In this document: in pieces, positions 1 through 64,000 of the stretch
Layout: the number at the start of each line of letters is the position of its first letter
Position numbering within the stretch: position 1 is the first letter of the stretch
Assembly (NCBI RefSeq): GCF_003858635.1
Contig: NZ_RQJO01000008.1
Location: 1,674,001-1,738,000, forward strand
Origin: Larkinella rosea
GTDB lineage: Bacteria; Bacteroidota; Bacteroidia; Cytophagales; Spirosomataceae
DNA: 64,000 nucleotides
Direction: 5' to 3'
Notes under the pieces: model-generated
What the model saw: the letters and a program-made list of their open reading frames with translations, nothing else
Databases searched by the model: none
What the model was told of the DNA's origin: nothing
Made by a program: the position numbers and the translations under genes

Positions 1-256
1 GTTCAATGGGTTGCGTGAGTGGGTCCGTGGGCGAGGGCAATTGCGTTCGCCGGTCAATTTCGGCCCAATCCATCAGCACATCCTGCAACAGGTCTTCGGC
101 ATCCTCGCGCGTCGGGAGCCGTCGACGGATAAAATCCAGCAACCGGGGACGTTCGCGCTGAACCATCCCGGCCGCCCCGTCGGGTTGCCGTGCGTCGGGA
201 GCGGAACGGTCGGTTCCTTCCGGATTGATGGAGGCTGATAGCGCAACGTTTCTCAT
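1..256 (-). CDS. ECF-type RNA polymerase sigma factor, N-terminal part (cut by window edge)
   Basis: The reverse strand is open from an ATG at 256 to the left edge (85 codons), so the C-terminal part lies outside the window. After about 30 poorly conserved residues it reads RERPRLLDFIRRRLPTREDA followed by EDLLQDV and a conserved DWAEI. This is the usual shape of sigma-70 region 2 (core-polymerase binding and -10 recognition). It would direct polymerase to a small regulon; the target is not visible. Region 4 cannot be checked. Family assignment is fairly secure. The ATG is the first in frame, and the next Met is about 30 codons in. Confidence 0.7.
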   Translation of the reverse strand, partial: MRNVALSASINPEGTDRSAPDARQPDGAAGMVQRERPRLLDFIRRRLPTREDAEDLLQDVLMDWAEIDRRTQLPSPTDPLTQPIE

Positions 257-372
257 ACAGTTGGGAAGTCGGATGAAAACAGCGGATATTGTACGGACGG
301 TGCCCCAACCGTAAAAAAAGGGATGAAGGGCGGAAAGATCGTGGTGAAAGGAAGTATTGGGGGAAGACCATT

Positions 373-438
373 GACGATTGACGATTGAGCATCGACGGTT
401 GACCATCGTCAACGGTCAACGGTCGATGCTCAATCGTC
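373..438. repeat. Heptad-built inverted repeat in the intergenic gap
   Basis: Arms 380-404 and 414-438 are 25 bp each, pair with one mismatch, and enclose a 9-nt loop. The whole stretch from 373 to 435 can be cut into consecutive 7-mers (GACGATT, GACGATT, GAGCATC, GACGGTT, GACCATC, GTCAACG, GTCAACG, GTCGATG, CTCAATC). It lies between two divergently transcribed genes, so a simple terminator role does not fit. The rest of 257-557 holds no gene that I can support. Confidence 0.85.
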
Positions 439-495
439 ACCTCATTATTTATTGCGAAACCTACCATACACCGTACAAATAGCCGATCGTTTGAG

Positions 496-503
496 TATAT
501 TTG
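496..503 (+). promoter_or_regulatory. Candidate -7 box (TATATTTG)
   Basis: TATATTTG matches the Bacteroidota -7 consensus TAnnTTTG and sits 55 bases before the dehydrogenase subunit start. No good TTG -33 box lies at the right spacing, so this is tentative. Confidence 0.35.
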
Positions 504-557
504 TCATGGATTATTCCGTTAGTTTTTTGAATCTCACTAATCTTTTACGTACATATT

Positions 558-1148
558 ATGAACAGAAGAGATGCCTTGATGCGGGTTGCAGCTTTAATGG
601 GGACCACCCTGGCGCTGCCTGCACTCGCGGATACGCTCGAAGCATCGGCCACAAAGCGGGCGTTTAGCGGAAAACCTCTGTTGTTTACGGCCGATCAGGA
701 TACGCTGGTCGCTGAAATGACCGAAGTCATTATCCCCACGACCAGTACACCCGGTGCAAAAGCCGCCAAAGTCAATGAAATCATTGATATCATTCTGAAA
801 GACTGTTATCCGCAAAAAGATCAGAAAACGTTTCTGGATGGACTGGCGCATACCAACGAACTGAGTCAGGCGGCCTACAGCAAAAATTTCGTCGCGCTCG
901 ACACGACTCAAAAGAACGACATCATGACGAAACTCCAGGCCGAAGCCGCCGAACAGCGGAAGGCCATGGCTTCGATGCCGATGGAAAAACGGACGACTCC
1001 CTTCTTTAATACCTTGAAAACACTGACCCTGAATGGGTATTTTACTTCGGAAATCGGCGCAACGCAGGCGTTGTCGTACATCGCCGTTCCGGGCCGTTTC
1101 CAGGGCTGTGTGGATCTGAAACCGGGTCAGAAAGCCTGGGCGACTTAA
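558..1148 (+). CDS. Gluconate 2-dehydrogenase subunit 3 family protein
   Basis: A 196-residue exported protein beginning MNRRDALMRVAAL, a twin-arginine-like signal (RR at residues 3-4, then a hydrophobic stretch ending near ALA at about 24). The body matches the small subunit of flavin sugar/alcohol dehydrogenases, with the typical 'DTLVAEMTEVIIPTT..PGAKAAKV..II' N-terminal pattern. The family partners a GMC oxidoreductase, helping its Tat export and assembly, and that partner follows directly. In Bacteroidota such pairs have been linked to oxidation of glycosides at carbon 3; the substrate here is inferred, not seen. The two genes are separated by about 150 bp carrying an inverted repeat, so they may still be one transcript. 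Confidence 0.85.
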   Translation: MNRRDALMRVAALMGTTLALPALADTLEASATKRAFSGKPLLFTADQDTLVAEMTEVIIPTTSTPGAKAAKVNEIIDIILKDCYPQKDQKTFLDGLAHTNELSQAAYSKNFVALDTTQKNDIMTKLQAEAAEQRKAMASMPMEKRTTPFFNTLKTLTLNGYFTSEIGATQALSYIAVPGRFQGCVDLKPGQKAWAT

Positions 1149-1151
1149 TTT

Positions 1152-1286
1152 TATAATGAACCGCACGGGCGGCCCCGAATGTACAATGAATAATGATCAG
1201 CACCTGGTCGGTGATTTCTTCTTCCTTATTCATTCAGAACCGCTCAAGCGGCAAACGGTTCATTGTTAATTATTCATTTTTCATTG
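1152..1286. repeat. Inverted arrays of AATGANN heptads
   Basis: The left part (1178-1198) reads AATGTAC-AATGAAT-AATGATC. The right part (1257-1286), read on the other strand, gives AATGAAA-AATGAAT-AATTAAC-AATGAAC. The arrays face each other across the gap between the dehydrogenase subunits. Pairing is imperfect, but the 7-base period is clear. Confidence 0.65.
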
Positions 1287-1295
1287 AAAAAAATC

Positions 1296-3014
1296 ATGTA
1301 TCTCAATATAGATAGTATAAAAGCCACTACCTACGACGCCATTGTGGTTGGATCGGGGATCAGCGGAGGGTGGGCCGCGAAGGAGTTGACCGAGAAGGGG
1401 TTGAAAGTGCTGATGCTCGAACGGGGCGAAGACATCAAACACATCGAAGGGTATAAAACCGCCATGACCGACCCCTGGGGTTTTCCGCACCGGGGACGGG
1501 TTACGTCCGAAATCGCGGAAGAACAGGCGGTGCAGGCCCGGACGGGGTATACGGTTTCGGAAGCTACCAGCTACCTGTTTGTGAACGATAAAGAAAATCC
1601 GTACCTCGAAGACAAGCGTTTTGACTGGATGCGGGGCTACCACACGGGCGGACGTTCGCTGATGTGGGGTCGCCAGAGCTACCGGCTGGGCGATCTGGAT
1701 TTTGAAGCAAACATCAAGGAAGGGGTCGGCGCCGACTGGCCGATTCGCTACAAAGATATTTCGCCCTGGTACGATCACGTGGAGAAATTCATTGGTGTCA
1801 GCGGTTCGCGCGACGGCCTGATGCAGTTGCCCGACGGACAGTTTCAACCGCCGATGGACATGTACTGCCTGGAAAAACACGTCAAGGGCGAAGTTGAAAA
1901 GAAATTCAAGGAGCGGACCATCACGATCGGCCGCGTTGCCCACATCACCAAAGCTACTCCGCAGCAAACGGCCCTTGGCCGGGCGCAGTGCCAGTACCGG
2001 AACCTCTGCAGCCGGGGCTGTCCGTTCGGCGCGTATTTCAGCACGCAGTCGGCGACGTTACCGGCAGCCATGAAAACCAAGAACCTGACGCTCCGTCCGC
2101 ATTCGATCGTAACGTCTCTGATTTATGACGACGCAAAGAAAAAAGCGACGGGCGTGCGGGTGCTCGACCAGTTGACGAAAGAAGAACTGACGTTCAACGC
2201 CAAAATTATCTTCCTGTGCGCGTCGTCGATGGCGTCGACCTACATTCTGATGAACTCCATTTCCAGCCGCTTCCCGAACGGGTTGGGCAACGACAGTGGC
2301 GTATTGGGTCACTACGTGCTGGATCACCACTTCCGGGCCGGAGCCAGTGGCGTTTACGAAGGATTTGGCGATAAATATTACTACGGTCGTCGGGCCAACG
2401 GCATTTATGTGCCGCGCTACCGCAACCTGCCCGGCCAGCAGAAACGCGACTATTTGCGCGGTTTTGGCTATCAGGGGGGCGCATCGCGGCTGAACTGGGG
2501 CCGGGGAACGGCCACCGAAGGGTTCGGCGCGTCGTTCAAGGACGAGCTTACCAAACCGGGTCCGTGGACGATGAACCTCGGCGGTTTTGGCGAATGTCTG
2601 CCGTATTTTGAAAACAAAGTTGTGATCGATAAATCGAAAACCGATAAATATGGGTTGCCGGTTTTGCGTTTCGATGCCGAATTCAAGGACAACGAAATGC
2701 GGATGCGGAAAGACATGATCAATGATGCGGCCGAAATGCTCGAAGCGGCCGGTTTGAAAAATATCACCAAAAACGACAACGGTTCGTGGCCGGGCCTGGG
2801 TATCCACGAAATGGGTACCATCCGGATGGGCAACGACCCGAAACAGTCGGTTTTGAATAAGTTTAATCAGGTTCACGCGGTGAAGAACGTGTTCAATACC
2901 GACGGCGGTTTTATGGTGTCTTCGTCCTGCGTCAACCCGTCGCTGACCTACATGGCCATGACTGCCCGTGCGGCTAACTACGCCGTGCAGGAACTGAAGC
3001 GACAAAACCTTTAG
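1296..3014 (+). CDS. GMC family oxidoreductase, FAD-dependent sugar/alcohol dehydrogenase large subunit
   Basis: A 572-residue flavoprotein. The dinucleotide-binding motif is at residues 19-24 (GSGISG), a cysteine-bearing segment 'CQYRNLCSRGCPFGAYFS' lies near the middle, and the C-terminal GMC domain has 'GIHEMGTIRMG' with the catalytic-type His and 'SSCVNPSLTYMAMT' with the partner Asn. It lacks its own signal peptide, which fits co-export with the Tat-signal subunit encoded upstream. The ATG at 1296 is chosen because a TTG-initiated extension from 1263 would run into an inverted repeat and add no conserved sequence. Likely role: periplasmic oxidation of a sugar or glycoside, passing electrons to a cytochrome or quinone. 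The substrate is unknown. Confidence 0.9.
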   Translation: MYLNIDSIKATTYDAIVVGSGISGGWAAKELTEKGLKVLMLERGEDIKHIEGYKTAMTDPWGFPHRGRVTSEIAEEQAVQARTGYTVSEATSYLFVNDKENPYLEDKRFDWMRGYHTGGRSLMWGRQSYRLGDLDFEANIKEGVGADWPIRYKDISPWYDHVEKFIGVSGSRDGLMQLPDGQFQPPMDMYCLEKHVKGEVEKKFKERTITIGRVAHITKATPQQTALGRAQCQYRNLCSRGCPFGAYFSTQSATLPAAMKTKNLTLRPHSIVTSLIYDDAKKKATGVRVLDQLTKEELTFNAKIIFLCASSMASTYILMNSISSRFPNGLGNDSGVLGHYVLDHHFRAGASGVYEGFGDKYYYGRRANGIYVPRYRNLPGQQKRDYLRGFGYQGGASRLNWGRGTATEGFGASFKDELTKPGPWTMNLGGFGECLPYFENKVVIDKSKTDKYGLPVLRFDAEFKDNEMRMRKDMINDAAEMLEAAGLKNITKNDNGSWPGLGIHEMGTIRMGNDPKQSVLNKFNQVHAVKNVFNTDGGFMVSSSCVNPSLTYMAMTARAANYAVQELKRQNL

Positions 3015-3034
3015 GGACGGGGCCGCCCGCGCGG

Positions 3035-3138
3035 TTAAGAATTAAGAGTTAGGAGTTAAGCATTAAGAGTGGGCGGACGCAAGCAAAATGGGATGCGTTA
3101 ACCAACGCTTAATTCTTAACTCCTAACTCTTAACTTTT
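3035..3138. repeat. Heptad-built inverted repeat (TTAAGAN words)
   Basis: Left arm 3035-3069 is TTAAGAA-TTAAGAG-TTAGGAG-TTAAGCA-TTAAGAG. The right arm 3106-3138 on the other strand gives TTAAGAG-TTAGGAG-TTAAGAA-TTAAGCG. The loop is about 36 nt. It begins about 20 bases after the GMC stop codon and could act as a terminator, but it has no T-run typical of a rho-independent site. Confidence 0.85.
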
Positions 3139-3141
3139 AAT

Positions 3142-3149
3142 TATATTTG
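3142..3149 (+). promoter_or_regulatory. Candidate -7 box (TATATTTG)
   Basis: TATATTTG fits TAnnTTTG, directly after the right arm of the preceding inverted repeat and 59 bases before the lipoprotein start. No clear -33 element is seen. Confidence 0.4.
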
Positions 3150-3207
3150 TGCAACCCTTTCGGTATCAGGCCTGTCATAACTTTCGGAGCATGGTCTCGA
3201 CGATGGT

Positions 3208-4470
3208 ATGATTAAATTTGGATTTTATAGAACCTTAGTGGCAGCATTACTTCTGGGTACCGTAGCCTGCGATCGGATCGCCCAGGATATGGCACCCGGA
3301 CAAGGCGATGTAGATACCGAAGAAATCGAATATTACACCCTGCCCGATCAGCAGGTAGCAATTGATCTGACCTCCATCTCCGGCCTTAGCGCGGTCACAA
3401 CGCTCTATGTAACTCAAACTCCGCGACTCGGAAATGCACGATTCAATGGCAGCGGTTTATTGGTGTATACTCCCCATTCTACCTTCGTCGTCGGTGAAGA
3501 TCAGTTTGCCGTTAGTACGGCCAATGCAACAAAACTAGCCAAATCGTTTCGGATTAACATGGCGCCCGACAGCGCGCGGACTCCGTGTAATGCTGGCCCC
3601 ATTCCGGATTATTACCGCATTCTGGAAAACCAGCCCATTTCAATGGATGTGCTGAAAAACGACCGGTTTTGCGATGCAACGGTCGATTTGGGTAGTCTGG
3701 AAGTTCAACAGCAACCGGAAAACGGGAAAGTGGCCGTCGAAAATGGCAAGATTCTGTATACGCCAAATCCGGGTTTTAACGGTTTTGACTACTTCTTTTA
3801 TAAAGTAAAGGCGGTTTTTCCCCAAAAAAACCGCACGTTTCTGTCACCCGTGAAAATTGCCGTAGGCGATCCGTTTAAAGATTGTAAAATCGTTTTGAAG
3901 GACGAGGAAGTATACTGGAAACAGTGGTTCATTACGGATTCACTGCGAATTCCGGTTCTGAGTAACGATCAGCTTTGCAAATCACGGCCTGATCTGCCCA
4001 TTACGATCAGCAAAGCTCCCACAAAAGGGACTGCGAAAGTGGCGAAGAACAATATCGTCACGTATTATCCGAGCAACGGGTTTACCGGTAACGATGAGTT
4101 TACGTATAAGCGTTGCGAGAACGGCGAATGCCTGGAGGCAACCGCCCATATTTCCATCAATACGCCGGATGCGACCTGTGCATTAACGGCCCGCAACGAC
4201 AAAGGGCAGGTTTCGGCGGCTACGCTTTCACCAGACCCTAAAAAGCGCATGATTTTTATTTATCCGCTGGGGAATGACGCCGTTTGTGCGCCCTTGCAGA
4301 GTCTGACAATTATTGATAATCCATCCGGAGTCGATTTGGATGTTTGGCCCAATGGGGTTATCCTGTATCGGCCTCCTGTTAATTATACCGGAGAGTTTCA
4401 ATTTAAATATGAGCTAACGGACGTGAAGAATAATAAATCTTCGGCGACGGTGAGTCTAGCCATAAAATAA
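3208..4470 (+). CDS. Surface lipoprotein with Ig/cadherin-like repeats
   Basis: A 420-residue lipoprotein: signal peptide with lipobox around 'LLLGTVAC' (Cys near residue 21). Three similar modules follow, each opening with a L-x-N-D-x-x-C motif (LKNDRFC, LSNDQLC, LGNDAVC) and continuing with the 'G...Y.P...F.G.D.F.Y' pattern of bacterial Ig-like/cadherin-like domains. The cysteines are spaced regularly and may form one disulfide per module. It should be anchored to the outer membrane and face outward or bind another envelope component. The gene stands alone between inverted repeats. No enzyme motif is visible, so an adhesive or structural role is inferred. Confidence 0.7.
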   Translation: MIKFGFYRTLVAALLLGTVACDRIAQDMAPGQGDVDTEEIEYYTLPDQQVAIDLTSISGLSAVTTLYVTQTPRLGNARFNGSGLLVYTPHSTFVVGEDQFAVSTANATKLAKSFRINMAPDSARTPCNAGPIPDYYRILENQPISMDVLKNDRFCDATVDLGSLEVQQQPENGKVAVENGKILYTPNPGFNGFDYFFYKVKAVFPQKNRTFLSPVKIAVGDPFKDCKIVLKDEEVYWKQWFITDSLRIPVLSNDQLCKSRPDLPITISKAPTKGTAKVAKNNIVTYYPSNGFTGNDEFTYKRCENGECLEATAHISINTPDATCALTARNDKGQVSAATLSPDPKKRMIFIYPLGNDAVCAPLQSLTIIDNPSGVDLDVWPNGVILYRPPVNYTGEFQFKYELTDVKNNKSSATVSLAIK

Positions 4471-4471
4471 A

Positions 4472-4521
4472 TTACGAAATACGTATTGGTTCGGTCTGTG
4501 GAAAAGCCGTAATTCGTAACA
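4472..4521. repeat. Short heptad-type inverted repeat
   Basis: AATTACG-AAATACG-TATTGGT on the left faces GTTACGA-ATTACGG (read on the other strand) on the right. Arms of about 13 bp pair imperfectly. It lies between the lipoprotein stop and the sigma factor start. Confidence 0.5.
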
Positions 4522-4546
4522 ACACCGTCGATCCTTTAGAAACCAA

Positions 4547-5098
4547 TTGTCTGAAATTGAATTGTTGAGGGCATGCCAACGCCACGATGCGCGGGCTCAA
4601 ACGACTTTGTACGAACGTCACAAAAGTCGGATGATGGGCCTTTGCCGTCGCTACGCCCATTCGCGCCCGGAAGCGGAGGACATGTTTCAGGAAGGGTTTA
4701 TTCGCATCTTTCAACAAATACATACCATTGAGCAACCCGAGCGGCTGCTGAACTGGATGAAGCGGGTGATGGTCAACACGGCTATCAACTGGTATCACAA
4801 GCACCACCACGAACAATCGGAGACGGATTACGAAGAAGCCTGGGAAACCAGCAACACCGACCACAACGACATCCTGGCCCGGATCTCGACGGAGGAGTTG
4901 CTCGTTCTGGTTCAGGAACTGGCCGATGGCTACCGCATGGTATTCAACTTGTATGTCATTGACGGCTATACGCATCTGGAAATCTCCCAGATGATGGGGA
5001 TTTCGGAAGGGACCTCGAAATCGCAACTCGCGCGGGCCAAAGAAGTATTAAAACAAAAATTGAAAAAAATGGGCATTGTCAGTTATGGCAACTACTGA
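4547..5098 (+). CDS. ECF RNA polymerase sigma factor
   Basis: A 183-residue sigma factor. Region 2 contains 'EAEDMFQEGFIRIFQQI' (about residues 44-60) and 'LLNWMKRVMVNTAINWYHKH'. Region 4 has the helix-turn-helix 'YTHLEISQMMGISEGTSKSQ' near 145-165. The start is taken as TTG at 4547 because an in-frame stop lies 30 bases upstream and the first ATG would remove the conserved N-terminal helix. Its stop overlaps the start of the next gene by 14 bases. Bacteroidota ECF factors often sit beside a membrane partner that holds or activates them, and the overlapping gene is the natural candidate. Confidence 0.9.
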   Translation: MSEIELLRACQRHDARAQTTLYERHKSRMMGLCRRYAHSRPEAEDMFQEGFIRIFQQIHTIEQPERLLNWMKRVMVNTAINWYHKHHHEQSETDYEEAWETSNTDHNDILARISTEELLVLVQELADGYRMVFNLYVIDGYTHLEISQMMGISEGTSKSQLARAKEVLKQKLKKMGIVSYGNY

Positions 5099-6506
5099 AG
5101 ATGAATGGGAGAGTCTCTTCCGAAAACGGCTCGAAAACTACGAGTCGGAACCGGACGAAGGCGCTCTGGAACGAATTTTAGGGGGAGCAAACCCGACACC
5201 CGTCGCAAAACCGGGTGGTAAATTGGGTGATCGGATTGCCTGGAGCCTGGGCGTGCTGGCTATTCTCGGTATGCTGACTTTCGGGGTCTGGCAATACCAG
5301 ACGCTGTCGGCTCACACACTCACTACGGCAGAAACTGCCGTAGCGGCAAAAAATGAAATGGCTCAGCCAGCGGTTTCTCCGGAAGCAGCGGTTTCGGGTA
5401 AAACGAGTGTTGACGAACGGGTTGCCAATGCAGCCATTCCGGCCGAAACGCGCACTCGCCGAAATTCGACGCGGGCTAGCAAAACGGTAAAACCGCTCGT
5501 CGAAATCGGAGGGGTTCGGACCGCTGCGTTTACCGGCAAAAAACCGTCACAACCGGTTTTGAATCAATCGGCTTTGGTTATGGATAACCGGCAGACTGCT
5601 GAAGATCAGGTAGTCATTGAAACAGGAAATCGATTAAACGTAAAAACATACAAGACGGATGAAGTAAACTCTACATTTGCCCAAGTGCCCCATTCAACCC
5701 CTGTGAATATTGCCCCGGAACTGGTAAATCCGGCCCTGGACTGGCGTTTGATCGCGGGAAAAGAGGTCCGGCTTTCGTTTCCGGTCGGTACTTTACCAAC
5801 CGTGATTGCACCCATAGCCGACCTTGCCGTTGCCGACCTGGCACCGGTGATCGAACCCGTTCGGCTGGTCGCCAAACCGGCTTTTTACGCGAGTTTCACG
5901 CCATTGTATACGTTCCGGCAGGTAACCCCTACCTTACAGGATAACGTCGTGATGGAGAAAATCCGACCGGCTAAGTCGCTGTCGGCACGGACGGGCTACC
6001 GGATTCAGGCCGGTTTTGAATTTCCCATTAGTCAGGTGTTTGGACTGCGGGTGAGCGCGGCTTATCAGATGCTGCAACAGGAAATGACGTATTCGGCCCG
6101 GGCGTTGCGGTCGGATTCATCGCGGGTGGAGTGGGTCGATCCGCAAACCATCAAGCTAACGCCCCTGTATAAATCGGAGGAGCATCACGTAAAAAATACC
6201 TGGCAATACGTCGCCCTCAGTGCCGAAGGCCGGTTGCGGTTGAATCCGGGGCAGACGACCGGGTTGCGGCATTACATCTCGGCGGGTGGTAGCGTGGGCT
6301 ATTTAATTGGCGGTCGGTCCAACCAACAGTGGCAGCCTTTTTTGCAGGCTTCCTACGGCATTGAGCGGCAATTGACTAACAAATTGCGGTTGCAGGTTGA
6401 GCCTGGTATTTTGTATAACCTCCACGCAATCAACGATAATTCGAAGTGTTTCAGCGTTCGGCCCTACAGCTACGGCCTGGTTATCGGACTTCGTTGGCAG
6501 CTTTAA
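5085..6506 (+). CDS. Sigma-coupled membrane protein with C-terminal beta-barrel
   Basis: 473 residues from the ATG at 5085, which lies inside the end of the sigma gene, so the two are probably translationally coupled. Order: an acidic N-terminal segment of about 45 residues ('EWESLFRKRLENYESEPDEG'), one membrane helix near residues 48-70, a long Ala/Thr/Val-rich linker of about 180 residues, and a C-terminal region (about 260-473) with alternating hydrophobic strands ending in an aromatic-rich 'GLVIGLRW', as in small porin-like outer-membrane barrels. An inner-membrane helix plus an outer-membrane-type barrel in one chain is unusual; the N-terminus could act as an anti-sigma segment. No known anti-sigma domain is certain. 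A shorter start at TTG 5076 is possible. Confidence 0.6.
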   Translation: MATTEDEWESLFRKRLENYESEPDEGALERILGGANPTPVAKPGGKLGDRIAWSLGVLAILGMLTFGVWQYQTLSAHTLTTAETAVAAKNEMAQPAVSPEAAVSGKTSVDERVANAAIPAETRTRRNSTRASKTVKPLVEIGGVRTAAFTGKKPSQPVLNQSALVMDNRQTAEDQVVIETGNRLNVKTYKTDEVNSTFAQVPHSTPVNIAPELVNPALDWRLIAGKEVRLSFPVGTLPTVIAPIADLAVADLAPVIEPVRLVAKPAFYASFTPLYTFRQVTPTLQDNVVMEKIRPAKSLSARTGYRIQAGFEFPISQVFGLRVSAAYQMLQQEMTYSARALRSDSSRVEWVDPQTIKLTPLYKSEEHHVKNTWQYVALSAEGRLRLNPGQTTGLRHYISAGGSVGYLIGGRSNQQWQPFLQASYGIERQLTNKLRLQVEPGILYNLHAINDNSKCFSVRPYSYGLVIGLRWQL

Positions 6507-6629
6507 ATATGAATAAACCTTCGTCCCACTGGCTCGAAAATTCAACTTTTTCCTGAACAACTTTAGGAAGCGTCGAGTTAGTTTCATAATTGGTTAAATT
6601 AAACAACCATCATAAAACAAAACTCAACG

Positions 6630-7148
6630 ATGAAAAAGCTAGTGATGATGGGGGCTATGTTAGTGGCGGTTGCCCTCTCCGCCAACGCGCAAAACACCAC
6701 CGGTACGCCAACGACCGGTACAACGACGACGGTTGATCCGCAAACGCAGACGACCAATCCACAGACTCAGGGCGTAAACGGCCAATCGACCGGAACGACA
6801 GGATCGACCGGAACGACTAGTTATCCGCAGGGACAATCGACGCTAGGGACGCAAAATTCGACCGGTTCGACGGCCAATCCGCAAAATCAGATACCGCAGA
6901 CGCAGCCCCCTACAACCGGCACCACGACGTTTCCGCAAACGCAGCAGCAAGGCAGCCAGATGAATCGTGAACGCCGTTCGACTGATCCAACATCGAATCA
7001 AACCGATACGGTTCAGGGTCAGGGTACGACCACCAATACGGACATGAACAACCGGGGAACGACGAACAACTCGAACGATCGGAAAAACCGGAAAAACAGA
7101 AACCGGAACAACTCGATGATGAAGCGCGATACGCTAAAAGATAATTAA
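6630..7148 (+). CDS. Secreted Thr/Gln/Gly-rich low-complexity protein
   Basis: A 172-residue protein with a clear signal peptide (MKKLVMMGAMLVAVALSANA, cleaved before QNTTG). The mature part consists of imperfect 'TTGTTT..PQTQ' words and turns strongly basic near the end (DRKNRKNRNRNN), finishing SMMKRDTLKDN. It has no recognisable domain and is expected to be disordered. It follows the sigma/barrel pair in the same direction and shares a tail motif with the next gene, so the four genes may form an envelope-stress-like set; that is inference. Confidence 0.6.
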   Translation: MKKLVMMGAMLVAVALSANAQNTTGTPTTGTTTTVDPQTQTTNPQTQGVNGQSTGTTGSTGTTSYPQGQSTLGTQNSTGSTANPQNQIPQTQPPTTGTTTFPQTQQQGSQMNRERRSTDPTSNQTDTVQGQGTTTNTDMNNRGTTNNSNDRKNRKNRNRNNSMMKRDTLKDN

Positions 7149-7173
7149 TAGAGAATCAGTTAGGTAATCTAAG

Positions 7174-7208
7174 AAAAGCAGTCATCAATCGATGTCTGCT
7201 TTTTTTTC
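7174..7208 (+). terminator. Rho-independent terminator
   Basis: Stem AAAAGCAG (7174-7181) pairs with CTGCTTTT (7196-7203), with a 14-nt loop followed by a T-run to 7207. It ends the low-complexity gene. An ATG at 7192 lies inside this hairpin, which argues against using it as the start of the next gene. Confidence 0.75.
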
Positions 7209-7218
7209 TCATCAAATC

Positions 7219-7491
7219 ATGAAAAAGCTACTGATTGCCAGCCTGATCGGATTAACGTTCTCCAGTTTTGCGGGAAAAATTGCTGATCCGAACGTCTATA
7301 CATCGTCGTTGAAAACCGCTATGCAGCAGGATACGACGAAGCAGAAAACGAATAAAATCAAGATGGAAGACCGGATGCGCCGGGGGCAGATTGAAGACCG
7401 TCGCCCGACGGGGGACCCGAATCCGAAACAACCGCGTCCGGATTCGCTTCGGCGGGGTGGCGCCATGAAAGTGGATACCATCCAACATTAA
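7219..7491 (+). CDS. Small secreted basic protein
   Basis: 90 residues from the ATG at 7219: signal peptide MKKLLIASLIGLTFSSFA, then a short charged protein rich in Lys, Arg, Asp and Pro, ending RRGGAMKVDTIQH. The ending resembles the preceding protein (MKRDT versus MKVDT). No family recognised. The upstream ATG at 7192 is rejected because it falls within the previous gene's terminator and would precede a perfect signal peptide. A strong terminator follows immediately. Confidence 0.55.
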   Translation: MKKLLIASLIGLTFSSFAGKIADPNVYTSSLKTAMQQDTTKQKTNKIKMEDRMRRGQIEDRRPTGDPNPKQPRPDSLRRGGAMKVDTIQH

Positions 7492-7520
7492 AAAACCGCC
7501 CGGTCCGGGCGGTTTTTGTT
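7490..7520. terminator. Strong rho-independent terminator (bidirectional)
   Basis: AAAAACCGCCCGG faces CCGGGCGGTTTTT with a minimal loop. A-tract and T-tract flanks let it serve both the plus-strand small protein and the minus-strand lipoprotein gene ending at 7540. Confidence 0.9.
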
Positions 7521-7539
7521 TTAAGGAAACGGAAACAAG

Positions 7540-8412
7540 TTACGGCATCATCGTCAGATCGGAAACCACGTATTCAAAGATCGAAGTCTGGAGTAATGCT
7601 CCGTTCGACACGTTGTACTTTTGGGCAACTGTTGGGTAGCCATCAGCATTCATCGTGTAGCCAAACCGGTAGTCGTTGTTAATGCCATTGTAAACGGGCC
7701 GGTTTATTTTCAGCCGCCGGACCAGGTGTTTGCTGGTTTTGCCAAAAATGCGCAGGTACGGATCCAGTTTTACAACTTCGGTGGCATTGAGACGGTTATT
7801 ATCGGTTAGAATAGACGAACCGGCGTATTGGTATTCGTACGTGTTTTTCTGGATCACGTTATTCGGATTATCAAATTCCTTTACTTCGGTCAGATCACCG
7901 TCGGCGTTGTACGCAAATTCCACCCGCATGTTGGGATAAATGTCGTGGTACCGTTTAGCCAGCCGACCTTTGGCATCGTAATCGTACTTGAACCAGTTCA
8001 GGGTTTTCACCGGGATGCCATACTCGACGGTGAATCCGGCCACATCCGAATGCGTGCAGCGGCCGTTGGCGTCCAGATAATAGTTACCTTCTTCGGTTTT
8101 TACGCCCGACACGAGTGTCAGAACGCCGATTTTTCCGGCACTGTGCGTATAAGTAGTCGTGCGGTTTCCGTCCGTTACTTTCACCAGTTTTCCGGCTGCA
8201 TCGTATGCCAGTGTTGCCGTGCCGTGTTTGACCAGCGTGTGTTTCTTAGCGACGGTTACAATGATGTCGTCCGTCGAAAAACCGGCGGTTTCCGACGCCC
8301 GGACTTCGCTGGATGGGAGCGGTGCGGACGGGGCCAGTTGGTGGTTTTCACAAGATGACAGACTTAACAGGGCAATACTGAGCGCAAGGGCGCTTAATTT
8401 GGTGAGGTTCAT
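7540..8412 (-). CDS. Lipoprotein with YD/RHS-like repeats
   Basis: A 290-residue lipoprotein: signal peptide with lipobox 'LLSLSSC' (Cys about 21). The body shows repeated 'Y-D-A-x-G-[KR]-L-x-[KR]' units (LAYDAAGKLVKV, YDYDAKGRLAKRY, FAYNADGDLTEV, YTMNADGYPTV), the strand-turn pattern of YD/RHS repeats, but far too short to form a toxin-encapsulating shell. Many Bacteroidota carry stand-alone lipoproteins of this type with unknown role. The gene is monocistronic and converges on the plus-strand genes at the shared terminator. Confidence 0.65.
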   Translation of the reverse strand: MNLTKLSALALSIALLSLSSCENHQLAPSAPLPSSEVRASETAGFSTDDIIVTVAKKHTLVKHGTATLAYDAAGKLVKVTDGNRTTTYTHSAGKIGVLTLVSGVKTEEGNYYLDANGRCTHSDVAGFTVEYGIPVKTLNWFKYDYDAKGRLAKRYHDIYPNMRVEFAYNADGDLTEVKEFDNPNNVIQKNTYEYQYAGSSILTDNNRLNATEVVKLDPYLRIFGKTSKHLVRRLKINRPVYNGINNDYRFGYTMNADGYPTVAQKYNVSNGALLQTSIFEYVVSDLTMMP

Positions 8413-8664
8413 GGTTCTTTGTTGTGTTTATCAAGTAAGTGCACCAAAGGTAGGGGCGCTGAAAACCGCTGACCAGCCCAAACCGATAACTGGAGGGGTA
8501 GAGTAAATATCTGACGGGATGCAGCGGACAACGGGCGATACGGCATTGAAAAAGCGTTTTTTTACTCGCGGGAAACATTAAGAGACGCTTTCGAACTGAA
8601 TTTTTAGATTCTGAGAGTAAACGGCGGAAGCATCTTACTTACTGAAAAGTAAATCCTGTTCCTG

Positions 8665-10539
8665 ATGAAGCTGCCTCCTGAAAGTCGATGGTTGATCGGT
8701 CTATTTCTCTTCATTTTCACTCCCACACAAGTAGTTGGGCAGAAAAAGCCCGGCGCTCCGAAAACCGTCCGGGAATTGCAAACGGCTATTGAAACCGTAC
8801 TAAAAGAAACGGGAACACCGGCTGTCGGAGTGGCCTTAGTCCACGGTGATAGTCTGGTGTGGGTCGCGGGCTTGGGCCGGACCAACCTGCAAACGAATGC
8901 GAAGGCGACCGAAAAGACGATGTTCCGGATCGGGTCAGTTTCCAAAATGTTTGTTTCGCTGGCAATTTTGAAGCTGCAGGAAGAGGGCCGCGTCAATCTA
9001 AAAGACAAGGTTCGGGATCGGGTGCCGGAAATTGAATTTACCAACCCCTGGGAAAAAACCGCTCCGATTCTCGTTGAACACCTGCTCGAACACACGACGG
9101 GCTGGGACGATCTGCACCTGACGGAATACGCGCTGAACGACCCCAAAACGACCTTGAAGCAGGGGCTGGATTACCATCCACACTCCCGGATTTCGCGCTG
9201 GATGCCGGGCACGCGCATGGCTTACTGCAATGCCGGACCGCCCGTAGCCGCTTATATCATTGAAAAAATAACCGGCCAAAAATTTGAGGATTATATTCAG
9301 GAGCACTTTTTTAATCCGATGGGCATGGAAAACATGACCTATTTTGCTTCCGAAAAATACCGGCAGCGCGGGGCCACACTCTACATTGACAACAAACCGC
9401 AGCCGTATTGGAACATCATCATGCGCCCTTCCGGCTCGATCAATGCGTCGCCCGAAGACATGGCCCGAATGCTGCGGTTTTTCATCAACCGGGGGCGGGT
9501 GGACGCGTTGCAACTGATCCATGAGGCCTCGCTGAAACGCATGGAAACCCCGTCGACCTCCACCGGAGCCAAAGCCGGACTGGAATACGGATACGGTTTA
9601 GCCAATTATTCCGTTCCGCACAAAGGATTTGTCTACCGATCGCATAGCGGGGGCGTCAATGGCGGTTTAACGGACTTTGCCTATTTGCCAACGCATCGAC
9701 TTGGCTATGCGGTCATGATCAATTCGGGCGACGGAAATGCCTTAAGTCGCATCGCGACACTGATTCGTGATTTTCAGACCAGCCACCTGAAAGCCGATTC
9801 CATCCGCCGGAACCGGGCTGTACATTCTCCCGGAGTGGCGCTTTCCGGTTATTACCGTCTCATCAATCCGCGAATCCAGTCGAGCTACTATTCGGAACGG
9901 ATTATCAGCGTAAAACACATCTGGAACACGAACAATTTCGTCTTTATCGGTGGCGTTTGGGGGGGCAGCCCCGAAACCCACATGGCTATCAACGATACGC
10001 AATACGTATCGAAGGAAACCGGAAAAATTAGTTTGGTTCAAGTCAACGATCCGCTCGCGGGCGAGGTGGTGCACCTTGGCAGCCAGGTTTTGATGCCGGT
10101 TTCGGCACTAATTGTGTTTGGCCAGCTTTTTCTGAGTATCGGCTGGCTTATTTATCTGCTGGGTTCGCTCGTTTTCGGCACTATCTGGTTTATCCGGTAT
10201 TGGCGGGGCAGAGCGTTCAGCAAAACCAGCATTAGCCTGGGTCTGTGGCCTTTTGTCGCCAGCCTGCATTTTCTGGTAGCGCAGATCGTCGTTATGATTG
10301 GGAGTACGGATGTATTCGAACTGATGGGCAAAGTGAGCGTTGTGTCGGTTTCCCTCATGCTGCTATCCATCGGTTTTGCCCTGACTTCCACCTGGGCAAT
10401 TATCAATGTCATCATCAAACGAAACGCAAAAATCAATCGGACAATCTATTGGCAACTGGCCATTTTATCGGCGCTTCATTTCCTGGTTACCTGTTACCTG
10501 CTTTCGTACGGGCAGATTGGCGTCCAGACCTGGAGTTAA
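8665..10539 (+). CDS. Serine hydrolase of the beta-lactamase/class C family with C-terminal membrane helices
   Basis: A 624-residue protein. A signal peptide ends near residue 25 (VVGQ). The catalytic SxxK is S91-V-S-K94, a Tyr-x-Asn-like 'YCN' lies near residue 190, and an H-S-G-G motif near 329 takes the place of KTG. The last ~170 residues hold about four or five hydrophobic helices, so the periplasmic enzyme domain is tethered to the inner membrane. Such proteins are usually peptidases or esterases acting on D-amino-acid or ester bonds, not true resistance lactamases. It is followed 11 bases later by an esterase gene, suggesting one operon. Confidence 0.85.
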   Translation: MKLPPESRWLIGLFLFIFTPTQVVGQKKPGAPKTVRELQTAIETVLKETGTPAVGVALVHGDSLVWVAGLGRTNLQTNAKATEKTMFRIGSVSKMFVSLAILKLQEEGRVNLKDKVRDRVPEIEFTNPWEKTAPILVEHLLEHTTGWDDLHLTEYALNDPKTTLKQGLDYHPHSRISRWMPGTRMAYCNAGPPVAAYIIEKITGQKFEDYIQEHFFNPMGMENMTYFASEKYRQRGATLYIDNKPQPYWNIIMRPSGSINASPEDMARMLRFFINRGRVDALQLIHEASLKRMETPSTSTGAKAGLEYGYGLANYSVPHKGFVYRSHSGGVNGGLTDFAYLPTHRLGYAVMINSGDGNALSRIATLIRDFQTSHLKADSIRRNRAVHSPGVALSGYYRLINPRIQSSYYSERIISVKHIWNTNNFVFIGGVWGGSPETHMAINDTQYVSKETGKISLVQVNDPLAGEVVHLGSQVLMPVSALIVFGQLFLSIGWLIYLLGSLVFGTIWFIRYWRGRAFSKTSISLGLWPFVASLHFLVAQIVVMIGSTDVFELMGKVSVVSVSLMLLSIGFALTSTWAIINVIIKRNAKINRTIYWQLAILSALHFLVTCYLLSYGQIGVQTWS

Positions 10540-10550
10540 ATTGAGATACT

Positions 10551-11861
10551 ATGAATTCAAAAATAACCACCATGCAGATACGTCTCCTGAAGTTTGTAAT
10601 TCTGACCGGTTTTCTTTTTAATGCGGTAACCGGATACGGCCAGCCAGCCGGTTTTAATTACGACGAAGCCAAACTACCGCCCTATACCTTGCCCGATCCG
10701 CTCGTGACTTCAGCCGGAAAACGGGTAACGACCACCAGCCAGTGGGAGAAAATCCGACGCCCGGAATTATTGAAATTATTTGCGACTCAGGTTTACGGGA
10801 AAACGCCCGAACGGCGGCTGAAAACCCGCTATGAGGTTATTTTAGTTGATTCAATGGCGCTGGGCGGAACCGCGATTCGCAAACAGATTTCCGTTTTCTG
10901 GACCGAATACCCGAATTTGCCATCGCTGGATATATTGCTTTATGTGCCTAAAAACCGCTCAGGTGCCGAGAAACCACCGGTTTTTGTCGGTCTGAACTAC
11001 ATGGCAAACCACAGCGTCAGCACCGAACCCGGTATTGTGCTTTCGACCCGTTGGCTACCCAATCGGGAAGACAAAAAAGTGGTCAATAACCGGGCAACGG
11101 AAGCCGCTCGTGGTGTTCAGCAATCCCGCTGGCCGCTGGAACTCATTGTTTCAAAGGGATATAGCGTGGCAACGGCCTATTACGGCGACCTGGAACCGGA
11201 TCATGCAGAGGGCTGGAAAACCGGTATTCGTTCTGTGCTCGATCCGCCCACGAATCAGAAAAGCGACAGCTGGCAGGCCATTGGCGTCTGGGCGTGGGGC
11301 ATGAGCCGGATGCTGGATTACCTGGAAACAGATGGCTCGGTGGATGCCAAACGGGCCATTGTCATTGGGCATTCCCGGCAGGGAAAAGCCGCCTTATGGG
11401 CCGGAGCGCAGGACTCACGCTTTGCCGCCGTGATTGCCAACGAATCGGGTGAGGGTGGAGCAACCTTGTCGAAACGGGTTTTCGGCGAAACCATCGAGCG
11501 GATCAACACCACGTTTCCGTACTGGTTTTGCCCACAATACCGCACCTACAACGGCAAACCCGAAGCCCTGCCGTTCGACCAGCACGAACTGCTGGCGTTG
11601 ATCGCACCCCGCCCGCTCTACGTCGCCAGTGCGCAGGGCGATCAGTGGGCCGATCCCAAAGGCGAGTTTCTCAGTGCGCAAAAAACCGACCCGGTTTATC
11701 AACTCTACGGTAAAAAAGGAATTGGTCCGGGCGCTTGGCCGCCGATTCACCAACCCGTTGGCGAAACCGTGCGCTACCACATCCGGGCTGGCGAACACGA
11801 CGTCAAACGCTACGATTGGGAGCAATTCATCGATTTTGCCGATAAGAATTTTAAGAGATGA
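10551..11861 (+). CDS. CE15-like glucuronoyl esterase / alpha-beta hydrolase
   Basis: A 436-residue secreted hydrolase with a signal peptide ending near 'VTGYGQ' (about residue 31). The nucleophile elbow is G-H-S-R-Q-G-K with Ser at about 275; the following 'ANESGEGGA' and 'AGEHDVKRYDW' match the acid and His parts of the CE15 (4-O-methyl-glucuronoyl methylesterase) family. The family usually has Cys in the GCSRxGK position where this protein has His. CE15 enzymes cut ester links between lignin and glucuronoxylan. The gene is 11 bases after the serine hydrolase. A second Met at 10572 would also leave an intact signal peptide. Confidence 0.8.
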   Translation: MNSKITTMQIRLLKFVILTGFLFNAVTGYGQPAGFNYDEAKLPPYTLPDPLVTSAGKRVTTTSQWEKIRRPELLKLFATQVYGKTPERRLKTRYEVILVDSMALGGTAIRKQISVFWTEYPNLPSLDILLYVPKNRSGAEKPPVFVGLNYMANHSVSTEPGIVLSTRWLPNREDKKVVNNRATEAARGVQQSRWPLELIVSKGYSVATAYYGDLEPDHAEGWKTGIRSVLDPPTNQKSDSWQAIGVWAWGMSRMLDYLETDGSVDAKRAIVIGHSRQGKAALWAGAQDSRFAAVIANESGEGGATLSKRVFGETIERINTTFPYWFCPQYRTYNGKPEALPFDQHELLALIAPRPLYVASAQGDQWADPKGEFLSAQKTDPVYQLYGKKGIGPGAWPPIHQPVGETVRYHIRAGEHDVKRYDWEQFIDFADKNFKR

Positions 11862-11925
11862 TAGAAGTTAGACAAGAGAAGTGAGAGTATCAATTGCATG
11901 GTCTCACTTCTCTTGTCTCATCTCT
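11854..11925. repeat. Heptad-built inverted repeat (AGANNNN words) overlapping a stop codon
   Basis: Right arm 11902-11925 pairs with the left arm 11854-11886, which carries a 9-base insertion (TAGAAGTTA). The words AGAAGTT-AGACAAG-AGAAGTG have a 7-base step. The left arm includes the last two codons and stop of the esterase gene. It shares the word GATGATAGAAGT(T/A)AGACAAGAGA's first part with the element at 23065, 11 kb away. It may terminate both convergent genes. Confidence 0.8.
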
Positions 11926-11935
11926 CTTTTCTTTA

Positions 11936-13027
11936 TTAAATTTCCGCTTCAACCAGTGCAGGATAATCGATGAATCCTTTTTCGCCACCGGCGAAGAAAG
12001 TTGCGGGGTCGGGGGAAGCCAGTTCCGCACCGATGCTCAGGCGTTCGACCAGATCGGGATTGGCAATAAACGGGCTACCAAACGCAATCAGATCGGCCAA
12101 TCCGCTTTGTAAATCATTCTCAGCCAGTTCAGCCGTGTACTTGCTGTTCAGAATGAGGGTATTGCTGAATTTTTCACGGATGATTTTGATCAGCGGCCGG
12201 GTTGTTTCGGCACCGTCGGGAGCCGCCGTATCGACTAAATGGAGGTAGGCAATGCCGATGTCATTCAGTTTTTCGGCGAGATAGGTATAGGTTTCCACTA
12301 CTTCCGGGTAAAGCCCCATGTCGTTGTATTGACCATAGGGCGAAAACCGGATGCCAATCTTTTCCTTTCCAATCGCCTGAGCGGCCTGTTCTGCAATTTC
12401 CAGCACAAACCGGGCGCGGTTTTCGATGCTGCCGCCGTATTCGTCCGTGCGCTGGTTGCTGTTCGGATTCAGGAATTGCTTGATCAGATAACCGTTCGCG
12501 CCGTGTAATTCAACGCCGTCAAAACCGGCTTCCACGGCATTTTTAGCCGCCTGAACAAACTCCTGAATCGTCTGTTTTACTTCCTCCGTGGTCAATGCAC
12601 GCGGTTCTGCATTTTCCTGCAACCCTTCCTGATCGGTCCAGATGGGGCCTTGGGCCCGGATGGCCGACGGGGCAACAGTCTCCGCTCCGGCGGGTAAATT
12701 ATGGGGGTGAGCAATCCGTCCGGTGTGCATCAATTGCGCAAAAATATGACCACCTTTTTCGTGAACGGCCCCGGTTATTTTTTTCCAGCCTTCAACCTGT
12801 TCGGCACTGAAAAGCCCCGGAATCCGGGCGTAACCTAACCCGTTGGGCGAAGGCGCAACGCCTTCCGTAATGATTAAACCCGCCGATGCCCGTTGGCCGT
12901 AATAAGTAGCCATCAGGTCGTTGGGAATGTTATTGAAAGCCCGGCTACGCGTCATGGGAGCCATCGCAATGTGATTGGTGAGCGTTAAAGTGCCGAGTTG
13001 GGTTGGTGAAAATAGTAGCGTACTCAT
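11936..13027 (-). CDS. Old yellow enzyme family alkene reductase
   Basis: 363 residues from the ATG at 13027. The FMN-dependent TIM barrel shows 'NHIAMAPMTRSRA', 'AQLMHTGRIAHP' and 'GFDGVELHGANGYLIKQFLNP' with the His/Asn substrate-binding pair, then 'NQRTDEYGGSIENRARF', all diagnostic of NemA/OPR-type reductases. It reduces activated C=C bonds of electrophilic enals, quinones or nitro compounds using NAD(P)H. A longer start at 13066 adds residues with no family match. The gene lies 74 bases after an ArsR-type regulator on the same strand, an arrangement typical of electrophile-responsive operons. Confidence 0.93.
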   Translation of the reverse strand: MSTLLFSPTQLGTLTLTNHIAMAPMTRSRAFNNIPNDLMATYYGQRASAGLIITEGVAPSPNGLGYARIPGLFSAEQVEGWKKITGAVHEKGGHIFAQLMHTGRIAHPHNLPAGAETVAPSAIRAQGPIWTDQEGLQENAEPRALTTEEVKQTIQEFVQAAKNAVEAGFDGVELHGANGYLIKQFLNPNSNQRTDEYGGSIENRARFVLEIAEQAAQAIGKEKIGIRFSPYGQYNDMGLYPEVVETYTYLAEKLNDIGIAYLHLVDTAAPDGAETTRPLIKIIREKFSNTLILNSKYTAELAENDLQSGLADLIAFGSPFIANPDLVERLSIGAELASPDPATFFAGGEKGFIDYPALVEAEI

Positions 13028-13101
13028 GTCGATGTAAGTCTTGGTTCGGCTGAGTAACGCATCCATACATTTAAAAGTTTGGATGTATTAGTGAAAATTT
13101 T

Positions 13102-13374
13102 TTAAGTTAGCTTCGTCAGGAAGCCCGACAAATCCTTCAATCCTTCTTTATTTAAACTCAGGTTTTGATTACGTCCTTCCTTATGCGTATTTACTAAGCC
13201 GCTGTCTACCAAGGTTTTTACGTGGTGTGAAACGCAGGGTTGCGACAAGCCCGTCATTTCCTGGATATCCGAATTGTTCAAAGTGCCTTTTTCGGAAAGT
13301 GCCAGTAAAATTTGCAACCGATATTTGTCGGCAATGGCGCCGGAAGCCTTTTCAACAAACTTATGATCCATCAC
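13102..13374 (-). CDS. ArsR-family winged-helix repressor
   Basis: A 90-residue DNA-binding protein with the ArsR layout: 'ALSEKGTLNNSDIQEMTGLS' leading into the recognition segment 'QPCVSHHVKTLVDSGLVNTH' and the wing 'KEGRNQNLSL'. The Cys in 'SQPCVSHH' sits in the recognition helix, and several ArsR/TetR-type electrophile sensors use one such cysteine; that sensing role is inference. It is probably co-transcribed with the old yellow enzyme and autoregulated through the palindrome 56 bases upstream. Confidence 0.88.
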   Translation of the reverse strand: MMDHKFVEKASGAIADKYRLQILLALSEKGTLNNSDIQEMTGLSQPCVSHHVKTLVDSGLVNTHKEGRNQNLSLNKEGLKDLSGFLTKLT

Positions 13375-13429
13375 AGGTACGGACTTGGCGTCCGGTTTAA
13401 ACAGAGTTGGTATGTAACCGTACTACACC

Positions 13430-13449
13430 AGAACGTGTATACACGTTCT
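13430..13449. promoter_or_regulatory. Perfect 20-bp palindrome, likely ArsR operator
   Basis: AGAACGTGTATACACGTTCT is a perfect palindrome, 56 bases upstream of the ArsR gene start and about 105 bases upstream of the divergent DUF3052 gene. Its size and symmetry suit a dimeric winged-helix repressor. Confidence 0.65.
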
Positions 13450-13555
13450 CGATACTGTAAAATTGATTAACTTTCTTCACATATTCTAACGATAAAGGAA
13501 TAAGTGATTAATAGATAGGCCGTTTGCTACTTTTAATTGTTTCATTTTGAAGCCT

Positions 13556-13984
13556 ATGACTGGCTATTCAAGCACTCCACTGGACAAAAAACTCGGTTTT
13601 AAGGACGGTTTTCGCGTTTTATTAATCGATCCGCCACCACACTATCTCAATTTGCTGGGACAGGAAATCAGCCAGAAAGTTTTGTTTGTCGATGTGGCTG
13701 AACATCTGGATCTGGTGCATTTGTTTGTTAATACCGCCGAAAGACTGGAAACCCAGTTGGCGATTTTGAAAACCGCCATCAAACCGAATGGAATAATCTG
13801 GGTGTCATGGTATAAGAAAAGTGCTAAACTCCCCACCGAGTTAACCGAAGATGTCATCCGTGATACGGCGCTGGCGCTGGGTCTGGTCGATGTCAAAGTC
13901 TGCGCCGTCGATGACCAATGGTCGGGCCTGAAACTTGTCATTCGGCTGAAAGATCGGAAACAAGATTTAAGGCGAACAATGTAG
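13556..13984 (+). CDS. DUF3052 family protein
   Basis: 142 residues from the ATG at 13556 (a TTG at 13547 adds three residues). The opening 'MTGYSSTPLDKKLGFKDGF' is the signature of DUF3052, followed by a Rossmann-like stretch with 'LAILKTAIKPNGIIWVSWYKKSAK'. The function is unknown; some relatives are called histone acetyltransferase- or SAM-fold-like without evidence. No signal peptide, so cytoplasmic. It is transcribed away from the ArsR gene and could share the palindromic operator. Confidence 0.75.
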   Translation: MTGYSSTPLDKKLGFKDGFRVLLIDPPPHYLNLLGQEISQKVLFVDVAEHLDLVHLFVNTAERLETQLAILKTAIKPNGIIWVSWYKKSAKLPTELTEDVIRDTALALGLVDVKVCAVDDQWSGLKLVIRLKDRKQDLRRTM

Positions 13985-14042
13985 TTTTTGGCCGCTTAGC
14001 GGCTTAATGTTTGTAGAAGAAAGGTAATTTATCATCTACTAC

Positions 14043-14150
14043 GCGTGCCTTTAGGTACGCAATTAATGCCCGTTGCGTACCTAAAGGCACGCCTGAGGTG
14101 TTACTGACGATTTTGCTACAAATATGTCGTGCCGATGGCACTTATCAACT
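14043..14150. repeat. REP-like hairpin element
   Basis: Perfect 20-bp arms 14043-14062 and 14073-14092 (GCGTGCCTTTAGGTACGCAA and its complement) enclose a 10-nt loop. Downstream come CTACAAATATGTCGTGCC and a small GTGCC-GAT-GGCAC hairpin, a layout I associate with dispersed Bacteroidota repeats; that link is from memory. A further small GCCGCTTAGCGGC hairpin lies at about 13990. Confidence 0.7.
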
Positions 14151-14180
14151 CATAATCAACTATTAATAAAACCGCTCAAT

Positions 14181-15623
14181 CTACTGAACACGAATCTTCT
14201 GGAAATACGGAAGCGATACCGAACCGTCGAAATCCTCAAAAACCAGGGCATAGCCTCCCGCCGGTACCGACCCCGGAATGGTCCATTTCCACATTAAAAA
14301 ATCGGTGGCAAGCGGAGCTGGATAAAATGCGCTGCCATCCTGCATTTCATACGTCCGTTTCGCATCCGTTGTACTGACCAGCCGAACCTGTTTAACGGTA
14401 CGTCTGACGAGAGCAGAATAAGAGCGGTCGCCGGTTGCGAAGGTGTACCGCACCTCCAGCGACTCGCCCCGTTTGAAAACCGGTAGCGCTGGCAGCCAAT
14501 TCTGGGTCGCGGCAAAACTGCCCATCATCGAAACATACGCAAACGTCGAACTGGGCTTTTCGTTCGGAATGCTAAACAGATTCCGAATGGTTTTGCCATC
14601 TTCCGGGTTTACTTCCAGTTCATACTGCCCCACGGATTGCCCGGCGGGCAGAACGAGTCGGGCGAGCGTGTCGTTTACTACTGTGGCCTGAGCGACCAAA
14701 GTTGGTGTAAAATCATTCGCCATCCGAATGGTGACGGTTTTGGCCGGATTGAGGTTCCGACCGGTAATCAGCACTTCTTTGTTGGCCGAAGGCATCGCGT
14801 TAACCGCACCCACCAGCGGAGCACCTGCCTTGACAGCCAATGGTATAGCTAATTCGACAGATTCGTAACCAAACGAAAAACACTGCCCATCGGCCTTGGG
14901 AGAATAGCAGGTCGGCACCTGAATCGTTACCGTGTACTCGCCCGGCGACATCGCCAGTGGCAGCATTCCGCTCATTCGTAATTCGCCTTCGTTGGGTGCC
15001 GGAGGTTGGTTAAGCTGGTTGACAAAAATCGGTTGCCCGGCCAGATCGTAGACGATGTAGTTTTCGTCGGTAAACGCATATTGGGTTTTCCTGTTGACAA
15101 ACCGGATCTTGAAACGTCGGGTTACGGTTCCATCGGTTCGCAGATTGCCTAGTCTGAAACGGAATCCGAACGATTGGGTAAACTGGTTGAGTTCCAGTTG
15201 CAGACTGGCCGGATCGACCGAAACTGTCAGCGGGCTTGGGGTTTCAATAATGAGTTGGTACGAAAGTGTGCAGTTACCGAATTCGTCCTGCTGAATGCAG
15301 ATGGTGCGGGCGGGAAGATCGCGGATGGCAACCTCACTGCCCGAGGCCGGATTCATCACCTTGACACCTTCACTCACTTTATAGTCGATCCGAACGGTTT
15401 CCCGGGTAAATCCGGCGGGAACTTTGATAATAATCGAACGGCCGGAAATTAGGGCTTTGCCGATGCCGTCGACATTGGCTTCCAGGATAAGCGGAGTGTT
15501 TCCCGAACCGGAAACGATGGTTCCGAAACTTGGCGAAGGCGGCTCTGGCTGAACACGTTCGGAGGTTTTGGGATGGCAACTGAAAATCAGGAGAATAAAA
15601 GCAGCGGCAAGCAGCGATTTCAT
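14181..15623 (-). CDS. Large lipoprotein with IPT/TIG-like domain
   Basis: A 480-residue lipoprotein with lipobox 'ILLIFSC' (Cys about 16). A Pro/Ser-rich spacer is followed by beta-sandwich material. The segment from about 275 to 350 ('VNAMPSANKEVLITGRNLNP..VTIRM', ending 'GQYELEVNPEDG') looks like an IPT/TIG Ig-fold. No catalytic motif. Such proteins sit on the outer membrane of Bacteroidota as adhesins or glycan-binding partners; no SusCD neighbours are present. It appears to be monocistronic. Confidence 0.6.
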   Translation of the reverse strand: MKSLLAAAFILLIFSCHPKTSERVQPEPPSPSFGTIVSGSGNTPLILEANVDGIGKALISGRSIIIKVPAGFTRETVRIDYKVSEGVKVMNPASGSEVAIRDLPARTICIQQDEFGNCTLSYQLIIETPSPLTVSVDPASLQLELNQFTQSFGFRFRLGNLRTDGTVTRRFKIRFVNRKTQYAFTDENYIVYDLAGQPIFVNQLNQPPAPNEGELRMSGMLPLAMSPGEYTVTIQVPTCYSPKADGQCFSFGYESVELAIPLAVKAGAPLVGAVNAMPSANKEVLITGRNLNPAKTVTIRMANDFTPTLVAQATVVNDTLARLVLPAGQSVGQYELEVNPEDGKTIRNLFSIPNEKPSSTFAYVSMMGSFAATQNWLPALPVFKRGESLEVRYTFATGDRSYSALVRRTVKQVRLVSTTDAKRTYEMQDGSAFYPAPLATDFLMWKWTIPGSVPAGGYALVFEDFDGSVSLPYFQKIRVQ

Positions 15624-15832
15624 AGCCAGACGAACGGTTTAGGTACCAGAAGTCGATTTGTAGCTAAGATACACGAAATGCCGGAAAGGTTGTAGACGTC
15701 TGAAAAGAATTACGAATGAACCTGTATACAGGTAGTTTTATCAGACAGTGAACTAATAAAATCGGTTGAAAGCTTCCTGGCTTCCAACCGATCTGATTGT
15801 TCCCTACTGATGGGTTTGCTACAACAGTGCTT

Positions 15833-17014
15833 TTAGAACTGAATACCGACATTCAGGCCCGGCCACATCCGGACGCGGGTTTGCTCATCCGACCACCGGC
15901 GGGCGAACGTTTTGTCATAAACCTCCCATTTTACCCATTCCGTACCGATGCCTTCGATGGTTTTCATCTGCGTCACCTGCACGTTGAAGGTCGGCGTGAC
16001 GGTCAGGGCCAGACGGTTGTGGAGCGGAAAAATAAAGCTCACCCGGGCCTGATTCAGCAAATTGAGTTCATCCCAATGGTTGCCTTCTTCCTGAATCTGG
16101 TACGACATGGCCTCGATACTGAGCTGGTTGCGTTTGCCGATAAACTGGTTTGTCCCGATCCCGTAGCCGTAGCCCCAGCGAACGCTGTTCCAGCGGACAT
16201 TGTCATTTTTGGGATAAGCTGCCCCGACGGCGAAAATGTTGTAAAACTTGCGGTTGCCGCCCATTTTAAAACCGATGTTGGCGTGCAGCGCGTCGCCCGC
16301 CCAGACCTCAAATCGGTGGTAGCCATTTTTGGAAAGATTCAGAAAACCAATCTGCGCGCCGTCGACGTTGTCGGCCACGTTGATCAGCCCAATCTGGGTG
16401 CCTTTCACCCGTTTCGCGACGTTGACAACGCCCGCAATCTGCAAACCGTCCACTGATTCGGCCAGGTTGGCGACCCCGGCCACCTGCGCACCTTTGACGT
16501 TCCCTTTCGTGACATTGGCGACTCCGCCGAATTGCGCACCGGTCAGTTGCCCACCGGACACGTTGGCGACGCCCGCAAACTGCGCGCCTTTCACGCTTTT
16601 TCCGACTACATTGACCGTGCCGCCAAACTGCGCCCCGTAAAGTGGGCCACCGGCGATGTTGGCAACTCCACCAAATTGCGCCCCGTCGACCTCATTCCGA
16701 ACGCCGTTTAGGATACCCGAAAACTGCGCGCCTTTGGCGTAATCTTTTTCCAGACTGAACAAACCGCTGAATTCGACGCCGTCCAGCGCTGCTGCGTAGC
16801 CGCCCAGAATATTCAACGAAAACCGGTTGCTATACAGGACGTTGTCGATGCCGTTGGTGCTCAAGGGCGGAACAAAACCGAGTTGCGCTGGTCGGATGGG
16901 ATACCGGTTCTGGCGGTTTTGATTTAATTCGTTGCGCAGTGAATCCGAATTTTGCGCGAATACCTGCGTGGCAAAACAGGCAAGTGAAGCGGTCAGTAAT
17001 ACTATTTTTTTCAT
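15833..17014 (-). CDS. Outer-membrane surface protein with GAQF repeats (LA_2272-like)
   Basis: 393 residues from the ATG at 17014, chosen because it starts a clean signal peptide (MKKIVLLTASLACFATQVFA). The centre (about 90-270) holds roughly ten tandem repeats of ~16 residues with the core G-A-Q-[FIV]-x-G-[VL]-x-N, separated by 'V..KG.VK' spacers. The pattern resembles the LA_2272-type surface repeats described from Leptospira, though I cannot confirm membership. The C-terminal ~120 residues are rich in aromatic strands and end 'GLNVGIQF', as in outer-membrane barrels. Function unknown; a stacked beta structure at the surface is expected. Confidence 0.65.
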   Translation of the reverse strand: MKKIVLLTASLACFATQVFAQNSDSLRNELNQNRQNRYPIRPAQLGFVPPLSTNGIDNVLYSNRFSLNILGGYAAALDGVEFSGLFSLEKDYAKGAQFSGILNGVRNEVDGAQFGGVANIAGGPLYGAQFGGTVNVVGKSVKGAQFAGVANVSGGQLTGAQFGGVANVTKGNVKGAQVAGVANLAESVDGLQIAGVVNVAKRVKGTQIGLINVADNVDGAQIGFLNLSKNGYHRFEVWAGDALHANIGFKMGGNRKFYNIFAVGAAYPKNDNVRWNSVRWGYGYGIGTNQFIGKRNQLSIEAMSYQIQEEGNHWDELNLLNQARVSFIFPLHNRLALTVTPTFNVQVTQMKTIEGIGTEWVKWEVYDKTFARRWSDEQTRVRMWPGLNVGIQF

Positions 17015-17156
17015 GGTAATTAGCCGTGTGTTTACTGTTGTAGGAGTTGATAAAACCGGGTAACTTTTTCCCGAATCTGCTGCTAAGACCGCCATGCAAC
17101 GCGATACCCCCACGCGGTTTTTAAAAAAATCTTTCCGTGAAACAAATCAACCCGCA

Positions 17157-17188
17157 TTGCCCCGAAAACCGCCCCTTGGTTACCTTTG
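17157..17188 (+). promoter_or_regulatory. Candidate promoter: TTG -33 and TACCTTTG -7
   Basis: TTG at 17157-17159 and TACCTTTG at 17181-17188 are separated by 21 bases, matching the Bacteroidota promoter pattern. It lies 22 bases before the WYL regulator start. Confidence 0.55.
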
Positions 17189-17209
17189 CAGAAACGATGA
17201 CGCCCCGCC

Positions 17210-18169
17210 ATGAACCGCATTGACCGACTGACCGCCATTTTGATTCACCTTCAGACCAAGCGCGTCGTCAAGGCGCAGGAACTGGCCAAACGCTTCCAGA
17301 CCAGTTTGCGGACCATTTACCGCGATATCCGGTCGCTGGAGGAAGCGGGGGTGCCGATTGGAGCGGAAGCCGGAATCGGTTATTTTCTGGAAGATTACCA
17401 CCTGCCACCCGTTATGCTCACCCGGGAGGAAGCCAGCGCGCTGCTGTTTGGGGCCAAAGTGATCGAGAAATTTTCGGATGCGTCGATCCGGACGGAGTTT
17501 GAGTCGGCCCTGTATAAAATCAAATCGGTGCTGAAGCGCAAGGATCAGGAGCATCTGGAAGATCTGGAACCGCGGGTTCATGTGGAAAAACGCCCCACGA
17601 CGCCCCCGTTTTCGGATATGTTGCTGAGTGAAATCCAGCGGGCGATTGGGCAGCGGCAAGTGATTCTGCTGGATTATCGGTCGGCTTACAACGATGAGAA
17701 TACCCGCCGGGAAGTAGAACCGGTCGGTTTATACCATTACGGCGCGGGCTGGCACCTCATCGCGTTTTGCCGGTTGCGACAGGATTACCGCGATTTCCGC
17801 GTCGACCGCATCCGCAAGCTCGATCATACCGGACACACGTATTCGAGCCAGAACCTGCTTACGTTACCGGCCTACCTTGACCAAATCCAGCAAACGCAGA
17901 ATCTGACGGAGGTGATTGTGCGGTTTGATAAAAAAGTGGCCCGGCACGTTCAGGAGTCGAAGTATCAATACGGCTACGTCTCGGAAGAACGTCAGGAGGA
18001 ATACGTTCGGATGAAGTTCATGACGCAATACGCGCCGGGTCTGGGCCGGTGGCTGTTGATGTTTGGGAAATGGGTTCAGATTGAAACGCCCGATTCGCTC
18101 CGGGAAACGATGAGGGAACTGGTGGCGGAGTTGCAGGAGTACTATCTTGAACTGGGATTACACGGATGA
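17210..18169 (+). CDS. YafY/WYL-domain transcriptional regulator
   Basis: A 319-residue regulator: an N-terminal HTH_11 winged helix ('MNRIDRLTAILIHLQTKRVV', 'ELAKRFQTSLRTIYRDIRSL'), then a WYL domain (about 140-225, containing 'VEPVGLYHYGAGWHLIAFCR') and the WCX tail to the end. WYL proteins bind small ligands or nucleic acid and switch nearby genes. The last seven codons and the stop are made of sequence almost identical to the dispersed repeat just downstream (18146-18180), so the native C-terminus may have been replaced. A GyrI-like effector-binding protein follows. Confidence 0.9.
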   Translation: MNRIDRLTAILIHLQTKRVVKAQELAKRFQTSLRTIYRDIRSLEEAGVPIGAEAGIGYFLEDYHLPPVMLTREEASALLFGAKVIEKFSDASIRTEFESALYKIKSVLKRKDQEHLEDLEPRVHVEKRPTTPPFSDMLLSEIQRAIGQRQVILLDYRSAYNDENTRREVEPVGLYHYGAGWHLIAFCRLRQDYRDFRVDRIRKLDHTGHTYSSQNLLTLPAYLDQIQQTQNLTEVIVRFDKKVARHVQESKYQYGYVSEERQEEYVRMKFMTQYAPGLGRWLLMFGKWVQIETPDSLRETMRELVAELQEYYLELGLHG

Positions 18170-18274
18170 AAGGATTAACAGTCTTGAACCGGGATTTCGC
18201 GGATTAAAGGATTAACTGGGATTAACTGTTTGTATCCTGTTAATCCTTTAATCCGCAGAATCCCGGTTCAAGAC
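18146..18274. repeat. GGATTAA-type inverted repeat, one copy fused to a gene end
   Basis: Arms 18181-18216 and 18239-18274 are 36 bp with two mismatches and a 22-nt loop. A third, direct copy at 18146-18180 (CTTGAACTGGGATTACACGG...) forms the end of the WYL gene. The family word is GAACCGGGATT..GCGGATTAAAGGATTAAC. Confidence 0.85.
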
Positions 18275-18341
18275 TACTGACATACGGTTGTCACAAACCG
18301 GTTGTTATTTTGGCGTATTATCTACTCAAACACCATTTCAT

Positions 18342-18797
18342 ATGGAAATCAAAGAAGCCAAACCGCTGACGACCCTCGCTTTTTCAACCCGCACCACCCT
18401 CAAAGAACTGGGTCCTTTTGTCCGAAACGTCGCCCGGGATCTATACCGCGAAGCCGTGCGACTCGATCTGGAAATAACCGGCCCGATTGTCTGGCAATAC
18501 GACGGTGTGGACGGCAAACCGGATACGGTTTTCGGTCTGGATATTGTGCTGCCGATTCAGGCTTTTCAGGGTCAACCGGCTGACGGTATGGCGTTTAAAG
18601 CGCTGGAAGGCTGGAGATGTGCTTACACGGAACACGACGGGAGTTGGGATAAGCTGATGGCGACCTACGGCCCGTTTATGGGCGCTTTGGTGCAGGGCGG
18701 GTATCAGATCTGTTCATTAAATCGCGAAGCGTATGTCAACGTGGATTTCGAAAATCCGGCCAACAACGTGACGCAGATCTATCGTCAAATCCTGTAA
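18342..18797 (+). CDS. GyrI-like effector-binding domain protein
   Basis: 151 residues from the ATG at 18342 (an upstream start at 18288 adds a non-conserved stretch). It opens 'MEIKEAKPLTTLAFSTRTTL', the usual start of AraC effector-binding/GyrI-like folds (SOUL/BURDE superfamily), and ends with 'YVNVDFENPANNVTQIYRQIL'. Such stand-alone domains bind hydrophobic small molecules and often accompany regulators. It sits downstream of a WYL regulator and 12 bases ahead of a VOC protein on the same strand. Confidence 0.75.
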   Translation: MEIKEAKPLTTLAFSTRTTLKELGPFVRNVARDLYREAVRLDLEITGPIVWQYDGVDGKPDTVFGLDIVLPIQAFQGQPADGMAFKALEGWRCAYTEHDGSWDKLMATYGPFMGALVQGGYQICSLNREAYVNVDFENPANNVTQIYRQIL

Positions 18798-18809
18798 AAC
18801 CGCATCGTC

Positions 18810-19181
18810 ATGAAGCTGAATGCGGGCATTGTTACCGACAAACTGGCCGAAACCAAGGCGTTTTACCAAACCGTCCTGAACTTCGGTGTCACGTTTGAAA
18901 ACGATTTTTACCTGTTACTCCACACTCCGAATCAGCAGGCCGAACTGAGTTTTCTGTTGCCGAATCACCCGACGCAACGACCGGTTTTTCAGAAACCGTT
19001 CACTGGCGAAGGCGTCTATCTGACGATTGAAGTGGACGATGTCGATGCGGAATACGCGCACATCCAGTCACTGAATGTTCCGATCGAAATTGAGCTCCGC
19101 GACGAACCCTGGGGCGACCGCCATTTCGCCATTGTCGACCCGAACGGGATTGGGATTGATGTGGTAACGTATGGACTATGA
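18810..19181 (+). CDS. VOC/glyoxalase-fold protein
   Basis: A 123-residue protein with the two beta-alpha-beta-beta-beta units of the vicinal oxygen chelate fold: 'LAETKAFYQTVLNFGVTFEN' and 'VEVDDVDAEYAHIQSL'-like second unit, then 'WGDRHFAIVDPNGIGIDVVTYG'. The usual first metal-binding His is not evident, so it may be a binding or resistance protein, not a lyase. Its last codons (GGACTATGA) are part of the long inverted repeat that follows. Confidence 0.8.
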   Translation: MKLNAGIVTDKLAETKAFYQTVLNFGVTFENDFYLLLHTPNQQAELSFLLPNHPTQRPVFQKPFTGEGVYLTIEVDDVDAEYAHIQSLNVPIEIELRDEPWGDRHFAIVDPNGIGIDVVTYGL

Positions 19182-19313
19182 TTGCGGTGATGATTATGAT
19201 TACGGTGATGGTAGTGATGAATCAGATCCAAATGATGATATAGATTTCGAAGTGTTTCATAAAATCGATCATTCAAATCACCGCAACCATAATCATCACC
19301 GTAATCATAGTCC
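19171..19313. repeat. Long inverted repeat spanning the convergent gene ends
   Basis: Left GGACTATGATTGCGGTGATG and following TATTATGATTACGGTGATGG-type words face GGACTATGATTACGGTGATG on the other strand at the right end. Both convergent genes (VOC and Nudix) end with the same GGACTATGA, Gly-Leu-stop, inside the arms. It shares TATGATTGCGGTGAT with the element at 44978, 25 kb away. Confidence 0.8.
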
Positions 19314-19796
19314 CCGGTTCTTCAGCCAGTCTTTCACCGCGGGTCCGGTTCCGAATGGCCACGGTTTTAACTCCTTGATGGGGACGAGTTTATACGCCTG
19401 AAGTTCTTCTTCGTCGATCCGGATGTCGCCCCAGGCCCGGACGTGGTAGCAAATGATTACTTCGTTGCGCTGGTAAAACGTGTAGACGCCCAGCCGCTCC
19501 ACAATTTCGGCTTCCAGCCCAATTTCCTCCTTGATTTCCCGCAAAACCGCCTGATCCGGTTCTTCGCCCGGTTCCAGAAAACCGGTGACCAACCCGAACC
19601 ACTCGGCGGGCCAGCCCCGGTTTTGGATCAGGATGACGGTTTCGTTTTCGTACTCGACAATGGCACCGACGACGGGCAGCGGGTTATTCCAGAATATGTA
19701 ACCACAAGCGGCTGAACAAACGAGTCGTTCGCGCCCTCCGGCCATGCCAGGGACCAGCGCCGAGGCACATTGCGGGCAAAAATTCATCTTTGGCAT
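19305..19796 (-). CDS. Nudix hydrolase with N-terminal zinc ribbon
   Basis: 163 residues from the ATG at 19796 (19787 is also possible). Cys7, Cys10, Cys27 and Cys31 form a rubredoxin-like zinc ribbon as in NADH pyrophosphatase (NudC). The Nudix box runs from Gly72 to Gly93 with E78, R86, E87, E90 and E91 in place. It hydrolyses a nucleoside diphosphate derivative; the substrate is not determined, as the NudC-specific SQPWPFPxS motif is absent. The C-terminus ends inside the inverted repeat. Confidence 0.85.
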   Translation of the reverse strand: MPKMNFCPQCASALVPGMAGGRERLVCSAACGYIFWNNPLPVVGAIVEYENETVILIQNRGWPAEWFGLVTGFLEPGEEPDQAVLREIKEEIGLEAEIVERLGVYTFYQRNEVIICYHVRAWGDIRIDEEELQAYKLVPIKELKPWPFGTGPAVKDWLKNRGL

Positions 19797-19847
19797 GATG
19801 TTGGGCAAGGATTTGCGGTGAATATAAACACCCCGCACGTATTTCCG

Positions 19848-19855
19848 TATATTTG
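19848..19855 (+). promoter_or_regulatory. Candidate -7 box (TATATTTG) for ruvX-def
   Basis: TATATTTG fits TAnnTTTG and lies 24 bases upstream of the ruvX start codon. It is also in the leader of the divergent Nudix gene. Confidence 0.45.
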
Positions 19856-19878
19856 CAAATCATTTAACAAAAGTTACT

Positions 19879-20292
19879 TTGCCGAGATTGCTGGCCATTG
19901 ATTACGGAACGAAACGCACCGGCCTGGCCGTTACGGATCCCTTGCAGATTATCGCAACGGCGCTCGAAACCGTCCCGACGTATCAGTTGCTGGACTACCT
20001 GAAACGGTATGTCGTCAGCGAACCGGTCGAAGCGTTTGTGGTGGGGTTGCCCACACGCCTGGACGGAACCGATACCGACAATACGCCCCGGGTAAAGGGT
20101 TTTGTTGGCAGGCTGAAAGCCGCTTTTCCGGACATTCCGGTGCATTGGCACGACGAGCGGTTTACGTCGGCGATGGCGTTGCAGGCCATGATTGCCGCCG
20201 GAACCCGTAAAAAAGACCGGCGCGAGAAAGGCAACATCGACAAAGTGAGTGCAGTGATTATTTTACAATCGTTTATGGAATCCAAAAGGTGA
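19879..20292 (+). CDS. ruvX: Putative pre-16S rRNA nuclease / Holliday junction resolvase YqgF
   Basis: A 137-residue RNase-H-fold nuclease: 'RLLAIDYGTKRTGLAVTD' (first acidic site), 'EAFVVGLPTRLDGTDTDNTPRV', 'VHWHDERFTSAMA' (second), and 'KVSAVIILQSFM' (last). The YqgF family processes the 5' end of 16S rRNA. The start is TTG at 19879: the second residue Pro and the family's invariant N-terminus begin there, and no ATG lies upstream in frame before unrelated sequence. The stop overlaps the def start by one base (TGATG), so the two are coupled. Confidence 0.93.
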   Translation: MPRLLAIDYGTKRTGLAVTDPLQIIATALETVPTYQLLDYLKRYVVSEPVEAFVVGLPTRLDGTDTDNTPRVKGFVGRLKAAFPDIPVHWHDERFTSAMALQAMIAAGTRKKDRREKGNIDKVSAVIILQSFMESKR

Positions 20293-20864
20293 TGATTTAC
20301 CCAATAATAGCGTACGGTGATTCCGTTTTGCGGAAACGGGCAAAAGACATTGAGAAAGGGAGCCTCGATGTCAAGAAATTCAGCGAAGACATGTTCGAGA
20401 CGATGTACAACGCATCGGGCATCGGGCTGGCCGCTCCTCAGGTTGGCAAAAGCATCCGTTTGTTTGTGGTCGATGGAACGGCCCTCAACGAAGACGAACC
20501 GGAAGAAGACAAGGACCCGAGTCTGCTGGGTTTCAAGAAAGTGTTTGTCAACCCGCAGATTCTGGAAGAAGACGGCGATGAATGGGGTTTTGAGGAAGGC
20601 TGCCTGAGCATTCCGCAGATCCGGGGGGAAGTTTTCCGGCCCGAAATTGTTAAAATTCAGTATTTTGATACCGACTGGAACGAGCACATCGAAGAATACG
20701 ACGGCATGGCCGCCCGCATCATCCAGCACGAATACGACCACCTTGAAGGCAAACTTTTCACCGATTATTTGCCCCCGCTGAAACGCCAGTTGATGAAGAA
20801 AAAACTGGCCGATATTACGCGCGGCAACGTGAAAGCGGACTATAAAATGAAGTTTCCGAAATAA
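20292..20864 (+). CDS. def: Peptide deformylase
   Basis: 190 residues from the ATG at 20292. All three family motifs are intact: GIGLAAPQVG (about 44-53), EGCLSIP (about 98-104) with the metal-binding Cys, and QHEYDHLEG (about 141-149) with the HExxH metal ligands. It removes the formyl group from nascent proteins at the ribosome. The insert 'ALNEDEPEEDKDPSLLGF' between motifs 1 and 2 is typical of Bacteroidota enzymes. It is translationally coupled to ruvX. Confidence 0.96.
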   Translation: MIYPIIAYGDSVLRKRAKDIEKGSLDVKKFSEDMFETMYNASGIGLAAPQVGKSIRLFVVDGTALNEDEPEEDKDPSLLGFKKVFVNPQILEEDGDEWGFEEGCLSIPQIRGEVFRPEIVKIQYFDTDWNEHIEEYDGMAARIIQHEYDHLEGKLFTDYLPPLKRQLMKKKLADITRGNVKADYKMKFPK

Positions 20865-20951
20865 AGGGGAAAAGGAGGAAGGGAGGAAAGGGTAAAAGGA
20901 AAATGAACCAGATTTATCCTCTCCTCCCTTCCTCCCTTCCTCCCTTCCTCC
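20865..20951. repeat. Purine/pyrimidine inverted repeat abutting a start codon
   Basis: The left arm (20865-20903, GGAGGAAGGGAGGAAAGGG words) faces a pyrimidine right arm (20915-20951) with an 8-base GGAGGAAG step. The left arm begins at the def stop and the right arm ends directly before the ATG at 20952. It is related to the element at 57526. Confidence 0.8.
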
Positions 20952-21725
20952 ATGCTCCACCTCACCCTCCTGCAAACCAGTCTCCATTGGGAAAATCCGA
21001 CGGCCAATCGTGCGATGCTGGAAGAGAAAATCTTCGCCCTGCCCGAAAAAACCGACCTCATTGTATTGCCGGAAATGTTCACGACCGGTTTTACGATGAA
21101 TGCTGCACCACTGGCTGAACCGATGAATCTGACCACATTCCGTTGGCTCAAACAGATGGCCGCCCAGACCGAAGCAGTGGTGACAGGCAGTTACATCGTG
21201 CAGGAAAAAGGGCGGTTTTACAACCGCCTGATCTGGATGGAACCGGATGGTTCGTTCGATGTGTACGACAAACGGCATTTGTTTCGGATGGCCGAAGAAG
21301 ACCGGACGTACACCGCCGGTTCAAAACGGCTCATCAAATCCTGGCGCGGCTGGAACATCTGCCCTCTGATTTGCTACGATTTACGTTTCCCGGTCTGGAG
21401 CCGGAATTCTGGTTTGGCGTATGATTTGTTGCTCTACGTCGCCAACTGGCCCGCGCCCCGCAGCCTGGCCTGGAATGCCCTTTTACAGGCCCGTGCCATC
21501 GAAAATCTGGCGTACGTGGCGGGGGTAAACCGGGTCGGTGAAGACGGCAACGGGCACCCGTACGCGGGGGATTCGAGCATCATTGACCCGAAAGGGGAGG
21601 TGCTTTTCCGGCAGCGGGATACGGAAACGGTTTTCCAGACTTCCCTGTCGCTGGATGATTTGAGAGCATACCGTGAGCGGTTTCCGGCCGACCGCGACGC
21701 GGATGAATTCCAGATTATAGGATAG
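20952..21725 (+). CDS. Omega-amidase / nitrilase-family amidohydrolase
   Basis: A 257-residue nitrilase-superfamily enzyme with the Glu-Lys-Cys triad: Glu in 'LIVLPEMFTTGF' (about 41), Lys in 'YDKRHLF' (about 107), Cys in 'CPLICYDLRFP' (about 141). The 'YDLRFPVWSRN' and 'NWPAPRSLAWNALLQARAIEN' segments match the YafV/Nit2 omega-amidase branch, which hydrolyses alpha-ketoglutaramate formed by glutamine transamination. It is followed by an aminotransferase gene, which fits methionine salvage or transamination repair. Confidence 0.9.
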   Translation: MLHLTLLQTSLHWENPTANRAMLEEKIFALPEKTDLIVLPEMFTTGFTMNAAPLAEPMNLTTFRWLKQMAAQTEAVVTGSYIVQEKGRFYNRLIWMEPDGSFDVYDKRHLFRMAEEDRTYTAGSKRLIKSWRGWNICPLICYDLRFPVWSRNSGLAYDLLLYVANWPAPRSLAWNALLQARAIENLAYVAGVNRVGEDGNGHPYAGDSSIIDPKGEVLFRQRDTETVFQTSLSLDDLRAYRERFPADRDADEFQIIG

Positions 21726-21806
21726 AAAGAAGAATTGAATGGGTTCTAATTTCCTGCCGTTCTGTATAAATATTTAAATAATACGCAGTTATCAGGAGAT
21801 AGTTAG

Positions 21807-21814
21807 TAATTTTG
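21807..21814 (+). promoter_or_regulatory. Candidate -7 box (TAATTTTG)
   Basis: TAATTTTG fits TAnnTTTG 35 bases before the aminotransferase start. No clear TTG -33 box. Confidence 0.35.
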
Positions 21815-21848
21815 TGCCCGGAATTTTATTGAACAATCCCATTACATC

Positions 21849-23066
21849 ATGTCTGTATCGGTAGAAAGCGCCACGTTGTTGGCCGACCGCATCATCGCGC
21901 TGGAGGAATCGTCGACATTGGCGATGACCAAAAAAGCCCGCGAACTGGCCGCTCAGGGCCACAAAGTAATCAGTCTCAGTGTTGGAGAACCTGATTTCAA
22001 AACGCCGAAACACATTTGCGAAGCCGCCAAGCAAGCCATCGACGAAGGCTACCACGGTTATTCGCCCGTGGCCGGTTATGCCGACCTGCGGAAAGCCATT
22101 GCAGATAAGTTTAAACGGGAAAACAATATTGACTGGAAACCGGAAAACATCGTGGTTTCGACCGGTGCGAAACATTCGCTGGCGAATGTCATTCAGGTGC
22201 TGGTCAACCCCGGCGACGAGGTGATCATTCTGGCACCGTATTGGGTCAGTTATTCCGAAATGGTGAAATTGGCCGAAGGCAAATCCATCATTCTCAACGG
22301 CGCGTTTGAAAACGACTTCAAAGTAACGGCCGAGCAACTCGAAGAAGCCATTACCGACCGCACGAAAATTGTCATGTACGCGTCGCCCAACAACCCGACC
22401 GGTTCGGTATACAGCGAAGAAGAGCTGCGGGCGATTGGTGAAGTCGTTGCCAAACACGAAAACGTATTTGTGCTGGCCGACGAAATTTACGAACACATCA
22501 ATTTTACCAATAAAGGCCATTTCAGCATCGGTTCCATTCCGGAAATCAAAGACCGCGTGATTACGGTCAACGGGGTTGCGAAAGGGTTTGCGATGACGGG
22601 CTGGCGGATCGGGTACATCGGAGCCGCCAAATGGATTGCCGATGGTGTTGAGAAATTGCAGGGACAGGTGACGTCCGGAACCAGCTCCATTTCGCAGCGA
22701 GCCACCGTTGCCGCCCTGAATGGTCCAATGGAACCTACCCAGGAGATGTCGAAAGCCTACGAACGTCGCCGGGATCTGGTGGTGAAATTACTGAAGGAAA
22801 TCCCCGGTTTCAAGGTCAACGTACCGGAAGGCGCCTTCTACGCGTTCCCCGACATCAGCTATTACTACGGGAAATCGGACGGCACGACAACCATCCATGA
22901 TTCGGACGATTTTGCTGGTTGGTTACTGAATACTGCCCACGTCGCCACGGTTGCCGGTTCTGGTTTTGGGGCACCCTACGGTTTGCGGATTTCAACGGCG
23001 GCTTCCGACGAAGCCCTAACCGAAGCCGTTCAACGCATTAAAGATGCGGTGGCAACGTTGAAATAG
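21849..23066 (+). CDS. Class I/II PLP-dependent aminotransferase (aspartate aminotransferase-like)
   Basis: A 405-residue fold-type I aminotransferase of the Ib subgroup. It shows 'ISLSVGEPDFKTPKHI', 'YSPVAGYADLRKAIADKF', the Asn/Asp/Tyr triad regions 'YASPNNPTGSVY' and 'VLADEIYEHI', the PLP Lys in 'VNGVAKGFAMTGWRIGY', and the carboxylate-binding Arg in 'YGLRISTAAS'. It transfers the amino group between aspartate (or a similar amino acid) and 2-oxoglutarate. It lies between the omega-amidase and ahcY, consistent with transamination linked to sulfur amino acid metabolism. Confidence 0.93.
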   Translation: MSVSVESATLLADRIIALEESSTLAMTKKARELAAQGHKVISLSVGEPDFKTPKHICEAAKQAIDEGYHGYSPVAGYADLRKAIADKFKRENNIDWKPENIVVSTGAKHSLANVIQVLVNPGDEVIILAPYWVSYSEMVKLAEGKSIILNGAFENDFKVTAEQLEEAITDRTKIVMYASPNNPTGSVYSEEELRAIGEVVAKHENVFVLADEIYEHINFTNKGHFSIGSIPEIKDRVITVNGVAKGFAMTGWRIGYIGAAKWIADGVEKLQGQVTSGTSSISQRATVAALNGPMEPTQEMSKAYERRRDLVVKLLKEIPGFKVNVPEGAFYAFPDISYYYGKSDGTTTIHDSDDFAGWLLNTAHVATVAGSGFGAPYGLRISTAASDEALTEAVQRIKDAVATLK

Positions 23067-23150
23067 ATGATAGAAGTAAGACAAGAGAGAAAAGACAAAA
23101 CCTGCTGATTGACATTTTGTCTTTATTCTCTTGTCTCACCTCTTTTCTCT
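23065..23150. repeat. Heptad-built inverted repeat (AGANNNN words)
   Basis: Left arm 23065-23100 cuts into AGATGAT-AGAAGTA-AGACAAG-AGAGAAA-AGACAAA. The right arm 23115-23150 is its imperfect complement. It starts within two bases of the aminotransferase stop and is related in sequence to the element at 11854. Confidence 0.85.
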
Positions 23151-23182
23151 TAAAATTCATCAAGCATTAACTTACACTTCTT

Positions 23183-24499
23183 ATGTCTACAGAAACATCC
23201 ACGTACGTTCCGTATAAAGTAAAAGATATTGCGCTGGCCGAGTGGGGCCGCAAGGAAATCAAGTTGGCCGAAGCCGAAATGCCGGGTTTGATGTCCCTGC
23301 GCAAGGAGTTCGGACCGTCGAAACCGCTGGCTGGTTCGCGCATTGCGGGTTGCCTGCACATGACGATCCAAACCGCCGTGCTGATCGAAACACTGGTGGA
23401 ACTGGGTGCCGAAGTGACCTGGTCATCGTGTAACATCTTCTCGACGCAGGACCATGCCGCTGCCGCCATCGCTGCCGCCGGTATTTCGGTGTATGCGTGG
23501 AAGGGAATGAATGAAGAAGAATTCAACTGGTGCATCGAGCAGACCTTGTTTTTCGGGGAAGAGAAAAAACCGCTGAACATGATTCTGGACGACGGCGGTG
23601 ACCTGACCAACATGGTTTTTGACGTGTATCCGGAACTGATTTCGGGCATCAAAGGCTTGTCGGAAGAAACCACGACGGGTGTTCACCGCTTGTACGAGCG
23701 CATGAAAAATGGTACGCTGCACCTGCCCGCCATCAACGTCAACGACTCGGTAACAAAATCGAAGTTCGATAACAAATACGGCTGCCGCGAGTCGCTGGTC
23801 GATGCCATCCGTCGGGGAACCGACCTGATGCTGGCCGGTAAAGTAGCGGTTGTGGCTGGTTACGGTGACGTCGGTAAAGGCTCGGCGGAATCGCTGCGGG
23901 GAGCAGGTTGCCGGGTTCTGGTGACCGAAATCGACCCGATTTGTGCGCTGCAGGCCGCCATGGACGGCTACGAAGTCGTCACGATGGACGAAGCAGCTAC
24001 GCGGGCGAACATTTTCGTGACGGCCACCGGTAACATCAACATCGTGAAAGACCGTCACTTCAAAACCATGCGCGACAAAGCCGTGGTTTGTAACATCGGT
24101 CACTTCGACAACGAAATCGATATGGCGTGGCTGAACGCCAACTACGGTTCGAGCAAAAGCCAGATTAAACCGCAGGTTGATCTGTACGAAATCGACGGCA
24201 AGGAAATCATCGTGCTGGCCGAAGGTCGTCTGGTGAACCTGGGCGTGGCGATGGGTCACCCGTCGTTCGTCATGTCGTGCTCGTTCTCGAACCAGACGCT
24301 GGCGCAATTGGAATTGTGGGCCAATTCGGACAACTACGAAAACAAAGTCTACATTCTGCCGAAACACCTCGACGAAAAAGTAGCGGCTTTGCACCTCGAC
24401 CACGTCGGTGCAAAACTGGAAAAACTGGATCAGGAGCAGGCGGAATACATCGGCGTGACAACCGCCGGTCCGTTTAAATCGGATCTGTATCGGTATTAA
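23183..24499 (+). CDS. ahcY: Adenosylhomocysteinase
   Basis: A 438-residue S-adenosylhomocysteine hydrolase. The N-terminal substrate domain has '[16 protein letters not shown]' and '[16 protein letters not shown]'. The NAD-binding domain has '[20 protein letters not shown]' (GxGxxGxG), and the end carries the C-terminal '[20 protein letters not shown]' and the family's final '[10 protein letters not shown]'. It cleaves SAH to adenosine and homocysteine, keeping methylation reactions running. Length and motifs are complete. Confidence 0.98.
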
Positions 24500-24503
24500 A
24501 ATT

Positions 24504-24567
24504 AATGATGGATTATGAATGATGAACGATGAGTTAAAATGCGAAAGCAATTCATCGTTCATCATTC
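24504..24567. repeat. Heptad-built inverted repeat (AATGATG words)
   Basis: AATGATG-GATTATG-AATGATG-AACGATG runs from 24504 to 24531. 24517-24532 pairs perfectly (16 bp) with 24552-24567. It lies between the ahcY stop and the ahcY terminator. Confidence 0.85.
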
Positions 24568-24570
24568 AGC

Positions 24571-24606
24571 AAGCGCGGTTTCGGAAACGGGATCGCGCTT
24601 TTTTGT
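24571..24606 (+). terminator. Rho-independent terminator of ahcY
   Basis: AAGCGCG (24571-24577) pairs with CGCGCTT (24594-24600), followed by a T-run. It separates ahcY from the Uma2 gene. Confidence 0.8.
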
Positions 24607-24655
24607 GTTTTTCGTTACTTTTAATCCGGTTGAGCGTCTATCTGAAAAACGACTT

Positions 24656-25231
24656 ATGCGTTTGCCAATCAATTTTCCTACCTATAGGGGGCGCTTTACA
24701 GACGATGAGTTTTTCGAATTCTGTTATCAAAATCAGGTATTAAGGCTTGAACGTGATGAAGACGGCCAGATTTATTTGCGAGCACCTGTTGGAACGAAAA
24801 ACAATATTAAAACCGTCGAGATAATTACAGAAGTTGCACTTTGGAATCGCCAATACAATGCTGGAGTTGTTACGGAATCTAATGGAGGGTTTACGTTACC
24901 GGATACCTCCGTTCGGGCCCCGGATGTGGCCTGGATCAGCAATGAACGCTGGAATTCGGTACCTGAGGACGACAAAAACAAATGTGCCCGAATTTCTCCT
25001 GATTTTGTAATTGAACTCATGTCAGATCGGGATGAGCGGTATTGGCTGCCAGCTAAAATGGAGAAATACCTCCAGAACGGAGTTCGGCTGGCCTGGCTGA
25101 TTGATCCTTTTCAGCAGCAAACCACGATTTATCGGCCGGATGTCGAGCCCGAAATCAAAACCTTTGCGGAAGCGTTGACCGGTGACGCGGTTTTACCAGG
25201 ACTTGAACTCAATTTATCATTATTACTCTAA
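24656..25231 (+). CDS. Uma2 family (DUF820) putative endonuclease
   Basis: 191 residues from the ATG at 24656; an upstream in-frame ATG at 24539 is rejected because it would read through the ahcY terminator. The restriction-endonuclease-like core shows 'VRAPDVAWIS' (catalytic Asp), 'PDFVIELMSDRD' (the E of the E-x-K-like site), and 'KMEKYLQNGVRLAWLIDP'. The family is abundant in cyanobacteria and Bacteroidota, often in expanded copies, and its role is unproven. The stop codon lies in the left arm of the following inverted repeat. Confidence 0.85.
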   Translation: MRLPINFPTYRGRFTDDEFFEFCYQNQVLRLERDEDGQIYLRAPVGTKNNIKTVEIITEVALWNRQYNAGVVTESNGGFTLPDTSVRAPDVAWISNERWNSVPEDDKNKCARISPDFVIELMSDRDERYWLPAKMEKYLQNGVRLAWLIDPFQQQTTIYRPDVEPEIKTFAEALTGDAVLPGLELNLSLLL

Positions 25232-25315
25232 CGTACCCCCGTACTTTAGTCCGTGTTTTTTGCTATTTATCCTGATTTTGGAGTAAAACACGGACTGAAG
25301 TCCGTGGGTACGTTA
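25229..25315. repeat. 31-bp inverted repeat carrying both flanking stop codons
   Basis: Arms 25229-25259 and 25285-25315 match at 28 of 31 positions. The outermost bases TAA and TTA are the stop codons of the plus-strand Uma2 gene and the minus-strand lipoprotein gene. The inner motif is CGGACT..AGTCCG with AAAACA tracts. It is probably a shared terminator. Confidence 0.85.
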
Positions 25316-25747
25316 TTCCGGAATCAATGCGTATTGATTGACCGTATTCCCGGTTTTCCGGCTTTCGGCGGTTCGCTGGAGGTTGAAGGTTGACCCATCG
25401 GGAGTCGCCAGAATATAGAACTCGATGATGCCGCCGGTGCTGGTCGGCTTGGGGTTCAGGTTATCCAGAATCAGCCGTTTGTTGTCCGTGGAAACCGTCC
25501 AGGTGCCGCTGACCAATCGTCCGTCAATGTCTTTCAAGGTCGCTTTGTCGCTCTGGCTCAGGTCAAGCCGGTAGTTCGTATAACCGGGTTTGAGATTACC
25601 GGTGGCACCGAGCGTATAGACCAGTATATCCGCTTCTTTGACAGTATTGGCTTTCCAAACTCGGGTAATCAGATCCGTAATCGGTTTAACCGGTTTTGGC
25701 TGACAACCGGCCAGCGCCAGCATCATAATAACAATCCGCTTTTTCAT
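25313..25747 (-). CDS. Lipocalin-like small lipoprotein (last gene of surface operon)
   Basis: A 144-residue lipoprotein with lipobox 'MLALAGC' (Cys about 15). The body looks like a small lipocalin-type barrel: 'RVWKANTVKEADILVYT', 'LDLSQSDKATLKDIDGRLVSGTW', 'RLILDNLNPKPTSTGGIIEF'. Its ATG overlaps the stop of the FN3 protein upstream by four bases (ATGA), so it belongs to the same operon and is probably an accessory factor of that surface system. Function unknown. Confidence 0.65.
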   Translation of the reverse strand: MKKRIVIMMLALAGCQPKPVKPITDLITRVWKANTVKEADILVYTLGATGNLKPGYTNYRLDLSQSDKATLKDIDGRLVSGTWTVSTDNKRLILDNLNPKPTSTGGIIEFYILATPDGSTFNLQRTAESRKTGNTVNQYALIPE

Positions 25748-28329
25748 GGAAGTAAAAATCGTTTAGCGAACACGCGTCCTTCGGCTACAATTCGGAACAG
25801 GTAGATACCGGCTGGTCGGGTTGTCAGGTCATACTGCCAGTTGTCTTCGGAAGCAACCCGGCGCCGTTCCATTGCCATGATCTGCCCGTTCAGATTCAGC
25901 AACTGAATCGACGCTTCGGCGGGTTTTTGCCAGCTTGTCCGAACGATCAGTTTCCGGTCCTGAACAGCCAGAGTCGTAAACGTGATGAATTCATCCTCAA
26001 CGCCAATCACGATTTCGTCGACCCGTGCCGAAGCCACATTGGAATAGGTTGATTTTCCAGCCGCGTTCACGGCCTGAATTCGATAATAATAAGTGGTGTA
26101 TTCCTGCAAACCGCCATCTACGTAGCCGATTTGGGCCGCTGGCTGCTGTTTGATTTCCTTGAAATCCGAATTCGGGTTGGTCGAACGTTCGATGATCACC
26201 GTCACCGCTGAAGTGCCTAATGCGTCCCAGTTCAATCGAATCTGATCGTAATCAAACAGTTGGGCGGTTAGATTGGTGGGTGCCGGGGGCGGAGCCAGGG
26301 GTGTTCGAGCACAAACCGCATCGGTAAATGCCGACGGACCAGCCGCGTTAATGGTTCGGATTCGGTAACAATACTGGGTGTTATCAGCAAGATTTTTATC
26401 CTGATAAGCCGTTGTGTTGGTTGGTAAATCCGCTATTTTTTTAAAGTCGCCGGTGGCGCTGGGTGCCCGTTCCAACTCAAAACCGCTTTCGTTCGTTGCC
26501 AGATCCGTCCAACTCAAATCGATGTGATTTGGCGAAACCGCATTGGCCTTGAGCTGGCTCGGAGTCGTTGGCGGCACATCGGGCGTCTGGGCATCCGCGA
26601 CCTTGGAAAACGGACCGGTTCCACTGGCATTACTGGCCTGAATCCGGTAATAATACCGCGTGTTTCGGGTCAGATTTTGGTCGGAATACGTTGTTGCATT
26701 TCCCGCAACCGAGCCAATCTTGTTCCAGTCACCGGAGCCATTCGGACTCCGCTCAATAACAATGCTTGTGGCTGTGGGAACGGTATTCCAGCTCAGGTTA
26801 ATCTGCGTAGTCGAAACCGCCGTTGCGGTTAAATTCTGCGGGGTTGCGGGCGGTCCCACGGGCGTGGTGGCATCGCGGACATTGGAATTGACCGACGGCC
26901 CGGCGGCATTGGTCGCCCGAATCCGGTAAAAGTAGCGGGTTTGGGGTTGGACGCTTTGGTCGGAATACGAAGTCGTATTGGCGCCTACCTCGGCAATTTT
27001 CTCCCAGCCATCGGTTCCGTTCGGGCTGCGATCGACCTGAAAATTGCTTTCATTCCCCGACAAATCGGCCCAGCTCAGGTCAATCTGCTGGTAAGAAACA
27101 GCGATTACCGTGAGGAGGTTAGGAGCCACCGGCGGAACGTCCGGCGTCAGGGCGTTGGCGACGTTGGAAGGTGGTCCCGTTGTTCCGCTCACTACGGCCC
27201 GGATTCGGTAATAATACCGGGTATTGGGGGTCAGATTCGGGTCCGTGTGCGTCGTCGCGTTTCCGGCCGGTTCCGCTACTTTCTGCCAGTTATCCGTTCC
27301 GTTCGGGCTGCGTTCCAGTTCATACCGGGTCGCTCCCGCAACGCCCGCCCAACTCAGACTGATCTGGGTGGTAGACGTTGCCGTCGCCGTGAGGTTTTGC
27401 GGAGCCCCGACGGGCGGAGCCTGGGTGGTGGCACACTGCGGCTCCGTAAAAACACTGGCCCCGACTCCGTTGATGGCCCGAACGCGGTAGCAATATTGAC
27501 GGCTGGCCGCCAGGCCCTGATCGCTGAAGGTGGTGGAATTGACGCCCAGATCCGCAATTTTTGAAAAACCGCCTGTTGGATTATCGGCGCGCTCGATCTG
27601 AAAACCGGTTTCATTGTTCGAAACGTCGGCCCATTGCAGGTTAATTTGAGACGAAGAAACCGCATTGACGGATAAACGGGCCGGCGGTTCGGGTGCCGTT
27701 TGTTGGGTGGTGGCGCAGACGGTATTGGAATAGTCGTGGCCGCTTTCAATAATCCGGTAACAATATTCGGTGTTTGTTGCTAAATCGTTGTCGGTGTATT
27801 GCCCGTAATCGCCCAGTGTGGACGTGATTTTGCTCCAGCCGCCGGTTTGTCCCGTCCGTCGTTCGATGTCGATTCCCGATTCTTTGCCGAAAGGAGTCCA
27901 GCTTAGGCGGATGGAGCGGCTGCCGGTGGCCTGAGCCTGCAAATTGGTAACATTCGTCGGAGTCAGATTGGCTGTGGCGCAAACGGCACTGGCATACGGG
28001 GAAGTGATCGATCCGGTTCGCGCCCGAACCTGATAACAATATTGGATACCGCCCACAACGCCGTTATCGGTAAAGGTTGGCGTTCGGCTGTAGGCAATAG
28101 TTTGTAATAAATTAAACGGGCCACCCGGTTTTTCTCCGCGTTCGATCTGGTAATCGGTCGGCGTAAGGCCCGAACCGTTGTTCCAGGTAAGTCGGATACC
28201 GTTCCCCTGAGCAGCAGCCGCCAGGCCGGTAGGAACGCCCGGAGCCTGGCCGAAAACGGGCCAACTGGCGATCAGTGCCAGCAAAAGCGCTCCAAAAACC
28301 GGTCGTTGAAAATGCTTCATGCGGATCAT
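25744..28329 (-). CDS. Secreted protein with eight FN3 domains and T9SS sorting domain
   Basis: An 861-residue exported protein: signal peptide to about residue 27 (PVFGQ), then eight fibronectin type III domains of ~93 residues, each opening with the 'P..P..L.A.A....I.LSW' pattern and containing 'YYYRI.A.N..G.S..S' or 'YCYRVRAINGVG'. The last ~75 residues are a type IX secretion C-terminal domain (TSWQKPAEASIQLLNLNGQI to RPAGIYLFRIVAEGRVFAKR). It is therefore sent across the outer membrane and attached to or released from the cell surface. Four-base overlaps join it to genes on both sides. Confidence 0.85.
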   Translation of the reverse strand: MIRMKHFQRPVFGALLLALIASWPVFGQAPGVPTGLAAAAQGNGIRLTWNNGSGLTPTDYQIERGEKPGGPFNLLQTIAYSRTPTFTDNGVVGGIQYCYQVRARTGSITSPYASAVCATANLTPTNVTNLQAQATGSRSIRLSWTPFGKESGIDIERRTGQTGGWSKITSTLGDYGQYTDNDLATNTEYCYRIIESGHDYSNTVCATTQQTAPEPPARLSVNAVSSSQINLQWADVSNNETGFQIERADNPTGGFSKIADLGVNSTTFSDQGLAASRQYCYRVRAINGVGASVFTEPQCATTQAPPVGAPQNLTATATSTTQISLSWAGVAGATRYELERSPNGTDNWQKVAEPAGNATTHTDPNLTPNTRYYYRIRAVVSGTTGPPSNVANALTPDVPPVAPNLLTVIAVSYQQIDLSWADLSGNESNFQVDRSPNGTDGWEKIAEVGANTTSYSDQSVQPQTRYFYRIRATNAAGPSVNSNVRDATTPVGPPATPQNLTATAVSTTQINLSWNTVPTATSIVIERSPNGSGDWNKIGSVAGNATTYSDQNLTRNTRYYYRIQASNASGTGPFSKVADAQTPDVPPTTPSQLKANAVSPNHIDLSWTDLATNESGFELERAPSATGDFKKIADLPTNTTAYQDKNLADNTQYCYRIRTINAAGPSAFTDAVCARTPLAPPPAPTNLTAQLFDYDQIRLNWDALGTSAVTVIIERSTNPNSDFKEIKQQPAAQIGYVDGGLQEYTTYYYRIQAVNAAGKSTYSNVASARVDEIVIGVEDEFITFTTLAVQDRKLIVRTSWQKPAEASIQLLNLNGQIMAMERRRVASEDNWQYDLTTRPAGIYLFRIVAEGRVFAKRFLLP

Positions 28330-30311
28330 TTGCGGGGTGTGGCTTTAACGATTTCACTGTTCAGTTGCTGGCCGGTCTGGCTGATGGCGACTACGGCGAT
28401 TTCGTAGTTAGCACCGGTTTCCCAATCGGTCAGCTCGGCCCGGGCTTCGGTCAGCAAGGGTGTTACGGCCCGGAACGTTTCGCCCTGATCGCGGGCCAGC
28501 ACGCGATAGCCCGCAAAATCGGCAGGTTGTGGAGGCTGACTCCAGCTCACCAGCAGCTTCTTTTCCCGTTCGTCCAATCGTACTTTTACGTCTTTCGGAG
28601 CCGTCAGCGGGTTTTTACCGACCAGTTCAACGATCTTCGGCAATGACGGTTTGGACTGGTTCCCGGCGCTGTCGGTCGCCAAAATCGCGTAACTGTAAAG
28701 ACCGCGCGACACTTTTTGATCCGTAAACCGACGATTTGCCGTGCGCCCGATCACCTGGAACGTGGGTTGCCGATCCGACTCGTTTCGGCGCATCACCTGA
28801 TAAATTCGTACCTCGTCGGCATCGGGAGAAGTCCATTCCAGCCGGACTGAATCGGCCGCAAAAACCGGAGGTAACAACATCGGCGCTCGCGGAGCCAGCC
28901 GATCGGGCAACCGCACTGTCTGCAGGGCGGGCACGCTTTCGTTATCACTCTGATCGACAGCTGTAATTCGGTAATAAAAAACGTTGCGGTTGGTGCGGGG
29001 AAGTGTGTCCCGAAAAACCGTACCCGCCAGCGGTTTGAGTTGCAATTGGGCGTAATTGTCGGGTTTGTCTTCCAGCGCACGGTAGACGAAATAGCCTTTC
29101 AGATCGGTTTCCTGATTGGCCCGCCAATTGAGCGCGACATGACCCATCGTATCGGTTTGCACCGTCAGACCAGCGGGCAGAGCCGGAGGGGTCAGGTCGG
29201 GGTGCGTGACTTGAATCGGCGACGTATTGACGGTGTTACCCGCCTGATCTTCAGTTCGCAGATAATAATAATACGTCGAACCTTCAACGGCAGTTTCGTC
29301 CAGAAACGTGGTGTCGGAAGGAGCCAGCAGGCGCGGCAAAACCGGCTGGAACGGTTTATTGATGGCGGTTCCGCGCAACAGGCGGTAACCAATGCAATCG
29401 CGCGACGAAGACGGTTTCCAGCTTAAGCGAACGCCTAGTTTATCAATCCGGCCCCGCAAATCGGCCGCTCCGGCGGGTAGGTCCATGTCCTTGACGGTCA
29501 GCCAGACGGCCTGACTTTGCTCCCCGGCGTTGACGAACGGGTCGAGCGCAGCAATGTGGTAGTAATACGTTTCGCCCACTTTCAGGGTGCTGTCCGAATC
29601 GGTAAACTGCGTGGAAGGCCGTTTGCCGTTCAGCGCATCAACCACGACGACCGGTTTTTTATTGAGTTTGATTTCACCACCGTTTTCGCGTCGACGGTAC
29701 ACGTTGTACGCCAGCACATCCGTGCGAATGTCCCAACTCAGCGCAATCTGACGCGTTTTCTGCTGCACGATTTTCAGGCCCGTTGGCGCGACCAACGGCT
29801 GGTAATCCCCGGCCCGAACGGGCGAACTCATCGCCCAACTGTATTCCTTTCCGTTAAAAACCGCACTCACCGCGTATTCATACGTCTTTCCGGCCACCAC
29901 CGTATTGTCTTTGTAATACATTCCGGCAGCCCGCGCAAACTCATTGTCGGTATAAGCATTCATTCCGAATAGCTGAAGGAAAAGCTGCACCTCGTCTTTT
30001 GTCGTGGGCCATTTTTGGGTGAAGTCAAGAAAGTTCCGGCGCGCTTCGGCCACCGCCCCGGGGCCTTTCAGCTCATTGGATGTAATGGCCTGCAACGGTT
30101 TTTCGGACACTTTCTTAAACGTTTTTTCGCCCACCACCCGGCGCAGAATATGGTATTGAACCCGAATCGGAGTTGTCACGATCCACTTGATCTGAATGGC
30201 ATTTTCCCGGGGAACCGCCTGGGCGTAGGCCTTCGGCATTTTGTTCTGCGCCCATCCCCAACCAAGGCAAAACAGCATGAAACCGGTCGTTAAGAGTCCT
30301 CGCTTTTTCAT
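28326..30311 (-). CDS. Exported FN3-repeat protein, no sorting domain
   Basis: A 661-residue protein with signal peptide (to about 'GWGWAQ', residue 22). An atypical ~150-residue N-terminal region ('ENAIQIKWIVTTPIRVQYHI', with the insertion 'FLQLFGMNAYTDNEFARAAG') is followed by about five FN3-like domains from 170 to 660 ('VAPTGLKIVQQKTRQIALSW', 'YYHIAALDPFVNAGEQSQAV', and so on). Unlike its downstream neighbour it ends 'NSEIVKATPRK' without a T9SS C-terminal domain, so it is probably periplasmic or passes as a partner. Overlaps the next gene by ATGA. Confidence 0.75.
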   Translation of the reverse strand: MKKRGLLTTGFMLFCLGWGWAQNKMPKAYAQAVPRENAIQIKWIVTTPIRVQYHILRRVVGEKTFKKVSEKPLQAITSNELKGPGAVAEARRNFLDFTQKWPTTKDEVQLFLQLFGMNAYTDNEFARAAGMYYKDNTVVAGKTYEYAVSAVFNGKEYSWAMSSPVRAGDYQPLVAPTGLKIVQQKTRQIALSWDIRTDVLAYNVYRRRENGGEIKLNKKPVVVVDALNGKRPSTQFTDSDSTLKVGETYYYHIAALDPFVNAGEQSQAVWLTVKDMDLPAGAADLRGRIDKLGVRLSWKPSSSRDCIGYRLLRGTAINKPFQPVLPRLLAPSDTTFLDETAVEGSTYYYYLRTEDQAGNTVNTSPIQVTHPDLTPPALPAGLTVQTDTMGHVALNWRANQETDLKGYFVYRALEDKPDNYAQLQLKPLAGTVFRDTLPRTNRNVFYYRITAVDQSDNESVPALQTVRLPDRLAPRAPMLLPPVFAADSVRLEWTSPDADEVRIYQVMRRNESDRQPTFQVIGRTANRRFTDQKVSRGLYSYAILATDSAGNQSKPSLPKIVELVGKNPLTAPKDVKVRLDEREKKLLVSWSQPPQPADFAGYRVLARDQGETFRAVTPLLTEARAELTDWETGANYEIAVVAISQTGQQLNSEIVKATPRK

Positions 30312-30332
30312 CGCTCGTTGATTTTTAGAAAC

Positions 30333-33300
30333 TTAGCAGCCCCAGCCGATGGTGGAACAATACCCGTCCTTGATCGCTCCCCCCACGGCTTCCGCGCCCT
30401 TGACCACCGCACCCGTTGCATCCTTGAGCAGGTTATAGGCCGTATCCAGTACCTCACCAGCGGCATTGACAATGACCTGCGCCCCGTCCATGAGCCAGCC
30501 GAGAATACCCTCGCAGGGGCCCTGCACCGTTCCATCATCCCGGCACATGTCCTCCGGTCCGCCGTTGGTTCGCATATAGGGCGTCGGGCGTAAGCCTACG
30601 ATCAGGTTACAGCCGCCCAAAACCGGGAAGCAGATGCGTTTATTGTAAGCCAGACAGAAGTCGGGCAGCGTCAGCTGGACGCTCTCCGAAACGTTGGCAA
30701 GGTTGTACGAATAATTGCTATACCCGACGTTCAGGTTGATATCGGTGCCAACGCGGGCGTACAAATCCACCGACGGTCGAATGGTTACATCCAGATCCGC
30801 ATCCGCACCGGCGGTCAGCGTCGCCCAGGGGTTGGACACAAAAAACTTGCGGGTGTCGATGTTCAGCAGGGTTGCCGCCAGATGCGCCCGAATGCCAATA
30901 CCGCTGGTCGGAATCCAGTCCATGCCGCCGATGGAACCGTTGGTGGCGTAAATCGCGCAGTAAGCTGTAGCAGACGGCGTTAGATCGCCCATGATGCCGC
31001 AGAGGGCCGTGGCCTTCACCGGCTGTGCGGGCGAACCAACCGAAACCGCAAAACCGCTGGGACCCATGTAAAACGAAGCCGTTCCGGTCATACACACCGC
31101 CGTGAAATCGCCTTTCGTCATGTTCACGGTGCCCACAATGGTTTTTTCTTTCGGAGCCATCACAATCACCCCGTAGCCCTGAACACGCGACGTGCTGGCA
31201 TCGCCCGTGCCGCCCAACTGTTCCAGGTTGACATCGCCCCGGATGGTAATTTGCTTGGGCGCAAACCCCTGAAATGTTAGTTCAACACCGGTTTTTCCCC
31301 AGAGCAACCGGCCTTTGTCGGCCACCGACTGGATGGGCATGGCGGCAAACAAACCAAAGCTTGTGCCGGCGTCGGGCACGTAGTTATCGTTGAAAATGGC
31401 CGAGGGCTCGCCGACGTGCTTCATGTGGCTGTAAATCCGGCCCTCAAAACCGTAGGCTTCCAGATTCAGAAACAGCGAAATACCGGGTGTATCCTTGCTT
31501 TCGTATTTGAATGCGGCAAACCAGTACTTCACGCCCTGCGCTTTTCCGGCAATGACAGTGGCACCTACCTGCGTATTAACCGGGCTGAAAATGAGGGCTT
31601 TGGTGTCGAGCCGAAAACCGTTGCCGAACGTGGCGTCGTCGGTATAAAGTGTGAAATCGCCCTGATAGTAGGCCGTTCCGGTGCTGAACGAACCGTGGAT
31701 GGTGTTGGCTTTCAGGGGTTTCAGGAACGAGGCCGGGGCCGCGCGTTCGAGGTGGTAACCGGCGGCCCGTTCAGCCTCGGAAACGGTTTCCGCGCCATCG
31801 GCCGAGGGGCCACCGCCTTCGGTTCCGGTGGGCGGGAATGGATCGCTGAACGGAAGGGAGCCCGTAAAGTTGAAATCATCGACCGGCGGTTTGGCGAAAA
31901 CAAGGTCGTACAAATACTGATCGTCGGTAACGATTTTCTCGCCCAGCACCAGCTTGCCATTGAACGACAACCGGCACTGTTTGCCGCCCGCTTCGTCGCT
32001 CAGCACGACCCGCGCCAGGTGATAATCCAGGCCGTTGAGGTAAGCGGTTTTCTGTTTGCTGCCGCTGTAATAAGCCTCGGCTTTCTTGTTCTTGTAATCG
32101 CTGACCAGCTCTCCTTTGGGTGTAATGGCCACGTCAATGGCGTCCATCCGAATGTCCCGGGCGTCGAGTCCGCGCGTCGGATTGGTGGCGTTGTAGGCCG
32201 AAATAGCCATGTCGGGGTAAAAATAACCGTCCGCAAAATAACCGCCGTTGGTCTTGACAACGATGCGATCACCCGCCGGTGTGTCCAGCAACGTCCGTTC
32301 GCTTTTGTCAAACGAAATCACGTCCGCTTCGCCCAAACCGTATTTTTCGATCATGATTTGCAGGTAGCCGACGCTGCCGACGAAGGGTACGTAAACCTGC
32401 CCGACCAGGTGCCCGACCTTGAATTCGCTGTTTTTAATAACCGTGATGGCGTCCGTTATTTTGCCCTTGAAACCCAGAAACTTCGTTTGCCAGTTGAGCC
32501 CCTTCCGGTCGGCATTGGTCGATTCGTAGCCTTTGCCCCGGTTGACGACCGGATTAATCGGTACGATGGTCCAGTCGAGTTTGTCGTTGTTATAATCCCC
32601 GGAGCGCATCCAGAACTCAACCTCCGGGCACGAAACGCCTTTGACCCATTGCGGATACGGTAAATCGCCCGCTTCGAACAGGTCGCCGAGCTGCACGTTC
32701 AGTTTCTGGAACCGTAAGAAAAGCCGCGCCTGATCGTTGACGACCGAAACCGGAACCTGCTGGTCGTCAATCTGGGCCGTAAACGTAATACCGTCGGATT
32801 CCTGAAAAGGCACGATCAACGGAGCCACCTCTTTCCGGCCACTGGGTACCGTAACCGTTCCGTTTAGCCGGGCGACCAGTCTGCCGTTCTGAATTTCGAA
32901 ATACGAGTCGGCGCGCAGGTTCAGGTAAAAACCGCTCAGGTCCGACAACGGGCCTTCATACGCTTTGGAAAACGGAATTTTCAGCGCCGGAGCTTTTTTA
33001 AGTTCGCTGCCGACTGAGGCAATGGGGTACCAGCTACCGGGTACATCGACCGTCAGATTGCCGTCGAAACTGGCGGTTCCCGGTGAGAATGATCCGCTTT
33101 TGCCCGGTTTGTAACCCGTTAATGTTGTAATCGTGATGGGGCTGTACCAGGTCAATCCGGTTTGGATGGAAGCTTCGTCGCTGCCACCTTTCTGCAGCCG
33201 GTGACTATTCAGTTTTTCATCGAACAACTCGCTGTGGTTGGCCACCAGCCGAATAGCCTGGTACGTCATAGCCGCCGTTCCGCCCGTGTGTGGATCGGTT

Positions 33301-34517
33301 TTTAGTTTGGCGGTTTTATCATCGACCTGCGCCCCTTTCAGGCTGTTTTCCAATTGGCCGGTGATGACCGTGAAGTCGTAAAAACCGCTCTTGCCACGCT
33401 TCTGACTCTGGTCGTAGGCCAGTGGGCGGATTTTCAGATCACTGAAACTCACCTCGGCCGAAAGCTTCACCGGCGACTTCATGACGAGCGTTCCAGAGCC
33501 CGAAAAATGATCCCGATCCGGATTCGTGATTTTTTTGACGGTAATGGTCTGCCCGCAGAAAATAAGCTCGGTCAGGCCCGAAAGGCTTATCGGAGATTTA
33601 GCGTTGGCCAAAACCGGCGCTTTCAGTGTATCCGCCGGGCCGTACTGAAAGGCGCAAACCGGACTTTTGCCATCGTTGAGCAGGTTCAGCTTGCCGAATT
33701 TATCCACCGCCTGCACCCGCCAGGCATAGCGTTTCCCAACTTTCAGGGGCAAATACTGCGGTCCGTACAGAAACGTGCTGGTCGGCAGATTTTTGATTTC
33801 AATCCCCGACGGCGGCAACGCAATGGCGTCGATAAACACATTCGGATCGACATTCTGAAGCGGCAATTCGACCACGCGCAGGGTGTAGCTGACCTGCGTC
33901 GGCAGCACACCCGCTGGCGGTGACCAGGTAAAAACCGTTGCCTGGGGCGTGGTCGGCATCACTTCGCTGTCGCAGAACGGAGCAATCAGGATGGGCGGTT
34001 CGATGGCTTTCACCGGAAACGGGGGCGAGCAGCCCAGTGGTTCGCCCGCCGAAAGCGCCTGGCTGGTGCGGTTGTCGAATACCTGCACGCACAGTTGATA
34101 GCTGCCTTCGGGCAGCGGTTTTCCCTGATAAAGCAAGTTTTTGTTCATGCCTTCGACCAGAATCTGGTTCAGGTCGAAAAGCCCTTCGAGGTCTTTGCGG
34201 GTCAGCAGCGTGGTTCCGGGCTGTAAGACGAAGGGAACGGGTGGCCGGTAGTTAGGCAGGGTGCGGATGGAAACGCCGTTGTCGCCGGTTACGCTGCCCT
34301 GCAGGCGGATTTCGAGGGCGCGTGCCGACGGGTTAATCAATCGGATCTGCACCTGCTGGCCCGCTCCGGCGTAATCCTGCAAATAGGCGCTGTAGGGTGG
34401 ATTTACGTTGACCAGCACCTGAATCGGCTGGGCGCGAAGGGTTTGTGCCAAACCGATGAGGGAAAGCAGAACCCATAGCGGGGAACGAAGGGCGGTTTTT
34501 TTAAAACGTGATGCCAT
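30333..34517 (-). CDS. Giant exported protein with TANFOR-like N-terminal domain
   Basis: 1394 residues from the ATG at 34517 (a TTG at 34523 adds two). After a signal peptide (to about 'LRAQP', residue 30), a ~145-residue domain reads 'NPPYSAYLQDYAGAGQQVQ', 'GSVTGDNGVSIRTLPNY' and 'PLPEGSYQLCVQVFDNRTSQ', ending 'GCSPPFPVKAIEPPILIAPF'. I recognise this as the TANFOR-type domain named from Tannerella forsythia, not verified by search. A probable FN3/Ig-like segment follows (about 150-290). The remainder is a very large beta-rich region of no known family, ending in a Cys-bearing stretch 'KRICFPVLGGCNLIVGLRP' and a Gly/Ala helix-like tail. It lies 21 bases upstream of the FN3 gene and overlaps the barrel gene. 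Confidence 0.7.
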   Translation of the reverse strand: MASRFKKTALRSPLWVLLSLIGLAQTLRAQPIQVLVNVNPPYSAYLQDYAGAGQQVQIRLINPSARALEIRLQGSVTGDNGVSIRTLPNYRPPVPFVLQPGTTLLTRKDLEGLFDLNQILVEGMNKNLLYQGKPLPEGSYQLCVQVFDNRTSQALSAGEPLGCSPPFPVKAIEPPILIAPFCDSEVMPTTPQATVFTWSPPAGVLPTQVSYTLRVVELPLQNVDPNVFIDAIALPPSGIEIKNLPTSTFLYGPQYLPLKVGKRYAWRVQAVDKFGKLNLLNDGKSPVCAFQYGPADTLKAPVLANAKSPISLSGLTELIFCGQTITVKKITNPDRDHFSGSGTLVMKSPVKLSAEVSFSDLKIRPLAYDQSQKRGKSGFYDFTVITGQLENSLKGAQVDDKTAKLKTDPHTGGTAAMTYQAIRLVANHSELFDEKLNSHRLQKGGSDEASIQTGLTWYSPITITTLTGYKPGKSGSFSPGTASFDGNLTVDVPGSWYPIASVGSELKKAPALKIPFSKAYEGPLSDLSGFYLNLRADSYFEIQNGRLVARLNGTVTVPSGRKEVAPLIVPFQESDGITFTAQIDDQQVPVSVVNDQARLFLRFQKLNVQLGDLFEAGDLPYPQWVKGVSCPEVEFWMRSGDYNNDKLDWTIVPINPVVNRGKGYESTNADRKGLNWQTKFLGFKGKITDAITVIKNSEFKVGHLVGQVYVPFVGSVGYLQIMIEKYGLGEADVISFDKSERTLLDTPAGDRIVVKTNGGYFADGYFYPDMAISAYNATNPTRGLDARDIRMDAIDVAITPKGELVSDYKNKKAEAYYSGSKQKTAYLNGLDYHLARVVLSDEAGGKQCRLSFNGKLVLGEKIVTDDQYLYDLVFAKPPVDDFNFTGSLPFSDPFPPTGTEGGGPSADGAETVSEAERAAGYHLERAAPASFLKPLKANTIHGSFSTGTAYYQGDFTLYTDDATFGNGFRLDTKALIFSPVNTQVGATVIAGKAQGVKYWFAAFKYESKDTPGISLFLNLEAYGFEGRIYSHMKHVGEPSAIFNDNYVPDAGTSFGLFAAMPIQSVADKGRLLWGKTGVELTFQGFAPKQITIRGDVNLEQLGGTGDASTSRVQGYGVIVMAPKEKTIVGTVNMTKGDFTAVCMTGTASFYMGPSGFAVSVGSPAQPVKATALCGIMGDLTPSATAYCAIYATNGSIGGMDWIPTSGIGIRAHLAATLLNIDTRKFFVSNPWATLTAGADADLDVTIRPSVDLYARVGTDINLNVGYSNYSYNLANVSESVQLTLPDFCLAYNKRICFPVLGGCNLIVGLRPTPYMRTNGGPEDMCRDDGTVQGPCEGILGWLMDGAQVIVNAAGEVLDTAYNLLKDATGAVVKGAEAVGGAIKDGYCSTIGWGC

Positions 34518-36195
34518 AGCCAAGAGTGCCTCGAAATTCGTTATACCGTTGTTCCGCCAAACCGGTGTTAGCGTTTAGGTAAAGTAGCTGGAGACTGAAA
34601 TTCTGTCGTTTGCCCAACTGATAACCGGCATTGGCCGATGCATTGATGATCTGCCCGTTGAGCGATTCGCCCGTTTGCGTTGTTTGCTGGTTGAGCAGGT
34701 AGCTGGCGTTGAGGGCGGTGCTGAGTTTATTCGTCAGAAAGGCTTTGGTCAGGCCGAGCGTGGGGCCGTAGAATTTAGTCTGCATGCCCAGCGCCAGATC
34801 GGCCTGCGTGTAGGAAACCAGCAGATTCGCTCCCAGACCGGTTTTCACCCGCTGGTAGAAGTAGCCGAGGTTCAGGTTCGTATTGGTGTTGTTAGTAAAA
34901 ACCGCCGTGTGCTGGTTGAGATCGCTGAGTTGCTGGCGTGTGGCCGACAGCGTGAATAAATTCACCGTTTCTTCATTCTGAATCGTGTAGCGGGTGTTGA
35001 CCGTTGCCGAAAAATTGTTCTGCGCCAGCCGAACCGTATCGATGACCGGGCGAATCCCCGCCTGCTGACTAATGCCGTAATTCGAAAGCTGGAGGTCAAT
35101 ACCAACCTTTGTAGCCGGGTTGTAACTGACGATCAGCGAACCGATGCTGCGGCCTGTGCGGGCGTTTTTATTTTTCGCCAGGTTATCGAACTGAATCCCA
35201 TAACTGCCTGAAATCCGGAGTTTTCCCTTCAGAACGGTCAGGTTTGGCACCACGGCGTAGCTTTCAATATCGCTCTGGAAATAGTAGGCGCCCATCGTCT
35301 GGAAATTCGGATCGATGCGTTTGTACTGGAGCTTGATGCCCGCGTTTTTCGTGCGGTAACCGATGGCGGCCTGTGTGGCCTGCGTCAGTTGGGTCGAAAT
35401 CCGGGCGGTGAATAACCTGCCAAATAACCGGGTTACGGCGTTGCGGCCTTCCGCGGATACTTCACTGCTGCGAACGTCGCGGGTGTAGGCACTCACGGCG
35501 GCATCCAGCTCCACCACAAAGTGTTTGATCATCAGCAACCGACTGGTAACGCCGACCACCAGATTTTCGGCGGGTGTGACCGTCTGGGTTGCCGATTGCG
35601 GGACCGAGGCAATGGAACTGGAATCGTCTTTGGCCCGCAGCATGAGCAGATCGACGTAATTCGTGGGTTTTCCATAGCCGAGCTTGAGGGCATACCCCGT
35701 GCGCTGGTAAGCCGGAAGGATGTCGGGTTCGGCCAGGTTGGTCGAGATGGCTTTGTTGAACCGTCCGTAAACCGCTCCCAGCCGCAATTTGCCGGGATTC
35801 AGTTCAAAACCGCCCCCCAGAAACGTGTGTCCGGCCAGCGTGAACGGCGAAAAACTGACGTTGCGATACCCCGCGTGAACCGTCGCCCATTTGTAGGTTG
35901 GTGAAACGCCAAACTGGTTGAAGGGTTGGCGGAAGCTGTTACCCTGATTTCCTAAAACTGCCGAGAACGGAAGTGAAATACCACCCGGCAGCGAAACCGT
36001 TACGGAACCGCTCAACCCAACCGGTGAAGGCTGGTTGCGGGCCGCCAGACCGTTCGCGGAGTAAAATCCGGCGTAGGCATTCAGACCGCCCGAAACCTTG
36101 ACCGGTTTTGTGGTCGGCGTGGGCGAATCCGTTTGCGCCAGCAGCGAACTCGTCAGGCAACTCCAGCAAGTGGCAAACAGTAGAAGAAAGCGCAT
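34501..36195 (-). CDS. Outer-membrane beta-barrel protein heading the surface operon
   Basis: A 564-residue exported protein: signal peptide to about 'SSLLAQ' (residue 21), a Thr/Pro spacer ('TDSPTPTTKPVKVSGG'), then a long series of alternating polar/hydrophobic strands with Gly/Tyr turns and a terminal 'FRGTLGYGITF' with C-terminal Phe, the mark of an outer-membrane barrel. No TonB box or plug is seen, so it is not a TonB receptor. As first gene of the block it may be the membrane anchor or channel for the large TANFOR-like protein. The next gene starts 17 bases before its stop. A conserved 18-bp element lies 64 bases upstream. Confidence 0.7.
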   Translation of the reverse strand: MRFLLLFATCWSCLTSSLLAQTDSPTPTTKPVKVSGGLNAYAGFYSANGLAARNQPSPVGLSGSVTVSLPGGISLPFSAVLGNQGNSFRQPFNQFGVSPTYKWATVHAGYRNVSFSPFTLAGHTFLGGGFELNPGKLRLGAVYGRFNKAISTNLAEPDILPAYQRTGYALKLGYGKPTNYVDLLMLRAKDDSSSIASVPQSATQTVTPAENLVVGVTSRLLMIKHFVVELDAAVSAYTRDVRSSEVSAEGRNAVTRLFGRLFTARISTQLTQATQAAIGYRTKNAGIKLQYKRIDPNFQTMGAYYFQSDIESYAVVPNLTVLKGKLRISGSYGIQFDNLAKNKNARTGRSIGSLIVSYNPATKVGIDLQLSNYGISQQAGIRPVIDTVRLAQNNFSATVNTRYTIQNEETVNLFTLSATRQQLSDLNQHTAVFTNNTNTNLNLGYFYQRVKTGLGANLLVSYTQADLALGMQTKFYGPTLGLTKAFLTNKLSTALNASYLLNQQTTQTGESLNGQIINASANAGYQLGKRQNFSLQLLYLNANTGLAEQRYNEFRGTLGYGITF

Positions 36196-36258
36196 ACCGC
36201 GGAACGTTCAATAGCCTTGGAAACTGGGTCAAAGCTACCCTGCGAATCAGCGCACCGC

Positions 36259-36276
36259 AATCGGATAAATATATGA
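36259..36276 (-). promoter_or_regulatory. Shared 18-bp element, copy 1 (upstream of surface operon)
   Basis: Read on the minus strand: TCATATATTTATCCGATT. It differs at one base from the copy at 37079-37096. It contains TATATTTA, close to the TAnnTTTG -7 box, and is 64 bases before the barrel gene start. Either a promoter variant or a regulator site. Confidence 0.5.
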
Positions 36277-36399
36277 AAGGGAAAATACGGTAACTAGAAG
36301 GATTGGTGATAAGTGGTTGGCTAACAGAGAATTGATAGTATTTCGTTTCAGTTGGCCAATTTGCCAAATGCGTAGAAAACCGGGTGAGAAGAGAACCGC

Positions 36400-37026
36400 T
36401 TATTTAAACATTCCGGTTTTCAGCGCCTTGACGACAGCTTCGGATTTGGAATTGACGTGGAGTTTTTCGTAAATATTCACAATGTGGGTCCGGACGGTGC
36501 CCATGCTCATGTGGCAGTGATCGGCGATGAGTTTGTAGGAATCGCCCGCAACGAGTCGTTGAAGCACTTCTTTTTCCTTCTCCGTCAGCGCGTAGGTGTT
36601 GGGTTTCGGCTGCCGAAAGGCTTCCATTACTTTCAGAGCAATCGAGGGCGTCATGGCTGCTCCACCTTCCATCACGTCGCGAATCGATTCAATGAGTTTA
36701 TTCGAAGGGGTTTTTTTGAGCAAATAACCTACGGCTCCGGCCTGAATGGCGGCAAAGATGCGTTCGGTGTCGTCAAAAACCGTCAGCATCAGAATCTTAG
36801 GAAAAAAGTTATTTTGACGGATTAACTGAACCGCTTCGATCCCTGTGCGGCCGGGCATGTCGATGTCCATCAGGACCACATCCGGCTGATCGCGTTCAAC
36901 AGCGGCCACGGCGTTGAGCGCGTTGGGATAATTTCCGATTACAATCAGGTCGTCGGTGGCATCGAAAACCAACTGAAGCGTCTCGCGCAGGGAGGTATTG
37001 TCGTCGAAAATACAAACTCGAATCAT
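36400..37026 (-). CDS. NarL/LuxR-family response regulator
   Basis: A 208-residue regulator. Receiver domain with acidic pair D8-D9, phospho-acceptor D54 in 'VVLMDIDMPG', conserved Thr/Ser in 'ILMLTVF' and Lys in 'YLLKKTP'. C-terminal LuxR helix-turn-helix from about 143 ('YALTEKEKEVLQRLVAGDSY', 'SMGTVRTHIVNIYEKLHVNS'). It pairs with the histidine kinase immediately upstream on the same strand. The surface operon begins 205 bases downstream and shares a promoter-region element with this gene, so it is a plausible target. Confidence 0.93.
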   Translation of the reverse strand: MIRVCIFDDNTSLRETLQLVFDATDDLIVIGNYPNALNAVAAVERDQPDVVLMDIDMPGRTGIEAVQLIRQNNFFPKILMLTVFDDTERIFAAIQAGAVGYLLKKTPSNKLIESIRDVMEGGAAMTPSIALKVMEAFRQPKPNTYALTEKEKEVLQRLVAGDSYKLIADHCHMSMGTVRTHIVNIYEKLHVNSKSEAVVKALKTGMFK

Positions 37027-37078
37027 AGGGAAGGCCGTTATCTGCCGGACAAAAGTAAGCCGTTCGGAAGTGGCATGA

Positions 37079-37096
37079 AATCAGATAAATATATGA
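37079..37096 (-). promoter_or_regulatory. Shared 18-bp element, copy 2 (upstream of response regulator)
   Basis: Read on the minus strand: TCATATATTTATCTGATT, 53 bases before the regulator start and just after the kinase stop. One mismatch to the copy at 36259. A weaker relative (TCATATTTACGCCGAT) lies about 40 bases upstream of the kinase gene. Confidence 0.5.
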
Positions 37097-37097
37097 T

Positions 37098-39032
37098 TCA
37101 GCCGTTGACCACCAGCCGGATTCGGGTGCCATCGGAGGGAGTCGATTGCACGGTTAATTCCCCACCCATCGCTTCTGCCCGTTGTTTCATGCTGGCCTGG
37201 CCCGTCCGCTGGCTGAATTGTGACGCATCGAATCCGCGCCCGTTGTCTTCAATCAGCACCTGAAGCTGGTTTTCTTTTCGCTCAAAACGCACCGTGGCCT
37301 GCGTCGCTTCCGAATACTTGATCAGGTTGTTAATGGCTTCTTTCCCAATCATATAAAGGCTTCGGCGAACTTCCATCGAAACCGGGGTGTCTTCCAGCGC
37401 GGGGTCGATCTGAAACGAAAAACGAATCTGTTTCGATTCCATCAGCGGCTGGGCGTATTCCTGCAACCGCAGCGCAATCCGCGAGAGTGAGTCATTGCCG
37501 GGGTTGATCGTCCAGATGATTTCGTCGATGGATTCCAGAATCTGGCGGGCGTCGGTATAGATTTTCTGCACCATTTTCTGGGCGGTTTCCGGGCGGTTTT
37601 GACTCAACAGTTCATCGGTATGACCGCTCAGCAACGAAATACTGCTGAGGGTGCTGCCCACTTCATCGTGGAGATCGTGGGCGATCTGCTTTCGAAGTTT
37701 CAGCGAGTCTTCCAGCCGCCGGAGTCGGGCGCGGTTGAGCAACCAGGCCGTGACTGTCCCACCCAGCAACAGCAACAGGATTCCGCCAATCAGGAACGCG
37801 TTCCGCTGAAACCGCTGCTGTTCCAGTTCTTCGTTGCGGAGTTGAGCTTGTTGGCGAAGGATCTTAATCTGGGCTTCCTTTTTCCCGGTTTCGTATCCGG
37901 CCACCAGCCGCTGCACTTCCGCATTGGTTCGAACGGAGGTGACTGAATCCGTCCGGTTATTCTTCTCGAGCTGAAAAAGGTAGGCTTCCTGAAAGTTCTT
38001 CATGCCACCGTACAGATCGGCCAGCGCCTGGGTGTAATCGGTAATTTTGTCCGACTGCTCCAATTCTTTCACCAGCGCGAGGGCTTTTTTCAGGTTTTCT
38101 TCCGCCGGTTTATACTGTTTCAAATCTTCGTAAATCCGCCCCAGGTTGAAATAGGCCGTTGCCATACTTCTCTTGTTCTCCTGCCGACGACCGATTGCCA
38201 GTGATCGTTCCACGAACGGAATCGCTTCCAGCGAGCGTTTCGATAAGTTCAGCGCCAGGCCGATGTTGACCAAAATATCGGCCTGTAACAATTCGAATTC
38301 GACTTCCTCGGCGTGTTTGAGCGCTATTTTGTAATATTTCAGCGACTGGTCAAACCGTTTCAGGTAATCGTAGCAAATGCCCATGTTGTTCTCAATAATG
38401 GACATGCCTCGAACGTTGTTTTCGATCTGCATCAGGCGCAGTGCCTGCTGGTAATACGGAAGCGCCTGTTGCGGTTTGTGCATGTTCCGGAATGCGTTGC
38501 CGATGCCGCCGTACGTGGCCGCAATGCGGGGTTGAACGTTATAGTGTTCCTGCAATTTCAGGGAACGCAGTTCCATTTCCGCGGCCTTGTCGTATTGCTG
38601 AAGTTTACTAAGGGCCGCAGCCACGTTCGAGATGGCTCCGCAGATAAATCGGGGGGGGAGCTGGTGCGTTTCGGCGGTTTTCAGGGCTTTCTGGAAGTAG
38701 TCCAGCGCCTGTTGGTGCCGTCCGGTCAGGTAATAAATCGACGCCCGGTTGGTATACGCTTTGGCCAGGCCCATGCCGTACTGGAGCTTTTCGGCCAGTT
38801 GTTCCGACACCTTCAATACCGAATCGGCGCGTTCATAGTCGGGGTTGGCACCGGAGTGAAGCTCCCGACCCAGCACGTTCAGGGCGCGGACGTAATTGGT
38901 ATCCTGAACCGTATGCGATTTCAGATACACCTGCACCGAATCGAGCGAATTGGGGACCTGCGCCCGCGCTGAACGCCCGCTCAGCACAGTCAGATAACTC
39001 AGAAATGCGAGGAACAGGTAACGGTATTTCAT
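37098..39032 (-). CDS. TPR sensor histidine kinase (HisKA_3 type)
   Basis: A 644-residue kinase: signal peptide (to about 'SARAQ', residue 25), about seven tetratricopeptide repeats (40-350) facing the periplasm, a coiled coil ('EAQIKILRQQAQLRNEELEQ'), one membrane helix (about 413-432, 'FLIGGILLLLLGGTVTAWLL'), the HisKA_3 dimerisation helix with the phospho-His in 'AHDLHDEVGSTLSS', and a HATPase domain with 'KEAINNLIKYS' (N box) and 'IEDNGRGFD' (G1 box). This is the standard Bacteroidota partner of NarL regulators. The gene precedes its regulator by 71 bases. Confidence 0.93.
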   Translation of the reverse strand: MKYRYLFLAFLSYLTVLSGRSARAQVPNSLDSVQVYLKSHTVQDTNYVRALNVLGRELHSGANPDYERADSVLKVSEQLAEKLQYGMGLAKAYTNRASIYYLTGRHQQALDYFQKALKTAETHQLPPRFICGAISNVAAALSKLQQYDKAAEMELRSLKLQEHYNVQPRIAATYGGIGNAFRNMHKPQQALPYYQQALRLMQIENNVRGMSIIENNMGICYDYLKRFDQSLKYYKIALKHAEEVEFELLQADILVNIGLALNLSKRSLEAIPFVERSLAIGRRQENKRSMATAYFNLGRIYEDLKQYKPAEENLKKALALVKELEQSDKITDYTQALADLYGGMKNFQEAYLFQLEKNNRTDSVTSVRTNAEVQRLVAGYETGKKEAQIKILRQQAQLRNEELEQQRFQRNAFLIGGILLLLLGGTVTAWLLNRARLRRLEDSLKLRKQIAHDLHDEVGSTLSSISLLSGHTDELLSQNRPETAQKMVQKIYTDARQILESIDEIIWTINPGNDSLSRIALRLQEYAQPLMESKQIRFSFQIDPALEDTPVSMEVRRSLYMIGKEAINNLIKYSEATQATVRFERKENQLQVLIEDNGRGFDASQFSQRTGQASMKQRAEAMGGELTVQSTPSDGTRIRLVVNG

Positions 39033-39199
39033 AAGCAGTGAGCAGCGTATATCGGCGTAAATATGACAGAAATACCAGTCAGTTGGTCAATCTTTTAGCA
39101 TACGGTCGAAAGCGCCGATATTCTCATAAAAATACGATTTTTGTTTCGTCAAATTGTCATACGTAAATATCGTTCGGTAGCGGTTTTTCAAATGGAGGA

Positions 39200-39333
39200 T
39201 CAATGCCCCGGTTTCAGCTCGTCGAACCATTTCATGTCAGCGATCATGAACGATTCGACGCGTTGAAACCGGTCGGATTTCTGCAAGTCGGCAATGTCGG
39301 GCTTATTCCTAAAAAGAATACGAAGTATCCTTT
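39200..39333 (-). pseudogene. Possible gene remnant (44-codon open fragment)
   Basis: Within the ~410-base gap upstream of the kinase gene, the minus strand is open from an in-frame stop at 39334 to a stop at 39200. It reads FRNKPDIADLQKSDRFQRVE and then SFMIADMKWFDELKPGH. Codon use resembles neighbouring genes, but no start codon is usable. It looks like the surviving C-terminus of a lost gene; family unknown. The rest of 39033-39446 shows nothing else except a candidate promoter. Confidence 0.35.
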
Positions 39334-39397
39334 AAGTAACCGGATATAAGATTGAAATTCGTACCTATTCATCGTCGCTCACGCGGAACGATGCTGG

Positions 39398-39424
39398 TTG
39401 CCGGTGTTTAATTTGTTATTTTTG
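39398..39424 (+). promoter_or_regulatory. Candidate promoter: TTG and TATTTTTG
   Basis: TATTTTTG at 39417-39424 fits TAnnTTTG, with TTG at 39398-39400 (16-base spacer, somewhat short). It lies 23 bases before the M1 peptidase start. Confidence 0.45.
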
Positions 39425-39446
39425 TCTGGATTTTGGACCCGCATTC

Positions 39447-41105
39447 ATGAGAAAATGGTTTGTGGCCGTGGTGGCCTTTTTTTATTCGATTGCCCTTTTT
39501 GCGCAGCAACCTTCTGAACCCGAACGCTTTACCCGGCAGGATTCGCTGCGCGGCTCCCTTCGCCCCGAACGGACGTGCTATAATGTGACTTTTTACGACC
39601 TGAATTTATCGGTTGATCCGGCGACGAAATCCATTGCGGGGAGCAACACGATCCGGTACCGGGTGCGGTCGCCGTTCAAACGCATGCAGATCGATCTGTT
39701 TGAAAATCTGACGATTGAGTCGATCAAACAGGGGGGCGAATCGCTGAAATATGTCCGGGAAGGCAACGCGATTTTTGTGACGATGAAGGCGGCACAGGAA
39801 AAAGATGCGGTTGAAGAAATCAAGGTGACGTACCACGGTAAACCCCGCGAAGCGGTGAATCCGCCCTGGGATGGCGGTTTTTCCTGGAAAAAAGACAGTT
39901 TGGGCAACGATTGGGTAGGTGTTTCCTGCGAGGGTCTGGGCGCCAGTTCGTGGTGGCCCTGCAAGGATCATTTGTCCGACGAGCCGGATTCGATGCGGAT
40001 GACGTTCCGCGTTCCGCGCGGCCTGAAAGCGGTTTCGAACGGGCGGCTGTTGCAGAAGCAGGACGTGGGCACGAACCAAACCGAGTTTGTCTGGGCGGTT
40101 TCGTATTCCATTAATACCTACAACGTGACCTTTAACCTGGGTGATTACGTGTTGATTACGGACGAATACCGCAGCCGGGATTACCGCTACCTCGACCTGA
40201 ATTACCACGTGCTGCGCTACAACGAAGAAAAAGCACGGGTGCATTTTGAGCAGGTAATCGGGATGCTGGATACATACGAGTGGTTTTTCGGCCATTTTCC
40301 GTTCTGGCGCGACGGTTATTCGGTGGTCGAAACGCCGTATCTGGGCATGGAACACCAGAGCGCCATTGCCTACGGTAACAATTACAAAAACAACGCGTTT
40401 GGCTTCGACTTTATCCTCATTCACGAAAGCGCCCACGAGTATTTTGGCAATAGCCTGAGCTGTATTGATCCGGCCGAAATGTGGATTCACGAAGCGTTTG
40501 CCACCTACATGGAGTCCATTTATGTCGAAAATACGGATGGTTATCCCAAGGCGGTGAAATACCTGATGACGCAAAAACCGCTGATCAAAAACAAATACCC
40601 GCTAATCGGGCCCCGGGGCGTCAATTACGAACACAAGGATACGGATATTTATTACAAAGGAACCTGGTTGCTGCACACGCTGCGGTGCGTGGTCGACGAC
40701 GACAACATCTGGTTTATGGCGCTGCGGAAAGTGGCGCTGGAACGGAACCATAAGTTTGTGACTACCAAGCAGATCATCGATATTTTGTGCCGGGAAACCG
40801 AAAAGGACCTGCGTCCTATTTTTGATCAGTTTCTGAACTATGCCGCCCCGCCCGTGATCGAATACCGGGTGACTGAAAAAGGCGATTTCATCGAAATCCA
40901 GCATCGCTGGATTGCCGATGCGAAAGGTTTTGATATGCCCCTAAAATACCGGTTTGCGTACGGTCCCTGGCATACGTTATACACGAAGCGGGAATGGCAG
41001 ACTACGCTCATTCGGCGGTCGCAGGGGTGGTTGAATTTCGCGTATGAATTGCAATACTTTGGTGCCCGTCATTACCAGGAACCCGCTCAAAAACAACAGG
41101 AATAA
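39447..41105 (+). CDS. M1 family metallopeptidase (aminopeptidase N-like)
   Basis: A 552-residue exported peptidase with signal peptide (to about 'IALFAQ', residue 21). The N-terminal beta-saddle domain contains 'FYDLNLSVDPATKSIAGSNT', an M1 hallmark. The zinc site is H326-E-S-A-H330 with the third ligand at E349 in 'WIHEAFATYME'. The GxMEN exopeptidase motif appears as 'YLGMEHQSA', with His replacing Asn. It lacks the long C-terminal helical domain of classical aminopeptidase N, as in other short Bacteroidota M1 enzymes. Eight bases separate it from the next gene. Confidence 0.9.
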   Translation: MRKWFVAVVAFFYSIALFAQQPSEPERFTRQDSLRGSLRPERTCYNVTFYDLNLSVDPATKSIAGSNTIRYRVRSPFKRMQIDLFENLTIESIKQGGESLKYVREGNAIFVTMKAAQEKDAVEEIKVTYHGKPREAVNPPWDGGFSWKKDSLGNDWVGVSCEGLGASSWWPCKDHLSDEPDSMRMTFRVPRGLKAVSNGRLLQKQDVGTNQTEFVWAVSYSINTYNVTFNLGDYVLITDEYRSRDYRYLDLNYHVLRYNEEKARVHFEQVIGMLDTYEWFFGHFPFWRDGYSVVETPYLGMEHQSAIAYGNNYKNNAFGFDFILIHESAHEYFGNSLSCIDPAEMWIHEAFATYMESIYVENTDGYPKAVKYLMTQKPLIKNKYPLIGPRGVNYEHKDTDIYYKGTWLLHTLRCVVDDDNIWFMALRKVALERNHKFVTTKQIIDILCRETEKDLRPIFDQFLNYAAPPVIEYRVTEKGDFIEIQHRWIADAKGFDMPLKYRFAYGPWHTLYTKREWQTTLIRRSQGWLNFAYELQYFGARHYQEPAQKQQE

Positions 41106-41113
41106 GCCTCATC

Positions 41114-41875
41114 ATGCAGCTAAAAAAGATTTTCATTCTTCCGGTTCTGGCCTTGCTGACGACGGCCTGCCAAACCGGTTATCACCTGACGAACCAGTCG
41201 TACAAGCGCGTTCAGGTCGACTCGCTGGCGGCTCCGGCGGATAGCGGCATGGCCCGGTTTTTACAACCCTACAAACAGCGGCTCGACCAGACCATGAACG
41301 AGGTGCTGGTGGAGTCGGCGGTGCCGCTGGAGCGTTCCAAACCGGAATGTGCGCTCAATAACCTGCTCACCGACGCCATGTTGCAGTATGCGCAGCAGAA
41401 ACTGGGCGTTACGGCCGATTGCTCACACCTGAATTACGGCGGTATCCGAACCGGTTTGCCCAAAGGCCCGATCCGGATCGGCAGCATTTACGAAGTAATG
41501 CCGTTTGATAATCAGATGGTTATGCTGACGTTGAAGGGCTCGATGCTCCGGCAGTTCTTTGAATTTTTTGTGAAGAGTGAAGCCGATGAGCAATCGCTGG
41601 TGGTGGGCGGAGTCCGGGTCGTGATCAAAGATAAAATCCTGACTTCCATTGCGTTTACGAACGGGAAAACGTTCGATCCCAGCCAGACCTATACGGTTTT
41701 GATGAGTGATTACATTGCCAACCGGGGTGGCGGAACGGCCTTTCTGAAAGATGCCGTAGCCCGGAAAGATTTCAATCTGAACCTCCGCGATGTTTTTATC
41801 GATTATTTCCGGCAGCTTGGTAAATCCGGCCAACCCATAAATCCGACAACCGATGGACGCATTACAATCCAATAG
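41114..41875 (+). CDS. 5'-nucleotidase C-terminal domain lipoprotein
   Basis: A 253-residue lipoprotein (lipobox 'LALLTTAC', Cys about 19) consisting only of the substrate-binding C-terminal domain of UshA-type 5'-nucleotidases: 'ECALNNLLTDAMLQYAQQKL', 'HLNYGGIRTGLPKGPI', 'GSIYEVMPFDNQMVMLTLKG', 'YTVLMSDYIANRGGGTAFL'. The metallophosphatase half is encoded by the next gene, which overlaps this one by 23 bases. The two proteins probably assemble into one nucleotidase in the periplasm or at the outer membrane. Confidence 0.9.
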   Translation: MQLKKIFILPVLALLTTACQTGYHLTNQSYKRVQVDSLAAPADSGMARFLQPYKQRLDQTMNEVLVESAVPLERSKPECALNNLLTDAMLQYAQQKLGVTADCSHLNYGGIRTGLPKGPIRIGSIYEVMPFDNQMVMLTLKGSMLRQFFEFFVKSEADEQSLVVGGVRVVIKDKILTSIAFTNGKTFDPSQTYTVLMSDYIANRGGGTAFLKDAVARKDFNLNLRDVFIDYFRQLGKSGQPINPTTDGRITIQ

Positions 41876-42776
41876 ACGCGAGTTTCTGAAAATTTTCGGG
41901 ACGGCGGCCGTCATCGGCGGGCTGGCTCCGGAAGCCTTCGCCAGGTCCAAATCGACGACGCTGACCATTCTGCACACGAACGATGTGCACAGCCGGCTGG
42001 ACCCGTTTCCGATGGACGGCAGCCGTAACGCCGGACGCGGAGGGATTGTTCGTCGGGCCACGCTGATCGAGCAGATTCGGAACGAGCAGCCCAACGTGCT
42101 GCTGTTCGACGCGGGCGATCTGTTTCAGGGAACGCCGTATTTCAATCTGTACAAAGGCGAACCTGAAGTTCAGGCCATGAACCGGATGCGCTACGACGCC
42201 AGTACCATCGGCAACCACGATTTCGACGGTGGCATGGACAACATGGTGTTGCAGTTCGGGAAAGCGGCTTTTCCGTTCCTGATCGCCAATTACGACTTCA
42301 AAAATACGGCCATGAACGGGCGGACGGAGCCGTACCGGATTTTCAAGAAAGACGGGTTGAAGATTGGCGTTTTTGGCCTGGGGATCAGACCGGAGGGTCT
42401 GATTCCAAAAGAGTTGTTCAAAGAAACCGTCTATGTCGAACCGCTTGAAACGGCCAACGCAGTGGCAGCGGTTTTGCGGAACGACAAAAAATGCGATTAC
42501 GTCATCTGCCTGTCGCATCTGGGGTATCAGTACAACGATAGCACCGTTTCGGATCGCGTGCTGGCGTCCAAAACCCGAAACATCGATTTAATCATCGGCG
42601 GACACACCCACACGTTTTTGGACGCTCCCGTCAATGTGCTGAATCAGGACGGGCTACCGGTTTTGATCAATCAGGTCGGTTTTGCCGGAATTTACCTGGG
42701 ACGCATCGATCTGACGTTTGAACAAGGCAAAGTAAAAGTTGCCGCTGATAGTAAAGCAGTTGAGGTGAAATCGTGA
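41853..42776 (+). CDS. 5'-nucleotidase metallophosphatase domain protein, Tat-exported
   Basis: A 307-residue calcineurin-like phosphoesterase with twin-arginine signal (NRREFLKIFGTAAVIGG). Metal-binding motifs are in order: 'LHTNDVHSR' (DxH), 'LLFDAGDLFQG' (GDxxQ), 'STIGNHDFDGG' (GNHD), 'VICLSHLGYQ' (SH) and 'LIIGGHTHTF' (GHxH). It is the catalytic N-terminal half of UshA-type enzymes, here a separate gene placed after the C-terminal half. Two export routes (lipoprotein Sec versus Tat) for the two halves are notable. Confidence 0.92.
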   Translation: MDALQSNRREFLKIFGTAAVIGGLAPEAFARSKSTTLTILHTNDVHSRLDPFPMDGSRNAGRGGIVRRATLIEQIRNEQPNVLLFDAGDLFQGTPYFNLYKGEPEVQAMNRMRYDASTIGNHDFDGGMDNMVLQFGKAAFPFLIANYDFKNTAMNGRTEPYRIFKKDGLKIGVFGLGIRPEGLIPKELFKETVYVEPLETANAVAAVLRNDKKCDYVICLSHLGYQYNDSTVSDRVLASKTRNIDLIIGGHTHTFLDAPVNVLNQDGLPVLINQVGFAGIYLGRIDLTFEQGKVKVAADSKAVEVKS

Positions 42777-42876
42777 CAAAACCGCCTTGGCCACCTACTA
42801 TCCAGGAATAAAGACGTTCAAAGAAAAAAACGAACGGTTCGTGAAATACGTTGAAACCTTACGGAAACGAATGTAG
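42769..42876 (+). pseudogene. Possible small gene or remnant
   Basis: Just after the phosphatase gene a 35-codon frame reads NRDKTALATYYPGIKTFKEK and then NERFVKYVETLRKRM, ending at TAG 42874. The only possible start is TTG at 42787. The amphipathic, charged sequence looks protein-like, but it is short and opens inside the previous gene's end. It is a remnant or small ORF; family unknown. Confidence 0.3.
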
Positions 42877-42908
42877 TTATCCTGACAAAAGGTCTAATTT
42901 CCTAACGC

Positions 42909-44240
42909 ATGAACCCAAATATTCCACGTACCGACCGAAAACGCGTAGTGATTGTAGGGGCGGGGTTTGGCGGATTGAAACTGGCGCGCAAACTCGCGCG
43001 TCGGAAAGAGTTTCAGGTTGTCCTGATCAATAAAAATAACTTCCACGAGTTTCAGCCGCTGTATTACCAGGTGGCAACCTCCGGGTTGGAAGCCAGTTCG
43101 ATTCTATTCCCACTGCGGGCGGTTTTTCAGGACTGCAAAAACGTCCACATCCGCGTGACATCCGTCACGGCGGTTCATCCCGACATCAAATCCATCGATA
43201 CGGACTTGGGGCCGGTCGAATACGATTATCTGGTGGTTTCAACCGGGGCCGATACCAATTTTTTCGGGATGCAGAACATCATTGAACGTGCGTTACCGAT
43301 GAAGTCGGTTTCGGAGGCTATTGCGTTGCGTAACAGAATGTTGCAAAATTTCGAAGATGCGCTGTCTGTCGAGAGTCTGGACGAAAAAGAAGGTTTTTTG
43401 AACGTGGTCGTAGTGGGCGGAGGGCCTACGGGTGTCGAATTATGCGGAACCTTTGCTGAAATGCGAAAAACCGTATTGCCGAGCGATTATCCCGAACTGG
43501 ACTTCCAGATGATGAAGATTTACCTCATCGAATCCGGCGGTGAATTGCTGGGGCCGATGTCGGAGAATTCACAGGTCAAATCGCAGCAGTACCTGGAGAA
43601 TCTGGGCGTAATTGTGCGGCTGAAAACCCGGGTGCAGGATTTCGACGGGCGGCTGGTGTACATGGCCGACGGCTCGACCATCCGGACGAACAACCTGGTT
43701 TGGGCGGCTGGGGTAAAAGCCAATCCGCTGAGCGGTTTTCCGGTCGAAACCATCGGACGCGGAGGGCGTCTGCTGGTCAACCGGTTGAGTCAGGTGCAGG
43801 GCTTTACGGATATTTTTGCCATTGGTGACATTGCGTTGATGACGGAAGAAAAATACCCAAATGGCCACCCGCAAATTGCCCAACCGGCAATTCAACAGGG
43901 CAAACACCTGGCTAAAAACCTGATTCGGATGCAGAAAGGCCAATCGCCGGAGGAGTTTACGTATAACGATTTGGGAACGATGGCGACCATCGGGCGCGGA
44001 AAAGCCGTTGTCGATTTGCCGTTCTGGAAGTTTCAGGGTGTTTTTGCCTGGATGGTCTGGCTGTTTGTCCACCTGATGGCGATTGTTGGTGTCAAAAACC
44101 GCCTGCTCATCCTGATCAACTGGGCCGTGAATTACCTGAGCGACGACCAGTCGTTGCGGCTGATTATCAAACCGAAGCTACCGAAAGGCAATTTCGAAGC
44201 CATCAAGCAAAAAGTCGAAGACCAATTAATTACAAAATAG
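42909..44240 (+). CDS. ndh: Type II NADH dehydrogenase (NDH-2)
   Basis: A 443-residue FAD enzyme. First Rossmann fold 'RVVIVGAGFGGLKLARKL', quinone-site-linked 'NFHEFQPLYYQVATSGLE', second nucleotide fold 'VVVVGGGPTGVELCGTFAEM' for NADH, 'NNLVWAAGVKANPL', and 'DIFAIGDIALM' with the FAD-binding Asp. The C-terminal amphipathic/hydrophobic stretch 'VFAWMVWLFVHLMAIVG' anchors it to the inner membrane. It passes electrons from NADH to menaquinone without pumping protons. It lies about 850 bases before the nuo subunit genes, so both NADH entry routes are close together. Confidence 0.94.
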   Translation: MNPNIPRTDRKRVVIVGAGFGGLKLARKLARRKEFQVVLINKNNFHEFQPLYYQVATSGLEASSILFPLRAVFQDCKNVHIRVTSVTAVHPDIKSIDTDLGPVEYDYLVVSTGADTNFFGMQNIIERALPMKSVSEAIALRNRMLQNFEDALSVESLDEKEGFLNVVVVGGGPTGVELCGTFAEMRKTVLPSDYPELDFQMMKIYLIESGGELLGPMSENSQVKSQQYLENLGVIVRLKTRVQDFDGRLVYMADGSTIRTNNLVWAAGVKANPLSGFPVETIGRGGRLLVNRLSQVQGFTDIFAIGDIALMTEEKYPNGHPQIAQPAIQQGKHLAKNLIRMQKGQSPEEFTYNDLGTMATIGRGKAVVDLPFWKFQGVFAWMVWLFVHLMAIVGVKNRLLILINWAVNYLSDDQSLRLIIKPKLPKGNFEAIKQKVEDQLITK

Positions 44241-44256
44241 GATTCGGTCAACTTAC

Positions 44257-44288
44257 TTGACTATCTGTTGAAAAGTAGTTTACATTTG
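44257..44288 (+). promoter_or_regulatory. Candidate promoter: TTG -33 and TACATTTG -7
   Basis: TTG at 44257-44259 and TACATTTG at 44281-44288 are 21 bases apart, a good Bacteroidota match, 68 bases before the hydroxylase gene. Confidence 0.55.
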
Positions 44289-44356
44289 CGAATAACACGT
44301 ATACAACCCACGCTTGTACGTTCCCCAACGTTTCGGCGTCTTTCATTAATCATAGT

Positions 44357-44977
44357 ATGGAACAAACAATAACCAAAATCAAGCCCAAAAATAGCGGTAC
44401 GAAAACGTTGTTCGAGAATCCCATTCTGGAACGGTTGTCCCGCACCCACATCTCGGTTCCGATTACGCTCTATCTGGTCACCTCCACGGTGTTCGGCTGG
44501 TATGCGTTCACGTATACAGACATGTCGACGCCCTGGATTATTTTCCTCTTTTTTGCCGGAATGACGGTTTTTAGCCTGGTGGAATATGCGGTTCACCGGG
44601 GCGTTTTTCACATGGAGACCGACACGCCGACGAAGGCCAAAATCCAGTATACGTTTCACGGGATTCACCACGAATATCCGAAGGATAAAACCCGGCTGGC
44701 GATGCCCCCGGCTGCGGCTATTTTTGTGGGCGGAACCCTGTTTGTAATTATGTTTCTGTTGATGGGCGAAGCGTCTTATGCCTTTTTTCCGGGCTTTTTA
44801 GTGGGGTATGCGGGCTACCTGTTCGTCCACTTCATCGTCCACGCTTACGCTCCACCGAAGAATTTCTTTAAGAAACTCTGGGTGAACCACGCGGTTCATC
44901 ACTACAAAAGCCACGAACGGAATTACGGTGTTTCGTCTCCGCTCTGGGATTATATTTTTGGAACGTATATGAAATAA
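44357..44977 (+). CDS. Fatty acid hydroxylase / sterol desaturase superfamily protein
   Basis: A 206-residue membrane enzyme with four hydrophobic helices and the di-iron histidine clusters: 'EYAVHRGVFHME' (HxxxH), 'YTFHGIHHEYP' (HxxHH), 'VHFIVHAYAP' and 'WVNHAVHHYKSH' (HxxHH). The arrangement matches fatty acid 2-hydroxylase-like proteins, which hydroxylate acyl chains of sphingolipids or other lipids; sphingolipids are made by many Bacteroidota. The substrate is inferred. The gene ends four bases before a long inverted repeat. Confidence 0.88.
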   Translation: MEQTITKIKPKNSGTKTLFENPILERLSRTHISVPITLYLVTSTVFGWYAFTYTDMSTPWIIFLFFAGMTVFSLVEYAVHRGVFHMETDTPTKAKIQYTFHGIHHEYPKDKTRLAMPPAAAIFVGGTLFVIMFLLMGEASYAFFPGFLVGYAGYLFVHFIVHAYAPPKNFFKKLWVNHAVHHYKSHERNYGVSSPLWDYIFGTYMK

Positions 44978-45085
44978 GACTATGATTGCGGTGATTTTAA
45001 TGATGAAAAATGATTCAACCTTATCCTTTTATCATTTTTCATCATTAAAATCACCGCAATCATTAAAATCACTGCAATCATAGTC
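44978..45085. repeat. Inverted repeat with unequal arms in the nuoA leader
   Basis: The left arm 44978-45014 (37 bp) pairs with the right arm 45031-45085 (55 bp); the right one carries an extra 18-bp unit (GGTGATTTTAATGATTGC type). It begins at the hydroxylase stop and ends one base before the nuoA ATG. It shares TATGATTGCGGTGAT with the element at 19171. Confidence 0.85.
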
Positions 45086-45086
45086 A

Positions 45087-45557
45087 ATGCTATCCGACTT
45101 CGGGATCATCTTGCTCTTCATCATTACCGGCCTGGCGTTTGTTGGGCTGATTTTGTTTGTTGCCCGGCTGTTGCGGCCTAATCGTCCCAATGTCGAAAAG
45201 CTGACTACGTATGAGTCGGGCGAGGAACCGGTCGGCAACGCGAACATTCAGTTCAATGTGCGGTTTTACGTCGTCGCCATTATTTTTGTCCTGTTCGATG
45301 TCGAGCTGGTTTTTCTGTTTCCGTGGGCGACGGTTTTTGGCCAGAAGGCCCTGATTGAGGAAACGAACGGGTTGTGGGGCTGGCTGGCGCTGACCGAAAT
45401 GCTGGTTTTTGTGGCCCTGCTGGCATTAGGGCTGGCTTATGCCTGGGCCAAAGGCTTTCTGGACTGGGTAAAACCGGAACCGAAAGTCCCGCAGCTGAAA
45501 ACCGCCGTACCGGCATCGCTGTACGAAAAAGTAAATCAGAAATATAAGAAAGGGTGA
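45087..45557 (+). CDS. nuoA: NADH-quinone oxidoreductase subunit A
   Basis: A 156-residue membrane subunit with three helices. Landmarks: 'LTTYESGEEPVGNANIQFNV' (the conserved ExGxxP loop) and 'YVVAIIFVLFDVELVFLFPW' (second helix with the conserved Asp-Glu pair). It belongs to the proton-pumping complex I membrane arm. The start codon is directly behind the inverted repeat, so its ribosome-binding region lies in the hairpin arm. The C-terminus is about 25 residues longer than E. coli NuoA. nuoB follows after 80 bases. Confidence 0.95.
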   Translation: MLSDFGIILLFIITGLAFVGLILFVARLLRPNRPNVEKLTTYESGEEPVGNANIQFNVRFYVVAIIFVLFDVELVFLFPWATVFGQKALIEETNGLWGWLALTEMLVFVALLALGLAYAWAKGFLDWVKPEPKVPQLKTAVPASLYEKVNQKYKKG

Positions 45558-45559
45558 TG

Positions 45560-45630
45560 GGTTTACGGTTTTCAGTTTATGGTTAAGTAAGTCGAACCCC
45601 ACCGTAAACTGAAAACCTAAACCGTAAACC
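45560..45630. repeat. Heptad-built inverted repeat between nuoA and nuoB
   Basis: The left arm 45560-45582 (GGTTTAC-GGTTTTC-AGTTTAT) faces 45602-45630, whose arm has an extra 6 bases (TTTAGG). It starts two bases after the nuoA stop and ends seven bases before the nuoB start. Confidence 0.85.
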
Positions 45631-45637
45631 GAAGAGA

Positions 45638-46198
45638 ATGAAAGGCTTACTCGATCAACGATTTAAATCCGGTGATGGCGGTGTGTTGCTGACCACCGCC
45701 GAAGACCTGCTAAACTGGGCGCGGTTGTCGTCGATGTGGCCGATGGGCTTTGGGCTGGCGTGTTGCGCCATCGAAATGATGCAGACCTTCGCGTCGGGTT
45801 ACGACCTGGAGCGGTTCGGAATTTTTCCGCGCCCTTCGCCCCGGCAGTCCGACGTCATGATTGTTTCCGGAACGGTAACGTTCAAGATGGCCGACCGCAT
45901 CCGGCGGCTGTACGAACAGATGCCCGAACCGCGCTACGTGATTTCGATGGGCTCGTGTTCGAACTGCGGAGGACCGTACTGGCAGCACGGTTACCACGTT
46001 GTCAAAGGCGTCGACCGGATCATTCCCGTCGATGTCTACGTCCCAGGCTGTCCCCCGCGCCCCGAAGCGTTAATTGGCGGTTTTTTGAAACTTCAGGAAA
46101 AGATCCGGGCCAGTTCGCTGATCGATGAACCCGCGCCGACGGCCTTGCTGGCAATGGAAGAAAATGATGTTGCCTCGTTCCAACCGCTCAAAGGATAA
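45638..46198 (+). CDS. nuoB: NADH-quinone oxidoreductase subunit B
   Basis: A 186-residue peripheral subunit carrying the N2 [4Fe-4S] cluster. The ligands are in 'LACCAIEMM' (tandem Cys), '[12 protein letters not shown]' and '[12 protein letters not shown]'. It links the hydrophilic arm to the quinone site of complex I. The C-terminal ~25 residues are variable. It is followed after 33 bases by a small lipoprotein gene instead of nuoC directly. Confidence 0.97.
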
Positions 46199-46231
46199 AA
46201 GGGTCATACGGATTAAAACGATCTCATTTTT

Positions 46232-46579
46232 ATGAAAACCACCCTGATCACCCTCCTGACGGTATTTTGTATGGCCATGTGCCGGGAAAACGACGATCCA
46301 ACCGGTTCCGAGCTGCGCGACGATGCGATGTTGTATCCCAATGGCCTGGCCTACGACGGCTGCGAACCCAATGTCGCACTCAATTGGAATGATCCCAATA
46401 AAATAGTCCGCTATGCGCCCGATGCCGAATCTGTTGCGCTGGTCGAAAACTTTGTGGGCAAAGAACCGCAGAAACAGGGGAACATCATCTATAAATTTAC
46501 GGGACGCAAGAAAACCGTTCAGTGCGGTTGGGGTGCAAAATTTGAAGCCGACGAGATAACCGTCGTTTCCATTCGCTAA
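46232..46579 (+). CDS. Small putative lipoprotein inserted between nuoB and nuoC
   Basis: A 115-residue protein with a hydrophobic N-terminus '[20 protein letters not shown]'. A lipobox-like Cys is at 17, with Arg following. The body contains two more cysteines ('YDGCEPN', 'TVQCGWGAK') and ends '[12 protein letters not shown]'. No family recognised. It sits eight bases before nuoC, so it is co-transcribed with complex I genes, but it is not a known complex I component. Confidence 0.55.
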
Positions 46580-46587
46580 CTTGCGGA

Positions 46588-47085
46588 ATGACTTTTTCTG
46601 ACATCGCCGATTTGCTGATCGCCCAATTTGGAACGGATGTTATCCGGCAAACCAACACCGCCAATCCGCAACCTTTCCTCGTGGTTGAATCCACCCGAAT
46701 CGCTGATATCTGCCGGTTTTTGCGCGACGACGACCGACTTTACTTCGACTTTCTGGCTTGCATGACCGGTATCGATAACGGTCTGCAAGCCAACACAATG
46801 GAAGTCGTCTACAACCTCACATCAATTCCGTACGAACACAATCTGATGCTCAAAACCGTGGTGCCGCGCAACGCCGACGGCGAACCGTTGCCGGTTATTC
46901 CGACGGTCAGCACGGTCTGGCGAACCGCCGACTGGCACGAGCGCGAAATCTACGACCTCGTTGGCATTCAGTTTGCCGGACACCCCGATCTGCGCCGGAT
47001 TCTGATGCCCACCGACTGGCAGGGCCATCCGTTGCGGAAAGATTATCAGGACCTGGAAACCTACCACGGAATTAAGGTGAAATAG
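46588..47085 (+). CDS. nuoC: NADH-quinone oxidoreductase subunit C
   Basis: A 165-residue 30-kDa-type subunit with the signature '[20 protein letters not shown]' then '[19 protein letters not shown]', and 'HPLRKDYQ'. It forms part of the complex I hydrophilic arm. nuoD normally follows or is fused, but here an unrelated gene comes next and no further nuo gene appears in the window. Confidence 0.95.
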
Positions 47086-47170
47086 GGTAGGACGTCAATC
47101 CCATTTGGTAGTGTGCCGTTGTCCGTTTAACTTGTATCATTTCTGGATTACGGACTTGAGAATTGCCTTC

Positions 47171-48838
47171 ATGCCAACGCTTCGCTATAAAGTAGTACCG
47201 GTTTTTGTCCTGCTGCTGTTCCTGTTTTTGGGTCAACTTCCGATGGCTTACAGCCAGCTGAAACCGGATTCCGTGACGGTGTCGGGCCGGATCAAAAATC
47301 TGACCATTCAACTCTACCGCCAAAGCCCCAATGTTACCATTTCGCGCAACAACATTTTGCAGGCCAGCCGCGAACTGGCGCGTCCGGCTCCGCTCGAGCC
47401 CGATGGGTCGTTCAAAGTGACGTTGCCGCTGGTTTATCCGTACGAAGAGCTGTATTTTAACTTCGGCCAGATTTCGACGGCTTTTCTGGCATCGACCGGA
47501 ACCATCGAAATTGCGCTCGACGCCGATTCCCTTTTTCTGTCCGAAGCTCCTTTCCGCTTCAGTGGTACCAATGCGCAGGTCAATAACCAACTGACTCGTT
47601 ACAAGGCATTTGAGTTTAAAAACAAACCCAAAATCGATGGTCGTCAGTTGGCGCGGAAACTTGAAGGACGCTCGGCCGAGGATAGCCGGAAGATTCTGAC
47701 CAATGAGTTTATTGCCACTTACGAAAAATACCGCGAGACGCACGATATTTTGCCGTTACTGGATCAATACATCAAGTCCGGGGTCAAATACGAGGTGGCG
47801 GCTTTTCTGTACGATAAAGCCAGTGCGGAACAGGATACACGGCTGGAAACCAATGTGCCGATCACTAATTTGCGTTCGGGCAACGACTTGTTTCTGACTG
47901 TTCAGCGGGCGACTGCGCTGGAGCGGTTTTCGTTGTATGCAACGTCCCGAATTGCCGATCAGGAGGGCCGTGGAATTCCGGTGGGAACGTTTGCCATGTT
48001 GATCGACCGGTACATTCGTGATTTGTCCGAAACGGAGCGTGCCCGGATTGACGAACTCAAAAACGGCCGAACCGGTGCCAACCGCGATATGCCGATGTTG
48101 CAGCGGATTTTACAGCGGCATCAGGACACCCTCGCCAAGTTGCTGGTGTACGAAACCCGGATGTCGCACTATCGAAAAGTCGTGGACAGTACGGGTTTGG
48201 ATTACCTGAAAGCGAACTTTGTGGCCATGAATCTGCCCACGATCGAGCTGAAAAACCAGGAGTTGCTGTATCAGCATATCATGCCGCAGGTGGGCGATCC
48301 GCGTTACCGGCTTTCGCTGGAGGAATTGTACCGGCTGGAAGTGAAAGACAGCGCGACGATCAACGCAGTTGCGGCTAAGTTCAGCAAACAGATCAATCAA
48401 CCGGTGGAGGTTTTGTCGGGCGTATCGCTCCTGCGTTCCAGCCGATACGGCAAAGAACTGATCGAGCAATTTCAGGGCCAGGCCCAGGGACGGCTGATGT
48501 ACGTACTGGCCTGGTCGCCCGATGTGGAAGCTTCGCGGCAGGAGTTACAGGCCGCCCGCGCCCTGCAGGAGCGGCTGGGGAGCCGTGATATCCTGTTTGT
48601 TTATGTCGGCACCAGCGAAGCGTCAATGGAACTCTGGCGGGAGTCGGTCGCTAAAAACAAGGCCAAAGGGTTACACGTATTTGTCGAAACCGATCAGTTC
48701 GACAGCCTGATTGCGTTGCTCCGGAGCGAAACCGTTCCGGCAGCCGGATTGCTGGGTCGCGACGGAAAATTCATCAAGCGCGATGCGCCCTTGCCTTCCA
48801 AACCGGAGGAAGTCTTAAAACTCCTTCGGGAAAAATGA
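47171..48838 (+). CDS. Exported protein with thioredoxin-like C-terminal fold lacking CXXC
   Basis: 555 residues from the ATG at 47171, which begins a good signal peptide ('VVPVFVLLLFLFLGQLPMAY'). The N-terminal ~130 residues look like a beta-sandwich of the DUF4369 kind common before TlpA domains; a helical middle follows. The C-terminal ~135 residues match the TlpA/AhpC fold ('GRLMYVLAWSPDVEASRQEL', 'DILFVYVGTSEASMELWRES', 'AAGLLGRDGKFIKRDAPLPS'). The position of the catalytic CxxC reads 'WSPDVEA' with no Cys, so it cannot act as a thiol oxidoreductase. Role unknown. Confidence 0.65.
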   Translation: MPTLRYKVVPVFVLLLFLFLGQLPMAYSQLKPDSVTVSGRIKNLTIQLYRQSPNVTISRNNILQASRELARPAPLEPDGSFKVTLPLVYPYEELYFNFGQISTAFLASTGTIEIALDADSLFLSEAPFRFSGTNAQVNNQLTRYKAFEFKNKPKIDGRQLARKLEGRSAEDSRKILTNEFIATYEKYRETHDILPLLDQYIKSGVKYEVAAFLYDKASAEQDTRLETNVPITNLRSGNDLFLTVQRATALERFSLYATSRIADQEGRGIPVGTFAMLIDRYIRDLSETERARIDELKNGRTGANRDMPMLQRILQRHQDTLAKLLVYETRMSHYRKVVDSTGLDYLKANFVAMNLPTIELKNQELLYQHIMPQVGDPRYRLSLEELYRLEVKDSATINAVAAKFSKQINQPVEVLSGVSLLRSSRYGKELIEQFQGQAQGRLMYVLAWSPDVEASRQELQAARALQERLGSRDILFVYVGTSEASMELWRESVAKNKAKGLHVFVETDQFDSLIALLRSETVPAAGLLGRDGKFIKRDAPLPSKPEEVLKLLREK

Positions 48839-48862
48839 TGAAAGCCATCTCACCGTTCATTT

Positions 48863-49687
48863 GTGCTCATATCGTTACTAATTCCGACCTACAACCGCGA
48901 AGAATTGTTGGTTCAGTGCCTACAATGCGCTTTTCGGCAAGACTTCCATGATTATGAAATCATCGTAGTCGATCAAACCCGCCAGCATAAACCGGAAACC
49001 CGGCAGTTTCTGGACGAAAATCAAACCCGCTTCCGGCTCATTACGAGCGAAAAACCGTCGCTGACGGCGGCCCGAAACCTGGGCCTTCAACACGCCCGGG
49101 GCGAGGTAATCGTTTTCATCGACGACGACACGGAGTTTGAACCGGATTTCCTGCGGGCGCATTACCAGGCGCACCAGCGCGGTTTGGAAGTGGTTCAGGG
49201 CCGGATTATTGAACGTCACGTTCCGCCCCAATCGAGTCCTTCGTGGCTGACGTGGTACCTGAAATTCAAAGGGGGCGACGACTGCCCAACCGACGGCCCG
49301 GTCAATGTGGTAACGGGTGCCAATTTTTCAGTTTCCCGTTCGGTTTTCGACAAAATCGGAACGTTCGACGAATCGTTCGCCGGGGTTGCCGTTCATGAAG
49401 ACGCCGATTTCGGGCTGCGTGCTTTTCGGGCCGGATGCCGGATGGGCTATGTGGCCGCAGCCGAGCTGATTCACCACGCCAGCAATCAGGGCGGGGTCGA
49501 TTCGGGCATTGAAGAGAAGTTCTTCAATTTAAGTTACCACCAGTGCAGCCTGCTGTTTGCCCGCAAACACTTTCCCAAACCCATCGTCCTTTATTTCCGT
49601 ACCCGGCTTATTCTGCGCGGTTTACGAAGCGTCAAGAAGCTGATTCGGCAGGCCGATCGTCAGGTCATGACTCAACTGAATCACTAA
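48863..49687 (+). CDS. Glycosyltransferase family 2
   Basis: A 274-residue GT-A enzyme: 'SLLIPTYNREELLVQCLQ', 'YEIIVVDQTRQ', 'TAARNLGLQHARGEVIVFID' with the DDD metal-binding motif 'IDDDTEFEPDFL', and 'GANFSVSRSVFDKIGTFDE' then 'VHEDADFGLRAFRAG' with the ED acceptor-site motif. It transfers a sugar from a nucleotide donor, probably to a cell-surface glycan. The start is GTG at 48863, as no ATG fits before the first beta-strand. No other glycan genes are adjacent. Confidence 0.88.
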   Translation: MLISLLIPTYNREELLVQCLQCAFRQDFHDYEIIVVDQTRQHKPETRQFLDENQTRFRLITSEKPSLTAARNLGLQHARGEVIVFIDDDTEFEPDFLRAHYQAHQRGLEVVQGRIIERHVPPQSSPSWLTWYLKFKGGDDCPTDGPVNVVTGANFSVSRSVFDKIGTFDESFAGVAVHEDADFGLRAFRAGCRMGYVAAAELIHHASNQGGVDSGIEEKFFNLSYHQCSLLFARKHFPKPIVLYFRTRLILRGLRSVKKLIRQADRQVMTQLNH

Positions 49688-49692
49688 CCGGT

Positions 49693-50040
49693 TCAGGGCA
49701 CTACGCGCAATTTCGTCAGTTTAACCGGAACGCCTGCCAGCCGGACATTCGGCGGGGGCGCAAACTCCTCGGCGTTAAAAACCACTTTCGTACCGGTTTT
49801 CCGGACCTGTTCGGGCAGGTTACAGGCAAAATACCGCACCTTGTCGCTGGTCTGGATGTAGATCCAGGTGCTGGTTTGTGAGGTTTCGGCTTCGTTGACC
49901 ACCGTTCCCGGCACCTCGCGCAGGTCGGCGGCTTTTTTCCATTCGGTATACGACGGGCAATCGGCGCTAACCGGCACCTCATTGTCCCAGGAATTGGGCT
50001 GGCAGGCGGCTAAAAGAAAAATCAGGACAAGCGTCTTCAT
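49693..50040 (-). CDS. Small lipoprotein of unknown function
   Basis: 115 residues from the ATG at 50040 (a longer start at 50073 precedes the signal and is rejected). Lipobox 'LIFLLAAC' with Cys at about 13. The body has paired cysteines ('SADCPSYTEW', 'YFACNLPEQV') and ends with beta-strands 'VPVKLTKLRVVP'. It converges on the glycosyltransferase gene five bases away. Function not recognised. The 200 bases upstream to 50249 contain no supportable gene. Confidence 0.55.
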   Translation of the reverse strand: MKTLVLIFLLAACQPNSWDNEVPVSADCPSYTEWKKAADLREVPGTVVNEAETSQTSTWIYIQTSDKVRYFACNLPEQVRKTGTKVVFNAEEFAPPPNVRLAGVPVKLTKLRVVP

Positions 50041-50249
50041 AACTTTCGATGGCGGTTTTTGTATAAGACGCATTTGGAGGGGAAAAGGTTGGGGGCGGTT
50101 ATAAAAACCGCCCGGAGCGTTTTGGGAAACCTATTCGGGCTGATGGCTGTTTTCCTGTTTCAATGTTTGGTGGTTGTATTCCTTTCCATCGTGTTACTCC
50201 CATTGAATAATTTCGTAAATTCGCTGCTTTTCAGGCAGATGCTATACTC

Positions 50250-52151
50250 ATGATTGAAAGACCCCTGACCGACTGGTTGCCGCTGACGATGAAAGAAGTC
50301 GAGAAACGCGGCTGGGATGAAGTAGATATTGTGCTGGTGTCAGGGGATGCGTACGTCGATCACCCGGCGTTTGGAACCGCCGTGATTGGCCGGATTATGG
50401 AAAGTGAGGGATTCCGTGTCGCCATCATTGCTCAGCCCAACTGGAAAGATGATCTGAGGGATTTCAGGAAATTTGGCAAACCGAAGTATTTCTTCGGCGT
50501 CACGGCCGGTTGTATGGATTCGATGGTGAATCATTACACCGCCAACAAACGCCTGCGTTCCAACGACTCCTACACCCCCGGTGGCGAAGCCGGTTTTCGT
50601 CCCGATTACGCGACGATTGTCTATACCAAAATCCTGAAAGAATTATTTCCCGATGTGCCGGTTTTGCTCGGTGGCATCGAAGCTTCGCTGCGCCGGGTGA
50701 CGCACTACGACTACTGGCAGGACAAACTGATGCCGTCGATTCTGGTGGATGCCGGGGCCGATATGCTGGTGTACGGCATGGGCGAACAACCGCTGCGCGA
50801 AATCCTGAAACTGGCGCGGCAGGGCGTACCGTTCTCGTCGATGCGGAATATCAACCAGGTGGCTTTTCTACACGACGGCGACACCGAACTGCAGGAGTAT
50901 AACAACTGGAGCACCGTCGAGCTGGCGAGCCATGAGGTTTGTCTGGAGGATAAAATCAAGTACGCGGCCAACTTCAAAATTGTTGAGGTGGAGTCGAATA
51001 AGTGGCAAGCCAACCGGATTACGCAGCAGGTGGGCAACCAGATTCTGGTGATCAATCCGCCGTTCAAGACGATGGAAGAAGCCGAAATCGACAAGTCGTT
51101 CGATTTGCCGTATACGCGGATGCCGCACCCGAAATACAAAAAACGCGGCCCGATTCCGGCTTACGACATGATCAAATTTTCGGTCAACATGCACCGGGGT
51201 TGTTTCGGCGGTTGTAGTTTTTGCACGATTTCGGCGCATCAGGGCAAGTTTATTGCGTCGCGGAGCGAAACGTCGGTGCTGAAAGAAGTCGAGGAAATCA
51301 CGAAGCACCCGGAGTTCAAGGGCTACATTTCGGATCTGGGCGGACCATCGGCCAATATGTACAAGATGAAAGGCAAGGACGAAGCGATCTGCGCCCGCTG
51401 CCAGAGTCCGAGTTGCATTCATCCGGTGATTTGCTCGAACCTCGATACGTCGCACAAACCGATGACGGAGTTATACCGCAAGGTCGACGCCAATCCGGCC
51501 ATCAAAAAGGCGTTTGTCGGCTCGGGCGTGCGGTACGATCTGCTGGTCGATGACTTCAACAAAAACAACCAGGACGGCAACCACGACGAATACATGGAGC
51601 AACTCGTCACCCGGCACGTCTCGGGCCGGTTGAAAGTGGCCCCCGAACATACGTCGGACGATACGCTGCGGGTGATGCGGAAACCGTCGTTCAAATATTT
51701 TAAACTCTTCAAGCAGAAGTACGACAAGATTCAGGAGAAATACGGCCTGAAACAACCGCTGATTCCGTACTTCATTTCGTCGCACCCCGGTTGCGAGGAG
51801 CAGGATATGGCCAATCTGGCGGCTGAAACGAAGGACCTGGGCTTCCAGCTCGAGCAGGTGCAGGATTTTACACCCACACCGATGACGGTGGCCGAAGTGA
51901 TTTACTATTCAGGGGTTCACCCGTATACGCTGAAACCGGTCAAAACCGCCAAAACCCGGGAAGAAAAGAAGACTCAGAACAACTATTTTTTCTGGTACAA
52001 ACCTGAATACAAAAACTGGATTCGCGATCGCCTGACCAAGCTCAATCGGCCGGATTTGCTGGAACGACTGCTGGGAAGTGCCAAGAAAGAAAATACCGGC
52101 AAGTACACGGGAAATTACAACGGCCGGAAAAAAGCAACGAAGAAGTTTTAA
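50250..52151 (+). CDS. YgiQ family radical SAM protein
   Basis: A 633-residue protein of the UPF0313/YgiQ group. The N-terminal domain ('VSGDAYVDHPAFGTAVIGRI', 'GVTAGCMDSMVNHYTANKRL') resembles a cobalamin-type fold. The radical SAM cluster site is C318-F-G-G-C322-S-F-C325 followed by 'TISAHQGKFIASRS'. The segment with 'CARCQSPSCIHPVIC' adds further cysteines. The Lys-rich tail suggests contact with nucleic acid. The reaction is unknown. A strong terminator follows. Confidence 0.92.
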   Translation: MIERPLTDWLPLTMKEVEKRGWDEVDIVLVSGDAYVDHPAFGTAVIGRIMESEGFRVAIIAQPNWKDDLRDFRKFGKPKYFFGVTAGCMDSMVNHYTANKRLRSNDSYTPGGEAGFRPDYATIVYTKILKELFPDVPVLLGGIEASLRRVTHYDYWQDKLMPSILVDAGADMLVYGMGEQPLREILKLARQGVPFSSMRNINQVAFLHDGDTELQEYNNWSTVELASHEVCLEDKIKYAANFKIVEVESNKWQANRITQQVGNQILVINPPFKTMEEAEIDKSFDLPYTRMPHPKYKKRGPIPAYDMIKFSVNMHRGCFGGCSFCTISAHQGKFIASRSETSVLKEVEEITKHPEFKGYISDLGGPSANMYKMKGKDEAICARCQSPSCIHPVICSNLDTSHKPMTELYRKVDANPAIKKAFVGSGVRYDLLVDDFNKNNQDGNHDEYMEQLVTRHVSGRLKVAPEHTSDDTLRVMRKPSFKYFKLFKQKYDKIQEKYGLKQPLIPYFISSHPGCEEQDMANLAAETKDLGFQLEQVQDFTPTPMTVAEVIYYSGVHPYTLKPVKTAKTREEKKTQNNYFFWYKPEYKNWIRDRLTKLNRPDLLERLLGSAKKENTGKYTGNYNGRKKATKKF

Positions 52152-52167
52152 CGTTTGATCTTCCTAC

Positions 52168-52212
52168 AAAAAAAGTCCCGGACGGTTTTAAAAACCATCC
52201 GGGACTTTTTTA
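52168..52212. terminator. Bidirectional rho-independent terminator
   Basis: AAAAAAGTCCCGGACGGTTT pairs with its near-complement, leaving T-runs on both strands. It serves both the YgiQ gene and icd, which converge here. Confidence 0.93.
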
Positions 52213-52226
52213 TTCAAGGCTGAGAA

Positions 52227-53447
52227 TTAACCCAGTTTCACTTTCAGGTTCTGATCCAGTGCTTCCAGGAAATCTTCGGTGTTGAGGTAATGCTCACCAG
52301 CCACCAGTTTGGTACCAGCCGGGAACGCCGACAAGGCCAGATCCTTCGTCATTTTGCCGCTTTCCACGGTTTCGATACAAACCGCTTCCAGCGCGTTGGA
52401 GAAGTCGATCAGTGGCTGGTTGCCGTCCAGTTTGCCCCGGAACGCCAGACCACGCGTCCAGGCGAAAATCGACGCTATCGGGTTGGTCGACGTTGGACGC
52501 CCTTTCTGGTGTTCACGGTAGTGGCGCGTAACAGTTCCGTGAGCCGCTTCGGCTTCCATCGTTTTGCCGTCGGGCGTAACGAGTACGGACGTCATCAAAC
52601 CGAGTGAACCAAAGCCCTGGGCAACGGTATCCGACTGAACGTCACCGTCGTAGTTTTTACACGCCCAGACAAAGTTGCCTTCCCATTTCAGGGCCGAAGC
52701 CACCATGTCATCGATCAGGCGGTGTTCGTAGTGAACGCCTTTTTCTTTGAATTCGGCTTCGTAAATTTCCTGGAAAATATCCTTGAAACGACCGTCGTAT
52801 TTCTTTAGAATCGTGTTTTTGGTCGAGAGGTACAACGGCCACTTTTTCTGCAACGCCATGTTGAAACACGCGTGCGCAAAACCACGGATGGATTCGTCGA
52901 CGTTGTACATGCCCATGGCAACGCCCGGTCCCTGGAAGTTATATACTTCGTATTCCTGCACGGTTCCGTCTTCGCCTTCGAACTTCATCGTCAGCTTGCC
53001 TTTGCCCGGCACGATGAAATCCGTGGCGCGGTATTGGTCACCGAACGCGTGCCGACCGACGATGATCGGGGCCGACCAGTTGGTTACCAGACGCGGAACA
53101 TTATTGATGACAATCGGCTCGCGGAAAACCGTACCGTCCAGAATGTTCCGGATGGTGCCGTTTGGCGATTTCCACATTTGTTTCAGATTGAATTCTTTGA
53201 CGCGGTCTTCGTCCGGCGTGATGGTGGCGCATTTGATTCCGACACCGTATTCTTTGATGGCATTGGCGGCATCGATCGTCACCTGGTCGTTAGTCTCATC
53301 GCGGTATTCAACGCCCAAATCGTAGTATTTGATGTCAACGTCGATGTACGGCAGAATGAGTTTGTCTTTGATAAACTTCCAGATAATTCGGGTCATTTCG
53401 TCACCATCCAGTTCGACAACCGGATTTGCCACTTTAATTTTCTCCAT
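52227..53447 (-). CDS. icd: NADP-dependent isocitrate dehydrogenase
   Basis: A 406-residue enzyme of the eukaryote-like (subfamily II) type: '[20 protein letters not shown]', '[20 protein letters not shown]', '[19 protein letters not shown]', and '[20 protein letters not shown]' with the Mg-binding Asp residues, then '[20 protein letters not shown]' for NADP binding. It makes 2-oxoglutarate and NADPH in the TCA cycle. Its probable promoter lies in a 41-bp sequence that is repeated on the far side of the adjacent toxin-antitoxin module. Confidence 0.97.
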
Positions 53448-53486
53448 TGGTTTATATCAATCAAGTGAAACGTTACAGGAAATCAG

Positions 53487-53527
53487 CCGCAAAGGTAACA
53501 ATTCTGGGCGTAACGGGAAACGAAAGC
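53487..53527. repeat. 41-bp direct repeat, copy 1 (icd side)
   Basis: Starts CCGCAAAGGTAACAATTCTG and ends GAAACGAAAGC; identical over all 41 bases to 54212-54252. On the minus strand it contains TACCTTTG, a -7 box placed about 43 bases before the icd start codon. It is therefore both the icd promoter region and one boundary of the toxin-antitoxin cassette. Confidence 0.95.
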
Positions 53528-53572
53528 CAATGAATCAAATGGAGCTGGGGGATTCGACGAAAGAAATAGAAA

Positions 53573-53959
53573 TTACCAAAGCCACCGAACGGGATATTTG
53601 GAAATATTGCTGTCTTTTGAAATGAATGTCATCCCTTCAACAATGCACTGTGCAATCAATAATCGATCAAATGGATCGCGATGGTGCATTTCCAACGTCA
53701 GGAGTGTCTGGGTGCGCTGGAAAGTAATCGGTAATAATTCAAAACCGTTCTGGTCGATCAGAGTAAGCAAGTTGTCGTAACCCGGTTTGAAAGTAAGTGT
53801 GCCGAGTTTCATTTTGATTGCCATCTCCCATAAACTTACGACGCTTACAAATGAACTATTCTCGCTATTTTCAATTTCCGTTCGGGCTGGGATAGATAAG
53901 TCTTTTTTGTTGCCATTGAGAAACCAAATGAGCGTGTGCGTATCCAGAAGTAAATCCAT
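53573..53959 (-). CDS. PIN-domain toxin (VapC-like)
   Basis: A 128-residue PIN ribonuclease: first acidic site D6 in 'MDLLLDTHTLIWFLNG', Glu in 'VSVVSLWEMAIKMKLG', and the distal Asp pair in 'HHRDPFDRLLIAQCIVEGM', then 'FISKDSNISKYPV'. The set is complete, so it should be active. It belongs to the type II toxin group in which the toxin cleaves RNA and is neutralised by the protein encoded just upstream. Start and antitoxin stop overlap by one base (TAATG). Confidence 0.92.
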   Translation of the reverse strand: MDLLLDTHTLIWFLNGNKKDLSIPARTEIENSENSSFVSVVSLWEMAIKMKLGTLTFKPGYDNLLTLIDQNGFELLPITFQRTQTLLTLEMHHRDPFDRLLIAQCIVEGMTFISKDSNISKYPVRWLW

Positions 53960-54165
53960 TACATATAATCGGCGAAGTCGTCCAGCGGTTTGTCAAACTC
54001 CGGTGAGATTTCGAATTGACCCGTCGCGCTGCCAAAAACCGGCCGTTTCTTTGGCTGGTCAGCTTTCTGCTGCTTTGCTTTCAGGAAATCAATAAAATCT
54101 TCAACCTCAGCCTGATAGGGAGCAGGGAGCGTCTGTAATTTTTTATAGAATTGCAGATACGTCAT
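53959..54165 (-). CDS. DUF2281-type antitoxin
   Basis: A 68-residue protein: 'FYKKLQTLPAPYQAEVEDFI' then 'DFLKAKQQ' is the DUF2281 helix pattern of VapB-like antitoxins, and the C-terminal half ('FGSATGQFEISPEFDKPLDD', 'FADYM') is the toxin-wrapping tail. It is translationally coupled to the toxin and preceded, 47 bases upstream, by the second copy of the 41-bp repeat, which supplies a TACCTTTG -7 box. Confidence 0.88.
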   Translation of the reverse strand: MTYLQFYKKLQTLPAPYQAEVEDFIDFLKAKQQKADQPKKRPVFGSATGQFEISPEFDKPLDDFADYM

Positions 54166-54211
54166 GGCTGAGTTTTCTGTTCAGATCGATTGAATTGCTG
54201 CCAGCGAACAC

Positions 54212-54252
54212 CCGCAAAGGTAACAATTCTGGGCGTAACGGGAAACGAAAGC
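54212..54252. repeat. 41-bp direct repeat, copy 2 (antitoxin side)
   Basis: Identical to 53487-53527, offset 725 bp. The TACCTTTG box on the minus strand would drive the antitoxin-toxin pair. Between the copies lie only the two toxin-antitoxin genes. Sequence homology stops sharply at both ends of the 41 bases. Confidence 0.95.
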
Positions 54253-54376
54253 GGAGGATTAGAATGGAAACGGAGGTTCGTTGGAATGGAGGCTGCTACA
54301 TCACTTCATGAATTACGCGAATTGTGCCCAACGGGTTATCATCAACGTATTTTTTACTGATTAAAAAGATAAACCG

Positions 54377-55627
54377 TCAACTTGTCCATTGGGGTGGGTT
54401 CGGGCGTTTAAGCCCGGTTTTCTTTACCTGCATTGCTACCCACCAGAACAGGCTGGCCGAAACCGCACAAAGCCCCATGACCAGGAGCCAGAGCATCGGA
54501 AAACCAGCCCCGGCCACCACCTGCGAGCCAATGGCCGGGGCCGTAATCTGGGCGACGGCGTACGCCATGGAATACAACGCCAAATATTGCCCCCGGTTTT
54601 GGGAAGTAGCTCGTTCCACGGTGAACGACTGCATGAAGGGCATCGCCAGCATTTCGCCGAAGGTGTTGATAAAAACCGAAATAACCGCTAAAAATGGCCA
54701 AAACCCAGCATTCAACAGCAAATACGATAAGCCGACCAGCAATGCGCCAAAAGCGATAATGATCCCTTTCAGCCGGGCATACCGTTTTTCGACGGCGTAC
54801 ACCAGCGCCATCTCGGTGAACACAATCATCAGGCCGTTCATCGTCATCAGCAATCCAATTTCCGTTTCTTTCAGGTGTAAAACCTGCTTGAAATAGAGCG
54901 GAGCCATGCTGAACAACTGCCAGAAGCCAATGGCAAACAGAATGGTGGCCCCCACGAAAATCAGAAATAACCGGTCGCGGTAGGCCGACGAGCTTCCTTC
55001 AGCGGGCCGTTCGGTTTCGTTGGTTGCCGCCACGGATCGATCGGGAACCGGTAAGTACGCCCGCAACACGCCCGCAGCCACGATGCAGGTCAGGCCGTCG
55101 ACCCAGAACAAAAGCCGGTAATCGATGCCCGCCAGGTAGCCGCCCAAACCGCCCCCGAGCGACCAGCCGAGGTTGATCGCCAGCCGGTTGAGCGAGTAGG
55201 CGCGGGTGCGGTTTTCGGGGACGCTGTAATACGCAATGGCCGACGACACCGCCGGGCGAAAGGCATCGCCCAGCAGCGTGTAGACGAACACCACGCCACA
55301 CATCGTGTAAAAGTTGTGCGCGAACTGTAAGAATATCAGGAAGAAACCGGAAATCAGCAGGCTGAAAAACTGGATGGGGTAGAACCCGAACTGGTCGGAA
55401 AGCCGCCCGCCCAGAAACGTGCCAACCAGCGCGCCAGCCCCGTAAACCGCCATCACCATACCGGCTTCCGTGACGCTGTAATGCAGGTGCTGCGTCAGGT
55501 AGAGCGTCAGATACGGCAGCACCATCGTACCGGAGCGGTTGATGAGCATGACTCCACCCAGCAACCACACCGGCGCGGGCAAGCCCCGGTACGCATCCCG
55601 ATACAAACGCAAACTACGGCCAATCAT
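54377..55627 (-). CDS. MFS transporter
   Basis: A 416-residue protein with twelve predicted helices. The loop 2-3 signature is 'GTFLGGRLSDQFGFYPIQ' (GxLxDrxGrr-like) and a loop-4 region 'SVPENRTRAYSLNRLAINLG' is typical of the drug/sugar efflux group. A hydrophilic loop (about residues 195-215) separates the two halves. The substrate is unknown; no regulator or pathway gene is adjacent. The C-terminus is Pro-rich and probably cytoplasmic. Confidence 0.88.
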   Translation of the reverse strand: MIGRSLRLYRDAYRGLPAPVWLLGGVMLINRSGTMVLPYLTLYLTQHLHYSVTEAGMVMAVYGAGALVGTFLGGRLSDQFGFYPIQFFSLLISGFFLIFLQFAHNFYTMCGVVFVYTLLGDAFRPAVSSAIAYYSVPENRTRAYSLNRLAINLGWSLGGGLGGYLAGIDYRLLFWVDGLTCIVAAGVLRAYLPVPDRSVAATNETERPAEGSSSAYRDRLFLIFVGATILFAIGFWQLFSMAPLYFKQVLHLKETEIGLLMTMNGLMIVFTEMALVYAVEKRYARLKGIIIAFGALLVGLSYLLLNAGFWPFLAVISVFINTFGEMLAMPFMQSFTVERATSQNRGQYLALYSMAYAVAQITAPAIGSQVVAGAGFPMLWLLVMGLCAVSASLFWWVAMQVKKTGLKRPNPPQWTS

Positions 55628-55687
55628 GACCGCAAAGGTCAGCGGTTGGCAGGGAATAAAAAAGAAGGATTGCGTATACGGCCGCGA

Positions 55688-56326
55688 TTATTTCTTCGCC
55701 AGTTCCTGCAGGCGAATGTTCCGCCAGCGGACTTCCATGGGGCGCTGCACTTTGGTGCCGTGAACCTGCAGGGCGATAAAACCGCTCGTGGCCAGCGTAT
55801 CGGTGTAGTCGGTGGTTTGGACGCCGTTCAGGAAGATCTTCACCTTTTTGCCCATTGCTTCGATCCGGTATTTGTTCCAGTCGAATTTTTTGAAGGCTTT
55901 TTGTCCCGTTGGGTTGTTTTTCAGATCGACCAGCCAGCCGCGCCGGGCTTCGTCGTATAAACCGCCACTCCAGGCACGGGCCGCCGGGTCGATCTCGGCC
56001 TGGTAGCCGTGAACACGGCCGTTTTTGAAATCGGGGCGGCTTTCACTCCGAAACTGAATACCGGAATTCATGCCCGTATCGACTTTTACTTCCAGTTCCA
56101 GAATAAAATCGTCGTAATTTTTGTCGGTGCACAGGAAGGTATTCTGGGAACCGGGTTTCGAAATGCCGACCACTTCGCCGTTCTCGACGCGGTAGTCGTT
56201 TTTAACCTGCTCCCCGCGAATCGTCCAGCCGGTGAAGTCTTTCCCGTTGAAGAGTTTGACCCATTTTTCTTTCTGGAATGAGCAGAGAATGAGGGGGATG
56301 GAGAACGCGATGAGGAGTTTTTTCAT
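55688..56326 (-). CDS. DUF1080 (3-keto-disaccharide hydrolase family) protein
   Basis: A 212-residue exported protein with signal sequence/lipobox-like 'FSIPLILCSF' (Cys about 15). The concanavalin-like domain shows 'WVKLFNGKDFTGWTIRG', 'YDDFILELEVKVDTGMNSGI', 'QFRSESRPDFKNGRVHGYQA', 'GGLYDEARRGWL' and 'FDWNKYRIEAMGKKVKIFLN'. Members have been shown to cleave 3-keto-glycosides. With the GMC/subunit 3 pair at 0.6-3 kb the genome encodes both steps of a 3-keto-glycoside route; the link here is inference from families. Confidence 0.9.
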   Translation of the reverse strand: MKKLLIAFSIPLILCSFQKEKWVKLFNGKDFTGWTIRGEQVKNDYRVENGEVVGISKPGSQNTFLCTDKNYDDFILELEVKVDTGMNSGIQFRSESRPDFKNGRVHGYQAEIDPAARAWSGGLYDEARRGWLVDLKNNPTGQKAFKKFDWNKYRIEAMGKKVKIFLNGVQTTDYTDTLATSGFIALQVHGTKVQRPMEVRWRNIRLQELAKK

Positions 56327-56343
56327 GAGTTTAAAAAGAATTG

Positions 56344-56436
56344 TTTCGCAGAGTTTAGCGGAGTAAGATAGAGTTACGCGGAGAAAATGATAATAAACTC
56401 CGCTTAACTCCCTTTACTCTGCTAAACTCTGCGAAA
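56344..56436. repeat. Inverted repeat with ~10-bp internal step
   Basis: Arms 56344-56383 and 56398-56436 pair at about 34 of 39 positions. The internal words AGAGTTTAGC, GGAGTAAGAT and AGAGTTACGC recur every 10 bases. It fills most of the gap between two minus-strand genes. Confidence 0.8.
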
Positions 56437-56449
56437 TAGCTCTTTCTAC

Positions 56450-57028
56450 TCACTCCGGATTCACAAAAATCTTCGGATCGGAGATTAGCTCGCGGTGTTC
56501 TTCCAGAAATTGTTTGAAAAGCCGGATCTCTTCGAGTTGTTTTTCAATGGGATGCGTCAGCGAATAACTCTCGACGTACACCTCTTTGAAATCGGTAATC
56601 AGGTATTCCATCAACCGGATGCCGCGTTTTTTCAGCGCGTGGAGGTACAGATTCTGGTGGTTGAACGCAAACCGGGGATGTTGGTACGATGCGGTGGTTT
56701 TAATATCGACGGCCTTGAATTTCCCGATCAGATCGACATAGCCGTAAAACAGCACGTCGTCGATTTCGTATTGGCAATACACCTGCGTTTCGACGATGGG
56801 GCGGGGCAGGTGTCGGCGAAACTTTTCGAGAATATCCGGGTTGAACCGTTCCTCTTCCTCGCCCTTGATCACGGCATCTTCAAACCGCACTCCGCGTTCC
56901 TGCGCCACCGTGGCCGGACCTTGAACCCGGTTGATGGTGTCGAGCAGTTGTTGCATGGTGAAATTTCCCCCGGACAGGTAACGGGAAAAGGTGTTCAGCA
57001 GGGTCGGGTAAAAGCGATACTTGATCAT
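56450..57028 (-). CDS. PD-(D/E)XK nuclease superfamily protein
   Basis: A 192-residue protein. A helical N-terminus ('YPTLLNTFSRYLSGGNF') and 'QERGVRFEDAVIKGEEEE' (the first conserved Glu) precede the catalytic core 'VLFYGYVDLIGKFKAVDIKT', where Asp and the D-x-K pair lie on consecutive strands, then 'FNHQNLYLHALKKRGIRLME' with the conserved Gln/Tyr helix of RecB/Cas4-like nucleases. It probably cuts DNA; no CRISPR or recombination partner is nearby. Single-domain stand-alone form. Confidence 0.72.
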   Translation of the reverse strand: MIKYRFYPTLLNTFSRYLSGGNFTMQQLLDTINRVQGPATVAQERGVRFEDAVIKGEEEERFNPDILEKFRRHLPRPIVETQVYCQYEIDDVLFYGYVDLIGKFKAVDIKTTASYQHPRFAFNHQNLYLHALKKRGIRLMEYLITDFKEVYVESYSLTHPIEKQLEEIRLFKQFLEEHRELISDPKIFVNPE

Positions 57029-57073
57029 GGTAACCAGGGAACACGGTTTGCCAGCGGAATTGTTCGCGGGTGG

Positions 57074-57517
57074 CTAATTCTTCACTACCAGTATGACGCC
57101 CAACACGATCAGCAGAACGCCCATCAATCGCCAGATGGTCAGGCCGTGTTCCTTGAAACCGAGCAAACCGTAATGATCGAGAATAACCGCTGCCAGCAAC
57201 TGACCTGCGACACTCAGACTGAGCAGGTTACCTGCTCCAATTCGCGGAACGGTAATGATCACCGTCGTGACGTAAACGGCACCCAGCAAACCGCCGGTCC
57301 ATTTCCACCAGCTGATTCCGCGCAGGGCGTCCATCGTGGGGACGGGGGCGCGAAGCGCCAGACTAATCACGGTCAACACCACAAAACCGGAGCCGAACGA
57401 GATCAGAGCCGCCTGAATGGGATGGGAAACCGCCTGCCGCAACTGCGAGTTAACGCCCGATTGCACACTCGTCGCAATCCCGACCAGAAAGGCAAAAATG
57501 AAGTAAATTAGGTTCAT
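57074..57517 (-). CDS. DMT family transporter (YdcZ/DUF606)
   Basis: 147 residues from the ATG at 57517; the upstream Met at 57577 would translate the inverted repeat and is rejected. Five hydrophobic helices, with 'ATSVQSGVNSQLRQAVSHPI' then 'QAALISFGSGF' and 'VPRIGAGNLLSLSVAGQLLA' then 'AVILDHYGLLGF' matching the half-size DMT group that works as a dimer. The substrate is unknown. It lies downstream of manA on the same strand. Confidence 0.88.
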   Translation of the reverse strand: MNLIYFIFAFLVGIATSVQSGVNSQLRQAVSHPIQAALISFGSGFVVLTVISLALRAPVPTMDALRGISWWKWTGGLLGAVYVTTVIITVPRIGAGNLLSLSVAGQLLAAVILDHYGLLGFKEHGLTIWRLMGVLLIVLGVILVVKN

Positions 57518-57525
57518 AAAAAGAG

Positions 57526-57607
57526 GATGAAGGGAGGAAAGGGTAAAGGAAAGAAAGGAAAACGGAGTGAGTTCCATTTCTCCGTTTCTCCTTTCCTCCC
57601 TTCACCT
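57526..57607. repeat. Purine/pyrimidine inverted repeat (GGGAGGAAAGG words)
   Basis: The left arm (57526-57566, TGAAGGGAGGAAAGGGTAAA then AACGGAG) faces the right arm (57576-57607). It begins nine bases beyond the DMT start and ends one base before the manA stop codon (57609). Related to the element at 20865, 37 kb away. Confidence 0.8.
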
Positions 57608-57608
57608 T

Positions 57609-58586
57609 TTAAGGTACGTAGGATTCCAGCACCGTCATGTCGCCGTCGGGGAGGAGCGTGACCTGCTTGGCCGTGGCCGGAAGGAGCGCGCATTGGCCCA
57701 TTTTCAGCGGAATCCGGTAGCCGTCGCCGGTTTCGATGGTGAGCGAACCGCCTACACAAACCAGGATGACGAACGAATCCAGGTGCGTGTAATCGTGCAT
57801 TACTTCCTGGTCGAAATTCAGGACATTGGTAACAAAATAATCACTGGTAACGGCGTTGACGCTCGCATTCAGTTGCGGATCGTACTGCGTTTTGTAGTGA
57901 TCATAATGGGTATAGTTGATGGCGTCGACGGCCAGTTCGGTATGCAGTTCGCGCTTCTGTCCCTTGTCGTCGGTGCGGTCGAAGTCGTAAATCCGGTACG
58001 TAATGTCGGACGTTTGCTGGATTTCGGCCAGCAAAATACCTTTTCCGATGTAGTGAACGCGACCCGCTGGCAAAAAGAACACATCTCCGGCGCTAACCGG
58101 TTCGATGTTCAGCAGCTCCATCAGTGTATTGTCGGCGACGGCTTTCACGTATTCGTCCTTGGTCACTTCCCGATTAAAACCGGAGTTCAGCGTGGCACCT
58201 TCGTCGGCTTCGAGAATATACCACATTTCGGTTTTGCCGAAACTATTGTGTCGCTTTTTCGCCAGCTCGTCGTTCGGATGCACCTGAATCGAGAGGTCGT
58301 CGTTGGCGTCGATGAATTTCACCAGCAGCGGAAATTCGTTGCCAAACCGCTCGTAAACGTGTTTGCCGACCAGTTCTTCTTTATACTTTTCCAGCAGTTC
58401 CTGGAGGCTCTGGCCTTTCAGCGGACCTTCGGCTACGACGGAAATATTCCCCGCGACACCGGAAATCTCCCACGTCTCCCCGCAATTGGGCAGGGGTGAA
58501 AAATCTTTGCCCAGCACGGTTTTTATTTTCTGACCGCCCCAGATTTTATCTTTGAAAATGGTTTCGAACGTGAGTGGATATAGCAT
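57609..58586 (-). CDS. manA: Mannose-6-phosphate isomerase, class I
   Basis: A 325-residue cupin enzyme: 'FKDKIWGGQKIKTVLGKDF', the zinc-site motif 'DLSIQVHPNDELAKKRHNSF', 'GKTEMWYILEADEGA' (Glu ligand), and 'GDVFFLPAGRVHYIGKGILL' (His ligand) then 'AEIQQTSDITYRIYDFDR'. It interconverts fructose-6-phosphate and mannose-6-phosphate for glycan precursors. It follows the M20 gene by three bases and is part of the protease-M20-manA run. Confidence 0.95.
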   Translation of the reverse strand: MLYPLTFETIFKDKIWGGQKIKTVLGKDFSPLPNCGETWEISGVAGNISVVAEGPLKGQSLQELLEKYKEELVGKHVYERFGNEFPLLVKFIDANDDLSIQVHPNDELAKKRHNSFGKTEMWYILEADEGATLNSGFNREVTKDEYVKAVADNTLMELLNIEPVSAGDVFFLPAGRVHYIGKGILLAEIQQTSDITYRIYDFDRTDDKGQKRELHTELAVDAINYTHYDHYKTQYDPQLNASVNAVTSDYFVTNVLNFDQEVMHDYTHLDSFVILVCVGGSLTIETGDGYRIPLKMGQCALLPATAKQVTLLPDGDMTVLESYVP

Positions 58587-58589
58587 GGT

Positions 58590-59705
58590 TTACAGGATTT
58601 GTTCCAACATTCGAATATATAACTCAATTCCCTCTTCAATTTCCCGCAAATAAATGAATTCGTCCGCCGTGTGCGACCGTTCGGAGTGGCCGGGACCGCA
58701 TTTCAGCGACGGGCAATCGAGCAAAGCCTGATCGGAAGTGGTCGGCGAACCGTACGTTTCACGCTTCAGCGCAATACCGGCCTGTACAATCGGATGGTCG
58801 AGTGGAATGCTGGACGGTTTTAACCGGATCGAGCGCGGCTGCACCGTCGAGCGGATATTTTTACGAATCGTTTCGATGATCTCTTCCAGCGTATATTGCT
58901 CCGTTGCCCGGACATCGACCGTAAATGTGCAGGTATCGGGCACGACGTTGTGCTGCGAACCGGCATTGATAATGGTTACCGACAATTTGATAGGCCCCAA
59001 CGTCGGTGATACTTTCGGAAACGGATTGCTGGTCAGCCACTCGATGTCTTTGATGGCGTAATAAATGGCGTTGTCACCTTCGTCGCGGGCGGCATGGCCG
59101 GATTTGCCTTTGGCCGTACAGTCCAGCACCAGCAGCCCTTTTTCGGCCACGGCGAGGTGCATTTGGGTGGGTTCGCCCACGATGGCAAAGTCGATGGGCG
59201 GCAGTTCCGGCAGAATCAGTTCCAACCCTTCGCGACCGGATATTTCCTCTTCGGCCGTGGCCGCCATCACGATGTTATAGGCAAGGTCTTTTTTATCGAA
59301 AAAATGGCAGAATGTCCCAATCAGCGACACCAGACAACCTCCGGCGTCGTTGCTGCCCAGGCCGTAGAGTTTTCCTTCGCGCTCGATGGGTTGAAACGGA
59401 TCGAGCGTCCACGACGCATTGGGCTTAACGGTATCGTGGTGCGAATTGAGCAACAAAGTGGGTTTGGCGGGATCGAAAAACCGGTTGTGGGTCCAGACGT
59501 TATTTTTTGTCCGTTTGTAGGGAATGCTCCGCTGGCGAAAAAACTGCTCAATGAGCTGGGCCGTGCGGTCTTCTTCCCGGCTGAGCGAAGGCGTTGCAAT
59601 CAGCCGCTTCAGCAGATCAATGGCCGCTTCAGTTTGGGTTTCCAGGGAATACGCCGTCAACTGTTTCAACTTCGTACTGCCTGGCCGGGGGAGGTTATTC
59701 TTCAT
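58590..59705 (-). CDS. M20 family deacetylase (ArgE/DapE-like)
   Basis: A 371-residue di-zinc hydrolase: 'LLLNSHHDTVKPN' (His, Asp), 'GLGSNDAGGCLVSL' (bridging Asp), 'VMAATAEEEISGREGLEL' (Glu pair), 'AIVGEPTQMHLAVAEKGLLV', a dimerisation domain with 'GKSGHAARDEGDNAIYYAIK', and the last metal ligand in 'GPGHSERSHTADEFI'. In Bacteroidota close relatives deacylate acetylcitrulline or succinylornithine in arginine synthesis. No arg genes are adjacent, so the substrate is unproven. It overlaps the protease gene by 11 bases. Confidence 0.88.
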   Translation of the reverse strand: MKNNLPRPGSTKLKQLTAYSLETQTEAAIDLLKRLIATPSLSREEDRTAQLIEQFFRQRSIPYKRTKNNVWTHNRFFDPAKPTLLLNSHHDTVKPNASWTLDPFQPIEREGKLYGLGSNDAGGCLVSLIGTFCHFFDKKDLAYNIVMAATAEEEISGREGLELILPELPPIDFAIVGEPTQMHLAVAEKGLLVLDCTAKGKSGHAARDEGDNAIYYAIKDIEWLTSNPFPKVSPTLGPIKLSVTIINAGSQHNVVPDTCTFTVDVRATEQYTLEEIIETIRKNIRSTVQPRSIRLKPSSIPLDHPIVQAGIALKRETYGSPTTSDQALLDCPSLKCGPGHSERSHTADEFIYLREIEEGIELYIRMLEQIL

Positions 59706-60579
59706 AATACGTAATTCTCAAATCTCGCAGGAACTTCTTGATAATGTCAACGTGTACGCACTGCCCAACGTTCAGAAACGGATAATTGGAGACGCGGGTC
59801 TGGCGGCCATTTACCGTGACATTCTGATCTTCAATATCAAAACCGAGGTGCAGATGGCGGGTCGAACTTTGCATGCCATAAATGACGCCGTTGGTATCGA
59901 AAAGCGGTCCACCACTCTGACCCCGCAAACCGGGCGTGCTCATTTCAACGCCGACAACCTCGCCGTTCTCGGCCCGCAACCGGGTCACGATGCCATCGAT
60001 GGGAAAACGTGGCGTGTTACTGCGGCCGTCGTTGGTCCATTCAATGTCGTCGAGTTCGGGGTTATAGCGGTAATTGGTAAATTCCGGAAACGGATATCCC
60101 AGCCGGCACAAACTCCGTCCCTGTTTGATTTTGCTGCTGTCACGCAAAAAAACCGCACAGGAATTATACTTAATCTGGTGATAACCTTTGAATTGGATCA
60201 CCGCCAGGTCTTGCGTCGGGTGAAAATGATAAGTAATTTCTGCAATCTGATCGACCGAATTAACGAACTGGTTTTTGATTCGGATAATGCTTTCCTGCCG
60301 CAGGTTATATTTCTGTTCCAGTTCCTCGAGCCGACGGGTATGGTTTTTATCGCGGGCAATGGAACGGCGTTCGCCCTGAAACCGGATGTAGTTTTGGTGG
60401 ATGGTATCCGAATTGAGCAGTTGTTCGGCAACGTGTTTGCAGGTGATGGCACACGCCTGTTCGTTCACGAAAAACATGGTTGAACAGGCCGGAATAACCT
60501 CACTGCTGCCATAGCGCCGGACAATCGATAAAATAGGACGAACGAAAGGGTCGACCCGCTCAATGGCTTCAACGAACAT
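59695..60579 (-). CDS. Trypsin-like serine protease without signal peptide
   Basis: A 294-residue chymotrypsin-fold protein. The catalytic triad is visible as H49 ('ITCKHVA'), D124 ('PTQDLAVIQF') and S222 ('GLRGQSGGPLFD'). Between His and Asp there is an unusual charged, coiled-coil-like insert (about 68-112, 'KNHTRRLEELEQKYNLRQES'). No signal peptide or membrane helix, so it is expected in the cytoplasm, unlike DegP/HtrA types, and it has no PDZ domain. It lies 46 bases after a LytTR regulator and overlaps the M20 gene. Confidence 0.85.
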   Translation of the reverse strand: MFVEAIERVDPFVRPILSIVRRYGSSEVIPACSTMFFVNEQACAITCKHVAEQLLNSDTIHQNYIRFQGERRSIARDKNHTRRLEELEQKYNLRQESIIRIKNQFVNSVDQIAEITYHFHPTQDLAVIQFKGYHQIKYNSCAVFLRDSSKIKQGRSLCRLGYPFPEFTNYRYNPELDDIEWTNDGRSNTPRFPIDGIVTRLRAENGEVVGVEMSTPGLRGQSGGPLFDTNGVIYGMQSSTRHLHLGFDIEDQNVTVNGRQTRVSNYPFLNVGQCVHVDIIKKFLRDLRITYYEE

Positions 60580-60625
60580 AAATCATCGGTGGTAAAACGG
60601 GCCGCAAGATAGCAAATCCGTGGTT

Positions 60626-61336
60626 TTACAGCTCCGATTTTTTATCGAGTAAGCTCAGAAAGCCTTCGAACTTTTCGCGGTAGGAAGCCCCGAGTGGGAT
60701 TTTCGTTGAACCAATGACGATGTTCCGGTAATTGTAGCTGTTGATTTTGGACAGATTCATGAGGTAAGACTTGTGAATCCGGAGGAATCGCTGCCGGGGC
60801 AGGAGGTTTTCCAGGTGCGAAATGATTTCGTTGACCACAATCACCTTCTGATTGATGAAGACCTTGCAATAGGTGCCGAACGCCTGCACATAATCGATCG
60901 TATCATAATCGAAGCGCTGCATGGAATGCCCCACTTTCAGAAAGATAAACCGGTCTTCGGACACGCTGTTCTGGGCCATCTGAACACCCAGTGCCCGGTT
61001 GATAGCCCGGGTAAAACGCCCGAATGAATACGGTTTGAGCAGGTAATCCGCCACATTCAGATCATAGCTTTCGGCGGCAAATTCGGCATGGGCGGTGGTG
61101 ATGATCACCGGCAGGGGCCTTGGAAACGACCGCAGTAGTTCGGTCCCCGACTGATCGGGCAAATGAATATCCAGAAAAATAAGATCAAACGACTGTTGCT
61201 GCAGGATTGTGGTGGCATCCCGGACGGTGCCGCACACCTGTGGAGGCATGAAAAAAGGTAACTGCGCCAGATATTCCTGCAATATGGTTACCGCTGATTC
61301 GGAATCGTCTACAATCAAAGATTGACGATATTTCAT
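60626..61336 (-). CDS. LytTR-family response regulator
   Basis: A 236-residue regulator: receiver domain with D10-D11 and phospho-acceptor D56 ('LIFLDIHLPDQSG'), switch Thr in 'VIITTAHAEFA', Lys in 'YLLKPYSFGRF', and a LytTR DNA-binding domain from about 127 to 230 ('VDYVQAFGTYCKVFI'-like, 'RQRFLRIHKSYLMNLSKINS', 'IPLGASYREKF'). No histidine kinase is in the window, so its partner is elsewhere. It is first in a run of minus-strand genes, with the protease 46 bases downstream. Confidence 0.94.
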   Translation of the reverse strand: MKYRQSLIVDDSESAVTILQEYLAQLPFFMPPQVCGTVRDATTILQQQSFDLIFLDIHLPDQSGTELLRSFPRPLPVIITTAHAEFAAESYDLNVADYLLKPYSFGRFTRAINRALGVQMAQNSVSEDRFIFLKVGHSMQRFDYDTIDYVQAFGTYCKVFINQKVIVVNEIISHLENLLPRQRFLRIHKSYLMNLSKINSYNYRNIVIGSTKIPLGASYREKFEGFLSLLDKKSEL

Positions 61337-61847
61337 AGGCGCATTTGGACGGTATGAGTGTGCCGTAATTAAGTAACTAATGAAAATCAGGTAGTAAATA
61401 TAAGTAATCTGGTTGTTTGTTCAAAGAACGTGCTAGTTATCCCTAACTCAGTGATGAAATAATACTATTTGTGGGCTGTTCATGCGCTGAAGCGTTCTTT
61501 TTGAGTATAAAAGTAATGGTTTTCATAGTAAAGTAGGGGTTTTGACCCCTGGATGAGTAAGTTATTTATTCAATTATGAGTATTTATACCATAGTAAGTA
61601 CGATTTGTAGGGTTAATTCAAACGTTGATGCGGTTATCGTTGCTGGGAGGTACAACTGGCGGGGAAATTGTACTTTACAATCATGTAAAATCAGTAACAT
61701 CGCCAAGAATTTTAAGTCTGATTAATGCAGGCAGCCAGCTTTTGGCAAGGCCAATTTACCAGCAGGTAATTATCAGACAATTGATTGGAATTTGAAACCA
61801 GAACCTCACGCAACGGAAATAGTATAAAATTTAACTTTCTCAGTCTT
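61337..61847. other. 511-base non-coding gap between divergent regulators
   Basis: AT-rich, with no supportable gene. It holds small inverted repeats: GTACAA (61650-61655) with TTGTAC (61668-61673) and TTTACA (61674-61679) with TGTAAA (61684-61689). These lie about 160-200 bases before the sigma factor start and may be regulator sites. Confidence 0.45.
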
Positions 61848-62402
61848 ATGAAACGTGGATTAAGAGATGAAGAATTGATTGGCTCGTATCTGACTACCCG
61901 CCGGGCCGACTGCCTGGACGCCTTGTATAAACGTTATGTGCACAAGGTGTATGGGAGCTGCCTCACGTTTACCCGCGACCCCGTCAAAGCCGAAGATTAT
62001 ACGCACGATATTTTCCTCCAGGTGTTTATCAAAATAGATCAGTTTCAGGGACGCTCGGCTTTTTCGACCTGGCTGTTCTCGATTTCGCAGAACTATTGCC
62101 GTCAGAAAGTCCGGGTCGCAAACCGGCTGACGGTGGTGGCCATCGATGAGATCGATATCGATAATTTGCCGGATTCGGACGGCAGCGATACTGCCCACGC
62201 CATGCTGAATCAGTTGTCGGTGGTGATGGATAAAATTTCTCCGGACCGCATGGCGCTGTTGCAGCTCAAATACGTCGATAACATTGACGTAACCGAAATT
62301 GCCCGGCAATATAATATCAACCACAGCGCGGTCAAGATGCGTTTGAAACGAACCCGCGATCAGGTGATTGATGCGTATCAGAAACAATTTATGATGGACT
62401 AA
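61848..62402 (+). CDS. ECF RNA polymerase sigma factor
   Basis: 184 residues from the ATG at 61848; a longer TTG-initiated frame from 61785 adds sequence with no family match. Region 2: 'LDALYKRYVHKVYGSCLTFT', 'KAEDYTHDIFLQVFIKIDQF' and 'QGRSAFSTWLFSISQNYCRQ'. Region 4: 'VDNIDVTEIARQYNINHSAV' then 'KMRLKRTRDQV'. No anti-sigma gene follows, unlike the usual FecI/FecR arrangement. A terminator lies about 200 bases downstream. Confidence 0.92.
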   Translation: MKRGLRDEELIGSYLTTRRADCLDALYKRYVHKVYGSCLTFTRDPVKAEDYTHDIFLQVFIKIDQFQGRSAFSTWLFSISQNYCRQKVRVANRLTVVAIDEIDIDNLPDSDGSDTAHAMLNQLSVVMDKISPDRMALLQLKYVDNIDVTEIARQYNINHSAVKMRLKRTRDQVIDAYQKQFMMD

Positions 62403-62595
62403 GCCCTGAACAGGCGGTTCGTTCAACACAATCAAGGCCGGTATCGAATTCACGTCACCAGCGGTTTTCGCTGATGGTTGTGGAAAATAATGTGGAGTAA
62501 GGCCCAACGTTCGGTTCTGCTGCTGCCCGGTTCTTTGGCCCAGTTGGGAAGCGGTTTTCAGGCCATTGTCGGATGGGTATCCCAAACTATAAGTA

Positions 62596-62626
62596 AGACC
62601 CGACCTGCCCCGGTCGGGTCTTTTTA
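62596..62626 (+). terminator. Rho-independent terminator
   Basis: AGACCCGACC (62596-62605) pairs perfectly with GGTCGGGTCT (62612-62621), with a 6-nt loop followed by TTTT. Likely ends the sigma factor transcript. Confidence 0.88.
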
Positions 62627-63067
62627 TAAACGCCAACCTGTAGCCAGGGGCGGTTAGCAATGCCAGGTCGTTCAGCTTCCAACGGTTCAGCTACCCATTA
62701 TCCTGTTTGATTTGGTTGAATGGGTGATTCAAACCGGTAAAATGAGGGAGCAGTCGGTTCCGGTTTTGTTCGTACGATGGAAAATCCTTTCCGAATTTTA
62801 CAACCAGGGACGAATCTGGTCCGGCTGCTGGCCGCCACGCGCTATTTTCGACAATTCGCCTTCATTTTTCATCAATTCACCTTATTGCGGTTGGATTTCA
62901 CGGATAGGAGGGATTGTTTTGCCCGTATAGCGGATGGCTTCTCTTTTTCTAAATCGCCATCTTATTGATCGATAAAAATGGGCCGGAAGGCACAACGGCG
63001 GAGTTTTGTGATAACCTTATGAAAAACGTTTCAACCAGTTATTTTAACTCTTTTTAGCGCGATTTGT

Positions 63068-63100
63068 CCCAAATCTGACGATTAATGCCCCAAATCTGAC
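63068..63100 (+). promoter_or_regulatory. Direct-repeat operator candidate (CCCAAATCTGAC twice)
   Basis: Two identical 12-mers on the same face of the helix (21-base offset). LytTR regulators bind direct repeats with this spacing, and one is encoded 2 kb away. The match of the half-site to a LytTR consensus is not established. Confidence 0.4.
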
Positions 63101-63298
63101 AGCCCATTAATCCGTCATTATGCACTTTTGTTTTCTCCACACCATTCATTGAAAATTCTCCAATACCCGTTTGCAGAAAGTTCCCATTACGACTTTTCGT
63201 ACGGACGGAGTCGTTGTGGACATTCCAGGCAGATTTGGTTCAGGATTCACACGAAGAGAATCGGTTAGCACTATTTTTTGACTAAAACTCTATCCAAT

Positions 63299-63583
63299 AT
63301 GCCCTCCTTTACAGTACGAATTGAATTACATGACGCCAGCCTTCAGGATTTCGAAAATCTTTACTCGGCGATGATAGACGAAGGTTTTACCGACATCATT
63401 AAATCCGATACGGGAAAACAGTATCGAATGCTCCCGGCTGAATATGATTTTGACGGACACCTTACCTTAGAGCAGGTTCTGTACACAGCCAAACAGGCCG
63501 CAGCAAAAACCGGAAAGAAATATGCCGTGTTCGTAGCCGAATCGAAAAGGCGAACGTGGGCTTATCTTGAGGAAGTCAAATAG
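63299..63583 (+). CDS. Small DUF2622/GhoS-like protein
   Basis: 94 residues from the ATG at 63299 (an upstream start at 63278 adds seven). It starts 'MPSFTVRIELHDASLQDFEN', contains 'KQYRMLPAEYDFDGHLTLEQ' and ends 'YAVFVAESKRRTWAYLEEVK'. This layout (VRxELH, MLPxEY, ESxRRTW) matches in memory the short DUF2622-type proteins related to the type V antitoxin GhoS. No GhoT-like small membrane toxin is seen nearby, so antitoxin function should not be assumed. Cytoplasmic. Confidence 0.55.
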   Translation: MPSFTVRIELHDASLQDFENLYSAMIDEGFTDIIKSDTGKQYRMLPAEYDFDGHLTLEQVLYTAKQAAAKTGKKYAVFVAESKRRTWAYLEEVK

Positions 63584-63615
63584 ATTTCTACCCAAGCTTC
63601 TTTTCAGGCTAAAGC

Positions 63616-63857
63616 TCGCTGACTGGAGAAGATGATCAACGCACAAAGCAGCCAGTTGATGAATCGGTTTTGATCCGGCCAAAGTAGCTCAATGCATTGG
63701 TGCGGTTGCCAGTGAAGCGAATCCTCCGTTGCGATTGCCCTTTATGCAGGCAACGATTGAAACGATGGAACACAAGATCGCATCCTACCAGCAAACCATT
63801 GCCAGCTGGGGTGAACAGGCCAGAAAGGTCTCGGTGGAAAAGCGGGATAACCCGTAA
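63616..63857 (+). pseudogene. Decayed C-terminus of a short-chain dehydrogenase
   Basis: A first frame reads LEKMINAQSSQLMNRF and stops at TGA. A second frame just beyond reads DPAKVAQCIGAVASEANPPL then RLPFMQATIETMEHKI and runs to TAA at 63855. Together they match the last ~75 residues of classical SDR oxidoreductases ('DPAK.A......NPP.R'), broken by a frameshift near 63672. The catalytic domain is gone. It is a leftover of a deleted or replaced gene. Confidence 0.65.
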
Positions 63858-63864
63858 CATTTTA

Positions 63865-64000
63865 CTACTCATAGCCCAAAGCCTCGTGCGTCGTTAAGCG
63901 GTTGGCCCGGTGGGCGGGATACAGCGTTGCCAGAATGGAGCCTGTCACCAGGATTGTGAACCAAATAACGAGTCCTTTTTGCGATAGAACTAATTGTAGG
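63865..64000 (-). CDS. ABC transporter permease (FtsX/MacB type), C-terminal end
   Basis: The minus strand is open from the right edge to a TAG at 63865 (44 codons). It reads 'LVIWFTILVTGSILATLYPA' then 'HRANRLTTHEALGYE', the last membrane helix and the invariant 'P.RRA..L...EAL.YE' tail of FtsX-domain permeases of the MacB family. Such proteins move lipoproteins or peptides or act in mechanotransmission. The rest is outside the window. Confidence 0.75.
   Translation of the reverse strand, partial: LQLVLSQKGLVIWFTILVTGSILATLYPAHRANRLTTHEALGYE

Follow-up and report, generated by a model that had tools for sequence, protein, structure and literature searches.

A DUF2281-PIN toxin-antitoxin pair at the Larkinella icd promoter: a case for insertion with duplication of the host promoter

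How chromosomal toxin-antitoxin pairs enter a genome and become expressed without a mobile element is a long-standing question. It is raised again by a 64,000-nucleotide stretch of DNA from Larkinella (Cytophagales), referred to here as the window, in which a two-gene pair lies upstream of icd between two identical 41-base sequences. There is a good case that this locus is a toxin-antitoxin insertion with duplication of the host promoter, and relatives support it. The promoter appears to be supplied by the act of insertion, which leaves the target gene whole. The duplicated ends would delimit the inserted unit, and the question thereby becomes testable by genome comparison and by a search for an excised form.

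The pair and its two promoter copies

The features of the locus are collected in Table 1. On the minus strand, the order of transcription is repeat copy, antitoxin, toxin, repeat copy, and icd, and the antitoxin gene overlaps the downstream toxin gene by one base. The PIN match of the toxin has an E-value of 6e-14 (cut-off 23.6 bits), and no NCBIfam match was found for this protein. The antitoxin matches PF10047 with an E-value of 9e-16 and the VapB equivalog NF050009 above its cut-off of 60 bits. With both families matched, the pair is predicted from its sequence to be a VapBC-type type II toxin-antitoxin module. Neither protein has a sequence match among solved structures. The 41 identical bases and the complete DUF2281/PIN pair between them, both reported in a preliminary description of this DNA, have been confirmed by direct comparison and by the PF10047 and PF01850 matches, respectively.

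Table 1. Positions of the features in the window
Feature	Position	Strand	Remarks
icd, NADP-dependent isocitrate dehydrogenase	52227..53447	-	NF006156, 736 bits; owner of the duplicated promoter
Longer imperfect repeat, icd side	53460..53543		79% identity to 54185-54268; local alignment 61/73
Repeat copy, icd side	53487..53527	-	identical to 54212-54252; TACCTTTG -7 box at 53490-53497
Spacer, 45 nt, toxin stop to icd-side repeat	53528..53572		by-eye alignment with G006, G002, and G007 spacers
Toxin, PIN-domain (VapC-like), 128 aa	53573..53959	-	PF01850, 53.1 bits
Antitoxin, DUF2281/VapB family, 68 aa	53959..54165	-	PF10047, 58.7 bits; NF050009, 82.9 bits
Longer imperfect repeat, antitoxin side	54185..54268		surrounds the antitoxin-side 41-mer
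Repeat copy, antitoxin side	54212..54252	-	TACCTTTG at 54215-54222
Rearrangement junction	54253..54415		~16 nt repeat continuation, further sequence, MFS block

The perfect 41-mer is the core of a longer imperfect repeat of ~72–84 bases (84 nt ungapped at 79%). The 84-base repeat occurs in only two places in its own genome, the next best match having an E-value of 0.17, and the concern that the 41-mer is a common dispersed repeat has been settled by this search. The module DNA gave one match in the DNA-level search. The region 52000-56000 contains 8 inverted-repeat pairs, none of which encloses the module. Also, none of the four proteins tested (toxin, antitoxin, icd product, and MFS transporter) matches a transposase or integrase family, so that the earlier statement that such genes are absent holds for these proteins.

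Several kinds of element have been considered and rejected. A dispersed repeat or transposon end was ruled out by the lack of a bracketing inverted pair and by the two genome copies, and an IS element, transposon, or MITE by the lack of end inverted repeats, the lack of a transposase match among the four proteins, and again the two repeat copies. A restriction-modification system as the inserted unit was ruled out since only PIN and DUF2281 genes are present. A phage origin was rejected with no toxin match among phage records. Plasmid records holding relatives number 443, all below 60% identity.

The sequence TAnnTTTG is the Bacteroidetes -7 box. As described earlier, each repeat copy carries TACCTTTG on the minus strand, and the distance to the start codon is 42 nt for icd and 49 nt for the antitoxin. 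Of 24 icd loci (window included; nine are Larkinella), 22 have TAnnTTTG in the 150 nt upstream of icd, compared with 2.0 expected from base shuffles. Across the window, 34 sites are found and 31.5 expected, and the pattern alone is not enriched. Therefore, the support rests on its conserved place upstream of icd. A sigma-70 scan gave three sites compared with 1.8 expected. Judged by sequence, both repeat copies are likely active promoters. No terminator-like site separates the toxin stop from icd, and transcripts of the module could therefore read through into icd.

The icd locus in nine Larkinella genomes

The icd start and repeat region was used to search the full sequences of nine Larkinella genomes, and was found in two places in two genomes and in one place in seven. 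Both genes and two copies are present in the window genome and in G006 (L. knui), where the repeat spans ~60 bases and the toxin gene carries a frameshift; the second copy is restricted to these two. Four genomes have one copy and no module: G001, G003, G005, and the diverged G008, whose copy differs at 13 of 41 positions. The antitoxin alone with one copy is found in G002 and G007, and G004 has a truncated copy of about the first 27 bases. The preliminary description had pointed to an empty site with a single copy in close relatives as one comparison to make, and to module-free relatives with two copies already in place as the contrary outcome. The empty site is what the four genomes show, and the module-free relatives are single-copy.

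In G002 and G007 just the end of the toxin gene is left, and the deletion junctions look alike by eye. In the icd tree, G003, which has no module, is sister to G002 with a support of 97/96, and the two form a clade with G007 and G006 (99/99). L. humicola, with one copy and no module, is nested inside this module-bearing clade. Support is only 81/91 for the fork at which the L. knui clade is joined by the window genome and G004. The simplest history is one gain and at least two losses. Given one gain, the clean single copy of G003 may be the result of reversion or of replacement by an empty allele. The preliminary description had also proposed that recombination between the copies would remove the module exactly. 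This has not been borne out, since G002 and G007 keep the antitoxin and have no second copy; simple exchange between the repeats is therefore not the obvious route of module loss. The antitoxin frames at loci L032 and L037 (reverse complement) are still open despite the toxin deletion and with no second promoter copy.

Within a genome the two copies differ at 0 of 41 positions (window) or 1 of 41 (G006), while between these genomes 5 or 6 of the 41 bases differ. By comparison, the icd genes of the two genomes differ by 8.5% and the modules by about 20%. Given one insertion, copies that are alike within a genome and unlike between genomes require some exchange between copies. Five of the inter-genome differences fall within 8 bases and could reflect one event, which makes the case for later exchange keeping the two copies alike a modest one. 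In a comparison with L004/L034, window positions 53300-53513 (icd 5' end and promoter) are 99% identical to G004 and the whole icd 92%, which looks like a recent local exchange.

The gene on the far side of the module from icd is an MFS transporter by family profile search. The MFS block (from about 54415; 54440 in two) does not adjoin icd in any of the eight other genus genomes, a point missed in the preliminary description. The MFS part is found elsewhere in seven of the eight; in G005 only the post-MFS part was matched, also elsewhere. The upstream neighbours of the block have been examined in five genomes. A different gene, which we take to be M20-peptidase-like, follows icd or the module in G002, G003, G006, and G007. 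Since the MFS block is not next to icd in the relatives, the window genome has been rearranged within ~160 bases of the repeat, and the right edge of the module is also a rearrangement junction. By eye, the sequence past the 54212 copy is closer to the toxin-side spacer of G006 than is the right flank of G006; a past tandem copy of the module might account for this. Further to the right, at 56329-56440, there is a palindromic repeat with GTTTCGCAGAGTTT arms at 56343 and 56424, and dozens of places like it are found across the genus genomes. One place with a 20-base match was found in Mucilaginibacter.

Flanking repeats at other DUF2281 loci

In related modules of the order, like insertions are seen at other targets with other repeats. 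DUF2281 matches were collected from 150 genomes of the family (54 with matches) and 390 genomes of the order (59 with matches), giving 126 distinct places in 91 genomes after removal of doubly found places. At each, the 200 bases upstream were compared with the 650 bases downstream for a direct repeat with a score of at least 16, a threshold set after the first loci were known. Flanking direct repeats were found at 12 of the 126 loci, none of them inside one reading frame, and 114 loci have none. Displaced controls gave 4 of 260, or 1 of 260 once repeats inside one reading frame were dropped (Fisher P = 9.5e-6 against the filtered and 4.9e-4 against the unfiltered controls); these controls are mostly not recently inserted genes, so the comparison does not single out toxin-antitoxin pairs among insertions. 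Leaving out the Larkinella pair gives a P-value of 7.6e-5, and leaving out the five loci that prompted the idea gives 1.7e-3.

Other comparisons have been made. A first pass on the family matches gave 7/71 compared with 2/668. Cross-locus pairs show a repeat in 8 of 5040 cases, of which four are Larkinella orthologues and one is two modules at the same ccm site. A looser control gave 13/126 against 5/143 placements (P = 0.029), and 34 of 1208 placements also passed in an overlapping-placement control. By sequence, most of the matches in these last two controls look like within-gene repeats, a reading confirmed for 3 of the 4 in 260. Nine further DUF2281 loci of the genus (L082 shared with the 126) have no repeat with a score of at least 11.

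The repeats range from 20 to 132 bases and their sequences are unrelated between targets; they thus look like copies of the target rather than element ends. Clear copies of a neighbour are found in six cases, with L085/L086 counted once and L111/L135 counted once. The L094 repeat is 20 bases long and lies where ccmD and ccmE overlap at ATGA, the antitoxin taking the start position and ccmE retaining one. In another genus, the module at L097 occupies the same ccm place with no clear second copy. The L096 repeat is 48 bases long, running from the end of an AIRS gene into the start of a hydantoinase gene, and the hydantoinase frame is open after the second copy through to the end of the locus. 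A hydantoinase start without a module was found in 3 of 58 other genomes searched, and the different setting makes this weak support.

At L183, ~130 bases are repeated upstream of the antitoxin and of the next gene, which has no Pfam match, with a TATATTTG box in each copy; part of this repeat recurs elsewhere in the same genome. Two homologues of the next gene are present in G225; both have a single promoter-like stretch and neither has a module, and this support is also weak. In G264, an intergenic repeat of up to 80 bp lies before a 361-aa gene (L251 1501-1580) and also before and after the toxin-antitoxin pair, the L183 copies being at about 1354-1416 and 2135-2198. It is as if neighbouring genes had also been inserted with duplications.

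Among the remaining loci, the L150 repeat is a 49-base piece from the 3' end of a FAN1/VRR-NUC gene. L135 and L111 repeat the 5' end of an AAA_15-type gene (by Pfam and by eye, respectively) and may be one event. The repeat at L226 is a hairpin followed by a T run, those at L224 and L188 are weak, and that at L221 looks dispersed. Measured from the candidate stop ending the toxin frame, the downstream copy starts at -1, 0, 0, 2, 8, and 14 nt at six of ten loci and at 45 to 186 nt at the other four; L135 and L221, in which the toxin is shortened or missing, were left out.

Proposed mechanism, alternatives, and known systems

Entry of the module into the icd promoter probably duplicated a long stretch of the target, leaving icd and the antitoxin each with its own copy. 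A minimal DUF2281-PIN module would have inserted into the icd promoter in the ancestor of six Larkinella species, duplicating about 70 target bases, including the promoter. One copy would then drive icd and the other the antitoxin and toxin; the newcomer would need no promoter of its own and icd would lose nothing. We infer that the duplication and the insertion were one event. As expected of a long target duplication, relatives have single-copy empty sites (the nested G003 perhaps by reversion) and the repeat has the sequence of the local target. Duplication of the icd promoter at the arrival of the module, suggested in the preliminary description, is supported as the best reading, with similar duplications at unrelated targets. 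More tentatively, and with somewhat less than an even chance in our judgment, DUF2281-PIN pairs may be minimal self-spreading units that need no transposase and duplicate 20 to 130 target bases. Duplication of a promoter or start would give immediate expression with the host gene intact, and recombination between the repeats would homogenise them and allow the unit to be lost.

Other readings have been weighed against insertion with duplication. The module could have been inserted twice at the same promoter, in the window lineage and in the L. knui clade, each time copying the local repeat, which is compatible with the duplication mechanism itself. Copies that differ at 0 or 1 of 41 positions within a genome and at 5 or 6 between genomes would fit such a history, as would the 81/91 support of the single-origin clade. 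However, all four module-bearing genomes have C as the last base of the repeat where the three comparable empty sites have T, the toxin-side spacers align by eye, and one copy exchange suffices if the 5 differences in 8 bases are one event, so that two insertions seem unlikely. We are more doubtful that replication slippage or unequal exchange first duplicated the icd promoter in tandem and that the module then happened to insert between the two copies. The 41-mer core is far better matched between the copies than its flanks, and the order of events is not preserved in any relative, but two copies without both module genes occur in none of the nine genomes, and flanking repeats recur at unrelated targets of the same module family.

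The direct repeats at both ends of a defined module could also be attachment sites of a recombinase acting from elsewhere, no recombinase family having been matched by the four proteins tested. This is very improbable for a site-specific cassette whose repeats vary in sequence and length with the target (20 to 132 bases) and share no core between targets, and whose icd repeat has just two copies in the genome. An integron or site-specific cassette was also rejected as a candidate class, no common recombination site being found among repeats that differ between targets. An assembly error or a trivial chance repeat is hardly credible. The right-side junction is found in none of eight relatives, but G006, a separate assembly, has the same order of icd, repeat, module, and repeat, followed by the gene that follows icd in G003, and a 41-base identity in 64 kb is far beyond chance.

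Insertion with long, variable target duplications of the order of 100 bp has been described for some restriction-modification systems (Nobusato et al. 2000; Furuta et al. 2010, cited in a 2013 review, PMC3874152), and the review links their movement to rearrangements. The Larkinella locus is similar in that a small addiction module with no known mobile element has a long, variable direct duplication. It differs in its unit, a toxin-antitoxin pair of two genes, and in a duplicated target that takes in a host promoter or start region. For small toxin-antitoxin pairs, no report of such an insertion, or of one duplicating a host promoter, was found among the matches listed, which cover titles and abstract openings and lie mostly outside subscription papers. 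The authors of another study suggest that addiction-aided movement could also apply to toxin-antitoxin systems (PMC3031569). The movement described there is mostly with an IS copy, and none was found at the Larkinella module.

Two other pairs can be compared. Synechocystis sll0205/ssl0385 combines a PIN toxin with a DUF2281 antitoxin in the same antitoxin-toxin order as in Larkinella, but the part of the paper on this pair mentions no flanking duplication (PMC4963859). A ParDE-like pair next to MaOC1 in Microcystis is, like the Larkinella module, flanked by identical direct repeats, in this case of 152 bp (Klemencic et al. 2021, PMC7935541). In the section on these repeats they are not described as copies of a neighbouring promoter. 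They differ from the Larkinella repeats in containing inverted repeats and in their distances of 147 and 120 bp from the genes, and the proteins belong to other families.
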